Assembly (NCBI GenBank): GCA_944322255.1
Contig: CALUOK010000016.1
Coordinates: forward strand, 1-56,121
Length of the DNA stretch: 56,121 nucleotides
Direction: 5' to 3'
DNA from: Candidatus Methanomethylophilaceae archaeon
GTDB lineage: Archaea; Thermoplasmatota; Thermoplasmata; Methanomassiliicoccales; Methanomethylophilaceae
The notes below the pieces were generated by a model that worked only from the letters and a program-made list of their open reading frames with translations, did no database searches and had not been told where the DNA came from. Below are positions 1 through 56,121 of the stretch, one piece after another. Every line of letters begins with the position of its first letter. The first letter of the stretch is position 1. The position numbers were made by a program, and so were the translations under genes.

Positions 1-423
1 GAGATCCTGAAATGCGGCGAGAACAGGGTCTGGATGAACCCCGACAGGCTCGACGAGGTCGAGGACTGCATCACCCGCGCGGACATCCGCACGGCCATCG
101 CGTCCGGACTGATCAAAGCCAAGCCCAAGAACGGAACCTCCAGGGCCAGGACCAGGTACGTCGCCGGCCAGAAGGCCAGCGGAAAGAGGAAGGGGCCCGG
201 ATCCAGGAAGGGAACCGCCAACGCCCGCGTCCGCGACAAGGAGCGCTGGATGGCCACCATCAGGCCCATCCGCGACGAGCTGAAGACCCTGAGGGCCGAG
301 GGCAAGATCACGCCCTCCGTCTACAGGCTCTACTACAGGAAGGCCAAGGGAGGAATGTTCAAGTCCCGCAGGCACCTGAAGCAGCACATGGCCGCAGCCG
401 GACACCTGAAGGAGGAGATCTGA
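1..423 (+). CDS. rpl19e: 50S ribosomal protein L19e (5' partial)
   Basis: Large-subunit ribosomal protein eL19, found in archaea and eukaryotes but not bacteria. The frame is open from base 1 and reads EILKCGENRVWMNPDRLDEV, which is the normal internal part of eL19, so the gene begins a few dozen codons upstream of the window. The ATG at 34 is an internal methionine and not the start. The rest is Lys/Arg/Gly-rich (KNGTSRARTRY, SGKRKGPGSRKGT) and ends with the basic C-terminal helix. Its TGA at 421-423 overlaps the ATG of rpl18, indicating translational coupling within the ribosomal operon. Confidence 0.96.
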   Translation, partial: EILKCGENRVWMNPDRLDEVEDCITRADIRTAIASGLIKAKPKNGTSRARTRYVAGQKASGKRKGPGSRKGTANARVRDKERWMATIRPIRDELKTLRAEGKITPSVYRLYYRKAKGGMFKSRRHLKQHMAAAGHLKEEI

Positions 424-923
424 TGGCAACCGGACCTAGATACAAAGTAGCATTCCGCAGGAGAAGAGAGAACCGCACCGACTACTACGCCCGCCGCAGG
501 CTCCTTTCGGGTCAGGAGGCAAGGGCCATCGTCAGGAGGTCCAACAAGAACGTGACCATCCAGATCGCCGAGTTCGGCATGGAGGGCGACAAGATCCTTG
601 TCAGCGCCACCACCAGGGAGCTCGCCGGAATGGGTTGGAACCACTCCTGCTCGTCCATCCCCGCCGCTTACCTCGTCGGGTACATGGCCGGAAAGAGAGC
701 GATTAATGCAGGAATCGAGTATGCAGTCCTCGACATCGGCATGCAGAAGGTCCAGCACGGCGGAGTCCTCTTCGCCACTGTGGCCGGAATGTGCGACGCC
801 GGTCTCGAGGTGCCCCACGGAGAGGACGTCCTCCCGGACGAGGAGAGGATCCTCGGAAAGCACATCGATGAAGGCATCGAGGCTGACGTGAACAGCCTCA
901 AAGAGAAGATGGAGGCTGAGTGA
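423..923 (+). CDS. rpl18: 50S ribosomal protein L18 (uL18)
   Basis: Large-subunit protein uL18, which binds 5S rRNA. The 166-residue product begins MATGPRYKVAFRRRRENRTDY, typical of the archaeal/eukaryotic (L5e-like) form, and continues with the conserved AGKRAINAGIEYAVLDIG segment. The start ATG at 423 overlaps the stop of rpl19e (TGATG); the open frame extends further upstream but that part only shadows rpl19e. It sits in the standard archaeal order eL19-uL18-uS5-uL30-uL15, one base before rps5. Confidence 0.96.
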   Translation: MATGPRYKVAFRRRRENRTDYYARRRLLSGQEARAIVRRSNKNVTIQIAEFGMEGDKILVSATTRELAGMGWNHSCSSIPAAYLVGYMAGKRAINAGIEYAVLDIGMQKVQHGGVLFATVAGMCDAGLEVPHGEDVLPDEERILGKHIDEGIEADVNSLKEKMEAE

Positions 924-924
924 A

Positions 925-1602
925 ATGGCTGACTGGGTTCCCAAGACAAGGCTTGGGCAGATGGTCCTCAACGGAGAGATCACCACCATGAGCGACGCCC
1001 TGGCTACGAAGCTGCCCCTCCGCGAGCCCGAGATCGTGGACATCCTCCTCCCTGACCTCAAAGACGAGGTCATCGACCTGAACATGGTCCAGAGGATGAC
1101 CGACTCCGGAAGGAGGGTCAGGTTCGCCGTGACATGCATCGTCGGAAACGGCGACGGATTCATCGGCATCGGCAGGGCCAAAGGAAAAGAGGTCGGACCT
1201 TCTATCAAGAAGGCCATCGACAACGCGAAGCTGAACATGATCGAGATCAAGAGGGGATGCGGATCCTGGCAGTGCGGATGCGGCCAGGCTCACAGCCTGC
1301 CCTTCGAGGTCGTCGGATCCACCGGATCCGTCACCGTCAGCCTGAAGCCCGCTCCCCGCGGAGTGTCCCTGGCTGTCGGAGACGTCGCCAAGAGCCTTCT
1401 GACTCTCGCCGGTGTCCGCGACGCATGGGGTTTCGCCAGAGGAAACACCAAGACCAAGGTCAACTACGCCATGGCAACGTTCGAAGCACTTAAGATGACA
1501 TCCCGCATGAGGGTCACCGACGAGCAGGCCAAGAACCTGAACATCGTCTCCGGACCCACCGGAATCACCTATGCTGAGACCGACGTCGACCAGGAGGAGT
1601 GA
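925..1602 (+). CDS. rps5: 30S ribosomal protein S5 (uS5)
   Basis: Small-subunit protein uS5 (225 aa), located near the mRNA entry tunnel and important for decoding accuracy. The N-terminal double-stranded-RNA-binding-like domain contains GNGDGFIGIGRAKGKEVGP; the C-terminal domain holds GVSLAVGDVAKSLLTLAGV. The Cys-containing insertion GCGSWQCGCGQAHS is the archaeal/eukaryotic version. ATG at 925 follows the rpl18 stop by one base, and its TGA at 1600-1602 lies just before the rpl30 start. Confidence 0.96.
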   Translation: MADWVPKTRLGQMVLNGEITTMSDALATKLPLREPEIVDILLPDLKDEVIDLNMVQRMTDSGRRVRFAVTCIVGNGDGFIGIGRAKGKEVGPSIKKAIDNAKLNMIEIKRGCGSWQCGCGQAHSLPFEVVGSTGSVTVSLKPAPRGVSLAVGDVAKSLLTLAGVRDAWGFARGNTKTKVNYAMATFEALKMTSRMRVTDEQAKNLNIVSGPTGITYAETDVDQEE

Positions 1603-1604
1603 GT

Positions 1605-2069
1605 ATGGCATACGCTGTTATTCGTGTACGCGGACAGCCCGACGTGAACCGTGACATCGAGTTCACCATGGGCCTCCTCGGACTCAACAGGGTCAACCAC
1701 TGCGTCGTCGTCCCCGAGAACGCGTCCACCAAGGGCATGCTCCAGGTAGTCAAGGACTACTGCACCTGGGGCGAGGTGAACCAGGAGACCCTGGCCGCCA
1801 TGATCCGCGCCCGTGGTAAGCTCGCCGGGGACAGGGACATCACCGACGACTACCTCAAGGAGAAGTCGGAGTTCGCCACCGTCGACGACATGGCCAAAGC
1901 GATCATCGAGAACGACTACAAGATGAGGGACGTCGAGGCCGCCAAGCCCGTCTTCCGTCTGCACCCCCCCGTCAAGGGATACGAGGGCAACAAGCGCTCG
2001 TACAAGAACGGCGGTGCCCTCGGATACAGGGGAGAGGCCATCAACGATCTCATCAACAGGATGCTGTGA
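1605..2069 (+). CDS. rpl30: 50S ribosomal protein L30 (uL30)
   Basis: Large-subunit protein uL30 in its long archaeal form (154 aa; bacterial L30 is about 60). It begins MAYAVIRVRGQPDVNRDIEF with the conserved LGLNRVNHCVVVPEN segment and a C-terminal FRLHPPVKGYEG/KRSYKNGGALGYRG region. A GTG at 1599 is also in frame, but the ATG at 1605 has a GGAGG sequence just upstream at the end of rps5, so 1605 is preferred. It is part of the ribosomal operon and is followed by rpl15 after 9 bases. Confidence 0.95.
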   Translation: MAYAVIRVRGQPDVNRDIEFTMGLLGLNRVNHCVVVPENASTKGMLQVVKDYCTWGEVNQETLAAMIRARGKLAGDRDITDDYLKEKSEFATVDDMAKAIIENDYKMRDVEAAKPVFRLHPPVKGYEGNKRSYKNGGALGYRGEAINDLINRML

Positions 2070-2078
2070 GGTGCAGAC

Positions 2079-2501
2079 ATGCCAAGCAGAACCAAGAAAT
2101 TCAGGGGATACAGGACCCACGGACGCGGAAAGAAATCCGGACGTGGAGCCGGTATCATCGGCGGTCACGGAAAGGCCGGATACGGCAAGACCGGAAAGAT
2201 CGGGATGCTGAAATACGAGCCCGACTACTACGGCCGCCACGGCTTCAAGAGACCCCAGTGCATGGTCGAGGCCAACCGCACGATCAACGTCGGGGAGCTC
2301 TCGGAGCAGATCGAGAGGTTCGTCTCGATGGGCTTCGCCACCAAGGAGGGCGACGCGTACAGCGTCAACCTCACCGAGGCGGGCATCGACAAACTGCTGG
2401 GTACCGGCAACATCGACGTCGCGGTCAACGTGACGGTCGCCGAGGTCTCCGAGAAGGCCCGCGAGAAGGTTGCCGAGGCCGGCGGTTCCATCGTCGAGTG
2501 A
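2079..2501 (+). CDS. rpl15: 50S ribosomal protein L15 (uL15)
   Basis: Large-subunit protein uL15 (140 aa), binding 23S rRNA. The N-terminus is the characteristic glycine- and lysine-rich extension (TKKFRGYRTHGRGKKSGRGA, then GGHGKAGYGKTGKIG), followed by the globular half with YYGRHGFKRPQ. The last third (VAVNVTVAEVSEKAREKVAEAGG) matches the usual C-terminal fold. It directly precedes secY, the conserved order in archaea and bacteria. Confidence 0.95.
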   Translation: MPSRTKKFRGYRTHGRGKKSGRGAGIIGGHGKAGYGKTGKIGMLKYEPDYYGRHGFKRPQCMVEANRTINVGELSEQIERFVSMGFATKEGDAYSVNLTEAGIDKLLGTGNIDVAVNVTVAEVSEKAREKVAEAGGSIVE

Positions 2502-2526
2502 AAGAAAAAAGGAGAGGTAGATAGGG

Positions 2527-4062
2527 ATGGAAGATACACCAAGCCTGTTGTACAAGGTAAAGCCCTTGTCCGACAGGCTGCCCTCCGTCAAACGTCCTGA
2601 GGGGCACGTGCACTTCAGGACCAAGATGATGTGGGTAATAGTCATACTGGTCCTGTACTTCATCATGACCAATGTGTACCTGTACGGCCTGGACCAGTCC
2701 GAGTCTCTGGACTTGTTCGCCCAGTACAGGACCATAATGGCGGGAGCCTCGGGATCGCTGCTGCAGCTCGGAATCGGTCCGATCGTCACAGCTTCGATCA
2801 TCATGCAGCTCTTCGTCGGTGCCAAGATCATCAAACTAGACCTCTCCAAGCGTGAGGACAAGGCCTGCTATCAGTCTGTCCTCAAGCTGCTGGTCATCGT
2901 AATGATCGTCTTCGAGGCGATCCCCCAGGTCTTCGGGTACCTCGTCCCCTCTGCAGGGGCCGAGGACCTCCTGGGCAGTGCGGGTGCCAAGCTGCTGCTG
3001 ATAGTCCAGCTGTTCGCCGGTTCGTACATCATCTTCATGATGGACGAGGTGGTGTCCAAATGGGGTATCGGCAGCGGTATCTCGCTGTTCATCGCGGCGG
3101 GAGTGGCTCAGGCGCTGTTCACCGGAGCTCTGAACTGGAACCCGATAGACATGTCCGCGGACATGAGTTTGGAGAATCCACCTGGCGGTACGATACCTAG
3201 AGCTCTCTACTACATCTTCACGCTCTCGCCCGAGCAGATGGCCGAAGGAGGCTACGAATCGCTGTTCCTGGGTCAACCGAACCCGATGATAGCGTTGGTA
3301 GGAACGTTCGCCATCTTCCTGGGTGTCGCGTACCTGGAGTCCACCAGGATCGAACTGCCCCTGTCCCACGGCAACGCCAGAGGAGCCAGGGGAAGGTACC
3401 CCATCAAGCTGATGTACGCGAGCAACATCCCCGTTATCCTGATGTCCGCACTGCTGGCCATCGTGAGCATGGTGACGCTGCTCCTGTACAGCAACGACTT
3501 CCTCAGCGGAATCCCGCTGATCGGAGGCAACGAGGCCATCGGGTACTTCGAGGAGGGATCGACCGTGGCCGCCGGAGGTCTGGCGTGGTATCTGTCCGCG
3601 CCGCAGGGACTCACCGACTGGCTGATGCCGATCCTCGATCCGTCTCAGTACGGCAACGGACACAACGCGATACAGAACATCGCCCACGTGGCCATCTACT
3701 TCACGGTGATGGTCATGGGATCGATCATGTTCGCGAAGTTCTGGGTCGACACAACGAACCTGGGACCCGAATCCGTGGCCAACCAGATCCAGAGGAGCGG
3801 AATGCAGATCCCTGGATTCCGTCGCGACCCGCGCGTCCTGAAGCGTGTGCTCGAAAGGTATATCCCGACGATCACCATCCTATCAGGAGCACTGGTCGGT
3901 GCCCTGGCAGCAGGAGCGGACATGATAGGAACGACCGGAAACGCGAGCGGTACTGGAGTGCTGCTGTGCGTCGGTATCCTGATTCACTTCTACGAGGCCA
4001 TGGGCCGCGAGCAGATGATGGAGATGAACCCCATAATGAGGGGATTCTTCGGATCGGAGTGA
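2527..4062 (+). CDS. secY: Preprotein translocase subunit SecY
   Basis: Central channel subunit of the Sec protein-conducting translocon in the cytoplasmic membrane; partner of SecE and Sec61beta. The 511-residue product has about ten hydrophobic helices, starting with TM1 around residues 36-55, and the conserved GIGSGISLFI segment after TM4, the family signature region. ARGARGRYPIKLMYASNIPVIL is the cytosolic loop and TM7 region that contacts the ribosome. The ATG at 2527 follows GGAGGTAGATAGGG. In many archaea adk follows secY; here the next gene is the DUF106/EMC3 homologue 6 bases downstream. Confidence 0.97.
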   Translation: MEDTPSLLYKVKPLSDRLPSVKRPEGHVHFRTKMMWVIVILVLYFIMTNVYLYGLDQSESLDLFAQYRTIMAGASGSLLQLGIGPIVTASIIMQLFVGAKIIKLDLSKREDKACYQSVLKLLVIVMIVFEAIPQVFGYLVPSAGAEDLLGSAGAKLLLIVQLFAGSYIIFMMDEVVSKWGIGSGISLFIAAGVAQALFTGALNWNPIDMSADMSLENPPGGTIPRALYYIFTLSPEQMAEGGYESLFLGQPNPMIALVGTFAIFLGVAYLESTRIELPLSHGNARGARGRYPIKLMYASNIPVILMSALLAIVSMVTLLLYSNDFLSGIPLIGGNEAIGYFEEGSTVAAGGLAWYLSAPQGLTDWLMPILDPSQYGNGHNAIQNIAHVAIYFTVMVMGSIMFAKFWVDTTNLGPESVANQIQRSGMQIPGFRRDPRVLKRVLERYIPTITILSGALVGALAAGADMIGTTGNASGTGVLLCVGILIHFYEAMGREQMMEMNPIMRGFFGSE

Positions 4063-4068
4063 TGAAAC

Positions 4069-4824
4069 ATGCCCAACCCAGGCAGTCCCGAAAGCATGCA
4101 GCAGGTCCAGCAGCAGGCACCGCCGATGTCGTCCAAGACGATGATCGGGATGATGCTCGTGCTGGTCATCATGATGGTGGTCATGAGCTTCAGGGCCCAG
4201 ATAGGTGCGGCCCTGGACTTCGTGTTCCAGTACATCGCGTTCGACGGTCACTACCCAGTACTGACCCTGATCATCGCCGGCGTCATCATGATCACGATCA
4301 GCACCATCGTCAGGAGCCTGATGTCCGACCCCATCGAGATGGCCAAGAACCAGCAGATCCAGAGCGACTTCAACAAGGAGTTCCGTCAGGCAAGGATGGA
4401 GAACAACCTGTTCAAGATGAAGAAGCTCCAGGAGCTTCAGCCGCAGATGATGGCCAAGTCGATGGAGGCGAGCACCCAGCAGATGAAGGTGATGCCCGTC
4501 ACCATGGTGTTCCTGCTTCCGATGTACGCCTGGGTATGGTACTTCATCAACCCTGCCGACCTCGGGGGAGGAGACTACTTCGGCGAGGGCACGGCCACCT
4601 TCCTGGAGACCGGGCTCAGCTACGCGGCGGTCCAGATCCCCTGGGCGGCCGACGTGTTCGACCTGAACACGATGCTCGTCGGGTTCTTCCCCGCATGGAT
4701 CATCATCTACACCATGGTAAGCATGCCCATCGGGCAGATCGAGAACAGACTGCTCAGGTTCTACTTCCTGAAGAAGCATCTCAGGGAGCTGGACCTGGAA
4801 GTGAAGAGAGCTGAGATCGAATGA
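4069..4824 (+). CDS. EMC3/TMCO1-family (DUF106) membrane insertase-like protein
   Basis: Predicted integral membrane protein of the archaeal DUF106 family, related to the YidC/Oxa1/EMC3/TMCO1 insertases that help membrane proteins enter the bilayer. Length 251 aa. Hydrophobic segments lie near residues 25-45, 58-80, 145-165 and 205-225, with a charged coiled-coil-like stretch between the second and third (about 90-140, MAKNQQIQSDFNKEFRQARMEN region), the family's characteristic layout. Its place immediately after secY is conserved in archaea and supports a translocon-associated role. The 3' end overlaps cmk by 4 bases (ATGA). Function is inferred from the family. Confidence 0.9.
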   Translation: MPNPGSPESMQQVQQQAPPMSSKTMIGMMLVLVIMMVVMSFRAQIGAALDFVFQYIAFDGHYPVLTLIIAGVIMITISTIVRSLMSDPIEMAKNQQIQSDFNKEFRQARMENNLFKMKKLQELQPQMMAKSMEASTQQMKVMPVTMVFLLPMYAWVWYFINPADLGGGDYFGEGTATFLETGLSYAAVQIPWAADVFDLNTMLVGFFPAWIIIYTMVSMPIGQIENRLLRFYFLKKHLRELDLEVKRAEIE

Positions 4825-5360
4825 GAATAACCATAAGCGGTCCGCCCGGTTCGGGAAAGACGACCGCCTGCAGCAAGCTCTCGGAGGTGCTCGGCCTGGA
4901 AGCCGTCGTCTTCGGGAAGATCTTCCGCGAGCTTGCTGCAGAGAAAAACCTTACCCTGGGCGAGCTCGGCGCGATCGCCGAGAAGGACCCCTCGATCGAC
5001 GAGATGATCGACTCGAGGATCCTGGAGATCGCGAGGGCGCACCAGGACATAATTCTTGAATCCAGGCTGTCGGCCTACATGCTCACCCGCCACGGCATAC
5101 CCGCCTACAGGATCCTCCTGGAGGCGAGTCCGGATGTGCGCATGGCCAGGGTGGGCCTCCGCGAGGGGGAGACTCTGGAGCAGGCCACGGCGAACACGCT
5201 GGAGCGTCAGAAGTCCGAGGCCAAGAGGTACATGCAGTACTACGGCATCGACATCGAGGACCGCAGCGTCTACGACCTGATCCTGAACACCGACAACCTC
5301 ACCCCGGACGAGGTCCTCCAGACCATCCTCGATGGAGTGCGTGGTTGGAATGCTGATTAA
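4821..5360 (+). CDS. cmk: Cytidylate kinase (archaeal type)
   Basis: Phosphorylates CMP and dCMP to the diphosphates with ATP. The 179-residue protein opens with MRITISGPPGSGKTTACSKL: the P-loop GPPGSGKT is at residues 7-14. The small size and the lid/CMP-binding region lacking the bacterial insertion match the archaeal family. Arg-rich motifs (LESRLSAYMLTRHG and DVRMARVGLREGE) fit the nucleotide-binding and lid positions. It starts in an ATGA overlap with the upstream gene and its 3' end overlaps the start of cbf5, the usual archaeal order except that eL34 and eL14 genes, often interspersed here in other archaea, are absent. Confidence 0.94.
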   Translation: MRITISGPPGSGKTTACSKLSEVLGLEAVVFGKIFRELAAEKNLTLGELGAIAEKDPSIDEMIDSRILEIARAHQDIILESRLSAYMLTRHGIPAYRILLEASPDVRMARVGLREGETLEQATANTLERQKSEAKRYMQYYGIDIEDRSVYDLILNTDNLTPDEVLQTILDGVRGWNAD

Positions 5361-6348
5361 GGATCCGGACGCCGTACCCGACAAGTGGGGTAAGAGGCCG
5401 TCCGACCGTTCCGTGGGGGAGCTCCTCCAGGGAGGGGTCCTAATCCTGGACAAGCCGTCCGGCCCGACGTCCCATCAGGCCACCGCCTGGGTCAGGGACG
5501 CGCTGAGGTGCGACCGTGTCGGGCACGGCGGGACGCTGGACCCCTACGTCAGCGGGGTGCTCCCGATCACATTGGGCAAGGCCACCCGCCTCACGGACGT
5601 CGTCCTGTCCTCGGACAAGGAGTACGTCTGCCTCATGCGCCTGCACGCGGACCGTCCGGAGCGCAGGGTCAGGGAGGTCATGTCCAGGTTCGTAGGCAAG
5701 ATCTACCAGCTCCCCCCGGTCAGGTCGGCGGTCAAGCGTCAGCTGAGGATCAGGACCATCCACGAGCTGGAGGTCCTGGACATCGTCGGGAGGGACGTGC
5801 TGTTCCGTGTCGGGTGCGACGCGGGGACCTACGTGAGGACGCTGTGCGTCGACATCGGGGACCTGCTGGGGTGCGGCGCCAATATGGTGGAGCTCAGGCG
5901 CACCCGTTCCGGGAAGATGACTGAGGCGAGGGCGCACAGCCTCCAGGACATCCGCGACGCGTACGTGTTCTGGCAGCAGTACGGCCGCGGGGAGTGGCTC
6001 CGCAGCATGCTGCTGCCGATGGAGGTCCTCGTGGAGCCCCTGCCGAAGGTCGTTGTCAAGGCCACCGCGGTGGACGCCGTCTGCCACGGTGCGGACCTCA
6101 ACGTCGCCGGCGTGCACATGCTGGACGAGGACATCAGGAAGAACGCGCTTGTGGCGATGATGACCGCCCGCGGAGAGCTCATAGCTCTCGGCAGGATGGC
6201 GATGTCGACCCCAAAGGTCATGTCGGCCTCCTCGGGGAAGGCGGTCGAGACCACCAGGGTGTTCATGGAGCCCGGACACTACCCCCGCATGTGGAGGTAC
6301 TCCACCGATCTGGAGGAGCTCTCCGGGGAGCCCGTGTTCCCGGAGTGA
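5350..6348 (+). CDS. truB: Pseudouridine synthase Cbf5/TruB family (H/ACA RNP catalytic subunit)
   Basis: Archaeal dyskerin homologue, which isomerises uridine to pseudouridine in rRNA as the catalytic subunit of box H/ACA RNPs (with Nop10, Gar1, L7Ae) and can act on tRNA U55. The TruB motif GHGGTLDPYVSGVLP carries the catalytic Asp (residue 64 counted from the ATG at 5350); DAGTYVRTLCVDIGDLLG and VELRRTRSGKM are further family motifs. A PUA domain occupies roughly the last 80 residues (LPKVVVKATAVDAVCHGADL). ATG 5350 has GGAG upstream; an ATG at 5332 in the same frame is the alternative. The start lies inside cmk (11-base overlap). Confidence 0.94.
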   Translation: MLIKDPDAVPDKWGKRPSDRSVGELLQGGVLILDKPSGPTSHQATAWVRDALRCDRVGHGGTLDPYVSGVLPITLGKATRLTDVVLSSDKEYVCLMRLHADRPERRVREVMSRFVGKIYQLPPVRSAVKRQLRIRTIHELEVLDIVGRDVLFRVGCDAGTYVRTLCVDIGDLLGCGANMVELRRTRSGKMTEARAHSLQDIRDAYVFWQQYGRGEWLRSMLLPMEVLVEPLPKVVVKATAVDAVCHGADLNVAGVHMLDEDIRKNALVAMMTARGELIALGRMAMSTPKVMSASSGKAVETTRVFMEPGHYPRMWRYSTDLEELSGEPVFPE

Positions 6349-6442
6349 CGGACGCCTGATGCGCGTCGCACACGTCATCCGAGGAGACGCCGACCGAGGT
6401 TTCTTTAACGGCCATGGACATTACCCAGCATCCGGTGCTATC

Positions 6443-6781
6443 ATGTCCTTGTTCGAGAAGAGGGAGCAGCTTTACGGCCCCGAGGTCGTGTCCGTCGGGG
6501 ATCTGGATCTGACCGTCGACGGAGGTTACCGCAACGTGGTCACCATCCCGTTGGATGTGAAGCCCAAGCGCAAGCTCTTCGTGAAGGTCTCATCGGACAA
6601 CCCGGTGGATGTGGTGGTGGCCAACGAGAAGGGTGCTGCCGTCGCCCACAAGGAGGGGGTCCGCGACGCGGTCATGGGACCGTACGACACCGGAAAACTG
6701 AGGAGCATGGGGATATTCCTCGGACTCTACCCGGGGGACAAGGCCAAGGTCAACCTGGAAGCCTGGATGGAGAGGGACTGA
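6443..6781 (+). CDS. Hypothetical protein, 112 aa
   Basis: No family recognised. The protein begins MSLFEKREQLYGPEVVSVGD and contains a beta-rich central part (RKLFVKVSSDNPVDVVVANE) and MGIFLGLYPGDKAKVNLEAW near the end, which could be a small beta-sandwich. No signal peptide or transmembrane helix is evident. The frame is open back to 6359, but TTTCTTTAA at about 6409-6417 looks like a weak TATA element about 30 nt before the ATG at 6443, which favours that start. It overlaps the start of the next membrane protein (TGATG), so the two are probably co-transcribed. Confidence 0.75.
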   Translation: MSLFEKREQLYGPEVVSVGDLDLTVDGGYRNVVTIPLDVKPKRKLFVKVSSDNPVDVVVANEKGAAVAHKEGVRDAVMGPYDTGKLRSMGIFLGLYPGDKAKVNLEAWMERD

Positions 6782-7818
6782 TGGACAGACCGAAGCTCCC
6801 CAGCAGCATCAGCATGCCCAAGGACACCGACACGGCGGCGCTGTATCTCTTCGCGGTCCTGTTCCTGGCCTCCGCCGTCGCGGCCCTGGCCGCAGCCGGC
6901 CTGTCGGACAGGATCTCGTCCTACGACGTGTTCCCGCTCCTCTCGCTGCCGTTCGCCGTGCTGGGCATCGTCAGCTACCTCTACCGCAGGCGCTGGATCT
7001 CGTTCATCGTCATTGCGGTCGTGTGCGTCCTGCTCTACCTGCTGTCCCCTGCATGGGGTTACCTCTCGCTGTTCGTCCTGGTGTGCACACGCGGCATCGC
7101 CGTGATGTCCGCAATACTGCAGAAGCGCCTGATGGGGTCGCTTCTCCTGAAGACCCAGCGCTCCACCGTCCGTCAGAAGACGAGGCCCTCGGACCGTCTG
7201 GCACAGTTCCTCTTCGGGATCCCAGGCAACGTGGACACGAGGATCATGAGCATGGACTCCGCGGTCAGGAGGCGCTCCCTCCCATGGGCCGAGGTCCTCG
7301 GAACCATGAGGATCGCCCTCGTCCCCAGCCTGGTCATGTGGACCGCCCTGTTCTCGCTGGTGGTGTACCATTTCAACTTCTCCCAGGCCTACGTGGCCGT
7401 CTTCACCGTGGGGGTGTACATCGTGATGGCCGCGCTGCCATGGATAATCCTCAGGACGCTCGACGTCCGCGTGGGCTCCGAAGGCGGCGGGATGCGCCTG
7501 TACGACGGCCTGCTGGGGACCGCCACCCGGATGACCGTCCCGCTCGTCCTCATGCTGGTCATCGTCGCGCTGGCACTGTACTCCGGCTACGAGACCTTCA
7601 TGTACATCCTGGCATCCGCCGTCGTCACGGCGGTGTCCGTGCTGGTCGCGTCCGCCATCTACTTCGAGTACGAGAAGGACGTGGTCTCGACGGTGCAGGG
7701 TGCCCGCGACGAGTTCGTGCCTGTCGACAGGGAGGGTCCCGGACCCCATCGCCTGGACGACGGAATCCCGGGGACCCCGAGAAGGAAAGAGGATTCGTGC
7801 TTCGATCAGAAGTACTGA
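6781..7818 (+). CDS. Hypothetical multi-pass membrane protein, 345 aa
   Basis: Unrecognised integral membrane protein. Predicted hydrophobic helices at about residues 18-42, 46-62, 70-105, 180-200, 207-230, 252-270 and 275-300, interrupted by a cytosolic basic loop (QKRLMGSLLLKTQRSTVRQKTR) and followed by a soluble polar C-terminal tail. The start codon overlaps the stop of the preceding small gene, implying an operon of two. Its 3' end overlaps the convergent gene at 7806-8249 by 13 bases. No catalytic motif was found. Confidence 0.8.
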   Translation: MDRPKLPSSISMPKDTDTAALYLFAVLFLASAVAALAAAGLSDRISSYDVFPLLSLPFAVLGIVSYLYRRRWISFIVIAVVCVLLYLLSPAWGYLSLFVLVCTRGIAVMSAILQKRLMGSLLLKTQRSTVRQKTRPSDRLAQFLFGIPGNVDTRIMSMDSAVRRRSLPWAEVLGTMRIALVPSLVMWTALFSLVVYHFNFSQAYVAVFTVGVYIVMAALPWIILRTLDVRVGSEGGGMRLYDGLLGTATRMTVPLVLMLVIVALALYSGYETFMYILASAVVTAVSVLVASAIYFEYEKDVVSTVQGARDEFVPVDREGPGPHRLDDGIPGTPRRKEDSCFDQKY

Positions 7819-8249
7819 TCGTTGAACTGGGAGTTCAGCCTGCCAGGGGCGTTGAGCGCCTGGATGATGGGTTTGAACACCTCTCCGGAGGACATGCCCT
7901 CGGTCTTGTTGAGTCCGATGATCTCGGGCTCCTTCCAGTTGGTGATGATGACCTGGTACCTCTGCCTGACGCCCTCGACCTCGATGCAGGGGGATTTGGT
8001 GTTCTTCAGGATGTCGAGCGCGACGTCCGCGAGGATCTGGATCTCCTCGGGGGTTATCTCGTCGGGGACCTTGATGAAGAAGGTGTGCTCCTCGGTGGTC
8101 CCGTTGAGCATGTATGTCACTTCGGACTTGCCGACGATCTCCCTGAACTTGTCCTCCTTCTCTCCCTCACCGGCGAGCTCCAGCATGCGCTGCTTCCAGA
8201 CCAGGGGGATGTCAAGGTAGATCGCGTCCTTGCCCAGTATCTTCCACAT
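7806..8249 (-). CDS. Conserved hypothetical protein, 147 aa
   Basis: Soluble protein of unknown function beginning MWKILGKDAIYLDIPLVWKQ and ending NAPGRLNSQFNDQYF. The mixed composition (YTMLNGTTEEHTFFIKVPDE-like beta strands, then an amphipathic helix ADVALDILKNT) suggests an alpha/beta domain. ATG at 8249 is preceded on this strand by an A/T-rich TAGTTATTACTAT element about 20-28 nt upstream, so the message may be leaderless. It is divergent from trpS across a 108-base gap and convergent with the membrane protein gene, whose 3' end it overlaps. Confidence 0.8.
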   Translation of the reverse strand: MWKILGKDAIYLDIPLVWKQRMLELAGEGEKEDKFREIVGKSEVTYMLNGTTEEHTFFIKVPDEITPEEIQILADVALDILKNTKSPCIEVEGVRQRYQVIITNWKEPEIIGLNKTEGMSSGEVFKPIIQALNAPGRLNSQFNDQYF

Positions 8250-8279
8250 GCCCGAGTCATGGTCGCCCCCATAGTAATA

Positions 8280-8310
8280 ACTAGCGCACGCGCGCGTCCC
8301 CGCGCGCATT
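8280..8310. repeat. GC-rich alternating CG inverted repeat between divergent promoters
   Basis: GCGCGCG-TCCC-CGCGCGC forms a near-perfect hairpin (about 8289-8307) in the gap between the divergent 147-aa gene and trpS. TAATAA sits beside it on one side and the likely trpS TATA element (ACATTAAAG, about 8316-8324) on the other. Similar CG-alternating blocks occur in other intergenic gaps of this window (about 19517-19528, 22979-22987 and 41753-41759). Function unknown. Confidence 0.45.
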
Positions 8311-8357
8311 AGAAACATTAAAGACGGTCCAACCATACGGGCGCACGGGTACACCAC

Positions 8358-9479
8358 ATGCCGGAGGATTTCACAGTCACGCCCTGGGAGGTAACCGGGG
8401 ACATAGACTACGACCTGCTTCAGAAGAGGTTCGGGACCACACCCATCGACGACGCGCTGCTCGACAGGCTGTCCGGGTACGGCGACCTCCACTACATGCT
8501 GAGGCGCGGCATATTCTATTCGCACAGGGACATGCTCCCTCTGCTGGACCAGTACGACAAGGGCAACAGGTTCGTCCTCTACACGGGAAGGGGACCCTCG
8601 GGGAACACCCACCTGGGCCACATCATGCCGTGGATCTTCAACAAATGGGTCCAGGACACCTTCGGTGTCGACATGCTGTTCCAGCTCACGGACGACGAGA
8701 AGTTCCTGTTCAAGGACCTCACTCTGGAGCAGACGGGGTCCATGGCGTACGAGAACGCCCTCGACTTCATAGCCCTGGGCTTCGACCCGAAGAAGACGAG
8801 GATAATCGTCAACACGAAGAACGTGGACAGGCTGTACCCCATCGCCCTGAAGGTGGCGAAGAAGGTCACGTTCTCCACCGCCAAGGCCGTGTTCGGATTC
8901 GACAACTCCACCAACATCGGATCCATATTCTACACGACGATGCAGTCCGTCCCCGCATTCCTGCCCACCGACGACTCGGGCAGGCAGGTGCCCGTGCTGA
9001 TCCCCTGCGGCATCGACCAGGACCCCCACTTCAGGGTCACAAGGGATGTGGCCCCTGGCCTCAACTACCCCAAGCCGTCCCTGATCTACTGCAAGATGTG
9101 CCCGGGACTGGCCGGAGGCGACAAGATGTCCTCCTCCGACGAGAATGCCACCATATTCACCACGGACACGCCCAAGGCGGTCAAGAAGAAGGTAGGCAGG
9201 GCGTTCACAGGCGGATGCGTCTCCGTCGAGGAGCAGAGGGAGAAGGGCGGGAACCCCGAGGTCTGCTCCGTCTTCAAGTACAACTACTTCCTCTTCGAGC
9301 ACGACGACGCCAAGATCAACGAGATGGCGGAGAAGTGCCGCAAGGGGGAGATCCTCTGCGGCGAGTGCAAGATGTGCCTCACCGAGAAGATAAACGTCTT
9401 CCTTGAACAGCACCAGGACAAGAGGGAGAAGGCGAAGGACGTCGTCGCCGACATGACCTACGACGGGTTCGAGTGGTGA
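8358..9479 (+). CDS. trpS: Tryptophan--tRNA ligase
   Basis: Class I aminoacyl-tRNA synthetase charging tRNA-Trp. The HIGH-type motif is HLGH at residues 85-88 within GPSGNTHLGHIMPW, and KMSSS at residues 256-260 is perfect. The AIDQDPHFRVTRDVAP-like segment (GIDQDPHFRVTRD, about 218-230) is the eukaryotic/archaeal TrpRS signature. At 373 aa it matches archaeal TrpRS without the long eukaryotic extension. A Cys-rich patch near the C-terminus (CRKGEILCGECKMC) resembles the archaeal form. It ends four bases before pheS, so the two synthetases form an operon. Confidence 0.96.
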   Translation: MPEDFTVTPWEVTGDIDYDLLQKRFGTTPIDDALLDRLSGYGDLHYMLRRGIFYSHRDMLPLLDQYDKGNRFVLYTGRGPSGNTHLGHIMPWIFNKWVQDTFGVDMLFQLTDDEKFLFKDLTLEQTGSMAYENALDFIALGFDPKKTRIIVNTKNVDRLYPIALKVAKKVTFSTAKAVFGFDNSTNIGSIFYTTMQSVPAFLPTDDSGRQVPVLIPCGIDQDPHFRVTRDVAPGLNYPKPSLIYCKMCPGLAGGDKMSSSDENATIFTTDTPKAVKKKVGRAFTGGCVSVEEQREKGGNPEVCSVFKYNYFLFEHDDAKINEMAEKCRKGEILCGECKMCLTEKINVFLEQHQDKREKAKDVVADMTYDGFEW

Positions 9480-9483
9480 TTTC

Positions 9484-11001
9484 ATGGGTATCGAGGAAAT
9501 TCTTGAGGGACTTAGCTACAACGAGAAGAGGCTGCTTCTGGCTCTGAAGGGCAGGGGAGGCGCGGCATCACCCGCCGACCTCATCGCCGACGGCGCGTTC
9601 AACCTCGAGGTCGAGATCATGGGGGCCGCATCCTGGCTCGAGTCCAAGGGCATGGCCCGCATATCCGAGACCACCGAGAGGTTCTACGTGCTCTCCGACG
9701 CGGACGCCGCCCAGGGTCTCCCCGAGAGGACCGCCATGGACCTCATCGCGGCGGCCGGGGGCAGCATGGACATGGACGCCCTGGCCCAGGGGATGTCCGG
9801 CGGCATGGACAAGGTCGCGGTGGGCTGGCTCAGGAGGAAGGGCCTGGCCGACATCGTCAAGGACGGCGACAGGAAGACACTGGTCCTGACGGACAAGGGC
9901 CGCGAGACCCTCGGGACCCGCATGCCCGACGAGGAGCTCGTCGCCAGGATGGCCGAGGGTCCCGTACCCGAGGCCGAGGCCGATCCCAAGGTGGTCAAGG
10001 ACCTCAAGGGACGCCAGGGGATGATCTCGGAGAAGGTCGTCACCACCAGGGAGGTGGCCCTCACTGACCTCGGTCAGCAGGCGGCCGCATCCGGCATAGA
10101 GCTCAAGCCCCAGATCACCGACATCACCGACCGCATCATCCAGAACGGCGAGTGGAGGGACGCGGAGTTCAGGAAGTACGACATCCAGACCTTCGCCCCC
10201 TCGGTATACCCCGCCAAGAAGCACATGCTCTCCAGGCTGGAGGCCCAGGTCAGCAGGATCTTCACCGAGATGGGGTTCAAGGAGATGTCGTCCGAGTACG
10301 TCCAGCCCTCGTTCTGGAACATGGACGTCCTCTACACCCCTCAGGACCACCCTGCCAGGGACCTGCAGGACACGTTCTACCTCGAGCACCCCGCCAGCAT
10401 CCACATCGACGACGAGGACATGGTGGAGCTGATCAGGAACATCCACGAGAACGGCGGCGACACCGGGTCCACCGGATGGGGCGGCACATGGTCCAGGGAG
10501 AAGGCGGAGGCCGCCATCCTCAGGACACACAGCACCGTCAGCAGCATCAAGTACATCGCCGAGCACCCGGACGCCCCCCAGAAGGCCTTCTCCATCTCCA
10601 GGATCTTCAGGAAGGAGTCCATCGACGCGACCCATCTGCCTGAGTTCACCCAGATCGAGGGCATCATCATCGACGAGAACGCGAACTTCGACATGCTCAT
10701 CTCGCTCATCCGCGAGTTCTACTCCAGGATGGGGTTCGACCAGATTCGCATAAGGCCCGCGTACTTCCCGTACACCGAGCCCTCGCTGGAGCTCGAGGTC
10801 TTCTTCAACGGCAAATGGATGGAGCTCGGAGGCGCCGGCATATTCAGGCCCGAGGTCGTGGCCCCGTTCGGCGTCAAGTACCCTGTCCTCGCATGGGGAT
10901 TTGGGTTCGAGAGGCTGGCCATGCTCAAATGGGGCATCAAGGACATCAGGGACCTGTACATCTCGGACATGGACACCCTGAAGACCAACACCGTCCTGTG
11001 A
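9484..11001 (+). CDS. pheS: Phenylalanine--tRNA ligase subunit alpha
   Basis: Catalytic alpha subunit of the heterotetrameric class II PheRS. The 505-residue length fits archaeal PheS, whose N-terminal third (about 1-180) is a set of winged-helix DNA/RNA-binding-like domains (EILEGLSYNEKRLLLALKGR; LTDKGRETLGTRMPDEELV). The class II core begins near 230; motif 2 (FSISRIFRKESIDATHLPEF) and motif 3 (LAWGFGFERLAML) are clear, and FTQIEGIIID is family-typical. pheT is not in this window. The gene is transcribed with trpS and is faced by a converging regulator gene that has no stop before entering pheS. Confidence 0.96.
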   Translation: MGIEEILEGLSYNEKRLLLALKGRGGAASPADLIADGAFNLEVEIMGAASWLESKGMARISETTERFYVLSDADAAQGLPERTAMDLIAAAGGSMDMDALAQGMSGGMDKVAVGWLRRKGLADIVKDGDRKTLVLTDKGRETLGTRMPDEELVARMAEGPVPEAEADPKVVKDLKGRQGMISEKVVTTREVALTDLGQQAAASGIELKPQITDITDRIIQNGEWRDAEFRKYDIQTFAPSVYPAKKHMLSRLEAQVSRIFTEMGFKEMSSEYVQPSFWNMDVLYTPQDHPARDLQDTFYLEHPASIHIDDEDMVELIRNIHENGGDTGSTGWGGTWSREKAEAAILRTHSTVSSIKYIAEHPDAPQKAFSISRIFRKESIDATHLPEFTQIEGIIIDENANFDMLISLIREFYSRMGFDQIRIRPAYFPYTEPSLELEVFFNGKWMELGGAGIFRPEVVAPFGVKYPVLAWGFGFERLAMLKWGIKDIRDLYISDMDTLKTNTVL

Positions 11002-12183
11002 TTGTATCGAACGGGCGCGCGTGCGAAGCATCCAGCTGGTCTTGTCGTCCCTCGTGGCGCAGGACGCGGCCTCGAGGAGCCTCGCCGCGATGTCTGTGTC
11101 CCCCATCGCCAGGTACGACTCCCCCTCCCATCTGAGGGCCTCGTCCAGTCTGAACAGGCAGCCCGTCTCCGACATGGACTGCCTGCTCTTCCTCAGGTAC
11201 ACCACCGCCTCCGGGTGCCTGCCGTTCACCGCCATGCACTTCCCGAGGGCGAGGGCTGTGGGGACGTCCCCGCGGTACACGTCCAGTGCCTGGTCCAGGG
11301 CGTTGGACGTCTTCCCCTCCACCAGCATTATCTCCGAGAGGATGGCGCCCTTAAGGCAGTCGTCCGAACCGGCCATCCTGTCCAGCGACCTCCTGGCCTT
11401 CCCCGTCCTGCCGAGGCGGAGGAACGCGAACGCGGCGACCGCGGACAGCATGGGGTCGGCGGCGTAGGTCGCCAGCCTGTCAATGGCGGACACGGTCTCG
11501 TTGTTGGGCCTGTCCATTATGGTGTAGCAGTTCACCATCGCCAGCTTCACCGCCTCCGTCCTGCGCCCGGAGCCCTCCAGGTGCTCCAGCCTCTCGTCTA
11601 TCCCCACTCCGTTGTCGGCGCACCAGTCCGCGGCGATGCTGTGCCATCTCCTGAGGGCCTCGGCGTCGGCGCGGTCCCTGTAGAGCTTCTTGGTGCTGGG
11701 CCTTATGCACACGAACCCTCCCGCATCCACCGGGAGCAGGGGATGATCCCTTCCCTTGGGGATCTGACTGAAGTGGACCGGCGCGTGGATCACCATGATG
11801 GCCCCGAGCATGTCCCTGTCCTCGGCGTTCAGGTTGTCGAAGTCCGACGTGCAGCAGCGGTTGATCGTCCTGGGCACGAGCACCTCGGCGTCCCTCTCCT
11901 GCAGGAGCCTCTCGCAGATCCTCAGCCCCAGGTCGGACAGGGTGTACACCTTCCTGGGGGCGCGTCCGCTGCCCGTGATGACCATCGCCCTGCCGGAACG
12001 CAGGAGTCCGTCGCGGTTCATCCTCCCAAGGATGAGCGAGGCGTAGGACCTGGAGATGTTCAGGGCCTCGCCTATGCCGTCCTGTGTCATGTCGTAGGGC
12101 ATGTCGCCCAACGCCTCGATGTCGAAGTGCCTGTACCTGTACAGGTGTATCATGGTCCTCTGTGCCTGAGTGAGTCTTTCCAT
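11002..12183 (-). CDS. Winged-helix regulator with TPR-like C-terminus, no in-frame stop at its natural end
   Basis: A DNA-binding-type protein: residues about 15-85 form a winged helix (DGIGEALNISRSYASLILGR is the helix-turn-helix), followed by a linker and, from about residue 180, helical repeats resembling TPRs (AVAAFAFLRLGRTGKARRSLDRM; AVYLRKSRQSMSE). The ATG at 12183 is chosen because TTTAT at about 12236-12241 is a likely TATA element; an in-frame ATG exists at 12258. Protein-like sequence stops at about 11010, but the frame contains no stop there and stays open antisense through almost all of pheS to 9568. The end given here is therefore the end of plausible protein, not a stop codon. 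Confidence 0.7.
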
Positions 12184-12298
12184 GGTCTTTCGACCCGGAT
12201 GCGGACTTAAGCCGGCAGAGGTGTTGCTCTCGCTCGATAAACCTAGGAGCGTTGACATCCACGGGAAGGGTTAAGGGGCGGTCGCCGATTGACGGTGC

Positions 12299-13135
12299 AT
12301 GTCACGTCTCCTGATCTGCAGCGAACCGGATCTCCCGTCAGTCAACATGAGGGCGGCCCTCAGGGCCATGCACCGGTGGGAGGACCTGGGCGAGCAGGAC
12401 GGGGCCCGTTTCAGCGTCTGCGGGGACACGTTCATGATGTCCATCGACGACATGCACATCCGCCACGACGGCCTGGATCGTCAGGCGGAGGACTTCGGGA
12501 TCAAGGTGGACGACGTGATCGTCATGTCCAAGCACTCGGCGAAGAGCGGCAAGCCCGCGCTCACCGCTCATCCCATCGGCAACTACCATGAGAACGAGTT
12601 CGGGGGAAGGGAGCGCGCCCTGGTCAGACCCTCCCCGGCGCTCATGTCCGATGCTCTGAGGAGGATAGTGGCGTACAACGACGTCCTCGAGGTGCAGACC
12701 TGCTTCGAGGTGACCCATCACGGACCCTGGCTGGACAGACCGACTTTCTACATAGAGATCGGAAGCGACGAGTCCCACTGGGGCGACCTGCATTCCGCCG
12801 ACATACTGGCACATGTGATCGACGACCTGGAGCCCCACGAGGAGTACCCCGTGGTAGTGGGCGTCGGGGGCGGCCACTACGCCCCGAGGTTCACGGACCT
12901 GGTCCTGTCCCACAAGGTCAACATCGGGCACATGCTGCCCAACTACCAGATAGAGGGCCGCGACGACGAGGACTTCCTCCGCATGCTGAACGACGCGTGC
13001 AGGGTCACCGGCACCGACCAGGTGTACGTCCACAGGAAGTCGATGAAGAAGCCCGAGGAGCACAGGCTGACCGACCTGATACGCTCGGCCGGGTACGACA
13101 TGCCCAAATCGGCGGACTTCGAGCAGATTCAGTGA
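12299..13135 (+). CDS. dtdA: D-aminoacyl-tRNA deacylase (archaeal/GEK1 type)
   Basis: Hydrolyses D-amino acids from mischarged tRNA. The 278-residue protein contains the DtdA signatures: SKHSAKSGKPALTAHPIGNY (residues about 77-96), EVTHHGPWLDRPTFYIEIGS, and VVGVGGGHYAPRFTDL with the zinc-binding His. The start ATG at 12299 lies about 26 nt after GGTTAAGG, a plausible weak TATA element, suggesting a leaderless message. It fits with the surrounding aminoacyl-tRNA synthetase genes. The 3' end overlaps the convergent pyrH by 7 bases. Confidence 0.94.
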   Translation: MSRLLICSEPDLPSVNMRAALRAMHRWEDLGEQDGARFSVCGDTFMMSIDDMHIRHDGLDRQAEDFGIKVDDVIVMSKHSAKSGKPALTAHPIGNYHENEFGGRERALVRPSPALMSDALRRIVAYNDVLEVQTCFEVTHHGPWLDRPTFYIEIGSDESHWGDLHSADILAHVIDDLEPHEEYPVVVGVGGGHYAPRFTDLVLSHKVNIGHMLPNYQIEGRDDEDFLRMLNDACRVTGTDQVYVHRKSMKKPEEHRLTDLIRSAGYDMPKSADFEQIQ

Positions 13136-13821
13136 GAGTCGACGAACGTCCCGTCGAACCTCTCGCCCAGGATGGCCTTCCTGAGCTCATCCAGGTTCCT
13201 GCCGTCGACGATCATGATGTCTATGTTCCTCTCGGCGGCGATCTTCACGCCCAGAGGGTCGAAGACGCTCGACTTGGAGGCGCCGTGCTCCTTGTACACG
13301 ATCTCCCCGAGCCTCCCTATGGTCATCTCTGGGATTTTGACAGCATCGGGGTTGCTGCGGGGGTCGTCGGTGTAGACCGCGTCGACGGATGTCGCGTTGA
13401 CCACCCTGTCCGCGTCCATGCAGGATGCGACCATCATGGCCACGGCGTCCGTGGTGTGGCCCGGCTCGGTGCCGCCCATGACCGCGATCTTTCCGGGAGC
13501 CACCGCCTTCGCGGTCTCCTCCGCCGTCTCCGGGACCCTGTCGGGCATGTCCCCGAGGGCAAGTGCCAGAAGCTGCGCGTTGAGGCGCGTGGCACCTATG
13601 CCGAGGATGTCCAGCTGGTAGGTGTCCCCTCCGAGCTCGCGTCCGGTCTCGGCGTAGTACCTCGCCGTCTTGCCCCCGCCGCACACGACGGCGAGCCTGA
13701 CGCTTCCGGACAGCCCCTTCAGCATCGAGGCCAGTCTGGCTATGTATTCCGAATCGTTGCTTCCGGGAACCAGGATGGACCCGCCAATTGAGACGACTAC
13801 GCTGTCCGTTGGACCACTCAC
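13129..13821 (-). CDS. pyrH: Uridylate kinase (UMP kinase)
   Basis: Amino-acid-kinase-family UMP kinase, phosphorylating UMP to UDP in pyrimidine synthesis. From the GTG at 13821 it is 230 aa and begins VSGPTDSVVVSIGGSILVPG (first residue Met in vivo); VVCGGGKTARYYAETGRE and DILGIGATRLNAQLLALALG are the nucleotide/UMP-binding segments, and VYTDDPRSNPDAV is the family-typical C-terminal motif. Upstream of the GTG there is an A/T-rich TTTTTATG element about 30 nt away, fitting a leaderless start; the frame is open further but the extra residues are not family-like. Divergent from prf1. Confidence 0.93.
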   Translation of the reverse strand: MSGPTDSVVVSIGGSILVPGSNDSEYIARLASMLKGLSGSVRLAVVCGGGKTARYYAETGRELGGDTYQLDILGIGATRLNAQLLALALGDMPDRVPETAEETAKAVAPGKIAVMGGTEPGHTTDAVAMMVASCMDADRVVNATSVDAVYTDDPRSNPDAVKIPEMTIGRLGEIVYKEHGASKSSVFDPLGVKIAAERNIDIMIVDGRNLDELRKAILGERFDGTFVDSH

Positions 13822-13870
13822 CAATAGTTTTAATAAGAATGGGACTTGACATAAAAATGTTGGTGAAGTC

Positions 13871-15100
13871 ATGGGAGAAACCAATTCAGAGGACAAAGCC
13901 AGATACGACTTCAAGAAGGACATGCAGGAGATCACCAATTACAGGGGGAGGGGAACCGAGCTCATCTCTGTGTACATCCCTGCCACCAAGCAGATCTCCG
14001 ACGTCATGGCCTACCTGAGGAACGAGCAGTCCCAGGCGTCCAACATCAAGTCCAAGACTACGATGAAGAACGTCACCGGGGCAATCGACTCCATTGCAGC
14101 TCGACTAAAGACTTACAAGGCACCGCCAGCGAACGGTGTCGTCATATTCTGCGGGGAGGTCCCCAGAGCCGGCGACCAGACCAAGATGGTCCAGTACGTC
14201 ATCAACCCCCCCGAACCCATCACGGCGTTCCTGTACAGGTGCGACTCCACGTTCTTCACCGAGCCGCTCCAGTCCATGCTCCTGGATAAGAAGTGCTACG
14301 GACTCATCACGATAGACAGGTCCGAGGCGACCCTCGGACTCCTCATCGGGAGCAGGATCCAGGTGCTGAAGCACTTCGACTCCCTCGTCCCCAGCAAGCA
14401 CCACCAGGGAGGTCAGTCGTCAGTCCGTTTCGAGAGGCTGATCGAGATCGCCGCCCACGAGTTCTTCAAGAAGGTGGCCGACAACGCCACAGAGGTGTTC
14501 CTCGACAGGCCGGAGCTCCTCGGTATCCTCATCGGTGGCCCGGGCGCCACCAAGGACTTCTTCGTGAAGGAGGAGTACCTGCACCACGAGCTCAGGAAGA
14601 AGGTAGTCACGCCCCTGGTGGACACCGGCTACACCGACGAGTCCGGACTCAGGGAGCTGGTGCAGAACGCCAAGAACATCATCACCGACATGCAGCTCAC
14701 CAAGGAGAAGGAGTACATGCAGCGCCTCTTCACCGAGATCAGGAAGACCGACGGAGGCCTGTCCTGCTACGGAGAGGACGAGGTCCGCAACGCGCTGGAC
14801 ATGGGCGCCGTCGACATGCTCCTCATCTCCGAGTCCCTCAGCAAGAGGAGGGTCACCGTCCAGTGCCCGTCCGGGCACGAGCACGAGCTCACCGTGAAGG
14901 ACGCCGACGAGAGGATCAACTGCCCCGAGTGCGGCGCGGCCGCCACGGTGGTCAAGGACGAGGATCTCATCGACGACTTCTTCATGAGGGCCGACGCCTT
15001 CAACACGCGCGTTCAGATCATCTCCCCCGACTCCGAGGAGGGGGACATGCTCCTGAAGGCCTTCGGCGGGATCGCCGCCATTCTCAGGTACAGGGTGTGA
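13871..15100 (+). CDS. prf1: Peptide chain release factor aRF1
   Basis: Class I release factor that recognises all stop codons and triggers peptidyl-tRNA hydrolysis. The stop-decoding NIKS motif is at residues 58-61 and the catalytic GGQ at 180-182 (KHHQGGQSSVRFERL). The C-terminal domain contains a zinc-ribbon-like minidomain with CPSGHEH and CPECG. At 409 aa it is typical for aRF1. ATG 13871 has GGTGA five bases upstream. In a lineage that reads TAG as pyrrolysine, competition between this factor and the suppressor tRNA matters; only two genes in the window end in TAG. Confidence 0.96.
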   Translation: MGETNSEDKARYDFKKDMQEITNYRGRGTELISVYIPATKQISDVMAYLRNEQSQASNIKSKTTMKNVTGAIDSIAARLKTYKAPPANGVVIFCGEVPRAGDQTKMVQYVINPPEPITAFLYRCDSTFFTEPLQSMLLDKKCYGLITIDRSEATLGLLIGSRIQVLKHFDSLVPSKHHQGGQSSVRFERLIEIAAHEFFKKVADNATEVFLDRPELLGILIGGPGATKDFFVKEEYLHHELRKKVVTPLVDTGYTDESGLRELVQNAKNIITDMQLTKEKEYMQRLFTEIRKTDGGLSCYGEDEVRNALDMGAVDMLLISESLSKRRVTVQCPSGHEHELTVKDADERINCPECGAAATVVKDEDLIDDFFMRADAFNTRVQIISPDSEEGDMLLKAFGGIAAILRYRV

Positions 15101-15103
15101 CGA

Positions 15104-16867
15104 ATGTCAATAATGAACGAGTTCGAGAATCAGGTCCGCGCCAAGGTCGCGGACGCGCTGGCGGCCATGGGTGCGGACGTTGCGTTCGTCACCGAGCTGC
15201 CCTCTGTGGACACCGCGGACCTCGCAGTGCCCTGCTTCACCATGTCCAAGGCCTTGAGGAAGGCCCCTCAGGCCATCGCCGACGACCTCGCCGCCGCCAT
15301 CCAGCCGTCCGGCCTGGTGTCCTCGGTGTCGTCCTGCAACGGGTACCTCAACTTCTGCATGGACGGGGCCGCCCTGGTCAGGGGAGTCCTGGAGGACATC
15401 CTCGCCGCCGGCGGGGACTTCAGGGCCGAGCCCACAGGCCTGAGGGTCAACGTGGAGCACACGTCCACCAACCCCACCGGGCCCATCCACGTGGGCAGGG
15501 CCAGGAACCCCATCATCGGGGACACGCTGGCCAGGTGCCTGAAGAGGTGCGGCCACGAGGTCACCACCGAGTACTACGTCAACGACGTGGGCAAGCAGGT
15601 GGTCATCCTCACCTGGGGTGTCAACAACGTCTCCGACGAGGAGGCAGACGCCGAGGCCGAGGAGCATGCCAGGAACGCCGGGCACGAGAAGGAAAGGGAC
15701 AAGACCGACCACAGACTGGTGGCCAAGTACAGGGTCGCCAACAGGAGGATGGAGTCCGACCCCGAGGTCCAGGCCCAGATCGCCGACATGCTCAGGAGGT
15801 TCGAGGCCGGGGACCGCGAGGTCATCGACACCGTCCGCCACACCGCCGAGATCATGCTCGGAGGCCTGAAGGAGACGCTGTCCAACATCAACGTCGAGCT
15901 CGACAGGTACACCTGGGAGTCCGGGTTCATCGCCGACGGGTCCGCCAGGGACGTGGTCGAGAGGCTGAAGCAGTCCGAGTACGCCGGCCAGACCGACGAC
16001 GGCGCCTGGTTCGTTGACCTGAAGGACTTCGGGATCCAGGGCAAGAACACCAAGTTCACCTTCACCAGGTCCGACGGCACCACGCTGTACACCACCCGCG
16101 ACATCGCGTACCACCTGGACAAGTTCTCCAGGTCCGACCGCGTCATCGATGTTTTGGGAGAGGACCAGAAGCTGGGTTCCAAGCAGCTCTGCTCCGTCCT
16201 CGAGATCCTGGGCCACGATAAGATGCCCGAACCCCTGTTCTACTCCTTCGTCTCCCTGCCGGAGGGCAAGATGTCCACCCGCAAGGGGGTCGTCGTGTAC
16301 CTGGACGACCTCATCGACGAGGCCGTCGCCCACGCCTACGACGAGGTCAAGTCCAGGCTGGACACCAGGAAGACCGACATGACCGAGGAGAAGATGAGGG
16401 AGATCGCCCGCATCGTCGGAACCGGATCCATAAGGTACAACATCGTCCGCGTCCAGCCCGAGAAGCAGCTCGTCTTCAAGTGGAGCGAGGCCCTGAACTT
16501 CGATGGCAACTCCGGACCGTACCTCCAGTACGTCCACGCCAGGGCATGCAGCATGCTCAGGAAGGCCGGGGAGTTCCAGCGCGTCACCGACCCCGACATG
16601 CTCACCGACCCCATGGAGATCAACCTGGTCAAGAAGCTCGCCCGCTACGGCGAGGTCCTGAGGGAGGCCGGTGACGGCAAGAGGGTCCACATGCTGCCCG
16701 CGTATGGACACGAGCTCGCCGTCGCCTTCAACCAGTTCTACGCCGCGGTCTCGGTGCTCGACGCCGGCCAGCGCAGGGATGCCAGGCTCACTCTGGTGGA
16801 GTGCACGAAGACCGTCCTCGCCGACGTGCTGGACTGTCTCGGCATGGGCGCCCCCGAGGAGATGTGA
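15104..16867 (+). CDS. argS: Arginine--tRNA ligase
   Basis: Class I synthetase charging tRNA-Arg. The 587-residue protein has an N-terminal Add1 domain, the HIGH-like motif HVGR at 129-132 (NPTGPIHVGRARNPIIGD), and KMSTRKG at the KMSKS position (ArgRS often deviates here). The C-terminal DALR anticodon-binding domain contains YLQYVHARACSMLRKAG and a helical end (ARLTLVECTKTVLADVLDCLGM). ATG 15104 follows the prf1 stop by three bases, and the GNAT gene follows by two, so prf1-argS-GNAT look co-transcribed. Confidence 0.96.
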   Translation: MSIMNEFENQVRAKVADALAAMGADVAFVTELPSVDTADLAVPCFTMSKALRKAPQAIADDLAAAIQPSGLVSSVSSCNGYLNFCMDGAALVRGVLEDILAAGGDFRAEPTGLRVNVEHTSTNPTGPIHVGRARNPIIGDTLARCLKRCGHEVTTEYYVNDVGKQVVILTWGVNNVSDEEADAEAEEHARNAGHEKERDKTDHRLVAKYRVANRRMESDPEVQAQIADMLRRFEAGDREVIDTVRHTAEIMLGGLKETLSNINVELDRYTWESGFIADGSARDVVERLKQSEYAGQTDDGAWFVDLKDFGIQGKNTKFTFTRSDGTTLYTTRDIAYHLDKFSRSDRVIDVLGEDQKLGSKQLCSVLEILGHDKMPEPLFYSFVSLPEGKMSTRKGVVVYLDDLIDEAVAHAYDEVKSRLDTRKTDMTEEKMREIARIVGTGSIRYNIVRVQPEKQLVFKWSEALNFDGNSGPYLQYVHARACSMLRKAGEFQRVTDPDMLTDPMEINLVKKLARYGEVLREAGDGKRVHMLPAYGHELAVAFNQFYAAVSVLDAGQRRDARLTLVECTKTVLADVLDCLGMGAPEEM

Positions 16868-16869
16868 GC

Positions 16870-17367
16870 ATGGAAATCCGTCCCGTCAAGATCAGGGACA
16901 TCGAGAAGGTCCGCGAGCTGGAGATCGACTGCATCAAGGAGTACTTCGCCGCCACCCTGGAGAACAGGTGGGAGGACCTCCCGCAGGAGTGGAAGGACAA
17001 CCTGGGTGCCAGCAGCAGGAACCACTTCAAGGCGTACCTGGACAGCGGCCTCAGCCTGGTCGCCGAGGAGGACGGGGAGATCGTGGGCTTCATCTTCGCC
17101 CAGATGCTCCACCACATCGCCGACGAGGACAACCTTCTGTGGATCGAGAACATGGGGGTCCACCCCTACTTCCGCAGGAACATGATCGGTTACATGCTCC
17201 TGAGGGAGTGCGTCAGGCTCGGCCGCGAGCAGGGCGCCGGAGTGGCCCATGCCATGATCCAGCCCAACAACGCGCCCTCGATCCTGATGTTCAAGAAGCT
17301 CGGCTTCTTCATGGACAGGCGCGAGGTCGCGCTGATGGACCTCAACGATCCCAACCTCAAACTCTGA
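16870..17367 (+). CDS. GNAT-family N-acetyltransferase
   Basis: Predicted acetyl-CoA-dependent acyltransferase of 165 aa. GNAT hallmarks are visible: the N-terminal MEIRPVKIRDIEKVRELE strand-helix, the central beta4-beta5 region (ENMGVHPYFRRNMIGYMLLR, whose RRNMIG occupies the acetyl-CoA pyrophosphate loop position Q/RxxGxG/A), and the C-terminal NAPSILMFKKLGFFMDRREV. Substrate unknown; proximity to argS and prf1 would allow a ribosomal-protein or N-terminal acetylation role, but that is speculation. Followed by a hairpin terminator. Confidence 0.88.
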   Translation: MEIRPVKIRDIEKVRELEIDCIKEYFAATLENRWEDLPQEWKDNLGASSRNHFKAYLDSGLSLVAEEDGEIVGFIFAQMLHHIADEDNLLWIENMGVHPYFRRNMIGYMLLRECVRLGREQGAGVAHAMIQPNNAPSILMFKKLGFFMDRREVALMDLNDPNLKL

Positions 17368-17381
17368 GAAACCACTCAAGG

Positions 17382-17417
17382 CCCGTGCCGGATTCCCGGT
17401 GCGGGTCTACACATTTT
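17382..17417 (+). terminator. Hairpin terminator after the GNAT gene
   Basis: CCCGTGCCGG-ATTC-CCGGTGCGGG forms a stem of about ten pairs including two G-T pairs, followed by ACATTTTT. It lies just downstream of the acetyltransferase stop and before the convergent membrane-protein gene. Confidence 0.55.
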
Positions 17418-17478
17418 TCGGCGATGCCGTGAAAACGGGAAGATGACGGGGAGGTCCCCGTCTGTTTGTGGCTCAGGA

Positions 17479-18306
17479 TCACTCCTGCTCCTTCTTCTTC
17501 CTCTTCTCCGCGAGGTACCTCTCCCTCTCGGTGAGTCCGGTGGAGCCGGATTTCTCCTTCTTCTTCTCGGCCTTGGCGGCCTTCTCGGCCTGCTTCTGCG
17601 CCTCCAGCTCCTCGAAGGTCATCTTGGGCTTCTCCTCCTTGACCTTCTTCTCCTTCACGGGCTTCTCAGCAGGAGCCTCGGCTGTGGCCTCGGCCTTCCT
17701 GTCTCCGCCGGTGTACCTCTTCCTCTCGGTTCCGGAGGACGCGGGCTTCTCCTTCTTCTGCTTCTTCTCGGCCTTCTGGGCCATCTCCGCCTTCCTCTGG
17801 GCCTCCAGCTCCTCGAAAGTCATCTGGGGCTTGTCCTTGGGGTTGTCGCGGAGCTTCAGGTAGGCGAATATGGCGATCACGATGACGACCACTATGATGA
17901 CGGCGTATGTCGCCCAGTTGGACAGGATGTTCTTGTCGACGTGGACGTTCACGTGGAACGAGCTGGGTCCGGTGAACTCGCCGGAGGATCCGCTGCAGAT
18001 CACGTTGAGGTAGTAGTCGCCCTCGTCGAGTCCCTCCACATGGATCGTGACGTCGTTGTTCCCGCTCCTGATCTCGTAGGTGCCGGTGTAGATCGTCGCA
18101 CCGCCGCTCTCGTTGACGACCCTGATGTCCATGGTGAACGGGGAGTCGCTGTAGACCGAGAATGAGATGTCGCCGCCGTTCATGTTGTCGAACTCCAGCG
18201 TCTCGGACGGGTCGCTGGTGATGTACGTGTCGGCGTCGACCGCGGGTACGAGGCAGAGCGCGAGCAGCACGATGGTGCCGGCCGCGATGATCTGTTTGGC
18301 GTTCAT
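17479..18306 (-). CDS. Secreted/membrane-anchored protein with repeated Lys/Glu-rich cytoplasmic tail
   Basis: 275-residue protein of unknown function. Residues 1-26 form a signal peptide ending near VDA; about 27-130 is a beta-rich extracellular domain (DTYITSDPSETLEFDNMNGG, TIHVEGLDEGDYYLNVICSG); a single transmembrane helix spans about 138-162 (TYAVIIVVVIVIAIFAYLKL). The cytosolic tail is strongly charged and holds two copies of a MTFEELEAQ-K/R-KAE-K unit separated by about 60 residues. The ATG at 18306 has AGGTG five bases upstream; a GTG at 18312 is the alternative. It follows purP by 9 bases on the same strand and is probably co-transcribed. Confidence 0.82.
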   Translation of the reverse strand: MNAKQIIAAGTIVLLALCLVPAVDADTYITSDPSETLEFDNMNGGDISFSVYSDSPFTMDIRVVNESGGATIYTGTYEIRSGNNDVTIHVEGLDEGDYYLNVICSGSSGEFTGPSSFHVNVHVDKNILSNWATYAVIIVVVIVIAIFAYLKLRDNPKDKPQMTFEELEAQRKAEMAQKAEKKQKKEKPASSGTERKRYTGGDRKAEATAEAPAEKPVKEKKVKEEKPKMTFEELEAQKQAEKAAKAEKKKEKSGSTGLTERERYLAEKRKKKEQE

Positions 18307-18315
18307 GAGCACACC

Positions 18316-19473
18316 TCAGGTGATGATCTCCTCGACGCGCTCCTGCTCGATGGCCCTGCGGACCTCCATGGCGAGCCTCCTTCCGGAGGACATGTTTGTC
18401 CTCCACAGGGTGTTGCCGTAGGGGTGTCCGACGGACATGTGCACGTTGGTGCCTCCGCCGATGCGGGGGGCGACGTCGTAGATGTAGAAGTTGAGGTCCT
18501 TGTCCACGCAGGTCTGCAGGCAGAAGGGCCCGATGATCCCGGGGTCGTAGAACTTCTTCGTGGCGGCGACGTACTTCTCGGCCAGCGCGAAGGCCTTGTC
18601 CAGGAGGGACTCCCTCAGGGTGGCGGAGTTGTGTCCGCACACGGTGTACTCGGGGATGATGCCGTCCTCCTCCAGTTCCACCTGCTGCTTTCCGGGGAGC
18701 CTGCAGTACCCGTCCAGGGAGCTCTCGAACCTCCAGTCGATTCCCAGGAGCTCGATCTTCTCGCCCCTCTCCTCCAGCGGGGAGTAGAAGAAGTCCAGGT
18801 TGAACACGGGGCCGATGATGTACTGCTCCATCCTGGCGTGCTCCAGGAAGTTCTCCTCGATGACGCCCTGCTGGATGAGCTCGTTGGACTTCTCGACGAA
18901 CTGGTCGTAGTCCTTGGCGGTGAAGAAACCCCTCTCGAGCTTCTTCACCTTGTGGTGCACCTTGATGATGGTGAGGCCGTCGATGTCCTCCGGCTTCTCG
19001 ACCTTCTTGGGGAAGGGCATGCCGGCCTGCTCGAGCAGCCAGTAGTAGTCGCGCTCGTCCCCCCTCTCCTCGGAGCGGAGCAGGTTCCTGCTGCCCACCA
19101 TGGGCACGGCGAAGTCGTCCTCCACGGCGTCGATCCCGCAGTAGGACACGAAGGACCTGTTGGGGACGAACAGGACGTTGTTGTCCATGAGGCCCTTCTG
19201 GACCTCGGGTTTGAGGATGCTGTTGAACCTGTCGAGGATGACGGGCTCGTCCACGACTCCCCTGATGAGGTTCCCCTGGTCGTCCCTCTGGGACCTGAAG
19301 TACCTGGAGAACGTTGCGTCCCTGCCGTCCTGGCACACGGCGACGGTCCTGAATCCCTCGGAAACGGCTCCCTCGCATGTGTCAAGGGCAGAGTGGGAGG
19401 CGATAACACCGATCTTGGCGTCCTTGAGGTTGTACCTCTCAAGGTTTCCAAGGACCTCGTCTCTGCTGATCAT
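18316..19473 (-). CDS. purP: 5-formaminoimidazole-4-carboxamide-1-beta-D-ribofuranosyl 5'-monophosphate synthetase
   Basis: ATP-grasp ligase that converts AICAR plus formate to FAICAR in purine synthesis, the archaeal replacement for the folate-dependent PurH step. The 385 residues begin MISRDEVLGNLERYNLKDAK and show PurP signatures: IGVIASHSALDTCEGA, EQYIIGPVFNLDFFYSPL and FYIYDVAPRIGGGTNVHMSVGHPYG. Start ATG 19473 faces the UbiA gene across a promoter region containing ATAATAATAT and a CG-alternating block. purF is elsewhere in the window (42233-43642). Confidence 0.95.
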   Translation of the reverse strand: MISRDEVLGNLERYNLKDAKIGVIASHSALDTCEGAVSEGFRTVAVCQDGRDATFSRYFRSQRDDQGNLIRGVVDEPVILDRFNSILKPEVQKGLMDNNVLFVPNRSFVSYCGIDAVEDDFAVPMVGSRNLLRSEERGDERDYYWLLEQAGMPFPKKVEKPEDIDGLTIIKVHHKVKKLERGFFTAKDYDQFVEKSNELIQQGVIEENFLEHARMEQYIIGPVFNLDFFYSPLEERGEKIELLGIDWRFESSLDGYCRLPGKQQVELEEDGIIPEYTVCGHNSATLRESLLDKAFALAEKYVAATKKFYDPGIIGPFCLQTCVDKDLNFYIYDVAPRIGGGTNVHMSVGHPYGNTLWRTNMSSGRRLAMEVRRAIEQERVEEIIT

Positions 19474-19602
19474 GTTGAATCACTGGCAAGGCCATCGCCT
19501 CCGCAATAATAATATCTTCGCGCCCGCGCGCACGGATCCCCGGAAGGCCTGGGCCGCGTTTGGAGCATGTACAAATACGGGGTACCGTCTCCACGTCTCC
19601 TC

Positions 19603-20574
19603 ATGGACGCACCGAGCAAAGAGGAGCTGTCGGTACTGACGAGGATCAACCTGGTGTTCAGGTTCAGCTACACCCTTCCGTTCGTTCTCGCGTCCGTGTG
19701 CGGGATAGTCTGCGCGACACCCTACGGCGCCCCGTGGTACGTCCTGGTGCTGGTGCCGGCGGCCGTCCTGTTCCTGGCGCTGCTGGTGAACTTCTCCAAC
19801 GACTACTTCGACCACAAGTCCGGCGTGGACGCTAAGGTCAACGCCAGGAAGCTCAGGTCCAGGGAGAACCTGGAGACGTCCGACTCCATGAGGAAGCTCT
19901 ACTGGAGCGGGAACCAGTTCGACACGGGGCTTGTGACGGAGGCCCAGGGAAGGGCGATCATCGTGATGCTGGCACTCGTAACAGTGGTGCTGGCGCTGCC
20001 CGTCATCGCGTACGCCGGATGGGTCGTGATCGTCCTCGGGCTGATCGGGACCTTCCTGGCCTTCTTCTATACCGCGCCGCCGGTGAACCTCGGAGCAAGG
20101 GGGCTCGGGGAGGTCTCGGTGGCGGTGGCGTTCCTCATGATGTGCCTGTGCTCGTTCTACGTCGCATCCGGCACGGTCACCGTGGAGGTGGCTCTTTTCT
20201 CTGTCATGATTGGGCTGGTCGTCGGGCTCATGCGCCTGATCGACTCCATGTCCGCCAACGACATCCACCTGGAGATGGGTGAGGTGAACATGTCCATACG
20301 TCTCGGCACCGAGGGCACCGTGAAGGCGATAAAGGCGGTCGTCGCCGTGTCCTACGTCCTGGCTGCCGCGATGTGCTGCGTGAACCTCATCGACATCCTT
20401 CTGTTCCTCACGCTGCCGATCACCCTGAAGATGATCCGCGTGATCAACGCGCGCGGTGAGCACTGGAACGTCGCGATAATCCCGTTCTCGTTCCTGTTCT
20501 CCGTCCTGACCGAGGCGCTCTTCATAGTCTCCGCGGTCTGCACCCTGGCCTTCGGCCCGGTGGCGCTCCTGTGA
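19603..20574 (+). CDS. UbiA-family prenyltransferase
   Basis: Integral membrane prenyltransferase transferring a polyprenyl group to an acceptor. Eight or nine hydrophobic helices cover the 323 residues, and the first Asp-rich motif NDYFD (FSNDYFDHKSGVDA, about residues 66-79 from this start) is intact; the second region appears as DSMSANDIHLEMG. Substrate cannot be assigned: related archaeal enzymes make digeranylgeranylglyceryl phosphate or prenylate quinone-like rings. The ATG at 19603 is preferred over 19567 because TACAAATA at 19571-19578 is a TATA box 28 nt upstream. It converges on the radical SAM gene with only three bases between. Confidence 0.86.
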   Translation: MDAPSKEELSVLTRINLVFRFSYTLPFVLASVCGIVCATPYGAPWYVLVLVPAAVLFLALLVNFSNDYFDHKSGVDAKVNARKLRSRENLETSDSMRKLYWSGNQFDTGLVTEAQGRAIIVMLALVTVVLALPVIAYAGWVVIVLGLIGTFLAFFYTAPPVNLGARGLGEVSVAVAFLMMCLCSFYVASGTVTVEVALFSVMIGLVVGLMRLIDSMSANDIHLEMGEVNMSIRLGTEGTVKAIKAVVAVSYVLAAAMCCVNLIDILLFLTLPITLKMIRVINARGEHWNVAIIPFSFLFSVLTEALFIVSAVCTLAFGPVALL

Positions 20575-20577
20575 GCG

Positions 20578-21504
20578 TCACTCCTTGGACTTCGCGAAGA
20601 CCGGGAACATCTCCAGGATCGTGGAGGGGTTCCCGCGGTCGACCAGATGGTACTCGCGGACGGCGTCGTACCCGCAGTGCCTGCAGGACTCGGTCCCCTC
20701 CGACGGGCATCCGCTCTTCCTGGAGCCGTCGGGCAGGAGGAACGCGGACAGGTACTTCGGGCATCTGGACTCCCAGTCCTCCTCGGCCAGCAGCTCCAGT
20801 CCCTTCCTGGAGTTCAGGATGGGGTAGCCCTCCGCTTTCAGCCGGCGGATCTCCTCGATGGCTGCAAGCCTTTCCTCCCTCGACGGGAGGAGCTCGTAGG
20901 GCGGCGGGGTGATGAAGTTGAAAACGATGCCGGCCAGGCGCGGGTTGTCGCGCACCACGTCGGCGGTCTCGCGGATGTACTCCAGGTTCCCCTTCTGGAG
21001 GACCATGTTCGCGTAGACGCTCCCGGAGAAGTCGAGTCCGGCGAGCGTCTCCATGACCTTGGCGAAGACCCCCTCGCCACAGACGTAGTCGTGGATCCTC
21101 TCGGGTCCGTCCAGGCTGACGGAGATGACGTCGGAGTTCGTGAAGATCCGTCCGGTGGTGCAGTTGGTGGTGTAGCCGACGTTGTAGTACCCGATGCGCT
21201 TGGCCTCGTCGATGAGGTCGCCCAGGTTCCTGCCGTCGTCCTCCCACATGGTGGTCTCCCCGCCCTCGAAGTAGGCGATCCTCGCCCCTTCGGCGTATCT
21301 CGAGCGGAGCTCGGAGACGACCTCTTCGTAGGTGAGCCTGGCCTTCATGCCGGGGTTCGCCCTGAGCATGGAGTCGATGGAGCAGTGCCTGCACCTGAGG
21401 TTGCAGGCGTACCCGATCCCGATCGTCACAACGAGCGGGGACTTCCTCCCGCATTTGGACAGCATCCACCATTTCGCGTATCCGGCGAACTCTCCGACGG
21501 CCAT
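20578..21504 (-). CDS. Radical SAM protein, function unassigned
   Basis: Radical S-adenosylmethionine enzyme of 308 aa. CNLRCRHC at residues 34-41 is the CX3CX2C motif for the [4Fe-4S] cluster, and FEGGETTMW is the SAM-binding GGE-like motif. The C-terminal part carries more Cys (CPKYLS; GCPSEGTESCRHCGYD), possibly binding an auxiliary cluster. The layout resembles the HpnH/DUF3463-type radical SAM group but I do not assign a substrate. TTATTTAAG about 28 nt before the ATG at 21504 is a TATA box, so the message is leaderless; the frame extends upstream only through non-conserved sequence and the tRNA-Gln promoter area. Confidence 0.88.
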   Translation of the reverse strand: MAVGEFAGYAKWWMLSKCGRKSPLVVTIGIGYACNLRCRHCSIDSMLRANPGMKARLTYEEVVSELRSRYAEGARIAYFEGGETTMWEDDGRNLGDLIDEAKRIGYYNVGYTTNCTTGRIFTNSDVISVSLDGPERIHDYVCGEGVFAKVMETLAGLDFSGSVYANMVLQKGNLEYIRETADVVRDNPRLAGIVFNFITPPPYELLPSREERLAAIEEIRRLKAEGYPILNSRKGLELLAEEDWESRCPKYLSAFLLPDGSRKSGCPSEGTESCRHCGYDAVREYHLVDRGNPSTILEMFPVFAKSKE

Positions 21505-21583
21505 GGGCCACGGGAGACTCGGGCGACTTAAATAACTTCGGAGACAGGTGCTGAATCCACAGATAGGAGTAAGATAAAAGGAA

Positions 21584-21659
21584 TGGTAGCCTCGCCCAGA
21601 TTCGAACTGAGGTCGCAGGATCCAGAGTCCCGCATGATTGACCACTACACTACGAGGCT
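21584..21659 (-). tRNA. tRNA-Gln (CTG), CCA encoded
   Basis: On the minus strand the sequence folds into a full cloverleaf: acceptor AGCCTCG/CGAGGCT, D-arm, anticodon stem CGGGA/TCCTG with loop CTCTGGA giving anticodon CTG, and T-arm with GTTCGAATC. Discriminator A is followed by an encoded CCA (21584-21586). GATTTAAGAA about 35 nt upstream is a likely TATA box. Confidence 0.92.
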
Positions 21660-21885
21660 ATCGAATCCCGTGAATCCGTGATTGTTCTTAAATCTATCTG
21701 TCCGGAGGCGACTTGGATGCCTGCCATCCCACACACATCCGGATTTGGACATAACTCCGTAGCATGAATATCGATAGAAATAACTATCATCTTTAAGTCT
21801 AAGAACTGCCCTTCAGTTATTGTTTCAATCGGTACAACGGCTTTCGAGTCTGTGCGGTGGGAACGGAATCATACAGGTGATGTCC

Positions 21886-22209
21886 ATGGATTCGGGTAGG
21901 CCGGCGGGTTTTTCGGATGTGAGGGTTTCTTCGAGGACGCATCCCCCTCGCAAGATTCAGGTCCTTGAGGAGAGGCACGTTCTGAGCATCCTCATCTATC
22001 TGTCCCAGAACGACGGCTGCAGGAAGTCGGACCTGTACCGCGACATCTCCAGGAATCCCCGCATGCCGGACAAACTCGACATCCTGGAGCGCAGCGGTCT
22101 CATCGAGCAGATCCCCATAGGGGAGCACAACTCGGTGAGGATCATGCTCACGGACGTGGGCAGGAACGTGGCCGACGCCCTGGCCGACGTCGAGCGCATG
22201 CTGTCCTGA
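21886..22209 (+). CDS. Small winged-helix DNA-binding protein
   Basis: 107-residue putative transcription regulator. The winged helix spans about residues 28-95: EERHVLSILIYLSQNDGCRKSDLYRDI is the first half, followed by PRMPDKLDILERSGLIEQIPI as recognition helix and wing. No ligand domain. An ATG at 21880 is in frame; the ATG at 21886 is preferred because CAGGTGATG places AGGTGA five bases upstream. CTTTAAG near 21791 may be the TATA box, leaving a leader of roughly 60 bases. It is convergent with adk across a hairpin. Confidence 0.8.
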   Translation: MDSGRPAGFSDVRVSSRTHPPRKIQVLEERHVLSILIYLSQNDGCRKSDLYRDISRNPRMPDKLDILERSGLIEQIPIGEHNSVRIMLTDVGRNVADALADVERMLS

Positions 22210-22217
22210 AGGATTGG

Positions 22218-22244
22218 AAAAAAGGTTGCCGGGCAGTGCCCGGC
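22218..22244 (-). terminator. Hairpin between convergent HTH gene and adk
   Basis: GCCGGGC-AGT-GCCCGGC (22228-22244) is a perfect seven-pair stem. Read on the minus strand, it is followed by AACCTTTTTTCC, so it resembles an intrinsic terminator for adk and could also stop transcription from the plus strand. Confidence 0.65.
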
Positions 22245-22257
22245 GGTTTGATCGTGT

Positions 22258-22884
22258 TTACTGGACGGCTTCCTTGACCTTGGCGAAGATCTCGTCGATG
22301 TCGCCGACTCCCTGGATGGTCACGAGGGTGCCCTTCTTCGAGTAGTAGTCGATGAGGGGCATGGTATTCTCGCGGTACACCTTGAGCCTGTTCATGACGG
22401 TCTCCTCCTTGTCGTCGTCCCTCTGGTACAGCTTGCCGCCGCACTTGTCGCAGACGCCCTCCTGCTTCGGGGGGTTGTAGATGAGGTGGTAGACGGCGTT
22501 GCAGTCGGGGCAGGAGCGCCTCTTGGTGAGCCTGTTGACCAGCTCGGCGTCGTCGACGTCCAGGTTCAGGGCCAGGTCCACGTCGACCTGCTCTCCGAGG
22601 GCGTCGGCCTGCTCCACGGTCCTGGGGAATCCGTCGAGGATGACGCCGCCCTTGGCGCCGGCGATCTTCTCCTTCATGAGTCCGATGATGAGGTCGTTGG
22701 GAACGAGGGCTCCGGAGTCCATGTAGGTCTTGGCCTTCATTCCGAGCTCGGTGCCGTTCCTGACGGCCTCGCGCAACATGTCGCCGGTGGAGAGCCTGGT
22801 GTAGCCCAGCTCCTCGCTCAGTTTCTCTCCCTGGGTTCCCTTTCCGGATCCCGGGGGTCCGAGAAGAACGATTACGGATTTCAT
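22258..22884 (-). CDS. adk: Adenylate kinase (bacterial type, zinc LID)
   Basis: Catalyses AMP + ATP to 2 ADP. The 208-residue protein begins MKSVIVLLGPPGSGKGTQGE (P-loop GPPGSGKGT) and has the LSTGDMLR AMP-binding and GVILDGFPRTVEQA motifs. The LID contains CPDC...CDKC, a four-cysteine zinc site typical of Gram-positive bacterial Adk and absent from archaeal AdkA. Archaeal adkA is often found beside secY; no such gene lies there in this window. TATA-like AAATAC about 25 nt before the ATG at 22884 suggests a leaderless message. Confidence 0.94.
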   Translation of the reverse strand: MKSVIVLLGPPGSGKGTQGEKLSEELGYTRLSTGDMLREAVRNGTELGMKAKTYMDSGALVPNDLIIGLMKEKIAGAKGGVILDGFPRTVEQADALGEQVDVDLALNLDVDDAELVNRLTKRRSCPDCNAVYHLIYNPPKQEGVCDKCGGKLYQRDDDKEETVMNRLKVYRENTMPLIDYYSKKGTLVTIQGVGDIDEIFAKVKEAVQ

Positions 22885-23042
22885 GTGACTTCGGAGAGCA
22901 TTCTCGTATTTCAATCCTAAAGGTTCGGGGAGACCCTCCAGCGGGGCCACTCTCTAAATCTGAGTATGGATGGGACCACGCGCGCGCAACCTATTAAAGC
23001 GGAGGTCGCCATCGGCACCCAGTTTAGAAGAGGTGTTCACCA

Positions 23043-24476
23043 ATGGACCAGAGCATCATCGACCAGATCGAGAAGGTCGTCGGGAAGGAGGGCTACTCCA
23101 CCGAGCCCGCCGTCCTCTACACTTACGGATTCGACGCATCCATATTCCACAGCACCCCGGACATCGTCGTCCAGCCCGCCACCACGGAGCAGGTGTCCGA
23201 GATCATGAAGATCGCCTACGCCAACAAGATCCCCGTGACCCCCCGCGGAGCGGGAACCGGGCTCTGCGGCTCCGCGGTCCCCATCAAGGGCGGCATCGTC
23301 ATGGCCATGCAGAGGATGAACAAGGTCCTCAAGGTCAGCGTCGCCGACCTGTGGGTGGACGTGGAGGCCGGATGCGTGTACAACGACCTCAACGAGGAGC
23401 TGGCCAAGTACGGCTTCTTCTTCCCCCCGTCCCCGGGATCCGCCGAGGCCTGCCAGATCGGAGGCATGGTCGCGAACAACGCCTCCGGGATGCGCGCCGT
23501 GAAGTACGGCGCCACCAGGGACTTCGTCATGGGGCTCACGTTCGTCAAGGCCGACGGGGAGATCGTCCGCGCCGGCACCAGGACCATCAAGGACTCCTCC
23601 GGATACCAGCTGGCCCGTCTGATGTGCGGCTCCGAGGGAACGCTCGGCGTTATCACCGAGGTCACCCTCAAGCTGACCACCAAGCCCAAGAAGACCGCCA
23701 ACTGCCTGTGCTGCTTCAACACCGTCGAGGACGCCGGGAAGTGCATCTCGGCCATCATCGCCAAGCCCCTGATCCCCTCGTCCTGCGAGCTCATGGACAG
23801 CGTCAGCATCAACGCCGTCAACAAGGCCCGCGGCAACCCCCTGCCCGACTGCGGCGCGCTGTGCATCGTGGAGGTCGACGGGGAGACCGACGAGATCATC
23901 GACAGGGATCTGGCCATCGTTGAGGAGATCGCCAACGGCATCGGCGCCGTCGCCGTCATCCCCACCAAGGACAAGAAGCTCATGGCTCAGTGGACCGATG
24001 CCAGGAAGTCCGTCATGACCTCCCTGTCCGCCCTGAAGCCCGGCTACGCCTGCGTGTCCCTGGCGGACGACATGGGCGTCTCCGTGTCTCAGGTGCCCAA
24101 GGCCGTCAAGGCCTTCCAGGAGATCGCCGAGAAGTACGACGTCACCATCGCCACCTACGGACACGCCTCCGACGGCAACCTCCACACCAAGATGGTCATC
24201 GACGTCAACGACAAGGACCAGTGGGAGAGGGGCGTCAAGGCCGTCGACGAGATCTTCGACGTCTGCATCGAGCTGGGCGGCACCGTCACCGGCGAGCACG
24301 GGGTCGGTATCTCCAAGGCCCCCAACTTCCAGAAGGAGAGGGCCTCCGAGCTGTCTTCCATCAAGGCCATCAAGGCCGCCATGGACCCGGAGAACATCCT
24401 CAACCCCGGCAAGCTGGAGCAGTGGGAGGGCAGCATCCTCAGGAACCTGAGGTACCCCTGCGCCGGCTTCATGTGA
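23043..24476 (+). CDS. FAD-linked oxidase of the GlcD/D-lactate dehydrogenase family
   Basis: Flavoprotein of 477 aa that oxidises a 2-hydroxy acid (glycolate, D-lactate or similar). The PCMH-type FAD-binding domain (about 40-220) contains PVTPRGAGTGLCGSAVP and PPSPGSAEACQIGGMVANNASG; the C-terminal FAD-oxidase domain ends with TYGHASDGNLHTKMVI and GGTVTGEHGVGISK, all GlcD hallmarks. No Fe-S partner is adjacent; in related methanogens a GlcD-type flavoprotein can work with an HdrD-like subunit, so a separate Fe-S partner is possible. CCTATTAAAG at about 22990 is the probable TATA box, and a GGTGTT(CACCA) leader precedes the ATG at 23043. Confidence 0.92.
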   Translation: MDQSIIDQIEKVVGKEGYSTEPAVLYTYGFDASIFHSTPDIVVQPATTEQVSEIMKIAYANKIPVTPRGAGTGLCGSAVPIKGGIVMAMQRMNKVLKVSVADLWVDVEAGCVYNDLNEELAKYGFFFPPSPGSAEACQIGGMVANNASGMRAVKYGATRDFVMGLTFVKADGEIVRAGTRTIKDSSGYQLARLMCGSEGTLGVITEVTLKLTTKPKKTANCLCCFNTVEDAGKCISAIIAKPLIPSSCELMDSVSINAVNKARGNPLPDCGALCIVEVDGETDEIIDRDLAIVEEIANGIGAVAVIPTKDKKLMAQWTDARKSVMTSLSALKPGYACVSLADDMGVSVSQVPKAVKAFQEIAEKYDVTIATYGHASDGNLHTKMVIDVNDKDQWERGVKAVDEIFDVCIELGGTVTGEHGVGISKAPNFQKERASELSSIKAIKAAMDPENILNPGKLEQWEGSILRNLRYPCAGFM

Positions 24477-24490
24477 GTTCTCAAACCATC

Positions 24491-24512
24491 AAGGGGGAGG
24501 CATCCCCCTTTC
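24491..24512 (+). terminator. Hairpin terminator after GlcD gene
   Basis: AAGGGGG-AGGCAT-CCCCCTT is a perfect seven-pair stem (24491-24497 with 24504-24510) followed by TTCT, 15 bases after the GlcD stop. Confidence 0.7.
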
Positions 24513-24609
24513 TACCTAATGATCTCAGGGTCTCTGCCGATTGCACATTCAAGCCTGTGGGTCCGATCGACCAAGTATCTTACGTCCGAAGTGGAGCGTC
24601 GGAATACGA

Positions 24610-24647
24610 CGATAAGGTAACACATAAGTATACATTGATGTGTTATC
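24610..24647 (+). promoter_or_regulatory. Inverted repeat flanking the TATA box of the orphan ATPase gene
   Basis: TAACACAT (24618-24625) and ATGTGTTA (24638-24645) are a perfect inverted repeat on either side of ATAAGTAT (24624-24631), which is about 26 nt before the ATG at 24654 and is the likely TATA box. The left side belongs to the 14-mer CGATAAGGTAACAC (24610-24623), which recurs exactly at 34306-34319 between the LysR-like regulator and hdrC. The arrangement suggests an operator that would block TBP binding. Confidence 0.5.
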
Positions 24648-24653
24648 AGTCAG

Positions 24654-26480
24654 ATGAACGTCGAACGCATCCCGACCAGCCGTGAGGAACTGGAGCGGAG
24701 GATCCAGGAGTACCCTCCGGGATACCTGTCGATCAAGATCATCAAGGGCAAGGAGAGATACTACCATCAGTGGTACGAGGGAGGACGTCTCCATACCAAG
24801 TACGTCCGTGCGGAGGACTATCCGGCCCTGAGGGACAGGATCGAGGAGAGGAAAGCCCTCCAGAGAAGGCTCATGGACCTGAAGAACACGTTGTTCGACG
24901 AGCCCTTCCGCACAGATGTCGTCTGGGGCAGTCAGCTAAGAGAGATGTCCGATCTGTCGGAGGGTACCGAGAGGAGGGAATGCTTCGGGCGTCTCAGGGA
25001 CTACCTGGGTCGCAGGGACGCGATGGTGTGCGTGCTGTACGGTCTCCGTCGCACCGGGAAGACCATGATGATCTACCAGGCACTGGCGGACATGACCGAC
25101 GACGAGCTGGAGAGGACGGCGTACATCACCGTCGGCACGGGGAACACGATGTCCGACCTGCGCATCGACATGAACCGTCTGAACTCGCAGGGCTTCGACA
25201 CGTTCTTCGTGGACGAGGTGACGAGACTGAAGGACTTCGTAGGCTTCAGCTACTTCTTCAGCGACATAATGGCCGCCAGGGGGGCCAGGGTCGTGCTCAC
25301 GGGCACAGACTCCCTCAGCTTCCGCATCGCGGAGCGGCAGGACATGTACGGGCGCACCGTGATGATCCACACGACCCACATCCCGTATCGGGAGCACAGC
25401 CGTCTGCTGGGGATAGACGACATCGACGACTACATCCGTTACGGCGGGATATTCAGGGGCGGGGAGCTGGAGATCGAGGATCCGGACGCCTCCAGGGACC
25501 TGATGGCCTTCGGAACCAGACAGGATGTGGACGACTACATCGGGCTGGCCGTCGCCGGCAACATCGAGAACACCCTCGAACACACCGACAGCTCCCGTTT
25601 CGGTCCCCTGTACCAGGCCCACAGGGAGGGCAGGTTCCGCGACGTCATCAACCGTCTGGTGGAGGACATCAACCACAGGTTCCTGCTGTCGGTGCTCAAC
25701 GAGGAGTTCCGCTCCCGGGACCTGGAGAATCTGGAGAGGAACCTCCTGCAGAGGAGGGGGCTGGACGACGGGACGTTGGACATGGTGGACTGGAGCGCGG
25801 TCCTCGAGCGTCTGAAAGCCACCCTGGACATCAGGGACCGTGATGACGATCGTCTGGACGACGCGTTCGTGGGCAAGCTCAGGGAGTATCTCCGGGACAT
25901 GGACCTCTTCGTCGACATGCCAGCCGTTTCGGAGGATCCCTCCGAGGACCTGTCCGGACACACACTGTGTCTTCAGCCCGGCCTCAGGTACTTCCATGCC
26001 GTGGCCATGATCCGTGCACTCGAGGATGATGAATCCATGGCGGTGCTGCCCGTCGAGGTCAGGGACGTGGTCTCCGAGGTCGCTCGCGTCACCGTGGCGG
26101 GACACATACTGGAGGAGGCCGTGCTGTACGACACGATGGAGGCCGCATCAGGCAGGCTGGAGGTTTTCAAGCTCTTCCTGAACGACGGCGAGGTCGACAT
26201 GGTCGTGCGTGACAGGGATGCTCTGACCTGCGTGCTGGTGGAGGTGAAGCACTCCGACAGGCGGTACGGCACCCAGACCCGTCACCTGAGGAACGCACGC
26301 ATAACGTCGTACGTGGAGAGTCGGTTCGGCAGGGTCGTCGGCAGGTACGTCCTGTACAGGGGCGAGGATGCGGAGGAGGGGTGTGTGAAATACCTCAACG
26401 TCGAGGAGTACCTCGGGAACCTGCCCGGGTCGGCCCATCGTCTCTTCCGTCCGCGATGTCACAGGAGCGGTATCGGATAG
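24654..26480 (+). CDS. Orphan ATPase with PD-(D/E)XK-like C-terminal domain
   Basis: 608-residue protein: a short N-terminal region (about 1-60, basic and Tyr-rich), then a P-loop ATPase domain with GLRRTGKT at residues 130-137 and a Walker-B-like FFVDEVTRL around 185-193, and a C-terminal segment with GEVDMVVRD followed by LVEVKHSD (about 520-545), the spacing of a PD-(D/E)XK nuclease-like fold. This is the layout of the archaeal/bacterial AAA plus DUF4143-type family; biochemical function is unknown. The gene ends in TAG, rare here, and its 3' end overlaps the site-2 protease gene by 22 bases. The upstream gap carries an inverted repeat around the TATA box. Confidence 0.85.
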   Translation: MNVERIPTSREELERRIQEYPPGYLSIKIIKGKERYYHQWYEGGRLHTKYVRAEDYPALRDRIEERKALQRRLMDLKNTLFDEPFRTDVVWGSQLREMSDLSEGTERRECFGRLRDYLGRRDAMVCVLYGLRRTGKTMMIYQALADMTDDELERTAYITVGTGNTMSDLRIDMNRLNSQGFDTFFVDEVTRLKDFVGFSYFFSDIMAARGARVVLTGTDSLSFRIAERQDMYGRTVMIHTTHIPYREHSRLLGIDDIDDYIRYGGIFRGGELEIEDPDASRDLMAFGTRQDVDDYIGLAVAGNIENTLEHTDSSRFGPLYQAHREGRFRDVINRLVEDINHRFLLSVLNEEFRSRDLENLERNLLQRRGLDDGTLDMVDWSAVLERLKATLDIRDRDDDRLDDAFVGKLREYLRDMDLFVDMPAVSEDPSEDLSGHTLCLQPGLRYFHAVAMIRALEDDESMAVLPVEVRDVVSEVARVTVAGHILEEAVLYDTMEAASGRLEVFKLFLNDGEVDMVVRDRDALTCVLVEVKHSDRRYGTQTRHLRNARITSYVESRFGRVVGRYVLYRGEDAEEGCVKYLNVEEYLGNLPGSAHRLFRPRCHRSGIG

Positions 26481-27178
26481 TACGAGATGTCGAACACGAG
26501 GTAGACGCATGCGATCTCGATGATCGCGATCACGAACATGAGACCCCAGACCACCTTGTTCCAGGCCAGGATCTTGCCCCCGTCCAGCGGACCGATGGGC
26601 AGGAGGTTGAATATCGCCAGGAACGAGTTGAGCGACGCCAGCATCGTGAACACCAGGATGACCAGGAGCTGGGGGTCGTTCAGCCAGTAGGGGCTGTCGT
26701 TGATGAGCATGACGACCGCGATGCTGATCGCCGCGAGCACTATGTTCACTATGGGCCCGGCCATGCTGATCCTGCCGTTCTTCTCGAGGTCGGCGTATCC
26801 GCGGATGTACACCGCACCGGGGGCGGCGAAGAGGAACCCGCATATCGAGGTCACCAGCGTCAGCACCAGTCCGAACGGGTACATCCTGAACTCGGACCAC
26901 ATGCCGTACTTCTGGGCGACGAACTTGTGCCCGAACTCGTGCAGAAGGAAGGAGAAGAACACCAGGACGAGGCAGATCCCGAACAGCCCCGCCCATCTCC
27001 CGCTCTCCCCGAGGTGGTACTCGAGGATCGACATGATGGTTCCGTTGCGGTACAGGACCATGAACGCCACCGACAGGACGATGATGGAGACGAGTATGTC
27101 CAGGAGCTCCTGGCGGCTGAACCTCTTCTTCCCGTATCCGGGGTTGACCTGTATCTCGTAGTCGTACGGGTCCTGCAT
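26459..27178 (-). CDS. Site-2 protease-like zinc metalloprotease (M50 family)
   Basis: Intramembrane metalloprotease candidate, 239 aa with about six membrane helices. HEFGH at residues 80-84 is the zinc-binding HExxH motif and LPIGPLDGG (about 193-201) provides the third ligand Asp. Such enzymes cleave membrane-anchored regulators or maturation substrates; no substrate is suggested by neighbours. The frame is open a long way upstream but that part is antisense to the next gene. ATG 27178 is supported by a shared TATA element at 27202-27209, 27 nt away. Confidence 0.9.
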   Translation of the reverse strand: MQDPYDYEIQVNPGYGKKRFSRQELLDILVSIIVLSVAFMVLYRNGTIMSILEYHLGESGRWAGLFGICLVLVFFSFLLHEFGHKFVAQKYGMWSEFRMYPFGLVLTLVTSICGFLFAAPGAVYIRGYADLEKNGRISMAGPIVNIVLAAISIAVVMLINDSPYWLNDPQLLVILVFTMLASLNSFLAIFNLLPIGPLDGGKILAWNKVVWGLMFVIAIIEIACVYLVFDISYYPIPLL

Positions 27179-27201
27179 ACGGAGTGGGAACAGGCTCACG
27201 G

Positions 27202-27209
27202 ATATAAAT
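27202..27209. promoter_or_regulatory. Single TATA element serving two divergent leaderless genes
   Basis: ATATAAAT lies 26 nt before the ATG at 27231 (plus strand) and 27 nt before the ATG at 27178 (minus strand). The sequence is close to its own reverse complement and no other TATA-like element is suitably placed for either gene, so one box probably fires both ways. Confidence 0.6.
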
Positions 27210-27230
27210 GTGAAGTAGAATCCTTCGGGC

Positions 27231-29156
27231 ATGGCCCAGAACATCGCCCACGGTAAGGAGACGTGCAGATGGTGCGACAGCTGCGGCACCCTCCTGCTGG
27301 GCGAGTCCTGCTCGGTGTGCGGGAGCGCGGGAAGGGAGTTCAGGATCAACAGCCCCGGGGACATCAGGCCGTGCATGGGCGACAGCGTGGACCTGGTCCT
27401 GCGCCTCTTCCGCGAGGCCTTCGGCACCGACGAGCCTCTCAGGAATCGCTCCATATGGTTCAACAAGGTTCCGGGCGAGGACCGCACCGACGAGGTCATC
27501 GCGGACGGCCGCGTCCTGGGGGTCGTGAGGTTCGACATGCGCCTGGACAGGATGGTCCTGGAGGTCAGGCAGCCCGGGGCGGACATGTTCCACAGGGTCG
27601 CCACCAAGAACGTGGTGTGGTTCTGGGGGCTGTCGGGGCACCTCAAGGGCAAGACGATCCCGGGGGAGAACCTCAACGACATCGTCGGGGACTTCTCCAG
27701 AGGGGACCCGCTCATCATCAGGAAGGGCCAGAGGATCGGGGCCGGCGTGGCGCTGGTCGACAGCGCCGACATGAGGTCGTCCGAGCGCGCCATCAAGATC
27801 CGCGACATAGACCAGCCCGTCCCGGAGCACACGGTCCCGGAGGCGGGGCTGTCGGATTTCACGGCCTGCAACAGGGACCACCTGAAGCGCATCCAGAGGC
27901 GCGCCGTCAGGGAGGTGAGGACGTTCCTGGCCGAGAAGAACCGGAAGAGCCTGCCCGTGACCGTGTCGTTCTCCGGAGGCAAGGACTCCCTGGTCGCTTA
28001 CGGCCTGGCGTCCCAGGCCTCCGACGACGTGGAGCTGATGTACATCGACACCGGCCTGGAGTTCCCGGAGACCGTGGAGTACGTGAGGTCCTTCGCGGAG
28101 GAGCACGGCAACCGGCTGCACGTCGCATCCGGCGGGAACGGGTTCTGGGACAACGTGGACGCCTTCGGTCCGCCGGCCAAGGACTTCAGGTGGTGCTGCA
28201 AGGTGTGCAAGCTGGGGCCCATCACGGATCTGATAGACACTGAGTTCCCGGACGGCACGGTGACCGTGGAGGGCAACCGCTGGCTGGAGTCCTACGCCCG
28301 TTCGGGGATAGGTTTCGTCACCCGCAACCCGTTCGTCCCCAACCAGATCAACCTCAATCCGATACGCTCGTGGACCGCCGCCGAGGTGTGGCTGTACATC
28401 CTCTCCCACGGCCTCCGCTACAACCCTCTGTACGACAGGGACTTCGAGAGGATCGGGTGCTACCTCTGCCCCTCGTGCCTGTCCAGCGAGTGGAGGAACA
28501 CCGGGAGGATACACCCGGAGCTGTACTCCAGGTGGGAGGACCACCTGCACTCGTACGCGGAGTCCAGGGGCCTTCCTAAGGAGTACGTGGACTCGGGGTT
28601 CTGGAGGTGGAAGGTTCTGCCGCCGAAGATGGTCCAGCTGTCGGAGGAGATGGATCTGGACCTCAGGCCGAAGGCCGCCGCAGGCCCCAGCCTCAGGATG
28701 CTCAAGGGAGCCTCCTCGTGCGCCGCAGGCGGGTACTCCATGGAGGCGGTGGTCACCATCCAGAGGGCCAGGGACTTCTCCTACGTGGCGGACGCGCTCC
28801 GCACCGTGGGCGAGGTCAGGTACGACGGCGAGTACGAGATCGCGCTGCTCAGGCTCCTCGTGGGCAGGGCCAGGCTGTTCGGCGGGGGACAGGTGTCCGT
28901 GAACGCCCCCGACGAGAGGAACGTCACGAGGATCTTCGAGCGGTCCGTCAAGGCCCTGATACGCGCCCAGATGTGCACGGAGTGCGGGATCTGCGAGAAG
29001 GGCTGCCCCCGGAAGGCCATACGCATCGACGGGGGCATGAGGGTCGACCCGGACAGGTGCAACTCCTGCGGCAGGTGCGAGAGGTCCTGCATGGTGGTGC
29101 ACTACTACGACAAGCTGATGGACGGGGAACCCGTGGCATCCCCCCGCAATGATTAA
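27231..29156 (+). CDS. PAPS reductase-like ATP-pyrophosphatase fused to zinc ribbon, PUA-like domain and ferredoxin
   Basis: 641-residue multidomain protein. Residues 12-31 are a zinc ribbon (CRWCDSC...CSVCG). About 90-190 resembles a PUA-like RNA-binding domain (GRVLGVVRFD, RRKGQRIGAGVAL-like segment). The PAPS reductase/N-type ATP-PPase core starts with SFSGGKDSL (SGGKDS at 248-253), with CCKVC (322-326) and CYLCPSC (410-416) providing extra cysteines. The C-terminus is a 2[4Fe-4S] ferredoxin (CTECGICEKGC and CNSCGRCERSC, 582-620). The family is known from methanogens but its reaction is not established; RNA-binding plus ATP-PPase plus Fe-S suggests tRNA thiolation or another sulfur transfer as an alternative to sulfate assimilation. 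Confidence 0.87.
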   Translation: MAQNIAHGKETCRWCDSCGTLLLGESCSVCGSAGREFRINSPGDIRPCMGDSVDLVLRLFREAFGTDEPLRNRSIWFNKVPGEDRTDEVIADGRVLGVVRFDMRLDRMVLEVRQPGADMFHRVATKNVVWFWGLSGHLKGKTIPGENLNDIVGDFSRGDPLIIRKGQRIGAGVALVDSADMRSSERAIKIRDIDQPVPEHTVPEAGLSDFTACNRDHLKRIQRRAVREVRTFLAEKNRKSLPVTVSFSGGKDSLVAYGLASQASDDVELMYIDTGLEFPETVEYVRSFAEEHGNRLHVASGGNGFWDNVDAFGPPAKDFRWCCKVCKLGPITDLIDTEFPDGTVTVEGNRWLESYARSGIGFVTRNPFVPNQINLNPIRSWTAAEVWLYILSHGLRYNPLYDRDFERIGCYLCPSCLSSEWRNTGRIHPELYSRWEDHLHSYAESRGLPKEYVDSGFWRWKVLPPKMVQLSEEMDLDLRPKAAAGPSLRMLKGASSCAAGGYSMEAVVTIQRARDFSYVADALRTVGEVRYDGEYEIALLRLLVGRARLFGGGQVSVNAPDERNVTRIFERSVKALIRAQMCTECGICEKGCPRKAIRIDGGMRVDPDRCNSCGRCERSCMVVHYYDKLMDGEPVASPRND

Positions 29157-29180
29157 GACGCCCCCGCTCATCCCAAGAGC

Positions 29181-29900
29181 ATGGACATGATATTCGGCCT
29201 GGCGATGGTGCTGGGCATAGGTCCCGCACTGATCCTCATGTACCTCGGGGTCCGCAACTACACGTACCCCCGGGTGGAGCAGCCGTTCTTCAGCGACCCC
29301 AGGTTCTTCATGCTCCTCGTGGTCGGCATGATCGCAGGCTCCGTCCTGTTCTTCGCCCTCAGGGTGCTGGGCTTCACGACCAACGTCGTGTACATGGTGC
29401 TGATGGCCGTCATAGAGGTCATGGCCATGGTCGTCGTCATGAACCTGAAACGCTTCAGGGGGCAGTCCGACTCCATATTCTACGGATATGCCCTGGGACT
29501 CGGCATGTCCTGCGGCCTGTCCACGGGAATAGTCTTCGTGGTGGCCAGCACAATCGAGACGATCGACGCGTCCGTCGCGGTCATCGTTCTGATGTCCGTG
29601 TCTTTCTCCCTCATGCTGGGTGCGGTCGGCACCACCGTCGGCGAGGGCATAGCCAGGCACAGGGTCATGGAGTTCGCGCTCCAGGCGGCCATTCCGGCGA
29701 TAATCTTCAACATCCTGCTGTGGGTGCTGTTCCAGAACCCGGAGAACTACGGGGTCCTGTACTACGTGTGTCTCGTGGTGATGGTCGCGGTCTCCGCGTA
29801 CATGTTCTACCGCACGATGTACCAGCGCCTCCCGCAGATCGTCCGCGAGGTCCTCAAGATGGAGGGCAAGAAGAGGGACGACATCCCCAAGAAGGGCTGA
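29181..29900 (+). CDS. Hypothetical polytopic membrane protein, 239 aa
   Basis: About seven hydrophobic helices (roughly residues 2-22, 40-62, 66-88, 100-125, 132-155, 170-185, 190-210) followed by a basic cytosolic tail (RTMYQRLPQIVREVLKMEGK). No recognised catalytic motif; conserved-looking polar residues inside the membrane part are TIETID and GTTVGEGIARHR, which faintly resemble the Glu/His positions of PrsW-like intramembrane proteases, but the match is too weak for a call. It follows the fusion gene by 24 bases, possibly with its own initiation. Confidence 0.75.
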   Translation: MDMIFGLAMVLGIGPALILMYLGVRNYTYPRVEQPFFSDPRFFMLLVVGMIAGSVLFFALRVLGFTTNVVYMVLMAVIEVMAMVVVMNLKRFRGQSDSIFYGYALGLGMSCGLSTGIVFVVASTIETIDASVAVIVLMSVSFSLMLGAVGTTVGEGIARHRVMEFALQAAIPAIIFNILLWVLFQNPENYGVLYYVCLVVMVAVSAYMFYRTMYQRLPQIVREVLKMEGKKRDDIPKKG

Positions 29901-29901
29901 G

Positions 29902-30336
29902 TCAGGCCCTGTACACGCCGATGCGGACCTCGGAGATGATGCAGCGGTCAAGCATGGCCGACACCATCTTCTCCGCGCGGTCCCCGGCGACCTCCCTCAC
30001 GTCGTCGAGGGTGAAGGTCCCCTTTATGGCGGTGAGGCCCTCGGCCAGGATGACCATCTTTTCCTCCAGGTCGGAGCAGTGCTCGTACCTGTAGACCATG
30101 GTGGAGTAGGGGTCGGCCTCGGCGATCCTCTGCTTCTTCTTCGCCATGTCCGGCGGGACGAACCCGGTGGCCTGTGCCAGCGCCTCGCGGACCGCGTCCT
30201 GGTCCGCAGACTCGAAGTAGCACGCCAGGTCCTTGGTCTTCTGGACGCAGTTGCAGTAGGGGCACGCCGACTCCGATTTCGACTTGTCGACGATCCTGGG
30301 TCTCCTGCAGACCCCGCAGAGCGTGAGGCCGTACAT
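29902..30336 (-). CDS. Zinc-ribbon protein with C-terminal helical domain (DUF5817-like)
   Basis: 144-residue protein whose first 30 residues form a zinc ribbon: CGVC at 7-10 and CPYC at 25-28, with a following CYFESADQDAVREAL helix. The start (MYGLTLCGVCRRPRIV) resembles the haloarchaeal DUF5817 family. The C-terminal 60 residues could be a winged helix (AIKGTFTLDDVREVAGDRAEKMVSAML). It lies one base downstream of pdaD on the same strand and is likely co-transcribed. Role unknown, perhaps nucleic-acid binding. Confidence 0.78.
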   Translation of the reverse strand: MYGLTLCGVCRRPRIVDKSKSESACPYCNCVQKTKDLACYFESADQDAVREALAQATGFVPPDMAKKKQRIAEADPYSTMVYRYEHCSDLEEKMVILAEGLTAIKGTFTLDDVREVAGDRAEKMVSAMLDRCIISEVRIGVYRA

Positions 30337-30337
30337 G

Positions 30338-30811
30338 TCAGCGGTACTCCGTGAACACCAGGGCCGCGATGCAGCAGCCGTAGTGGTCCAGGGGGATCTC
30401 CAGGTCCTCGGCGACGAAGTGGATCTCGTCGAACTCGACGTCGCGGATCCTCGCCATCTCGTCCATCTTCCAGGTGAGGTTCCTGCGGAGGGACTCGGCG
30501 GAGCCGTGGATGTGGCCCTCGGCCACGTATCCTCCCCTGCCGTCCTTCCTGTAGGCGTAGGCGATCCCGGCGGCGATGGTCTCCCCCTCGGTGCCCCTCA
30601 TCTGGGCCAGCACGCAGTGGGTGACTGCGCCCATGGGCATCTCGCACCTCTCCACAAGCCTGGCCCCCTTCGGGATCACCGATGAGACGGACACCAGGTT
30701 CTGCTCGCCGATGCCCGCGGAGATGAGCGCCCTGTCGAACGCGTTGAGGTCCGAGACGGGGCTGACCGCTGAGCTGTGGGTGATGAAGAATTTAGACGGT
30801 ACGAGTTCCAT
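30338..30811 (-). CDS. pdaD: Pyruvoyl-dependent arginine decarboxylase
   Basis: Makes agmatine from arginine, the first step of archaeal polyamine synthesis and the source of agmatine for agmatidine in tRNA-Ile2. The 157-residue proenzyme begins MELVPSKFFITHSSAVS, and NLVSVSSVIPKGA (38-50) is the self-cleavage region; cleavage between Ser43 and Ser44 would generate the pyruvoyl group. EGHIHGSAESLRRNLTWKMDEM is also family-typical. It is followed by the zinc-ribbon gene and preceded by the PAC2 gene on the same strand with a 42-base gap. Confidence 0.95.
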   Translation of the reverse strand: MELVPSKFFITHSSAVSPVSDLNAFDRALISAGIGEQNLVSVSSVIPKGARLVERCEMPMGAVTHCVLAQMRGTEGETIAAGIAYAYRKDGRGGYVAEGHIHGSAESLRRNLTWKMDEMARIRDVEFDEIHFVAEDLEIPLDHYGCCIAALVFTEYR

Positions 30812-30853
30812 GCCGGCCCAATCCCGGTCCCTGATTATAAGGGTGGCTGTCGG

Positions 30854-31588
30854 TCACCCGTATATCTGGGCGGCGCGCTCCTCCTCGCGCCTGTCGACGG
30901 CCTCCTGCTCGGACTCCATCTTCTTGCGGATCTCCTCGGCCTCGGCCAGCAGCGGCTTCGCGCTGAGCCTCAGCCCCGGGATCATCGAGGATATGGCGGG
31001 GATGTAGGACGCGGCCGACCCCGGGTCGGGGAGCGCCGGGTTCGCGGGGGTCATCAGTGTGGTCACGCCCATGCCCATGGTGGGGGCCTCGTAAAGCATG
31101 ATTCCGGTGGTGCCCTTGACCATCCCGCCCTCCATGACGGTGAGCTTGGACTTCTTGGCCATCTTGGCGGCCCCGGGGCCGACCCCGCAGACCACCGGTC
31201 CGTCGGTGTCGTTGACCCTGGCGGTGCCCTCCAGGCTGATGATGTCGTGGCATCCCATGTACTTGAGGTAGGACAGGATCGCCTGCACCAGCTCGTAGCA
31301 GTCCTCGGGCTTGGGGGCGTACTCGGACAGGCACACGATGAGGTCCCTGCCGGTCTTCGTCGTGTGCTTCCTGCCGTAGAACCTGACGGGGGGATACGCG
31401 ACGCCCTTGTAGATCAGGCAGTACGGGGGCATCGACGGGGAGGACAGCCCCGCTATAGGGGTCATGTCGAGCTGGCCCACCATGTAGTTGGCGGTGATGG
31501 AGCTGACGAGGCCCACGCTGGGGAATCCGATGACGGCCACAGGGTCCTCCAGGGCCATGTCCTCGTATCTGATGGTCTTGACTGCCAT
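30854..31588 (-). CDS. PAC2-family protein (proteasome assembly chaperone-like)
   Basis: 244 aa. PAC2 family features are visible: AVIGFPSVGLVSSITANYMV at the N-terminus, DLIVCLSEYAP, a GMVKGTTGIMLYEAPTMG segment and a predicted helical C-terminus (AEEIRKKMESEQEAVDRREEE). Relatives in eukaryotes help proteasome assembly; the archaeal role is not settled. The ATG at 31588 is chosen over 31606 because TTAAAAA (minus strand, 31612-31619) sits 27 nt upstream. Confidence 0.86.
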   Translation of the reverse strand: MAVKTIRYEDMALEDPVAVIGFPSVGLVSSITANYMVGQLDMTPIAGLSSPSMPPYCLIYKGVAYPPVRFYGRKHTTKTGRDLIVCLSEYAPKPEDCYELVQAILSYLKYMGCHDIISLEGTARVNDTDGPVVCGVGPGAAKMAKKSKLTVMEGGMVKGTTGIMLYEAPTMGMGVTTLMTPANPALPDPGSAASYIPAISSMIPGLRLSAKPLLAEAEEIRKKMESEQEAVDRREEERAAQIYG

Positions 31589-31611
31589 GGTACGGTATAA
31601 TACCACTAACC

Positions 31612-31619
31612 TTTTTAAG
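31612..31619. promoter_or_regulatory. Single TATA element between divergent PAC2 and M16 genes
   Basis: TTTTTAAG lies about 27 nt from both the minus-strand ATG at 31588 and the plus-strand ATG at 31642. As at 27202, one near-symmetric TATA box appears to serve two leaderless genes. Confidence 0.55.
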
Positions 31620-31641
31620 AAGTTCTATTCTACCCGCAGCC

Positions 31642-32916
31642 ATGAGCGGTAGCACAATCACCCTTTCCAGCACCTCCGGGGGAGTCCCCGTGGTGGTCGA
31701 GAGCATCCCCGGCAGCCAGAGCGCCGCGTTCATGATCGGGGTGGCCACGGGCTCCAGGGACGAGCACCCCGGGATCTTCGGTCTGTCCCACCTCCTGGAG
31801 CACACGGTGTTCAGGGAGACCGAGACCAGGAACTCGTACCAGATGGCCAAGGAGATGGAGGGCGCCGGAGGGGAGCTCAACGCCTTCACCGGAAGGGAGA
31901 TGACCGCTTTCTACGGGATCACGATCAAGGAGACCGCCGCGACCGCCATGGACATGGTCGGCGACATCGTGGCCAACCCCAAGATCAACGAGGAGGATAC
32001 CGAGCTGGAGAAGAAGATCGTCCTCCAGGAGCTCAGCATGATTCGCAACGAGCCGGACAGCTACATCCACGACCTCTTCGAGTCCACCCTGTGGAGGGGG
32101 CACCCGCTGTGCCAGGACGAGGGCGGAGACGAGAAGATCGTCGCCGGGCTCACCTCGGCGGACCTGCGCGCCTACTACGAGGAGAAGTACAGGATCCCCA
32201 ACCTGGCTGTGTACGCTGCGGGGTCCATTAACGTGGATGACACCGTCCGCTGGGCGGAGGAGACCCTGGACGGCATGTCCGGCGGTCAGAGGAACCCCCG
32301 CAGCCCGCCGCAGACACCCGGTTCGGAGTACAGGTTCGTGAAGGGCGACGCAGAGCACTGCCACGTCGCCATGGGCTTCCCGTCGTACGGGGCGTCCCAC
32401 CCCGACAGGATGGCCGCATCCATGGTCAGCGCCGTGCTCGGGTCCGGGACCAGCTCCAGGCTGTTCCAGGCCGTCAGGGAGAAGAAGGCCCTGGTGTACT
32501 CCATATACAGCACCGTGTCCCAGAACAGCGACGCGTCGTCGCTCACATCGTACATGTCATGCACCGACAGGAACGTGGTGGAGGCCATGGAGACGGTCGC
32601 CTCCGTGGTTTCGCAGTTCCTGAGGGAGGGTCTGGAGAAGGGCGAGCTCGAGAGGGCCAAGAGGCTGGTCAAGGGCGCCAACGTCCGCAGCATGGAGTCC
32701 ACTGAGCACAGGCTCTACAGGCTCGGGGTCAACCACATGCTCAACGGCTCCACCGAGACCCTCGAGGAGCGCCTGGCCAGGATCGACGCCGTCACCGAGG
32801 ACGACGTCATGAGGGTGGCCCAGGACCTGCTCAGGGAGGACCGTCTCAACACCGTGGTCCTCGGCAAGGGCAACAGGGAGATCAGGAACTACGACGCCTC
32901 GGCGCTGACCCTGTGA
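31642..32916 (+). CDS. M16-family zinc peptidase
   Basis: Insulinase/pitrilysin-family peptidase of 424 aa. The inverted zinc motif HLLEH (HxxEH) is at residues 50-54 and the distal Glu lies in ELEKKIVLQELSM about 75 residues later. The C-terminal half repeats the fold as in two-domain M16B enzymes (GSGTSSRLFQAVREKKALVYSIYS is the R/Y substrate-binding motif). Intracellular; substrate unknown, with peptide clean-up the likely role. The 3' end overlaps the convergent hydrogenase protease by 35 bases, the longest such overlap in the window. Confidence 0.92.
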   Translation: MSGSTITLSSTSGGVPVVVESIPGSQSAAFMIGVATGSRDEHPGIFGLSHLLEHTVFRETETRNSYQMAKEMEGAGGELNAFTGREMTAFYGITIKETAATAMDMVGDIVANPKINEEDTELEKKIVLQELSMIRNEPDSYIHDLFESTLWRGHPLCQDEGGDEKIVAGLTSADLRAYYEEKYRIPNLAVYAAGSINVDDTVRWAEETLDGMSGGQRNPRSPPQTPGSEYRFVKGDAEHCHVAMGFPSYGASHPDRMAASMVSAVLGSGTSSRLFQAVREKKALVYSIYSTVSQNSDASSLTSYMSCTDRNVVEAMETVASVVSQFLREGLEKGELERAKRLVKGANVRSMESTEHRLYRLGVNHMLNGSTETLEERLARIDAVTEDDVMRVAQDLLREDRLNTVVLGKGNREIRNYDASALTL

Positions 32917-33391
32917 GCTCTTCTATTATGTGGAGGACGGCCCTGCCGGCGCTCTCCACGGAGGCCTCCACCTCGGGGGTCATGGTCTCGGTGACGGTCT
33001 TGATGTCCTGCACCTCGATGGCCACGAACCTGACCTCCTCCGGCATTATCTCCGGGTCCATCTGACGGCCGATCTTCATGGCGGTCGGCAGGTTCACGTC
33101 GTGGGACGCGGCATGGGCGATGGCCTCGTCGAAGTCGTGCTCGGAGAACAGCATCACCGTCCCTGGGCCGTACTGGCCGGTCTGGATGGCGTCGACTATG
33201 ACCGCGAACCTGTAGCCGTGGATGACGGGCAGGATGTCCAGGCCTCCGACGGCCTCCTGGCAGCAGTCCACGCCCTCGAGGTCCATAGCCTCGATGGCCT
33301 CCGACACACGGAGGCCCACGGCGTCGTCGCACATGATCGGGCTCCCCAGTCCGACGACCACTGTTTCCGCATCTCTCTTCACATCGCTCAT
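32882..33391 (-). CDS. Hydrogenase maturation protease (HycI/HybD family)
   Basis: Cleaves the C-terminal extension of a [NiFe]-hydrogenase large subunit after nickel insertion. The 169-residue protein begins with VVVGLGSPIMCDDAVGLRV; the metal-binding positions are Asp22/Asp23, Asp67 (VIVDAIQTG) and His97 (ASHDVNL), and QEAVGGLDIL is the conserved second motif. Its large-subunit target is not in the window; in Methanomassiliicoccales the candidates are Mvh- or Ech-type hydrogenases. It is divergent from the LysR-like regulator, which precedes hdrCB, so the group may be functionally linked to H2-dependent heterodisulfide reduction. Confidence 0.9.
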   Translation of the reverse strand: MSDVKRDAETVVVGLGSPIMCDDAVGLRVSEAIEAMDLEGVDCCQEAVGGLDILPVIHGYRFAVIVDAIQTGQYGPGTVMLFSEHDFDEAIAHAASHDVNLPTAMKIGRQMDPEIMPEEVRFVAIEVQDIKTVTETMTPEVEASVESAGRAVLHIIEELTGSAPRRRSS

Positions 33392-33458
33392 GGGATCGAC
33401 CGCCGATTGCGGTCATCGGTAATCATCTTTCGGTGTCCCGCGGGGTTCGACGGCATCA

Positions 33459-33480
33459 GTGTTATCTTCCAGGATAACAC
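33459..33480 (+). promoter_or_regulatory. Perfect operator palindrome over the TATA box of the LysR-like regulator
   Basis: GTGTTATC (33459-33466), TTCCAG spacer, GATAACAC (33473-33480): a perfect 8-bp inverted repeat. GTTATCTT inside it is about 27 nt before the regulator ATG at 33491 and is the probable TATA element, so binding would block initiation. This geometry suggests negative autoregulation. Confidence 0.7.
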
Positions 33481-33490
33481 TCCCTGCGGC

Positions 33491-34291
33491 ATGGACATCA
33501 CAGTGCGGAACTCCCAGACAATCAACGGGAAGACCGTCACCACCCGCCAGCTGGAGGCGCTCCTGGCGGTGCAGGAGACCGGGAGCCAGACCGCCGCGGC
33601 CAGGAAGCTGGGCATATCGGTGCCGGTCCTGCACAAGTACATCCGCTCCATAGAGGACGCCGCCGGGGAGCCGATCCTGAGGACCACCCCCGCGGGGTCC
33701 GTACTCACCGAGCAGGGGCTGAGGGTCGCGGAGCTCGCCAGGTCCATGGACCACCGCTGCGAGACCGACAGGGGGTTCACGGTGTGCTGCAGCCCCGTGA
33801 CAGAGGACCTGATGATGTCCGTGATCTCGTCGCTGAAGATCCCGGGGGCCAACATAGTCGTGTCCGACGACGAGTACAACATCCGCATGATGAGGGAGGA
33901 CCGCGCGGACCTGGCCATAATCGACGACCCACTGTACCTGTTCGACGCCGAGGAGTTCCAGATGGAGGAGATCGGCTACATGGGGATGGTGTTCGTCGAC
34001 AACGGCCCGTCGTTCATCAGGTACAAGTACGGGGCCCAGAGGGTCGCGTTCATGTTCCTGGACTCTGAGGACAGGGAGTACACCATCGAGTCCGAGACCT
34101 TCTCCCTGCCGGAGCTGCTTGGCTCCAACAAGAGCTTCTTCGTGGACGAGTTCCTGCTGACCAGGAGGAACCTGAGGCTGAAGAGCGCCGTGGACCCGAA
34201 GATGCTCCGCCACGCCATCACGGCCATCTATCGCGAGGAGTCCAAGAACGTGTCCAGGATCGTCAAGGCCCTGATATCCAGGAACCTGTAG
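33491..34291 (+). CDS. LysR/ModE-like transcription regulator with a substrate-binding-type domain
   Basis: 266-residue regulator. The winged HTH occupies about residues 16-75: TTRQLEALLAVQETGSQTAA and KYIRSIEDAAGEPILRTTPAG resemble LysR and ModE N-termini. The remainder (about 95-265) is an alpha/beta domain like the ligand-binding domain of LysR or type-2 periplasmic binding proteins (FTVCCSPVTEDLMMSVISSL, DLAIIDDPLYLF). The ligand is unknown. ATG 33491 is close behind a perfect operator. It ends in TAG, with TGA two codons later (TAG GAT TGA). It is followed by hdrC after 88 bases and is divergent from the hydrogenase maturation protease. Confidence 0.8.
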   Translation: MDITVRNSQTINGKTVTTRQLEALLAVQETGSQTAAARKLGISVPVLHKYIRSIEDAAGEPILRTTPAGSVLTEQGLRVAELARSMDHRCETDRGFTVCCSPVTEDLMMSVISSLKIPGANIVVSDDEYNIRMMREDRADLAIIDDPLYLFDAEEFQMEEIGYMGMVFVDNGPSFIRYKYGAQRVAFMFLDSEDREYTIESETFSLPELLGSNKSFFVDEFLLTRRNLRLKSAVDPKMLRHAITAIYREESKNVSRIVKALISRNL

Positions 34292-34296
34292 GATTG

Positions 34297-34319
34297 AGGA
34301 TTACCCGATAAGGTAACAC
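34297..34319 (+). promoter_or_regulatory. Degenerate copy of the operator upstream of hdrC
   Basis: GGATTACC, CGATAA spacer, GGTAACAC imitates the regulator's palindrome with the same six-base spacer; TTACC/GGTAA is the perfect core. CGATAAGGTAACAC (34306-34319) is identical to 24610-24623. It lies 22 or more bases upstream of the hdrC TATA region (TATTATATAT, 34341-34350), a position more typical of activation than repression. Confidence 0.4.
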
Positions 34320-34379
34320 CTTCTCGCCGATGACTATCCGTATTATATATCAAAAAACGGCTCACAAGGCACGATAACT

Positions 34380-34874
34380 ATGGTTACGCCCAACCCCGAT
34401 TTCGCTAAAGAGATCGCCGCAGCCGGCGGCGAGGAAGTCAAGATGTGCTTCCAGTGCGGAACCTGCACCGCTGGATGCCCCTCCGGAAGGAGGACCTCCT
34501 ACAGGGTCAGGAAACTCATGAGGATGGCCCAGCTCGGAATGAAGGAGGAGATCATCAACAGCGAGGAGCTTTGGGAGTGCAGCACCTGCTACACCTGCGT
34601 GGAGAGGTGCCCCAGGCAGGTCCCCATCGTGGACATCATCATCGCCCTCAGGAACATCGCTGTCGCCGAGGGACACATGTACGACAACCACAAGGGAACC
34701 GCCAAGAACCTGGTCAAGTACGGACACACCGTCCCCGTCAAGGACGACATCACCGCCCTCAGGGAGAAGCTCGGTCTGCCCGCAGTCCCGCCCACAGTCC
34801 TGTCCAACGACAAGGCCAAGGCCGACCTCGACAAGATCCTGGCCGCTACCGGCTTCACCAAGATTACGGAGTGA
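34380..34874 (+). CDS. hdrC: CoB--CoM heterodisulfide reductase subunit C
   Basis: Iron-sulfur subunit of the soluble HdrABC complex, which with MvhADG couples CoM-S-S-CoB reduction to ferredoxin reduction in hydrogenotrophic energy conservation. The 164 residues carry two [4Fe-4S] motifs: C23, C26, C29, C33 (CFQCGTCTAGCP) and C67, C70, C73, C77 (CSTCYTCVERCP). TATTATATAT at 34341-34350 is the TATA box, about 33 nt before the ATG. The codon usage is more strongly biased than its neighbours, as expected for a highly expressed gene. hdrA is not in the window; hdrB follows after five bases. Confidence 0.96.
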   Translation: MVTPNPDFAKEIAAAGGEEVKMCFQCGTCTAGCPSGRRTSYRVRKLMRMAQLGMKEEIINSEELWECSTCYTCVERCPRQVPIVDIIIALRNIAVAEGHMYDNHKGTAKNLVKYGHTVPVKDDITALREKLGLPAVPPTVLSNDKAKADLDKILAATGFTKITE

Positions 34875-34879
34875 TTCTC

Positions 34880-35725
34880 ATGGCAAAATACGCGTTTTTC
34901 CTCGGATGCATCGCACCCCTCAGGTACCCTGGAATCGAGAAGTCCACGAGGGAGGTCTGTGCCGCCCTCGGAGTCGAGCTCGTCGACCTCCAGGATGCTA
35001 GCTGCTGCCCCGCCCCCGGAGTCATCAGGGCGTTCAGCAAGAAGACCTGGCTCGCAGCTGCCGCCAGGAACCTGGCCCTCGCCGAGAAGCAGGGTCTCCC
35101 GATCCTCACCATCTGCAACGGATGCTACGGATCCCTGTTCGACGCCGCCCACGAGCTCGCTCACGACGAGAAGCTCCTGGCCGAGGTCAACGAGGTCCTG
35201 AAGGAGATCGGAATGGAGTACAAGGGAACCACCAAGGTCTACCACTTCGCCGAGGTCCTGTACAGGGAGGTCGGAATCGAGGGAATCAAGGCCAAGATCA
35301 CCAACCCTCTGTCCTACCAGGTCGCTGCCTTCTACGGATGCCACTTCCTGAAGCCCAGCAACATCAAGGGCGTCGACGACCCCGAGGACCCCAAGATCCT
35401 GGACGAGCTGATCGAGGCCACCGGTGCCAAGAGCATGCCCAGGAAGCAGAAGATGCTGTGCTGCGGAGCTGGAGGAGGACTCAAGGCCGCCTTCGGAGAC
35501 GTCGCCAAGAAGTTCACCGAGACCAACCTCGAGAACATGAAGGAGTCCGGAGCCCAGTACATCATCGATGTCTGTCCCTTCTGCCACCTCCAGTTCGACG
35601 GAACCCAGAAGGAGCTCGGATACAGCATCCCCGTCCTGCACCTGTCCCAGCTGTACGGACTGGCCATGGGAATGTCCGCAGACGACCTCGGTCTCTCTGC
35701 TCACATCACCCCCGTGACCCTCTGA
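34880..35725 (+). CDS. hdrB: CoB--CoM heterodisulfide reductase subunit B
   Basis: Catalytic subunit of HdrABC; its two CCG domains bind the noncubane [4Fe-4S] clusters that split the CoM-S-S-CoB disulfide. The 281-residue protein shows the CCG pattern twice: C10, C42-C43 (SCCPAPG) and C79/C82 (CNGC), then YGCHFLK, LCCGAGGG and DVCPFCHLQ. The ATG at 34880 is five bases past the hdrC stop. It ends TGA TAA and is followed by a hairpin. Heterodisulfide reduction is the terminal step of methane formation in the methyl-reducing order proposed here. Confidence 0.96.
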   Translation: MAKYAFFLGCIAPLRYPGIEKSTREVCAALGVELVDLQDASCCPAPGVIRAFSKKTWLAAAARNLALAEKQGLPILTICNGCYGSLFDAAHELAHDEKLLAEVNEVLKEIGMEYKGTTKVYHFAEVLYREVGIEGIKAKITNPLSYQVAAFYGCHFLKPSNIKGVDDPEDPKILDELIEATGAKSMPRKQKMLCCGAGGGLKAAFGDVAKKFTETNLENMKESGAQYIIDVCPFCHLQFDGTQKELGYSIPVLHLSQLYGLAMGMSADDLGLSAHITPVTL

Positions 35726-35739
35726 TAAACCCCAATCCC

Positions 35740-35760
35740 GGGAGGGGGCCCTCCCCTCCC
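35740..35760 (+). terminator. Hairpin terminator after hdrB
   Basis: GGGAGGG (35740-35746) pairs with CCCTCCC (35754-35760) around a short GC-rich loop, 15 bases after the hdrB stop, followed by ATCATTCTCT. Confidence 0.6.
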
Positions 35761-35773
35761 ATCATTCTCTACC

Positions 35774-35797
35774 GGGTTCGAACCCCACTCCCAGCAC
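35774..35797 (+). pseudogene. tRNA 3'-end fragment resembling tRNA-Met
   Basis: GGGTTCGAACCCCACTCCCAGCAC repeats the T-arm and acceptor 3' side of the tRNA-Met at 36905-37013 with only two differences (C for T and A for G). No D-arm, anticodon arm or 5' acceptor strand exists upstream, where the hdrB terminator lies instead. It is therefore a remnant of a duplicated tRNA gene or the att scar of a lost integrated element. Confidence 0.6.
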
Positions 35798-36023
35798 AAC
35801 ACGCCTCTGCGGACGTCTCTCTGGTGTGCGTTCCATTCTAAGAAAATTCAGATTAATTTCAAATATAAGCGGTACTACTCCAATCAGGATAAATCATTCC
35901 TCGTTATGATAAAGAAAAAACATCTGGCTATGTGGATTTTTGAGCATGCTCAGAGAATTTCGATTCTGCATAGCTTTTAATACAATCACCGAATCCCAAC
36001 GGTCAGTTAAAAGGAGTCATATC

Positions 36024-36776
36024 ATGGCACCCGCAAAGAAAGCCAAGGCCGCAGCAGGCCGCAAAGTGAAGGACAAGTGGAAGGCGAAAGAGTGGTACAA
36101 GGTCCACGCCCCCCGCATGTTCAACGAGACCGAGATCGGAGAGACCCCCTCCGCCGACCCCGAGTACGTCATCGGACGTACCGTCGAGGTCACTGTCCAG
36201 GACCTGACCGGGGACTTCTCCAAGATGCACATCAAGCTCAAGTTCAAGGTCACATCCGTCGACGGACACGACGCCAAGACCGCGTTCATCGGCCACGACC
36301 TGACCAGCGACTACGTCAGGAGGCTGACCCGCAGGAGAAAGACCAAGACCGACCACGTCGTCGACGTCGTCACCAAGGACGGCTTCACCTACAGGCTCAA
36401 GACCATGTCCATCGCCGACAGGCGCATCCAGTCCTCCCAGGAGGACGCCATGAGGAGGGTCATCGGAGAGACCCTCGTCACCATCGGACAGGAGAGGACC
36501 CTCTCCGAGATCGTCAAGGACATCGTCTCCGGAGACCTCGCCAAGGAGCTGGCCAGGGCCTGCCGCATCATCATCCCCATCAAGAGGATCGAGATCCGCA
36601 AGTCCGAGGTCCTCGCTGCCGGAGAGGGCGAGCCCGAGTCCATCATGCCCGCCGCCGACGTGCAGCCCGCTGAGGACGAGGCCGCTGAGGAGGCTCCCGT
36701 CGAGGAGGCCCCCGCAGAGGAGCCCGCCGCCGAGGCCGAGCCCGAGGCACCCGCCGAGGAGAAGGCCGAGGAGTGA
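36024..36776 (+). CDS. rps3ae: 30S ribosomal protein S3Ae (eS1)
   Basis: Small-subunit protein eS1, found only in archaea and eukaryotes. The 250 residues begin MAPAKKAKAAAGRKVKDKWK and contain WKAKEWYKVHAPRMFNETEIGETP, the conserved core; RRLTRRRKTKTDHVVDVVTKDG follows. From about residue 200 the protein turns into an acidic Glu/Ala/Pro tail of about 48 residues, a lineage-specific extension. The start at 36024 has AAAGGAG nine bases upstream, so this message has a leader, with TTTTAATAC near 35972 as the likely TATA box. Confidence 0.95.
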   Translation: MAPAKKAKAAAGRKVKDKWKAKEWYKVHAPRMFNETEIGETPSADPEYVIGRTVEVTVQDLTGDFSKMHIKLKFKVTSVDGHDAKTAFIGHDLTSDYVRRLTRRRKTKTDHVVDVVTKDGFTYRLKTMSIADRRIQSSQEDAMRRVIGETLVTIGQERTLSEIVKDIVSGDLAKELARACRIIIPIKRIEIRKSEVLAAGEGEPESIMPAADVQPAEDEAAEEAPVEEAPAEEPAAEAEPEAPAEEKAEE

Positions 36777-36781
36777 TCCCG

Positions 36782-36802
36782 GAGGGCCCCTCGAGGGCCC
36801 TC
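36782..36802 (+). terminator. Hairpin terminator after rps3ae
   Basis: GAGGGCCC (36782-36789) and GGGCCCTC (36795-36802) form a perfect eight-pair stem with a CTCGA loop, starting eight bases after the stop codon. Confidence 0.7.
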
Positions 36803-36904
36803 TCGAAAACATCTTCACATTCACCATTCTCGTGGCACATATCAATCCAGTGTTTCTTTCGACGACGAAACCAATATAAACTAAAAGCCAATCCCCTGCC
36901 TAAG

Positions 36905-37013
36905 GCCGGGGTGGCTCAGCCTGGTGGAGCGTCGGACTCATAGGGTTCTGGTCATATAGACCTCTTCCAGGGAAATCCGAAGGTCATGGGTTCGAACCCC
37001 ATTCCCGGCACCA
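36905..37013 (+). tRNA. Elongator tRNA-Met (CAT) with a 32-nt intron, CCA encoded
   Basis: Acceptor GCCGGGG pairs with TCCCGGC (one G-T pair); the T-arm is CATGGG-TTCGAAC-CCCATT-like. The anticodon stem TCGGA/TCCGA closes the loop CTCATAA, giving anticodon CAT at 36939-36941. The loop is interrupted after position 37 by 36943-36974, the canonical archaeal intron site cut by the bulge-helix-bulge endonuclease. Discriminator A is followed by an encoded CCA (37011-37013). The GCCGGGG start indicates the elongator rather than the initiator. Confidence 0.92.
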
Positions 37014-37073
37014 TCTTCCCAATTCTCCGATGTCTGGCTATTGTCCGTTCCGCGCTCCGTCACGTCCGGGTTC

Positions 37074-37089
37074 GGAACACGCGTGTTCC
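37074..37089. repeat. Perfect 16-bp palindrome upstream of the ArsA-type ATPase
   Basis: GGAACACGCGTGTTCC is its own reverse complement. It lies about 35 nt upstream of the TATA box TTATATA (about 37122-37128) of the gene at 37151, a suitable position for a regulator. It contains GTGTTC, close to but not the same as the GTGTTAC half-site seen elsewhere. Confidence 0.45.
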
Positions 37090-37150
37090 ATCGCATCGTC
37101 ACGATGGCCCACTCCGTCCAGTTATATACCGCGGGAGCCTAGGGAGGCGC

Positions 37151-38323
37151 ATGAGGCTCATCATCTACACCGGCAAGGGCGGGGTCGGCAAGACATCCAC
37201 CTCGGCCGCCACCGCATACAGGCTCTCCGAACTCGGATACAAGACCCTTCTGATGAGCACGGACTCGGCCCATTCCCTGGGCGACTCGCTGGACATGGAC
37301 CTGGGGACCACCATAACGAAGGTGAAGCCCAACCTGGACGCCCTGGAGATCGACATCATCCACGAGATGAAGACCAAGTGGAAGGACATCCAGAACTACG
37401 TCGCCGCGTTCATGCTCTCCCAGGGCATGGGGGAGATCTCCGCCGAGGAGATGGCCATCCTGCCGGGAATGGAGATGATCTCCGCACTGTTCTACGTCAA
37501 CCAGTTCGAGGACGAGGGGAAGTACGACGTCATCGTCATGGACACCGCGCCGACCGGGGAGACGCTGAGGCTCCTGAGCTTCCCGGACGTCACCAACTGG
37601 TACCTGGACAAGGGCTTCGGCATGGTCAAGAGGCTCATGCACATAGCCCGCGCCACCGTCGGCAGGGTCATGGACATGCCGCTCCCGTCCGACGAGGTGC
37701 TGGAGAGCGTAGGGGACATCAAGGACAACATGGACCGTGTGAAGGTCCTCCTGGAGGACCCCAAGAGGACCACGGTGAGGCTGGTCCTCAACCCGGAGAA
37801 GATGGTCATCAGGGAGACCATGCGCGCGTACACCTACCTGTGCCTGTACAACAAGAACGTGGAGACCCTCGTGGTCAACAGGGTCCTCCCGGAGGAGGCC
37901 GGAGAGGGCGGGTTCTTCAAGGAGAAGCTGGAGGAGCAGAAGGAGAACATGGAGCTCATCCACCACTCCTTCGACCCCATGGAGATCAAGTACTGCGAGA
38001 TGATGAGGACGGAGCTCCGCGGTCTGGACAAGCTGAAGCTGATGGCGGACATGATCTACGGCGACGAGGACCCGTACAAGATCTACTCCGACCGCAGCCC
38101 GATGTCGTTCGTCACCGAGGGCGGCGTGGACAAGATCGTCATGAAGATGCCCTTCGTGGACAGCGACAAGGTGGAGCTCTTCCGCCTGGACCAGAGCACG
38201 ATCATGGTCCATGTCGGCAGCCAGAAGCGCAACATCCAGCTTCCCGACGCGCTGGTCCACGCGCAGGTGGTCGGGGCAGATTTCAAGGATGATGAGCTCG
38301 TTATCAAATTCAAGAGGGATTGA
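37151..38323 (+). CDS. ArsA/Get3-type ATPase
   Basis: Archaeal ATPase of the ArsA/Get3 family, 390 aa. The deviant P-loop GKGGVGKT occupies residues 8-15 at the extreme N-terminus, and DTAPTGETLRLLSFP is the conserved switch/A-loop region; STDSAHSLGDSLDMDLG (switch I) is also clear. Archaeal members usually act in tail-anchored protein targeting rather than arsenite efflux; no arsB or arsenic regulator is nearby. The open frame runs upstream through the tRNA-Met region, but the ATG at 37151 is right after TTATATA (27 nt) and GGGAGG. Confidence 0.92.
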   Translation: MRLIIYTGKGGVGKTSTSAATAYRLSELGYKTLLMSTDSAHSLGDSLDMDLGTTITKVKPNLDALEIDIIHEMKTKWKDIQNYVAAFMLSQGMGEISAEEMAILPGMEMISALFYVNQFEDEGKYDVIVMDTAPTGETLRLLSFPDVTNWYLDKGFGMVKRLMHIARATVGRVMDMPLPSDEVLESVGDIKDNMDRVKVLLEDPKRTTVRLVLNPEKMVIRETMRAYTYLCLYNKNVETLVVNRVLPEEAGEGGFFKEKLEEQKENMELIHHSFDPMEIKYCEMMRTELRGLDKLKLMADMIYGDEDPYKIYSDRSPMSFVTEGGVDKIVMKMPFVDSDKVELFRLDQSTIMVHVGSQKRNIQLPDALVHAQVVGADFKDDELVIKFKRD

Positions 38324-38325
38324 CC

Positions 38326-38781
38326 ATGGCAGGGACCGAAGAGGAATTCCAGGAATTCGTCGCCAAGAACAGGGAGCTCATCGAGAAGATCATGGTGCTC
38401 CAGAAGGAGGGTGTCATCGAGGTGGCGTCCGCCGGGAGGGACGCCGTTCACGACGCCGCCCATGCCGCCGATGCGGCCAGGGACAGGGCGGAGGAGTTCG
38501 CCAAGGCCACGTACTCCATGTTCATGGACCCGGAGGTGCAGAAGCATTTCATGGCCATGGGGATGGAGCTCTTCATGGGTCTTTCCGCGATGATGCAGAA
38601 GGCGCCGGTGCCCGACTTCGTCAGGGACGCAGCCAGCAGCACCGAGAGGAACTGGAAGGACAGCGCCTGCAGGGTCAACGACGACTGCGGCAGGTCCAAG
38701 GCCCAGAAGGTGGAGATCAACAAGGACGTCCCCGAAGGTCCCTCCGAGATCAAGGTCACGGACTACACGAAGTCGGAGTGA
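38326..38781 (+). CDS. Hypothetical helical protein, 151 aa
   Basis: No family recognised. Residues 5-70 are predicted largely helical and Ala/Glu-rich (EEFQEFVAKNRELIEKIMVLQ; DAVHDAAHAADAARDRAEEFA), suggesting a coiled coil or amphipathic helix; the middle contains Met-rich MFMDPEVQKHFMAMGMELF. It begins two bases after the ArsA-type gene and ends four bases before AMMECR1, so it probably belongs to their operon and may be a partner or client of the ATPase. A TTG at 38320 is in frame but the ATG at 38326 is preferred. Confidence 0.75.
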   Translation: MAGTEEEFQEFVAKNRELIEKIMVLQKEGVIEVASAGRDAVHDAAHAADAARDRAEEFAKATYSMFMDPEVQKHFMAMGMELFMGLSAMMQKAPVPDFVRDAASSTERNWKDSACRVNDDCGRSKAQKVEINKDVPEGPSEIKVTDYTKSE

Positions 38782-38785
38782 TCCG

Positions 38786-39363
38786 ATGGGCTTCGGGTCG
38801 GAGGCGGTGCGTCTCGCGAGGGCCGCCGTGGAGTCGGAGGTCCTTGGGACCCCTCTGGAGTACGTCCCGGAGGACGGGCGCTTCCTGGACACGTCCGGGG
38901 CGTTCGTCACGCTGAGCACCTTTCCCGATCATGATCTGCGCGGATGCATAGGGTTCCCGATGCCGTACTTCCAGGTCGGCAGGGCCATCGAGGAGGCGGC
39001 CAGGTCCGCCTGCCACGACCCGCGCTTCCCGGACCTGAGGAGGTCCGAGATGGGCTCCGTCACGGTGGAGGTCACCATCCTGACCGTCCCGGAGGAGATC
39101 GAGGCCGACACGCCGGGGGACATCGTCTCGTCCGTCGTGGTCGGACGCGACGGGCTCATAATAGACTATCACGGCAACAGGGGCCTCCTGCTCCCGCAGG
39201 TCCCCGTCGAATGGGGCTGGGACACGGAGGAGTACCTGGCCCATCTGTCCATGAAGGCCGGACTCCCTCCGGACGCATGGACGTACAGAGGAGCGAGGAT
39301 CAGCTCGTTCCGCGGGGAGATTTTCAGGGAGGTGTCCCCCGGAGGGGACATCGTGGAAGGTGA
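38786..39363 (+). CDS. AMMECR1-family protein, stop codon apparently lost by a frameshift
   Basis: AMMECR1 domain protein (component A of the AmmeMemoRadiSam group) of about 191 residues; DLRGCIGFPMPYFQVGRA contains the family motif LRGCIG, and DPRFPDLRRSEMGSVTVEVTIL is typical. Cellular role unestablished. The natural C-terminus is near GEIFREVSPGGDIVEG (39361), but no stop follows in frame; the frame stays open to 39925 inside pyrC. A TGA overlapping the pyrC start (GTGA, 39361-39363) would be reached with one added G, making GAA GGG TGA. The end given here is that restored stop. Confidence 0.8.
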
Positions 39364-40634
39364 GCGATTTGGACATCGAGAAGGTCGTCCAGGGAAGGGC
39401 TTTCATAGACGGGGAGCTGAGGTACGCCGAGATAGGGATCAGCGACGGCAGGATCGTGACGGTCGGGAAGCTGGTGTCCGGAGGCGACGAGAGGATCGAC
39501 GTGGGGACCAGCCGGATAATCCTGCCCGGGTTCATAGACCCCCACGTGCACTTCAGGGACCCGGGCATGACCCACAAGGAGACGTTCGACACCGGGACCA
39601 TGTCCGCCGCGTACGGAGGGGTCACATGCGTCCTGGACATGCCCAACACCAAGCCCCCAGTGACCAGCGTGGACACGGTCATGGAGAAGAAGGCCTCGGT
39701 AAGGGGCAGGGCGAACGTGGACTACGGCCTGTTCGCCGCGGTGACGGCGAACGTCAACGCAGGGATGATCGCCCCGCTGGTCCCGGCGTTCAAGCTCTTC
39801 ATGGGCTCCACCACCGGGAACATACTTCTGGACGACGACGAGGAGATGATCCCCGCCGTCCGCGACGTGCTGGCCACCGGCAAGAGGATGAGCGTCCACG
39901 CCGAGGACGACCACCTCATAGGTAAGGAGACGGAGCGCTGCACCAGGGACCATCTCAGGAACCGTCCCGCCGAGGCGGAGTGGACCGCCATACGCAGGCT
40001 GGCCTCCCATTTCGGGGGCTCCAGGATCAACATATGCCATCTCACAACGTCCGAGGGCCTGGACATGGCCAGGGCCGCCGGCTTCTCCACGGAGGTGACC
40101 ATGCACCACATGATGTTCGAGGTCGACCGCTGTCCCGGCGCCGAGTACAAGGTCAACCCCCCGCTCCGCGACATCGAATGCCGCGACAGGCTGTTCAGGA
40201 GGTTCACGGCCGGGGACATAGACATGATGGGCTCCGACCACGCCCCCCACACGGCCGAGGAGAAGGCCCAGGAGTTCGACGCCGCGCCCGGGGGCATCCC
40301 GGGGGTCGAGACCACGATGCCCATGGTCATGGACATGGTCCGCAGGGACGTCATCCCCATGGCCCAGGCGGTGCGCATGGGGGCCGAGAACCCCGGAAGG
40401 CTGTTCTCCCTCCGCAAGGGCAGGATCGCCGAGGGCTTCGACGCCGACCTGCTGGTGTTCGACATGAGGAACTCCTCGGTCATCGACCCGAAGGCGCTCC
40501 ACAGCAGGTGCGGGCACTCCCCCTACGGGGGCTTCGGCGCCGTGTTCCCCGAAACGGTTATGGTCAGGGGAGAGGTGCAGGTGGAGGACGGGGAGTTCTG
40601 CGGAGAACCCCTCGGGAGGGATGTCTGTGGCTGA
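39360..40634 (+). CDS. pyrC: Dihydroorotase (class I)
   Basis: Cyclises N-carbamoyl-aspartate to dihydroorotate in pyrimidine synthesis. The 424-residue amidohydrolase contains zinc ligands in DPHVHFRDPG, the carboxylatable Lys in PAFKLFMGST, the His residues in SVHAEDDHL and NICHLTTSEG, and the final Asp in MGSDHAPHTAEE. It starts at a GTG (39360) overlapping the TGA that should end AMMECR1. The last bases overlap the YkgJ-type gene by 14 bases. Confidence 0.95.
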   Translation: MSDLDIEKVVQGRAFIDGELRYAEIGISDGRIVTVGKLVSGGDERIDVGTSRIILPGFIDPHVHFRDPGMTHKETFDTGTMSAAYGGVTCVLDMPNTKPPVTSVDTVMEKKASVRGRANVDYGLFAAVTANVNAGMIAPLVPAFKLFMGSTTGNILLDDDEEMIPAVRDVLATGKRMSVHAEDDHLIGKETERCTRDHLRNRPAEAEWTAIRRLASHFGGSRINICHLTTSEGLDMARAAGFSTEVTMHHMMFEVDRCPGAEYKVNPPLRDIECRDRLFRRFTAGDIDMMGSDHAPHTAEEKAQEFDAAPGGIPGVETTMPMVMDMVRRDVIPMAQAVRMGAENPGRLFSLRKGRIAEGFDADLLVFDMRNSSVIDPKALHSRCGHSPYGGFGAVFPETVMVRGEVQVEDGEFCGEPLGRDVCG

Positions 40635-41742
40635 TTACGAAGTGGATTACTCAGAGGTGACCGGAAGGAAGGTGGAGTGCCCCAGCGAGTGCGGTATGTG
40701 CTGCCTGTGCCAGCCGGAGGTTCTCCCGGAGGAGCGCGCGTTCTTCCGCACCAACCACCCCGACGCGCTGGTCAAGGCCAAGGGCCCGGTCCCGTACTTC
40801 GCACTGGCCCTGAAGAAGGGCTGCGGCTCCTGCGTCTTCCTGGAGAACAGGAGGTGCAGGGTCTACGACCACAGGACCGCGTACTGCAGGCAGTTCCCGT
40901 ACCATCTGTACGCCAGCGACCGCATCAAGGTGGAGCTGGACCTCTCGTGCAGGGGGGCGTGGACCGGCAGGGGCAACGACGCCCTCGCCGAGGCCAAGGA
41001 CATCGTGGCCAGGGCGGACCAGAGGATCGTGGCCGCGCTGGAGGAGTCCAAGGCCGTGTACCGCGAGTTCTACGCCAACTGCAGGGAGGCCGGGGTCATG
41101 GCCGACCCGTCAGGACTCAGGATGACGGTCTCAGAGAACCTGTCCATGTTCACGGACCTGGCGTACGTCAGCCGCATCATGGACATGGCCCAGATCGAGC
41201 CGCTGATGTCCCTGTCGGGGATACAGCCGGAGCGCAACCTGGACCTGCCGTCCCTGGAGGAGGCGGGGAGGGACACCGCGATGGAGTCCATGTCCTCGAG
41301 CGACCCCCTCAGCGTGCCCGTTTACTGCGACCCGCAGTGGAACTGGAACATGTTCATGGCCTCCGACGGGAGGATCGTGTGGAACGTGATGGACGACGAC
41401 GGCGACCTCCATCTGAAGGGGGAGGCCCAGGCGGAGGACATCAGGCTCAGGATCCCGGACGCGGCGGGAAGGCACGTGCTGTCCGAGTACATCCAGACCC
41501 TCAACGGCAGGGACAGCTTCATGGGGAGCGTGTTCTCCCTGATGGACGAGAACGGGTACGAGGATGACATGTCCAACGCGTACTACGGCTGCATGTCCGT
41601 GACGGTGATGGACCTCCTGTGGAGGATGTCCATGCTTGACCACTTCATGGGCATCGGATGCGGCGCCGACGCGGTGAGGGAGGCCATCATCTTCTACGAC
41701 ATGGACCGTCTGGACGCGCCCACCATAGGGGCGTTCGTGTGA
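40621..41742 (+). CDS. YkgJ-type cysteine-cluster protein
   Basis: 373-residue protein. The N-terminal third contains a zinc or Fe-S cysteine cluster of the UPF0153/YkgJ kind: CPSECGMCCLC near residues 20-30 and GCGSCVFLENRRCRVYDHR...YCRQFPYHL near 65-95. The C-terminal two-thirds (from about 120) is a separate Asp/Met-rich domain with no recognised relatives. Such clusters often serve in metal binding, but the role here is unknown. Start ATG 40621 has GGGAGGG directly upstream. Confidence 0.84.
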   Translation: MSVADYEVDYSEVTGRKVECPSECGMCCLCQPEVLPEERAFFRTNHPDALVKAKGPVPYFALALKKGCGSCVFLENRRCRVYDHRTAYCRQFPYHLYASDRIKVELDLSCRGAWTGRGNDALAEAKDIVARADQRIVAALEESKAVYREFYANCREAGVMADPSGLRMTVSENLSMFTDLAYVSRIMDMAQIEPLMSLSGIQPERNLDLPSLEEAGRDTAMESMSSSDPLSVPVYCDPQWNWNMFMASDGRIVWNVMDDDGDLHLKGEAQAEDIRLRIPDAAGRHVLSEYIQTLNGRDSFMGSVFSLMDENGYEDDMSNAYYGCMSVTVMDLLWRMSMLDHFMGIGCGADAVREAIIFYDMDRLDAPTIGAFV

Positions 41743-41821
41743 CCATCCCTCTCGCGCGTAATAATAGAGGGTACGCGTAAGCTTATATAGGGAATCCAGT
41801 ATCGTGTCACAGGTAGCCACA

Positions 41822-42037
41822 ATGATGAAGCCTCTCAACGTCCTTAACCAGGCCGTCGGCAAGAACGTCATGGTAGAGCTCAAAGGCAGGAGAGAGTACC
41901 GCGGGGTCCTCGATGGATACGACCCCCACATGAACCTGGTGCTCAGGAACGCCGAGGAGTACTGCGACGGAAAGCTCACGAGAAGGCTCAGCGTTGTGAT
42001 TGTCCGCGGGGACAATGTAATTTACATTTCACCATAA
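41822..42037 (+). CDS. Sm-like (LSm) RNA-binding protein
   Basis: 71-residue archaeal Sm protein that forms a heptameric ring on U-rich RNA. The Sm1 motif (GKNVMVELKGRREYRGVLDGYDPHMNLVL) and Sm2 motif (VVIVRGDNVIYIS) are both present; the latter holds the RG of the RNA-binding pocket. A GTG at 41804 extends the frame, but CTTATATAGG (41779-41788) as TATA box and AGGT before the ATG at 41822 favour this start. The order lsm-rpl37e-purF is conserved across many archaea. Confidence 0.94.
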   Translation: MMKPLNVLNQAVGKNVMVELKGRREYRGVLDGYDPHMNLVLRNAEEYCDGKLTRRLSVVIVRGDNVIYISP

Positions 42038-42052
42038 AAGGAGTGATTGATC

Positions 42053-42223
42053 ATGGGAAAGGGAACACCGGCACAGGGAAGGCACAACAAGTTCAAGACG
42101 CACATCCCCTGCCGCAGGTGCGGCAAGCGCTCGTACCACGTCAGGAAAGGCGTATGCGCCTCCTGCGGATACGGCAAGACCGCGACCATCAGGTCCTACA
42201 ACTGGGCTAAGATCCGCGACTAA
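42053..42223 (+). CDS. rpl37e: 50S ribosomal protein L37e
   Basis: Zinc-ribbon ribosomal protein eL37, 56 residues: [20 protein letters not shown], then [22 protein letters not shown] and a YNWAKIRD end. The four Cys (HIPCRRC and CASC) form the zinc site. A strong AAAGGAG precedes the ATG at 42053 by about nine bases. It lies 15 bases after lsm and 9 bases before purF; a short gene that length filters often miss. Confidence 0.95.
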
Positions 42224-42232
42224 GGGGATCAC

Positions 42233-43642
42233 ATGACAGGGCCGGAGCACAGTTGCGGCGTGGTCGGAATCAGTGCTGATTTCGACGTGGCGTCAGCTCT
42301 GCACACAGCCCTGATGATCATCCAGCACCGCGGCCAGGAGAGCGCCGGGATCTCGGTTTTCAACGGCAGCACCATCGAGACCGTCAAAGGCAACGGCCTT
42401 GTGACGGTGGCGCTGCCAAAGGAGGAGATCCAGACCCTCCTGGGCCACGTCGGCGTGGGCCATGTGAGGTATTCCACCACAGGCTCCAAGAGCATCCAGA
42501 ACGCTCAGCCGCTGACCGTCATGACCAACTTCGGCACCGTGGCGGTCGCCCACAACGGGGACATAACCAATTTCGCGCAGCTCAAGGAGAAGTACATGAA
42601 GGAGGGCTGGACCTTCCTCACGGACTCCGACAGCGAGCTGGTAACCAAGCTCCTCGGCAAGTACATGACAATGTACAACGACCCGGTCAAGGCCATCAGG
42701 GCCGCGATGGGGGAGCTCGACGGGTCATTCTCAATCACCATGCTCATCAACGACCGTCTGTTCGCCATCCGCGACATGTACGGTTTCAGGCCCCTCTGCC
42801 TCGGCAAGATCGACGGGGGTTACATCGCGGTCTCGGAGAGCGCGGCCATCGACGCGCTCAGGGGCGAGCTCATCAGGGACATCGAGCCCGGCGAGATCTG
42901 CGAGATAACCAAGGACACCTTCAAGATCTACCCTCCGCCCGCGGAGCACCCCAAGGCGTTCTGCATGTTCGAGTGGGTGTACTTCGCCAGGCCGGACTCC
43001 ATCCTGGACGGACAGGAGGTCTACGCCGTCCGCAGGAAGATCGGGGAGATCCTCGCCAGGGAGTGCCCCGCCGACGTCGACCTGGTCATGCCGGTGCCGG
43101 ACTCCGGGCGCGCCCATGCCATCGGGTACTCCTGCGCCACGGGCATCCCCTACGAGGAGGGCTTCATGAAGAACCGCTTCGCCGACAGGACCTTCATCAT
43201 GCCCGACCAGAAGCAGAGGGAGTCGGCGGTCTCCATGAAGATGAACCCCATCAAGAGCACCGTCAACGGCAAGCGCATCATGATCGTTGACGACAGCATC
43301 GTCAGGGGGACGACCCTGAAGAAGCTGGTGGCCATGCTCCGCAAGGCCGGTGCCAAGGAGGTCCACGTCCGCGTCGGCAGCCCGCCCATCATCGCGCCCT
43401 GCTACTACGGCGTCGACATGAAGTCCAGGGACCAGTTCATCGCCAACAAGCACAGCGTCGAGGAGATCAGGGAGATCATCGGCGCGGATTCCCTGGGATA
43501 CATCAGCATCGAGGGTCTCATCGAGGCCATCGGCTTCAAGGAGAGGGACCTGTGCCTGGCGTGCGTCAACGGCAAGTACCCCACCAGCATCCCCGGCGAG
43601 GTCCACAGGTTCCAGACCAACCTCAGGCAGGACTTTAACTGA
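42233..43642 (+). CDS. purF: Amidophosphoribosyltransferase
   Basis: First committed enzyme of purine synthesis: PRPP plus glutamine to phosphoribosylamine. The 469 residues start with MTGPEHSCGVVGIS; the short propeptide would be removed to expose Cys8 as the Ntn nucleophile of the glutaminase domain. The PRPP-binding motif RIMIVDDSIVRGTT (about 346-359) and the CGVV, GRVR-like segment HVGVGHVRYSTTG are intact. C-terminal Cys (CLACVNGKYP) suggests the Fe-S type. The ATG at 42233 has AGGGGATC upstream. Confidence 0.95.
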   Translation: MTGPEHSCGVVGISADFDVASALHTALMIIQHRGQESAGISVFNGSTIETVKGNGLVTVALPKEEIQTLLGHVGVGHVRYSTTGSKSIQNAQPLTVMTNFGTVAVAHNGDITNFAQLKEKYMKEGWTFLTDSDSELVTKLLGKYMTMYNDPVKAIRAAMGELDGSFSITMLINDRLFAIRDMYGFRPLCLGKIDGGYIAVSESAAIDALRGELIRDIEPGEICEITKDTFKIYPPPAEHPKAFCMFEWVYFARPDSILDGQEVYAVRRKIGEILARECPADVDLVMPVPDSGRAHAIGYSCATGIPYEEGFMKNRFADRTFIMPDQKQRESAVSMKMNPIKSTVNGKRIMIVDDSIVRGTTLKKLVAMLRKAGAKEVHVRVGSPPIIAPCYYGVDMKSRDQFIANKHSVEEIREIIGADSLGYISIEGLIEAIGFKERDLCLACVNGKYPTSIPGEVHRFQTNLRQDFN

Positions 43643-43693
43643 GGATCCAACCGATTCGCAATCCGTGTTCCGCCGTCCCATGCGCGGTTTCGG

Positions 43694-43720
43694 GTGTTAC
43701 GAAATCATTTTAAGTAACAC
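43694..43720 (+). promoter_or_regulatory. Inverted repeat flanking the TATA box of the first methyltransferase
   Basis: GTGTTAC (43694-43700) and GTAACAC (43714-43720) bracket TTTTAAG (43708-43714), the TATA box about 27 nt before the ATG at 43738. The half-site matches the operator upstream of the LysR-like regulator (GTGTTATC/GATAACAC), although the spacer is 13 rather than 6 bases. Confidence 0.6.
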
Positions 43721-43737
43721 TAGCGTTCCTTCATACG

Positions 43738-44466
43738 ATGGACGCGATCAAGAGGCACTGGGACACACGCTCCGCCGATTACAACGACTTCGTGGTCAGG
43801 GGTTTCTCCATCGAGAGGGAGCGCAGGTCCTGGCAGGACCACTTCTCGTCGATCCTCGGGACCGAGCCCCTGGAGATCCTGGACGTGGGCTGCGGGCCCG
43901 GCATAGTGTCCATGCAGCTGGCCGACCTGGGCCACCGGATGACCTCCGTGGACCTGTCCGACAGGATGCTGGAGTACGCCAGGGAGAACGCCAGGGAGAA
44001 CGGGTTCGACATCGAGTTCCATCAGGCGGATGCGATGGCTCTGCCGTTCGCCGACTCCTCCTTCGAGGCGGTTGTCAGCGACTACATGCTCTGGACCGTC
44101 CCGGACCCGGAGAGGGTGATATCCGAGTGGTACAGGGTCCTGAAGCCCGGATGCAGGCTGGCGTACACCGACGGGGACTGGTTCACGGACCCGAGGATGA
44201 CGCCGCTCAGGTGCAGGGTGTCCGACATGTTCGTCAGGCTTGAGAAGGGCAGGGACAGGAACGACGTGGAGAGGGAGGAGTCGGAGATGGACCTCTGGTC
44301 GTCCCGCGCCGACCGTCCCTCCGACGACGTCAGGATGCTGGAGGAGGCAGGGTTCACCGACATCAGGGTCATCGAGAACGTCCAGAAGAAGGTCCTCCAC
44401 GGCTCCAGGTACCTGGCACACGGTCTCACCAACAACCATTTCACGATCACCGCCGTGAAGCCGTGA
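43738..44466 (+). CDS. Class I SAM-dependent methyltransferase
   Basis: 242 aa. Rossmann methyltransferase fold with motif I ILDVGCGPGIVSMQLADLG (about residues 46-64), motif II around TSVDLSDRMLEYA, and the post-I AFADSSF-like LPFADSSFEAVVSDYMLWTV. The substrate is unknown. It is followed by a second, more diverged methyltransferase and an ABC importer in the same direction. The TATA box inside an inverted repeat implies regulation, and no leader is present. Confidence 0.87.
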   Translation: MDAIKRHWDTRSADYNDFVVRGFSIERERRSWQDHFSSILGTEPLEILDVGCGPGIVSMQLADLGHRMTSVDLSDRMLEYARENARENGFDIEFHQADAMALPFADSSFEAVVSDYMLWTVPDPERVISEWYRVLKPGCRLAYTDGDWFTDPRMTPLRCRVSDMFVRLEKGRDRNDVEREESEMDLWSSRADRPSDDVRMLEEAGFTDIRVIENVQKKVLHGSRYLAHGLTNNHFTITAVKP

Positions 44467-44514
44467 ATACGTTCGGGGAAGTCGTACGCACCGAGTATTA
44501 TTTATTTCAGATTC

Positions 44515-44521
44515 GTGTTAC
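44515..44521 (+). promoter_or_regulatory. GTGTTAC half-site before the second methyltransferase
   Basis: GTGTTAC lies between the TATA element (TATTATTTATTT, 44497-44508) and the ATG at 44530. It matches one half of the inverted repeat upstream of the first methyltransferase. A single 7-mer could be chance. Confidence 0.3.
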
Positions 44522-44529
44522 TGATTCCG

Positions 44530-45273
44530 ATGGAATCTAACCTGGAGCAGATAGAGGGCTACTGGACCCTGAGGGCCGACGGCTACTCCGAGACAGTGCT
44601 GGAGCAGATCGAGGACGGCCGTTACAGGCACTGGCTCGGGATCATAGAGAAGCACCTCCCCGACGGGGAGCGCCTGAGGATCCTGGACGTGGGCTGCGGG
44701 CCCGGGTTCTTCCCCATCATCCTGGGCCGCGAGGGCCATTCGGTCACCGCCGTGGACTACACGGAGGCGATGCTCGACCAGGCCAGGGAGAACTGCTCCA
44801 GATACGGCGTGGACGCGGAGTTCATGCGCATGGACGCCCAGCATCTCGACTTCGACGACGACTCGTTCGACGTCGTGATCTCCAGGAACCTGGTTTGGGA
44901 CCTGGAGTCCCCCAGGGGCGCCTACAGGGAGTGGCTCAGGGTCGTCAGGTCCGGGGGCAAGCTCATGGTCTTCGACGGGAACCACTATCTCTACATCTAC
45001 GACGAGGAGTACGCCGAGGTCAGGGAGGGCGACCGGAGGATATCCGCGGAGCACGACCACATGAACGGCGTGGACGCATCGATCATGGAGCGCATAGCCA
45101 GGAAGCTCCCCCTCAGCAGGGAGAGGCGCCCCCAGTGGGATGTGGACACCCTCATAGAGATGGGTGCGAAGAACCTGGTCGTCGACACCGACGGCAGGGA
45201 CTCGTACAGGATCCAGGTCGACGGGGAGACCATCTACCTCCCGAGCACCTTCTTCATCTGCGTCACCAAGTGA
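44530..45273 (+). CDS. Class I SAM-dependent methyltransferase
   Basis: 247 aa, similar in plan to the preceding methyltransferase. Motif I is ILDVGCGPGFFPIILGREG, followed by TAVDYTEAMLDQA and a DDDSFDVVISRNLVWDLE post-motif. The C-terminal half differs, with an Arg-rich RKLPLSRERRPQWDV segment. The ATG at 44530 has TATTATTT about 27 nt upstream. The next gene, a FecCD-type permease, starts ten bases downstream, so this enzyme is probably in the transporter operon. Substrate unknown; a role in modifying a metal chelate or corrinoid is possible but not shown. Confidence 0.87.
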   Translation: MESNLEQIEGYWTLRADGYSETVLEQIEDGRYRHWLGIIEKHLPDGERLRILDVGCGPGFFPIILGREGHSVTAVDYTEAMLDQARENCSRYGVDAEFMRMDAQHLDFDDDSFDVVISRNLVWDLESPRGAYREWLRVVRSGGKLMVFDGNHYLYIYDEEYAEVREGDRRISAEHDHMNGVDASIMERIARKLPLSRERRPQWDVDTLIEMGAKNLVVDTDGRDSYRIQVDGETIYLPSTFFICVTK

Positions 45274-45282
45274 GGACTGAGG

Positions 45283-46344
45283 ATGGACGTCCCCGAGACC
45301 CCGGACTCCGATTTCAGGAGGAGCTACCGTCGGACGCTGGTCCGCAGGATGGCGTTCATCGCGGGATGCGTCGTGCTGTGCCTCCTGGTGATGGCCTACT
45401 CCATCACCCTGGGCACGTACCCGATCACGATGTCCGAGGTCTACCACGTCATATGGGACGCCATACTGAACATCCCCCAGGACAGCACCGACTACTGGGT
45501 GGTCGTGGACCTGCGTCTGCCCAGGATCATCGGGGCCATAGTGTGCGGGTTCGCCCTCGCCGTCTGCGGGACCGCGATGCAGAGCATCCTGAAGAACCCG
45601 CTCGCTGACCCGTACACCATGGGAATATCCTCGGGAGCGGGCTTCGGCGCCGCCGTCGCCCTGATCCTCGGGGTGGAGCTGGTGGCCGGCGGAGGTGTGG
45701 TCGTCAACGCGTTCGTCTTCGCGCTGATCCCGATGGCGGTGATACTGCTGATGAGTAGGGTCAGGAGGGCCACACCTACCATGATGATCCTGTGCGGGAC
45801 GTCCCTGATGTACATGTTCAACGCCCTGACCCAGCTGTTCATGATCGTAGCCGACCCAGACGACCTCTCCAACGTGTACAACTGGATGGTCGGAACGCTG
45901 GAGCACCTGTCCTACGAGAACCTGCCGCTGATCATCTTGGTGACGGTAGCAGGTTCGCTGGTGGTGCAGCTGATGGCCAGCAGGCTCAACGTCATGGGCA
46001 CAGGGGACGAGAGCGCCAGGACCCTTGGGGTCAACGTGGACAAGGAGCGCCTGCTCCTGCTGATACTGGTGACGGTCGTCGCCGCCACAGTGGTTAGCTT
46101 CACGGGGGTCATCGGGTTCGTGGGACTCGTCGCCCCCCACGTGGCCAGGATAATTGTGGGGTCGGACAACAAGTATCTGGTGCCGGCCGCCGGCGTGTTC
46201 GGGGCGCTGCTCCTGCTGCTCGCCGACATGGCGTCCAGGATCCTGGCTAACTCCGTCCTGCCCGTGGGAGTCATCACGGCGTGCATCGGAGGGCCGGTGT
46301 TCATACTGCTCATACTGCGCAGCAGCAAGGAGGCCTGGAGATGA
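45283..46344 (+). CDS. FecCD/BtuC-type ABC transporter permease
   Basis: Permease of the iron-siderophore/cobalamin importer family, 353 aa with about ten helices. Signatures: LRLPRIIGAIVCGFALAVCG (family motif RLPR), MQSILKNPLADPYTMGISSG and TGVIGFVGLVAPHVARI-IVG, the latter the coupling-helix region contacting the ATPase. Together with the following ATP-binding protein and binding protein it forms a complete importer. ATGA overlap with the next gene indicates translational coupling. Confidence 0.94.
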   Translation: MDVPETPDSDFRRSYRRTLVRRMAFIAGCVVLCLLVMAYSITLGTYPITMSEVYHVIWDAILNIPQDSTDYWVVVDLRLPRIIGAIVCGFALAVCGTAMQSILKNPLADPYTMGISSGAGFGAAVALILGVELVAGGGVVVNAFVFALIPMAVILLMSRVRRATPTMMILCGTSLMYMFNALTQLFMIVADPDDLSNVYNWMVGTLEHLSYENLPLIILVTVAGSLVVQLMASRLNVMGTGDESARTLGVNVDKERLLLLILVTVVAATVVSFTGVIGFVGLVAPHVARIIVGSDNKYLVPAAGVFGALLLLLADMASRILANSVLPVGVITACIGGPVFILLILRSSKEAWR

Positions 46345-47117
46345 CCGAGCTGGTCGTCACGGACCTCACCTTCGGATACGGGGACGACCCCGTGCTGAGC
46401 GGGGTGTCGTTCACGCTGGACCGCCCGGAGCTGGTCTGCGTCATAGGTCCCAACGGGGTCGGCAAGACCACGCTGGTAAAGTGCCTTAACAAGCTTCTGA
46501 AGCCCAACGCGGGCAGCGTCACCCTGGACGGGGAGGACGTGCTGGGGATGCGCCTGATGGACCTGGCCCGCAAGATGGCGTACGTTCCCAACCGCATGGA
46601 CCAGGTGTTCCGCACCACGGTGGCGGAGACCGTCCTGATGGGGAGGTTCCCGTTCGCCCAGTGGGCCAACTCCGACAGGGACCTGGACGTGGCGGACAGG
46701 GCGATGGGCGCCCTGCACATCCAGGCCATCTCCGACAGGGACGTGTCCGAGCTCAGCTCCGGGCAGCTGCAGAAGGTCCTGATAGCCAGGGGCCTGGCGC
46801 AGGAGCCCCGGGTGCTCATACTGGACGAGCCCACGTCGAACCTGGACGTGAGGCACCAGATGGAGGTCATGGGGTTCCTGAGGGACTACGCCAGGGGCAA
46901 CGGCATCATCGTTCTCATGGTGTGCCACGACCTGAACCTCACCGCGGCCTACGCGGACAGGGTGATAATGGTCTCCGACGGGGGCATCTACGCCGACGGG
47001 AGCGCATGGGACGTCATGACCGAATCGAACATCCGCGAGGTGTACGGCGTTGACTCGAAGGTCATCGACGCCGGAGGCAGGCCCCACGTGATCCTGTTCG
47101 CAGGGGGCGGCGAATGA
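46341..47117 (+). CDS. ABC transporter ATP-binding protein (FecE/BtuD type)
   Basis: 258-residue ATPase. Walker A is GPNGVGKTT (about residues 36-44), the signature LSSGQLQKVLIARGLAQEP (SSGQ in place of SGGQ), and Walker B VLILDEPTSNLDV. The H-loop His follows in MVCHDLNLTAAYADRV. Start ATG 46341 overlaps the permease stop (ATGA); the frame extends upstream only as shadow. It powers the permease encoded immediately before it. Confidence 0.94.
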   Translation: MTELVVTDLTFGYGDDPVLSGVSFTLDRPELVCVIGPNGVGKTTLVKCLNKLLKPNAGSVTLDGEDVLGMRLMDLARKMAYVPNRMDQVFRTTVAETVLMGRFPFAQWANSDRDLDVADRAMGALHIQAISDRDVSELSSGQLQKVLIARGLAQEPRVLILDEPTSNLDVRHQMEVMGFLRDYARGNGIIVLMVCHDLNLTAAYADRVIMVSDGGIYADGSAWDVMTESNIREVYGVDSKVIDAGGRPHVILFAGGGE

Positions 47118-48505
47118 ACGCCCGTCGCGCACTGGTCGTGGCGGTGGCGGTGCTGTTGGTCCTGTCCGCGGCGCTCCTGTACGTGAGGGCCGAGAACGGG
47201 AAGCTGCACGCCGATGCCGGGCAGTCCGACATAGGGCTGACCGTTGGTCAGCAGCTTGAGGAGGACGGGTTCCCCAGCGAATCCTCCAGGCTGTGGGTGT
47301 ACGGCAACGCCGACGAGGACGACGACATCGACGAGGACGACATAGAGTACCTGCTGGGGGTCCTGTCGGGCAACAATCCTGAGACGGTCCTGTGCGACGC
47401 CAACTGCGACGGTGTGGTTGACAACAGGGACCTGCAGTACATCCAGAGGATCATCGCCTCCGATGACATGGAGGTGTTCTACGTGGACAACTACTACCGC
47501 GTGGCATCCGTGTCATGGCCGGTGGAGCGCATAGCCATCGGCTACTGCAGCGGGGCGTACGTCGCGGACCTCACGGGTCTGGCGGACAAGGTCGTGCTGG
47601 TGGACGAGACGATCAAGAGCTACTGGAGCGGGATGAGCTCGCACTTCTCAAAGGCCGGATCCTTCGGGGCCACGGAGACCCCCAACTACGAGACCATGAT
47701 CGCCGCGGACATAGACGTGTACGTGGTGGGGTACTGCGACGCCAACGCGGATGGGATATCCCCCTCCCGCCTCAACCCCGTGGGGATCGACGTGATGTTC
47801 ATCTCCACGGCCGACAACAGCGGTGTCGACATACCGAACGAGAGCATAGACCGCTCCATACTGATGTTCGCCTTCCTGCTCCAGGGGGACATGAAGAAGA
47901 CGTACGAGTACCTCGACTGGCACGACAGCCTCCTGGAGCTAATGTCCGAGGCCACCTCCATGATCCCGGAGGACGAGAGGGAGGCGATGATCATGACCCG
48001 CGTGTCCGCCCTGTACTCCACCGGGACTTACAGCATCACGGGGAGGGACAACACCAACAACATCCATGCGGAGTGGGTCGGCGTGGACGCGGTGGGACAG
48101 CACAGCGACATGCTGTCCAAGAACTACCAGGACCTGAACCTCGAGTCGCTGGCGACCCTGATCATGGAGAACAAGCGCAACGGGAAGGTGTTCCTGGTGG
48201 ACAACGCCCATGACGGCATGAGGCACCAGTACGACCTGGGGGAGTGCCTGGCGGCGGACTCGGAGGCGCTCTCGCAGGTGGATGCGGAGATCCACTACCT
48301 GGGCATGGCCAGGGAGATGGGCAACAGCCCCCTGTACATAGTGGAGATGGCGTTCTACGTGTGCGTGATGTACCCGGAAATAGCCGAGTCCATAGGGCTC
48401 GACTACGAGAAGCTCTTCTGGGAGTACTTCGACATGTTCGCCGGCGAGGGGTACTGGACGGACCTGGACATCGAGGACTTCTTCCTGGATTACGGAGTGG
48501 CCTGA
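47114..48505 (+). CDS. ABC importer substrate-binding protein with N-terminal dockerin-like EF-hand module
   Basis: 463-residue extracellular protein. Residues 5-25 are a signal/anchor helix without a lipobox Cys. At about 60-118 there are two calcium-loop-like repeats, NADEDDDIDEDDIEYLLGV and DANCDGVVDNRDLQYIQRI, matching the paired F-hand pattern of type I dockerins. From about 130 to the end lies a FepB/BtuF-type periplasmic-binding fold (WPVERIAIGYCSGAYVADL; NYETMIAADIDVYVVGYCDA; GIDVMFIS). Such a combination is unusual in a binding protein. ATGA overlap with the ATPase gene places it in the importer operon. The substrate is unknown; the family binds iron, haem or corrinoid chelates. Confidence 0.87.
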   Translation: MNARRALVVAVAVLLVLSAALLYVRAENGKLHADAGQSDIGLTVGQQLEEDGFPSESSRLWVYGNADEDDDIDEDDIEYLLGVLSGNNPETVLCDANCDGVVDNRDLQYIQRIIASDDMEVFYVDNYYRVASVSWPVERIAIGYCSGAYVADLTGLADKVVLVDETIKSYWSGMSSHFSKAGSFGATETPNYETMIAADIDVYVVGYCDANADGISPSRLNPVGIDVMFISTADNSGVDIPNESIDRSILMFAFLLQGDMKKTYEYLDWHDSLLELMSEATSMIPEDEREAMIMTRVSALYSTGTYSITGRDNTNNIHAEWVGVDAVGQHSDMLSKNYQDLNLESLATLIMENKRNGKVFLVDNAHDGMRHQYDLGECLAADSEALSQVDAEIHYLGMAREMGNSPLYIVEMAFYVCVMYPEIAESIGLDYEKLFWEYFDMFAGEGYWTDLDIEDFFLDYGVA

Positions 48506-48963
48506 ACCGCTGTGGCGGTCGCCGAGACCCCGTCGGAGCGGATGTCCACTGCCAGGATGTTCCCGTCAGAGTCGATGTGGTACGTGAACCTCCCGTCCGG
48601 ATCGAGCCAGAGTGTCACGGTCTTCCCGAGGGTCTCTGCGGAACCGATGTCGGTGTAGATCTCCACAGGGGTTCCTCCGGAACCGAGGATCAGGAACGAC
48701 TCCAGGGTCACCGTCTCCCCGTCCGCATGTTCGAGGACGTACGAGAATCCCAGCACCTTCTGGAAGCTGGACTCGCCGGTGTCCCTGCAAGCGGCGGTTC
48801 CGGTCAGGGCCGTGCCGTCCTCCCAGGTCCCGACGACGGTGTACTCCGGATAGGTCTCGGGCTCGTCCATCGCGGTCCCGATGCCGAAGGCCACCAGTGT
48901 GCCGGCCAGACATATCACCACCACTGCCGCTGCGAGCGTCACGGCGGACGCGTTCATACCCAT
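48490..48963 (-). CDS. Hypothetical secreted protein, 157 aa
   Basis: Unknown. Residues 5-30 are a signal peptide or membrane anchor (SAVTLAAAVVVICLAGTLVAFGI) and the rest is beta-rich with Thr/Glu (TYPEYTVVGTWEDGTALTGTA; DPDGRFTYHIDSDGNILAVD), suggesting an extracellular beta domain. GTTATATCAT (48986-48995, minus strand) is a TATA box about 27 nt before the ATG at 48963; an ATG two codons later is also possible. It converges on the binding-protein gene with a 16-base overlap. Confidence 0.75.
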   Translation of the reverse strand: MGMNASAVTLAAAVVVICLAGTLVAFGIGTAMDEPETYPEYTVVGTWEDGTALTGTAACRDTGESSFQKVLGFSYVLEHADGETVTLESFLILGSGGTPVEIYTDIGSAETLGKTVTLWLDPDGRFTYHIDSDGNILAVDIRSDGVSATATAVQATP

Positions 48964-49103
48964 GCTACTCCGAATGGAGGGTCATGATATAACGTCGATG
49001 TCGGAATCTTCCGGGAACCGTCGAAGTCTTGGTCTCAGTCAATGGATCGTGATTTTGAGCGATAGAAATGTTTAAATAGAATCAATATATCAGCGATTTT
49101 GCT

Positions 49104-49179
49104 GGGCAGGTAGATCAGTTGGAAGATCGTTACCTTGGCATGGTAGAGGCCGCGAGTTCGAATCTCGCCCTGTCCACCA
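49104..49179 (+). tRNA. tRNA-Ala (GGC), CCA encoded
   Basis: Acceptor GGGCAGG pairs with CCTGTCC, including the G3-U70 pair that marks alanine tRNAs. The anticodon stem TTACC/GGTAG closes loop TTGGCAT, giving anticodon GGC. The T-arm is GCGAG-TTCGAAT-CTCGC, the discriminator is A, and CCA is encoded (49177-49179). GTTTAAATAG (about 49067-49076) is the likely TATA box. Confidence 0.92.
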
Positions 49180-49255
49180 CTTTTCCTCATCATCGATTCG
49201 ATTCGGATTTCCGTATCGTGTATGGTTTATCATTACGCAATCCTTGCGTTCAGGC

Positions 49256-50893
49256 ATGAAGCAGGTGGACACCGGTGGGCTCTCGTTCTCTCGCATACGT
49301 GAGAATCAGATGTACTACGTCGACAAGTCTCTCTTAATCAAGGACTTGCTGGACTTCGACGACCGGGGAGTCTACCTTTACACCCGTCCCCGCAGGTTCG
49401 GCAAGACAACCAACATCACCATGCTCGATGCCTTCTTCAACATCCAGTACAAAGGAAATACATGGTTCGACGGGCTGGCGATTTCCGAGTGCCCTCAATG
49501 TCTGAGGCACATGAACCGGTATCCAGTCATCCGCCTCAATCTGAAGGAACTGAGCACGGATACGGAGGAGGGTCTGTTGGACTCCATCTGCGGTGTGGCA
49601 CTGGATTCGATGGATCCTTTCACGGACATAATGGAGTCGGACCGGCTCTCCCGCAAGGATTCCGCCGTATACGACAGGCTGGTCTCCAGGAGCGCCACCC
49701 GGGACGAGATCGTCAGATCCATCCAGATGCTGTGCCGTATCGTCAGCAAGCATTTCGGATGTAATGCGGTCGTCCTGATCGACGAGTATGACCGTGCAAT
49801 AGCCAACGATTTTGGTTCGCATGTCAGGGGCTTCGTCATCGACATCCTGAGCAGATTCCTGTCCGCCATCCTCAAGGACAACGAATACCTCCAGATGGCG
49901 TACGTTACAGGGATAACCCAGGTGGCCAAGGCCAGCATTTTCTCGGGATTGAACAACCTCTCCGTGAACAACATCTTCTCAGAGAGGTCCGACGATAGGT
50001 TCGGTTTCACCGAGTCGGAGGTCAAAGACATCCTTTCCTATTACGGTCACCTGGATAAGTTTGAAGAGGTCAGGGAATGGTACGACGGGTACCGCTTCGG
50101 TAACGCCGAGGTGTACAACCCCTACAGCGTCATGATGTATGTTCAGAACCGCACGGTCGCCGACAGCTACTGGAGGAACTCTGGGCGGAACACACCCGTC
50201 CAGTGGATGCTCCAGAGAACCGGATCGATCGGATTGAACACGGTGGCGGACATCATAAACGGGAACCATTCCGAGGCCAGGATCCATTCGTCCATGACCT
50301 TCGAGGAGATGAGGATGACCCGCAGCGAGGACCTGTTCTCCCTGATGGCGATGACGGGGTATCTCAACGCAGTCGGTAAAGGCGACGGTCTGTATGAGAT
50401 CTCCATTCCGAACAGGGAGGTCCTGGGCATCGTGGAGTCCATGCTCTGTGCGAACGTCCGCATAGGCGACGAGGTGTTCGAGAGGTTCAACTCCGCGGTG
50501 CTGGATGGCGATGCGGAGGCCATGGAGAGGATCCTTCAGGGTGTTCTCGTAGACGGAAGCTATTTCACGCTGAAGGATGAGACGTCGTACGAGAACATCG
50601 TCCTCACGATGATGCATGGGATCCTGAGCGGATACAGGGTGACGTCCCAGAAGGAGTCCGGCAACGGCAGAGCCGACCTGATTCTGGAGCCGAGGGTGGA
50701 GGGGGCCATCCCCATCATCATCGAGCTGAAGGTCTCGGATTCGGAGGACGATCTGGACAGGGACGTCGACGGCGCGATATCCCAGATCCACGATCGTAAG
50801 TACTATCTCGGGATGGACGGCGATGTGATCCTCATAGGGATGGCGTTCCGTGGGAAGATCGTCCGTGGGAGGGTCGAGAAGGTATCCGTCTGA
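49256..50893 (+). CDS. AAA-ATPase-like protein with C-terminal PD-(D/E)XK nuclease-like domain
   Basis: 545-residue member of the widespread AAA-ATPase-like/PDDEXK_9 family. The N-terminal YVDKSLLIKDLLDFDDRGVYL and P-loop RPRRFGKT (44-51) are standard, as is the Walker B VVLIDEYDRAI. The C-terminal domain (from about 440) includes GNGRADLILEPRVEGAIPII and IELKVS, the D-(x)-ExK pattern. These genes are often expanded in gut bacteria and methanogens and are suspected of mobile behaviour; function is not established. It starts 77 bases after tRNA-Ala, and GTTTATCAT (about 49225-49233) is a TATA box for the ATG at 49256. Confidence 0.88.
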   Translation: MKQVDTGGLSFSRIRENQMYYVDKSLLIKDLLDFDDRGVYLYTRPRRFGKTTNITMLDAFFNIQYKGNTWFDGLAISECPQCLRHMNRYPVIRLNLKELSTDTEEGLLDSICGVALDSMDPFTDIMESDRLSRKDSAVYDRLVSRSATRDEIVRSIQMLCRIVSKHFGCNAVVLIDEYDRAIANDFGSHVRGFVIDILSRFLSAILKDNEYLQMAYVTGITQVAKASIFSGLNNLSVNNIFSERSDDRFGFTESEVKDILSYYGHLDKFEEVREWYDGYRFGNAEVYNPYSVMMYVQNRTVADSYWRNSGRNTPVQWMLQRTGSIGLNTVADIINGNHSEARIHSSMTFEEMRMTRSEDLFSLMAMTGYLNAVGKGDGLYEISIPNREVLGIVESMLCANVRIGDEVFERFNSAVLDGDAEAMERILQGVLVDGSYFTLKDETSYENIVLTMMHGILSGYRVTSQKESGNGRADLILEPRVEGAIPIIIELKVSDSEDDLDRDVDGAISQIHDRKYYLGMDGDVILIGMAFRGKIVRGRVEKVSV

Positions 50894-51351
50894 GCACATT
50901 GCGGACGTACATCGTCATGAGGGCCCCCACATACTCCAGGGATCTCGGATAACGGGCCCTGGACAGTCGATTAAATCGGGTTCTTCGGGATTGACAGTAG
51001 AATCCGATTTCTGAGGAGTTGTCTGGAAGCGTACAGGGCAATGTAGAAGAGGGGCGCAGTGGTTATCCAATTTGCACCAAGACGGAGTACTCGATATGTC
51101 CTTCAGGGGAAAGGTCCCCCGCATCAAGCTCGAGGTCCTGGACCTCTGATTTCATCCTCTGTTCTATCGGTCTCGGACACGAGGAACGCGCTCCTCTCGG
51201 TTCGGTGCGGAGCTCACTGCTCCTGTGACGATGCCTTTCCGACGGAGGTTCCGTTCGGATGTCTCAGACCCTGACGTGGCCCCCATCCTGTCGACGGCTC
51301 GCATCGGAGTCGGCAAGCGGGGATGCGGTTCAGAGCTCTGCACCCCCGGAC
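50894..51351. other. Gene-free interval of 458 bases
   Basis: No gene recognised on either strand. The open frames here (70-75 codons) lack conserved-looking composition or start signals. A stretch of high GC with GAGGTCCTGGACCTC (an inverted repeat near 51131-51145) is the only local structure noticed. It may be decayed accessory sequence next to the orphan ATPase. Confidence 0.5.
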
Positions 51352-53064
51352 TCAACGTGGGCGACGACCCCTGCCGTCTCTCTTCCTGTATCCGTCGTCG
51401 ACGAAGATCGAGTCGAAGGTCCTGAGGTCGCCCATCTCCTCGAACCTGGAGCGGACGTACTCCTTGGCCTCCTCGTCCTCGCACACCTTCGCGAGCCACT
51501 TGACGGCCGGGAGGGCGGGGTCGCCGTACATGTCGAAGTACAGCTTCGCGGCATCCAGGTCGGCTCCCACGTCGTGGAGGGCGTAGATGAGCTGCTTGTT
51601 GCGGCGGTCCTCGACGGAGGCTATGGCCACAAGGGCGTCCCTGCACTCCGCGGAGCCGTCGAGACAGCATTTCCTGAGCCAGTCCACCTCCCTGGATCCG
51701 CCCATGTGCCTTCCGACGTCGATCATCCTCATCGGGTCGCCGGCGCAGAACCTCTCGAGATAGGACATGTCCTCTCCGTCGTAGCACTTGATCAGTCCGG
51801 CCATGTCGCCTCTGGTGAGGTAGATCGAGCAGAGCCCCTTCCTCACGTCCCTGCGGGTCTGGACGGGGCCGAGCTCGGCCAGGGCCTCGTCGGATCCCGC
51901 CGCGGCGGCGGAGATCATGGCGGGGATCCACTCCTCGCCGTCGGACCTCAGCTTCATCGCGGACAGGTACTTCCCGAACGGGGTGTCGGAGATGCCCAGC
52001 TCGTGGGCCATGGACAGGATTATGTCGCCGTGTTCGGACATTCCGTTCCTGAGGTACTCCTCCCTGTCGGAGGTGTCGAGGTACCCGAGCAGGTACTCGG
52101 CCTCGGGGAACGTGGCGGACAGCTCCTCGAGCCTCCTCCTGGCTGTGCGGTCGTCCTTGACCGCCCTGATGAACTCGGTGCGTATGGACTGCCTGAGCTT
52201 CCTGCGGTGCTCAAGCTCCTTGAGCAGCTCCTCCGCCCTGACGGAGTCCTTCTTCCTGACCAGGAGCTTCAGTCCGTCCTCGACCATCTTCTCGTCGGGG
52301 CCGGAGGCGAAAACGTCGATGCGGGGGTCGTCCCCCTCGATCTCCTCCATGCGGATCTTGCAGTAGATGGCGAGGTGGTTGCCGCCCTCGGCCGCAGCGT
52401 CCAGCGTGCTCCTGTCATAGTTCCCGTCGAGCGTAGCGCAGAGGTAGTCGAAGGCGATCATCGCGTCCTCCGGACAGGACTTGGCGACCCTGCCCCTGAC
52501 CGTGCTGAACTCCTCCGGGCCCATCTCGCGGAGCATGCGGAGGGCGTTGTTCTCGCATCCGCGGCTCATCATGGCCGCTCCGTGCAGGTAGAGGACCATT
52601 GCCAGGTCCCTCCTGCCGTTCACCTCGCAGTCCACGCCCTTGAAGAGGATCCTCTGGGGGGTGGACGGGATGGTGAGGACGGTCTCCTGCCTCTCAGTCG
52701 GCTTGCTCTCTACGGGACCATCTCTCCTGCGGTCGTCGCGGGGAGCTCTGCGGTCCCTGCGATCGCGGTCATCGTGGGAGTCCCTGTCGCGGCGCCTGTC
52801 CCCGAAGCCCTTGCTGCGGGATCTGTCCTTGGAATCCCTTCCGCGCGACCTGTCCTTGAACCCCCTGCGGGGGCCGCCCCTGTCTCCGCGTCCTTCGCCG
52901 TGGCGTCCGTCTCTGGTCCTGGGTCTGCGGTCCCCTCTGTCTCCGTCCCTGCGGCCCCTTCCGCCCGGACCCCTCTCCCTGCGGTCGTCTTTCCTGTAGG
53001 GGGCTCTGCGGTCGTCTCCGCTCTTTCTGTGCTCTTTCCGGGTGTCTGAGTTCTCGGGTGACAT
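51352..53064 (-). CDS. Arg/Asp/Gly-rich N-terminal protein with Sel1/TPR-like helical C-terminus
   Basis: 570 residues. The first about 115 residues are almost only Arg, Asp, Gly, Lys and Ser (RKEHRKSGDDRRAPYRKDDR; GRGRRDGDRGDRRPRTRDGR), a low-complexity RD/RG tract like eukaryotic RNA-binding proteins. The remaining 455 residues are helical with Sel1/TPR-like repeats (RRDLAMVLYLHGAAMMSRGC; ECRDALVAIASVEDRRNKQL). No enzyme motif. The ATG at 53064 has a CATAATAAG element about 30 nt upstream. MarC lies upstream on the same strand with a 52-base gap. Function unknown; RNA or condensate binding is an inference from composition. Confidence 0.8.
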   Translation of the reverse strand: MSPENSDTRKEHRKSGDDRRAPYRKDDRRERGPGGRGRRDGDRGDRRPRTRDGRHGEGRGDRGGPRRGFKDRSRGRDSKDRSRSKGFGDRRRDRDSHDDRDRRDRRAPRDDRRRDGPVESKPTERQETVLTIPSTPQRILFKGVDCEVNGRRDLAMVLYLHGAAMMSRGCENNALRMLREMGPEEFSTVRGRVAKSCPEDAMIAFDYLCATLDGNYDRSTLDAAAEGGNHLAIYCKIRMEEIEGDDPRIDVFASGPDEKMVEDGLKLLVRKKDSVRAEELLKELEHRRKLRQSIRTEFIRAVKDDRTARRRLEELSATFPEAEYLLGYLDTSDREEYLRNGMSEHGDIILSMAHELGISDTPFGKYLSAMKLRSDGEEWIPAMISAAAAGSDEALAELGPVQTRRDVRKGLCSIYLTRGDMAGLIKCYDGEDMSYLERFCAGDPMRMIDVGRHMGGSREVDWLRKCCLDGSAECRDALVAIASVEDRRNKQLIYALHDVGADLDAAKLYFDMYGDPALPAVKWLAKVCEDEEAKEYVRSRFEEMGDLRTFDSIFVDDGYRKRDGRGRRPR

Positions 53065-53116
53065 GGGACGTTCGTCCGTCCAGAAACGGAACTGCTTATT
53101 ATGGTTGCGCGTGGGG

Positions 53117-53737
53117 TCAGAGGACCATCAGCGCCGAGGCGACGTCGCCCCAGTACATGGCGACCCATTCGTTCGCCCCCTGGAACATGTACTCCACTCC
53201 CAGCGCCGCCAGGAGCAGTCCGACGATCTTCGAGGTGATGTTCAGGGCGTTGACACCAACGATGCGGACGATGGCCGGGGACATGCGCAGAAGCGCCCAT
53301 GTGACGACGAGAGCGACCAGCCCGGCCACGATGACCTCTATGTACCCGTACTCCTGGGTGAACAGGATGGCGGCGGTTATCACACCGGGGCCGGTCATGA
53401 TCGGGGTGGCCACGATGATCCAGGGAGCGTCCTTCTCGTCGCTCATCTTGTTGAGCTTCAGGCTGAAGACCAGCTCCGCGCCCATCAGCACCAGGATCAC
53501 ACCCCCAGCGACCCTGAAGCTCTCCATCGTGACCCCGAAGAGCGACATCAGAGGGGAACCGATGAAGATGAAGACGAACAGCAGTATCCCCGCCACCACT
53601 ACGGCGCGGTTGGCGTAGCTCTTCAGCGTCTCCCGGTCGACACCGTTCGTTATGGACAGGAACGTCGGGATGCTCGAGAATGGGTTCATCACCAGGAATA
53701 TGGAGAGGGCCACTGTGGAGAACGTCACGACATCCAT
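53117..53737 (-). CDS. MarC-family (UPF0056) membrane protein
   Basis: 206-residue polytopic protein with six hydrophobic helices. FLVMNPFSSIPTFLSIT near the N-terminus and GPGVITAAILFTQ (about 115-130) are the family's two NPxG/P-like and GPG motifs. MarC members were once linked to antibiotic resistance but their transport role is undefined. It is flanked on the same strand by the ATPase-HTH regulator upstream and the Arg-rich protein downstream. Confidence 0.9.
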   Translation of the reverse strand: MDVVTFSTVALSIFLVMNPFSSIPTFLSITNGVDRETLKSYANRAVVVAGILLFVFIFIGSPLMSLFGVTMESFRVAGGVILVLMGAELVFSLKLNKMSDEKDAPWIIVATPIMTGPGVITAAILFTQEYGYIEVIVAGLVALVVTWALLRMSPAIVRIVGVNALNITSKIVGLLLAALGVEYMFQGANEWVAMYWGDVASALMVL

Positions 53738-53775
53738 GGGATCGCATCCGCATTGCTCACCTGATAATTAAGGAC

Positions 53776-54609
53776 TCATACCTTCCCGCGTCTCCCCTTG
53801 TCGCAGAGGAAGTACCTGCGCATCCTGCCCACCCTCATCTCGAACAGGGTGCCGTCGCCCTCCATCTTCTTGATCAGGGAGGCTGTGTACGGCTTCGACA
53901 CCCTGAGGAGGCTCCTGATCTCGTCGAAGGTGACGCCTCCGCGCTTGGACATGTACGCAGTGACCTTGTCCACCTTGGCGTTGTAGTGTCCGCGGATGCT
54001 CTCGACAGCGGGGAGGACCACCATGAAGCAGTCCCTGCAGGTGATCAGCTTCGGGTCGAAGCCAGAGCGGGAGTAGGATTTCCGGATCACGTCGACGCCG
54101 TTCCTGTAGAACCCCTTGAGCCTGAACAGCTCCATGGCTGCGACCAGCTCCGGGTTCCTGATCCCCCAGTTCTGCCTGTAGACGGGGCCTGGGGAGACGA
54201 TCCTGACCTCGTCGCTCTGGACGTTGACCACTATGTCCCCCTCGACGGAGTAGTCGCGGTGGGCGACGGCGTTGGTCAGGGCCTCGGTGATCGCTATCCT
54301 GGGGAACCTGAACACCGGCGACTTGGACCCCTCGACCATCGATTTCGGGTTGAGCTCGTTCACGAGCGTCTTGGCGGCCTCCGTGTGCGACAGCACGGAA
54401 CCGGTGACCCTCTCCACCCTCCCTCCGGGCAGGAGCACCGTGATCCCGAACGGGCACTGGTCGGAGATCAGGAGGGCGAGTTGGCTGAATCCTCCATACT
54501 CATCGTGCACTCCCCGGATCTCCTGGAGGTCGTGGCGGGGGATGATTCCGCGCATGTATCTGAACGTCAGCTTCTCGTCCCCTGTGGGGCCGTTCTCAGA
54601 TTCTATCAT
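53776..54609 (-). CDS. ATP-binding transcription regulator of the HATPase_c_4/COG2865 type, lacking the AlbA_2 domain
   Basis: 277 aa. ITEALTNAVAHRDYSVEGDI (residues about 105-124) is the GHKL-type HATPase_c_4 motif found in the RecG-like/COG2865 regulators; the C-terminus holds a winged helix (GGVTFDEIRSLLRVSKPYTASLIKKME). The usual N-terminal AlbA_2 (schlafen) domain is missing or reduced to about 60 residues, so it may be a short form. GTTTTATC about 25 nt before the ATG at 54609 is the TATA box. Function unknown. Confidence 0.82.
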   Translation of the reverse strand: MIESENGPTGDEKLTFRYMRGIIPRHDLQEIRGVHDEYGGFSQLALLISDQCPFGITVLLPGGRVERVTGSVLSHTEAAKTLVNELNPKSMVEGSKSPVFRFPRIAITEALTNAVAHRDYSVEGDIVVNVQSDEVRIVSPGPVYRQNWGIRNPELVAAMELFRLKGFYRNGVDVIRKSYSRSGFDPKLITCRDCFMVVLPAVESIRGHYNAKVDKVTAYMSKRGGVTFDEIRSLLRVSKPYTASLIKKMEGDGTLFEMRVGRMRRYFLCDKGRRGKV

Positions 54610-54963
54610 CGAAAATTGTATGACATATGATAGATAAAACTTAAACTAAATTCTAACCAGAAATTACACTTCTTTAGACTTGTTTCCGGCTTCATTTCAT
54701 GATTTGTTCGGGTCTCCTAAAGTACCGATCGGCATCTCGGAAGGGTGCGGTGTGCGGTTTGTCCATCCCAATAATCAGAACATCGTGCTATCAGTACAAT
54801 GGTCGAACATCCTGCGAACATCAAAAATAATCCATAGGCTGTCGGCTGGCACGGTTCCAACGCGGCCCCTGTTCCGACAACGCGATGTTTTGGTGAAGCG
54901 GTATCCTGTCTGATACTTATCTGGATAAATACTGCGGAATCGATTACATGATGGGTGCAAAAA
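54610..54963. other. Intergenic region of 354 bases between divergent genes
   Basis: Contains the A/T-rich promoter of the HATPase regulator (AAGTTTTATC, minus strand) at its left end and the likely TATA element GATAAATAC (54923-54931) for the PNPOx-like gene at its right. The middle is lower in GC than the surroundings and no gene is supported; a 77-codon frame at 54680-54913 has no conserved features. Confidence 0.55.
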
Positions 54964-55362
54964 ATGGTAGACATACCTGCAGAAGTAATGGAAATCATGA
55001 ACGCCAAGGGAACCGTCAAGGCCCTTGTCACAGCCAACAAGGCTGGCCAGCCCCACGCCATTGTTTGCGGAACTATCGCATGCCCCGCTCCCAACAAGAT
55101 GGTTGTCGGAGAGGTCCTCATGAAGAGGTCCGCTGAGTACATGGCCGAGAACGGAAAGGCCGCCTTCATGATCGCCGCCGGACCCAAGGCATACGAGATC
55201 CAGGTCGAGAACCCCGTCCGCTATGACGACGGAGAGGCGCTTGCAGCCATGAACGAGGGACTCGCCGCGGTCAACCTCCACGCCAAGGCCCTGTGGATGT
55301 TCGACGTCGTCGCCGTCTACGACGAGGGTGCCGGACCCAACGCCGGAACCAAGATCGCATGA
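54964..55362 (+). CDS. Pyridoxamine 5'-phosphate oxidase-like FMN-binding protein
   Basis: 132-residue flavin-split-barrel protein. MVDIPAEVMEIMNAKGTVKA and LVTANKAGQPHAIVCGTI correspond to the FMN-binding strands, and AFMIAAGPKAYEIQVENPVRY to the following strand pair; the remainder is shorter than true PNPOx, so a pyridoxine role is unlikely. Reductase or sensor of a flavin or F420 type is possible. The codon usage is strongly biased, suggesting high expression, and a GGTG site precedes the ATG at 54964. Followed by a strong terminator. Confidence 0.87.
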   Translation: MVDIPAEVMEIMNAKGTVKALVTANKAGQPHAIVCGTIACPAPNKMVVGEVLMKRSAEYMAENGKAAFMIAAGPKAYEIQVENPVRYDDGEALAAMNEGLAAVNLHAKALWMFDVVAVYDEGAGPNAGTKIA

Positions 55363-55369
55363 TTTCAAA

Positions 55370-55389
55370 GCCCCGTCTCCGGACGGGGC
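55370..55389 (+). terminator. Intrinsic-like terminator after the PNPOx-like gene
   Basis: GCCCCGTC-TCCG-GACGGGGC is a perfect eight-pair stem (55370-55377 with 55382-55389), starting seven bases after the stop and followed by T-rich TTCCCTCTTTTCATTTTTT. Confidence 0.8.
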
Positions 55390-55437
55390 ATCTTCCCTCT
55401 TTTCATTTTTTAATACTTCTATCCCATTCACCCATCC

Positions 55438-56034
55438 ATGGATACAACGGAGATCACGTCCTGGATCGACGCGAACCTTCCGGAGACGATGCTGTTCATC
55501 GGCGGGCTGCTGGCCCTGCTCATAGTCATCAGCTATGTGAAGAACGACGAGTCGTGGACGTACAGGTTCATGATGTTCCTCGGAGTGATCTTCGGGGTCA
55601 TCATGCTGTATGAGGCCGTGACCATGTACGGCACATGGCGCATGGCCACCTCCCTGTTCGTGACGATAGCCGGTTTCGCTCTTGTGATAAGGCCGTTCCG
55701 CGAGGTTCACTTCGCCGTGATATTCGCCCTGATGGTCATGGTGCTGGTGTACATAGGTCTCGGTGGTCTGAACGGATACATGCTGTTCGACTCGTTCGAC
55801 CTCACGTTCCTGTCCGAGGGATGGCCGAGGATCATCGCGGCGTTCCTGTGCGGAGCCGTGGTGTACATGATATTCAACTTCGCCGAGGCGATAGTGAAGC
55901 TGTTCGGCAAGGTCCTCAACTGGTGGCCCCTGCTCATGGTGCTGGGAATCGTCTGCATCGTGGAGTCGGCCTTCATGTTCCTCGGATACGGTTCCATACT
56001 GGACTACATAGACTCCAGCTCCCTGGGGGTCTGA
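55438..56034 (+). CDS. Hypothetical polytopic membrane protein, 198 aa
   Basis: Six hydrophobic helices (about residues 18-35, 45-62, 68-85, 92-112, 132-152, 160-185) with short loops. No family recognised. TTTTTTAATAC at about 55405-55415 is a TATA box about 27 nt before the ATG at 55438, so the message is leaderless. Only 87 bases of the window follow it, with no gene that can be supported. Confidence 0.78.
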   Translation: MDTTEITSWIDANLPETMLFIGGLLALLIVISYVKNDESWTYRFMMFLGVIFGVIMLYEAVTMYGTWRMATSLFVTIAGFALVIRPFREVHFAVIFALMVMVLVYIGLGGLNGYMLFDSFDLTFLSEGWPRIIAAFLCGAVVYMIFNFAEAIVKLFGKVLNWWPLLMVLGIVCIVESAFMFLGYGSILDYIDSSSLGV

Positions 56035-56121
56035 ACGGAGGCACCTGTTCCAAGTACAGACTTCGTGAACAGCGAGAATACAGCGAAATGAAAGAAGATA
56101 AAGATGACTGAATGAAGGACA

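Follow-up and report, generated by a model that had tools for sequence, protein, structure and literature searches.

Heterodisulfide reductase closes the methanogenic cycle, the regulation of this enzyme being poorly known, and no described hdr regulator in Methanomassiliicoccales was found among the open-licence papers searched. Judged by its described function, the closest precedent for the system presented here is HrsM of Methanococcus maripaludis, a LysR-type repressor that depends on selenium, acts on the intergenic region between frc and vhc and represses the selenium-free (cysteine-encoding) isogenes, including those of hydrogenases and hdrA (PMC11097638). HrsM, as well as the LysR-type regulator from Methanococcus voltae, is likewise an archaeal LysR-type regulator of redox genes of methanogenesis; the main role predicted here, in contrast, is to activate hdrCB by way of a site at a constant distance upstream of the promoter. 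With regard to the promoter arrangement, there is a likeness to Tar (TK0271) from Thermococcus kodakarensis, an activator that binds a palindrome 5′ of the BRE/TATA, i.e. at the archaeal activator position; Tar, however, controls aromatic amino acid operons and is not described as LysR-type in that study (PMC6737238). Bacterial LysR-type transcriptional regulators (LTTRs), such as BenM, CbnR, CcmR and CutR, share their architecture with the protein described below, although the latter comprises 266 residues without a match to any Pfam effector domain, has a variable residue at the wing-arginine position (placed by sequence alignment) and its predicted target promoters are of the TBP/TFB type.

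The window, i.e. the whole stretch of 56,121 nucleotides analysed, represents contig C16 of the 31-contig, 1.88-Mb genome of a Candidatus Methanomethylophilaceae archaeon. It contains, on the forward strand, the gene of the regulator (REG; 33491..34291), followed by hdrC (34380..34874) and hdrB (34880..35725), coding for the subunits C and B of CoB-CoM heterodisulfide reductase (TIGR03290, 193 bits with the cut-off of 160, and TIGR03288, 401 bits with the cut-off of 345, respectively). The hydrogenase maturation protease-like gene on the reverse strand (32882..33391; TIGR00072, 86.5 bits, cut-off 47) is transcribed divergently from REG and is, according to synteny, its customary upstream neighbour among the relatives, the order protease–regulator–hdrC–hdrB being maintained at most loci. 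Taken together, it seems likely that the regulator is an LTTR dedicated to the hdr genes of Methanomassiliicoccales, acting as an activator of hdrCB, a probable regulator of hdrA and, within a single genus, its own repressor.

The regulator is present in 76 of the 80 relatives spanning six families. In the scan of the phylum covering 295 genomes, it was found in all 54 Methanomassiliicoccales and in only two of the approximately 240 others. Three nearby genomes without it (G042, G044 and G064) also lack hdrB, so that its absence there looks like assembly gaps rather than counter-evidence; the regulator thus appears to occur in every well-assembled genome of the order. The two outsiders belong to another family of the same class (G260) and to another class (G086). 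In both of them the regulator is positioned immediately 5′ of hdrCB and a palindrome precedes hdrC, one (GCTTTACCGAAAAGGATAACGC) at the customary distance from the TATA box, the other (a perfect TGATTACCCTATATGGTAATCA) nearer to its TATA-like sequence; McrA was not detected in either genome (loci L218 and L219).

As for the protein itself, a winged HTH domain (residues 17–90) is followed by an effector-like domain (residues 95–266). Pfam recognised only the LysR HTH (PF00126; 48.7 bits, cut-off 26.6, E-value 7e-13) and yielded a match neither to an effector domain nor to a molybdate-binding domain. The AlphaFold2 model, based on 55 homologues (mean pLDDT 93.7, pTM 0.77), exhibits the linker helix and the two-subdomain effector domain typical of LTTRs, and a Foldseek comparison with the PDB retrieved LysR-type regulators throughout the best 50 matches listed, led by CcmR (E-value 7e-15), CbnR (1e-14) and BenM (6e-13). 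These matches span about 280–300 alignment columns of full-length LTTRs with a probability of 1.00, the single-chain TM-score being merely 0.4–0.5, as expected if the domains are, as seems probable from the model, oriented differently from those in the matched structures. Together, PF00126 and the LTTR-like predicted fold identify the regulator as a divergent LTTR. The initial annotation described it as LysR/ModE-like; the LysR part of this description holds, whereas ModE is not supported, the TIGR00637 score being 26.4 bits (cut-off 98.5). It should be noted that the position of the arginine reported as conserved on the LTTR wing (PMC12609908) corresponds by sequence alignment to residue ~64–65, occupied variably by T, A, S or R among the regulators.

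The main, order-wide conserved element of the locus is the palindrome in front of hdrC, the self-operator discussed below being the lineage-restricted one. In the window, the predicted activator site GGATTACC-N6-GGTAACAC, identified by its TATA gap and dyad symmetry, occupies positions 34298..34319 (in full GGATTACCCGATAAGGTAACAC) and is separated by 22 bp from the hdrC TATA box ATTATATA (34342..34349, + strand), the latter being recognised from its sequence and the column conservation at TATA-anchored positions. A palindrome of the type GTATTACC-N6-GGTAATAC is located 21–22 bp 5′ of the hdrC TATA box at 108 of the 112 distinct loci, which cover all six families searched and one locus from outside the order. 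The copy before hdrC had been correctly placed at an activator position by the initial annotation, which nevertheless regarded it as just a degenerate copy of the site at REG. With a position weight matrix (PWM) built from 64 hdrC sites and a threshold of 8 bits, 110 of the 112 distinct upstream regions reached the threshold, the gap between the end of the site and the 8-bp TATA box being 21 bp at 41 loci, 22 bp at 67, 23 bp at one and 10 bp at one, where the site lies about one helical turn nearer to the TATA box. While this gap is almost constant, the distance of the site from the hdrC start varies from −65 to −97 in the 110 scored loci, and so does its distance from the stop codon of the regulator gene (median 2 nt after the stop), the site even beginning within the regulator ORF at 33 of the 110 loci. 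Since the PWM count re-uses hdrC sites, a motif-free profile of dyad symmetry served as an independent check: its sole peak over the 112 loci is found at −44/−43 from the TATA box, with means of 4.4 and 3.6 out of 8 and a median across the offsets of 2.1. Of the four loci outside the 108, two show co-varied half-sites: at L041 and L201, the two below the threshold (GTATTGCT..AGCAAAAC and GTTTTGCT..AGCAATAC), both half-sites are altered together.

The site reported originally, the predicted self-operator GTGTTATC-N6-GATAACAC (33459..33480), is indeed a perfect 8-6-8 inverted repeat, GTGTTATCTTCCAGGATAACAC, and no other place in the window matches it within three mismatches, 0.09 being expected. 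It ends 10 nt before the regulator ATG at 33491 and overlaps the predicted TATA element GTTATCTT (33461–33468), situated at the position anticipated for a leaderless archaeal TATA box; in the REG promoters of the relatives, the best TATA-like score is found at −30 regardless of whether the palindrome is present. Aligned self-sites at −28 to −33 from the regulator start were found in most members of the genus to which the window belongs, as well as in a single neighbouring lineage (L036, L038 and L190), and 25 of 114 REG promoters reach at least 13 bits with the hdrC-trained PWM, compared with none of 600 shuffles. Most other families—and thus most of the order—are without the self-operator, so that the conservation in orthologous promoters, regarded originally as decisive for the palindrome, applies across the order to the hdrC copy, the self-copy being kept only in the genus and the single lineage. 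On the other side of this site, in the region 33391–33459, the predicted self-operator possibly serves the divergent protease gene as well; several relatives exhibit a weak preference for TATA 21–25 bp from the self-site on the protease side, which is not clear in the window. No operator of its own was found for the protease gene, there being merely weak hints of a shared one.

It is solely the position of the hdrC site, 21–22 bp upstream of the TATA box, that suggests the activation of hdrCB: a dimer placed there, always on the same face of the helix, would help to recruit TBP/TFB. At the second copy, which covers the regulator's own TATA box and hence suggests autorepression, binding would block TBP/TFB and result in negative autoregulation in the window's genus; self-regulation is common in LTTRs. 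The regulator could also be a repressor at all its sites that lowers hdrCB under some condition, in the manner of HrsM, the nearest functional precedent being a repressor (PMC11097638) and the self-site overlying a TATA box. This reading is considered unlikely, since the hdrC site leaves the TATA/BRE free and lies, at nearly all loci, 21–22 bp upstream of the TATA box, a position used by archaeal activators, Tar for example (PMC6737238).

Concerning the identity of the protein that binds the palindrome, the co-variation between the regulator residues and the half-site positions was evaluated for all pairs in 109 species. The strongest pair overall combines P45 with half-site position 6 in GTATTACC (z 13.9), the pairs P45-8 and K49-7 being likewise among the top five. 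At residue 49, lysine or asparagine pairs with T at half-site position 7, whereas arginine pairs with C: at least one T at this position is found in 32 of the 40 species with K/N49, but in only 7 of the 69 with R49. When the residue was evolved in simulations on a tree derived from HdrC, HdrB and the C-terminal part of the regulator, the K/N49–T7 correlation was reached in none of 2000 runs and that of non-P45 with non-A6 in 7 of 2000. Both P45 and K49 are located in the recognition helix and, by reading of the alignment, P45 corresponds to P30 in BenM and CbnR, for which a contact with the LTTR-box T has been reported (PMC12609908). The conserved pair within the palindrome, T5-N12-A18, defines an LTTR box of the T-N12-A type, with a spacing one base longer than in the T-N11-A operators common, albeit not universal, among LTTRs; T-N12-A boxes have been reported for CutR and PcaQ (PMC12609908), so that this is a known variant compatible with the LTTR class. 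The co-variation of P45 and K49 with the half-sites points to the regulator itself, and we infer that it binds the palindrome, its dimer presumably reading GTATTACC-N6-GGTAATAC via the recognition helix. Being adjacent does not make one gene the regulator of the other, and another regulator encoded elsewhere might bind the palindrome, the LysR gene being merely a neighbour; that is, however, quite improbable, given that the co-variation persists after allowing for phylogeny and that the regulator and the palindrome co-occur even in two lineages beyond the order.

Further sites were sought by pattern searches with the reversed pattern as a control. In the window's whole genome, GTNTTAYC-N6-GRTAANAC with at most one mismatch occurs at three places—upstream of REG, hdrC and hdrA—the matches with two mismatches being at the level of the control. 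The third site, on contig C27 (4070–4091), is found 224 bp 5′ of the hdrA start. Within the family, 25 of the 29 hdrA upstream regions score at least 10 on the PWM, all at −202 to −228 (this score is reached by 7% of shuffles per sequence), although the site is weaker in several species; the aligned copy is absent from 13 hdrA upstream regions of other families. The likely hdrA TATA box is positioned roughly 100–115 bp downstream of the site, unlike the arrangement at hdrC. The predicted targets in the window's genome are thus hdrCB, hdrA and the regulator itself. In Methanomethylophilaceae, the third copy, far 5′ of hdrA, would bring this gene under the regulator, making it probable that the whole HdrABC set is co-regulated. 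The view of a regulator of H2/heterodisulfide metabolism therefore stands for the predicted hdr targets, whereas its hydrogenase part is unsupported by the site positions, none of the strict sites followed up having been identified as preceding a hydrogenase gene. A separate feature of the hdrA upstream regions is the box CTGGC(T/A), present 23–25 bp after the site in 25 of 29 genomes (L078, 2501–2560; L082–L122), possibly as the binding site of a second protein. The idea of an RNA element in these upstream regions was rejected, there being neither an Rfam match nor a consensus fold.

That the inverted repeat 3′ of REG acts at the RNA level, as a terminator or processing hairpin, instead of being an operator, as its start at a median of 2 nt past the stop codon might suggest, is extremely improbable, because 33 of 110 repeats start inside the regulator ORF, the distance fixed is that to the TATA box and not that to the stop, the same palindrome is found at the REG and hdrA promoters, and the half-site changes of the TACC/TATC type break the RNA pairing yet suit the DNA half-sites.

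With regard to the signal, our guess for the effector of the C-terminal domain is a thiol/disulfide or redox-state signal. It is conceivable, albeit doubtful, that the regulator senses the state of the CoM/CoB thiol–heterodisulfide pool, or else some related redox metabolite, and adjusts the amount of Hdr accordingly, in a circuit predating the order; the greater age is suggested by its association with hdrCB also in the two outsiders, archaeal genomes without a detected McrA. The order comprises methane-making archaea of gut and sediment, and the proposed regulon of one protein and three promoters with a defined 22-bp site makes the control of a central energy step directly testable by binding, in vitro transcription and ligand screening, the co-variation between the recognition helix and the half-sites offering a ready test of specificity. 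It also represents a model of a LysR-type protein possibly activating a TBP/TFB promoter.

The co-occurrence of site and regulator, which the initial annotation had proposed to look for in related genomes, is borne out by the two outsiders carrying the regulator together with the palindrome. As for specificity, in 30 genomes of the same genus a related pattern gave 58 forward matches compared with 5 for the reversed control, the forward ones belonging mostly to REG, hdrC and hdrA and to one unrelated palindrome family. This last family, TTATTATC-N6-GATAATAA, was set apart, since it belongs to the locus of a different small HTH regulator and an alpha/beta hydrolase. It precedes, in numerous genomes of this genus (e.g. 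at about 2501 in L088, L089, L090, L091, L094, L095 and L096), the gene of a small ArsR-like HTH protein, with the hydrolase gene next in line, and is probably a separate self-operator. Finally, a site with one mismatch precedes a small uncharacterised gene beside a tRNA-guanine transglycosylase-like gene in two close relatives (L079 and L080, at 2501), representing possibly an extra target or a chance match.
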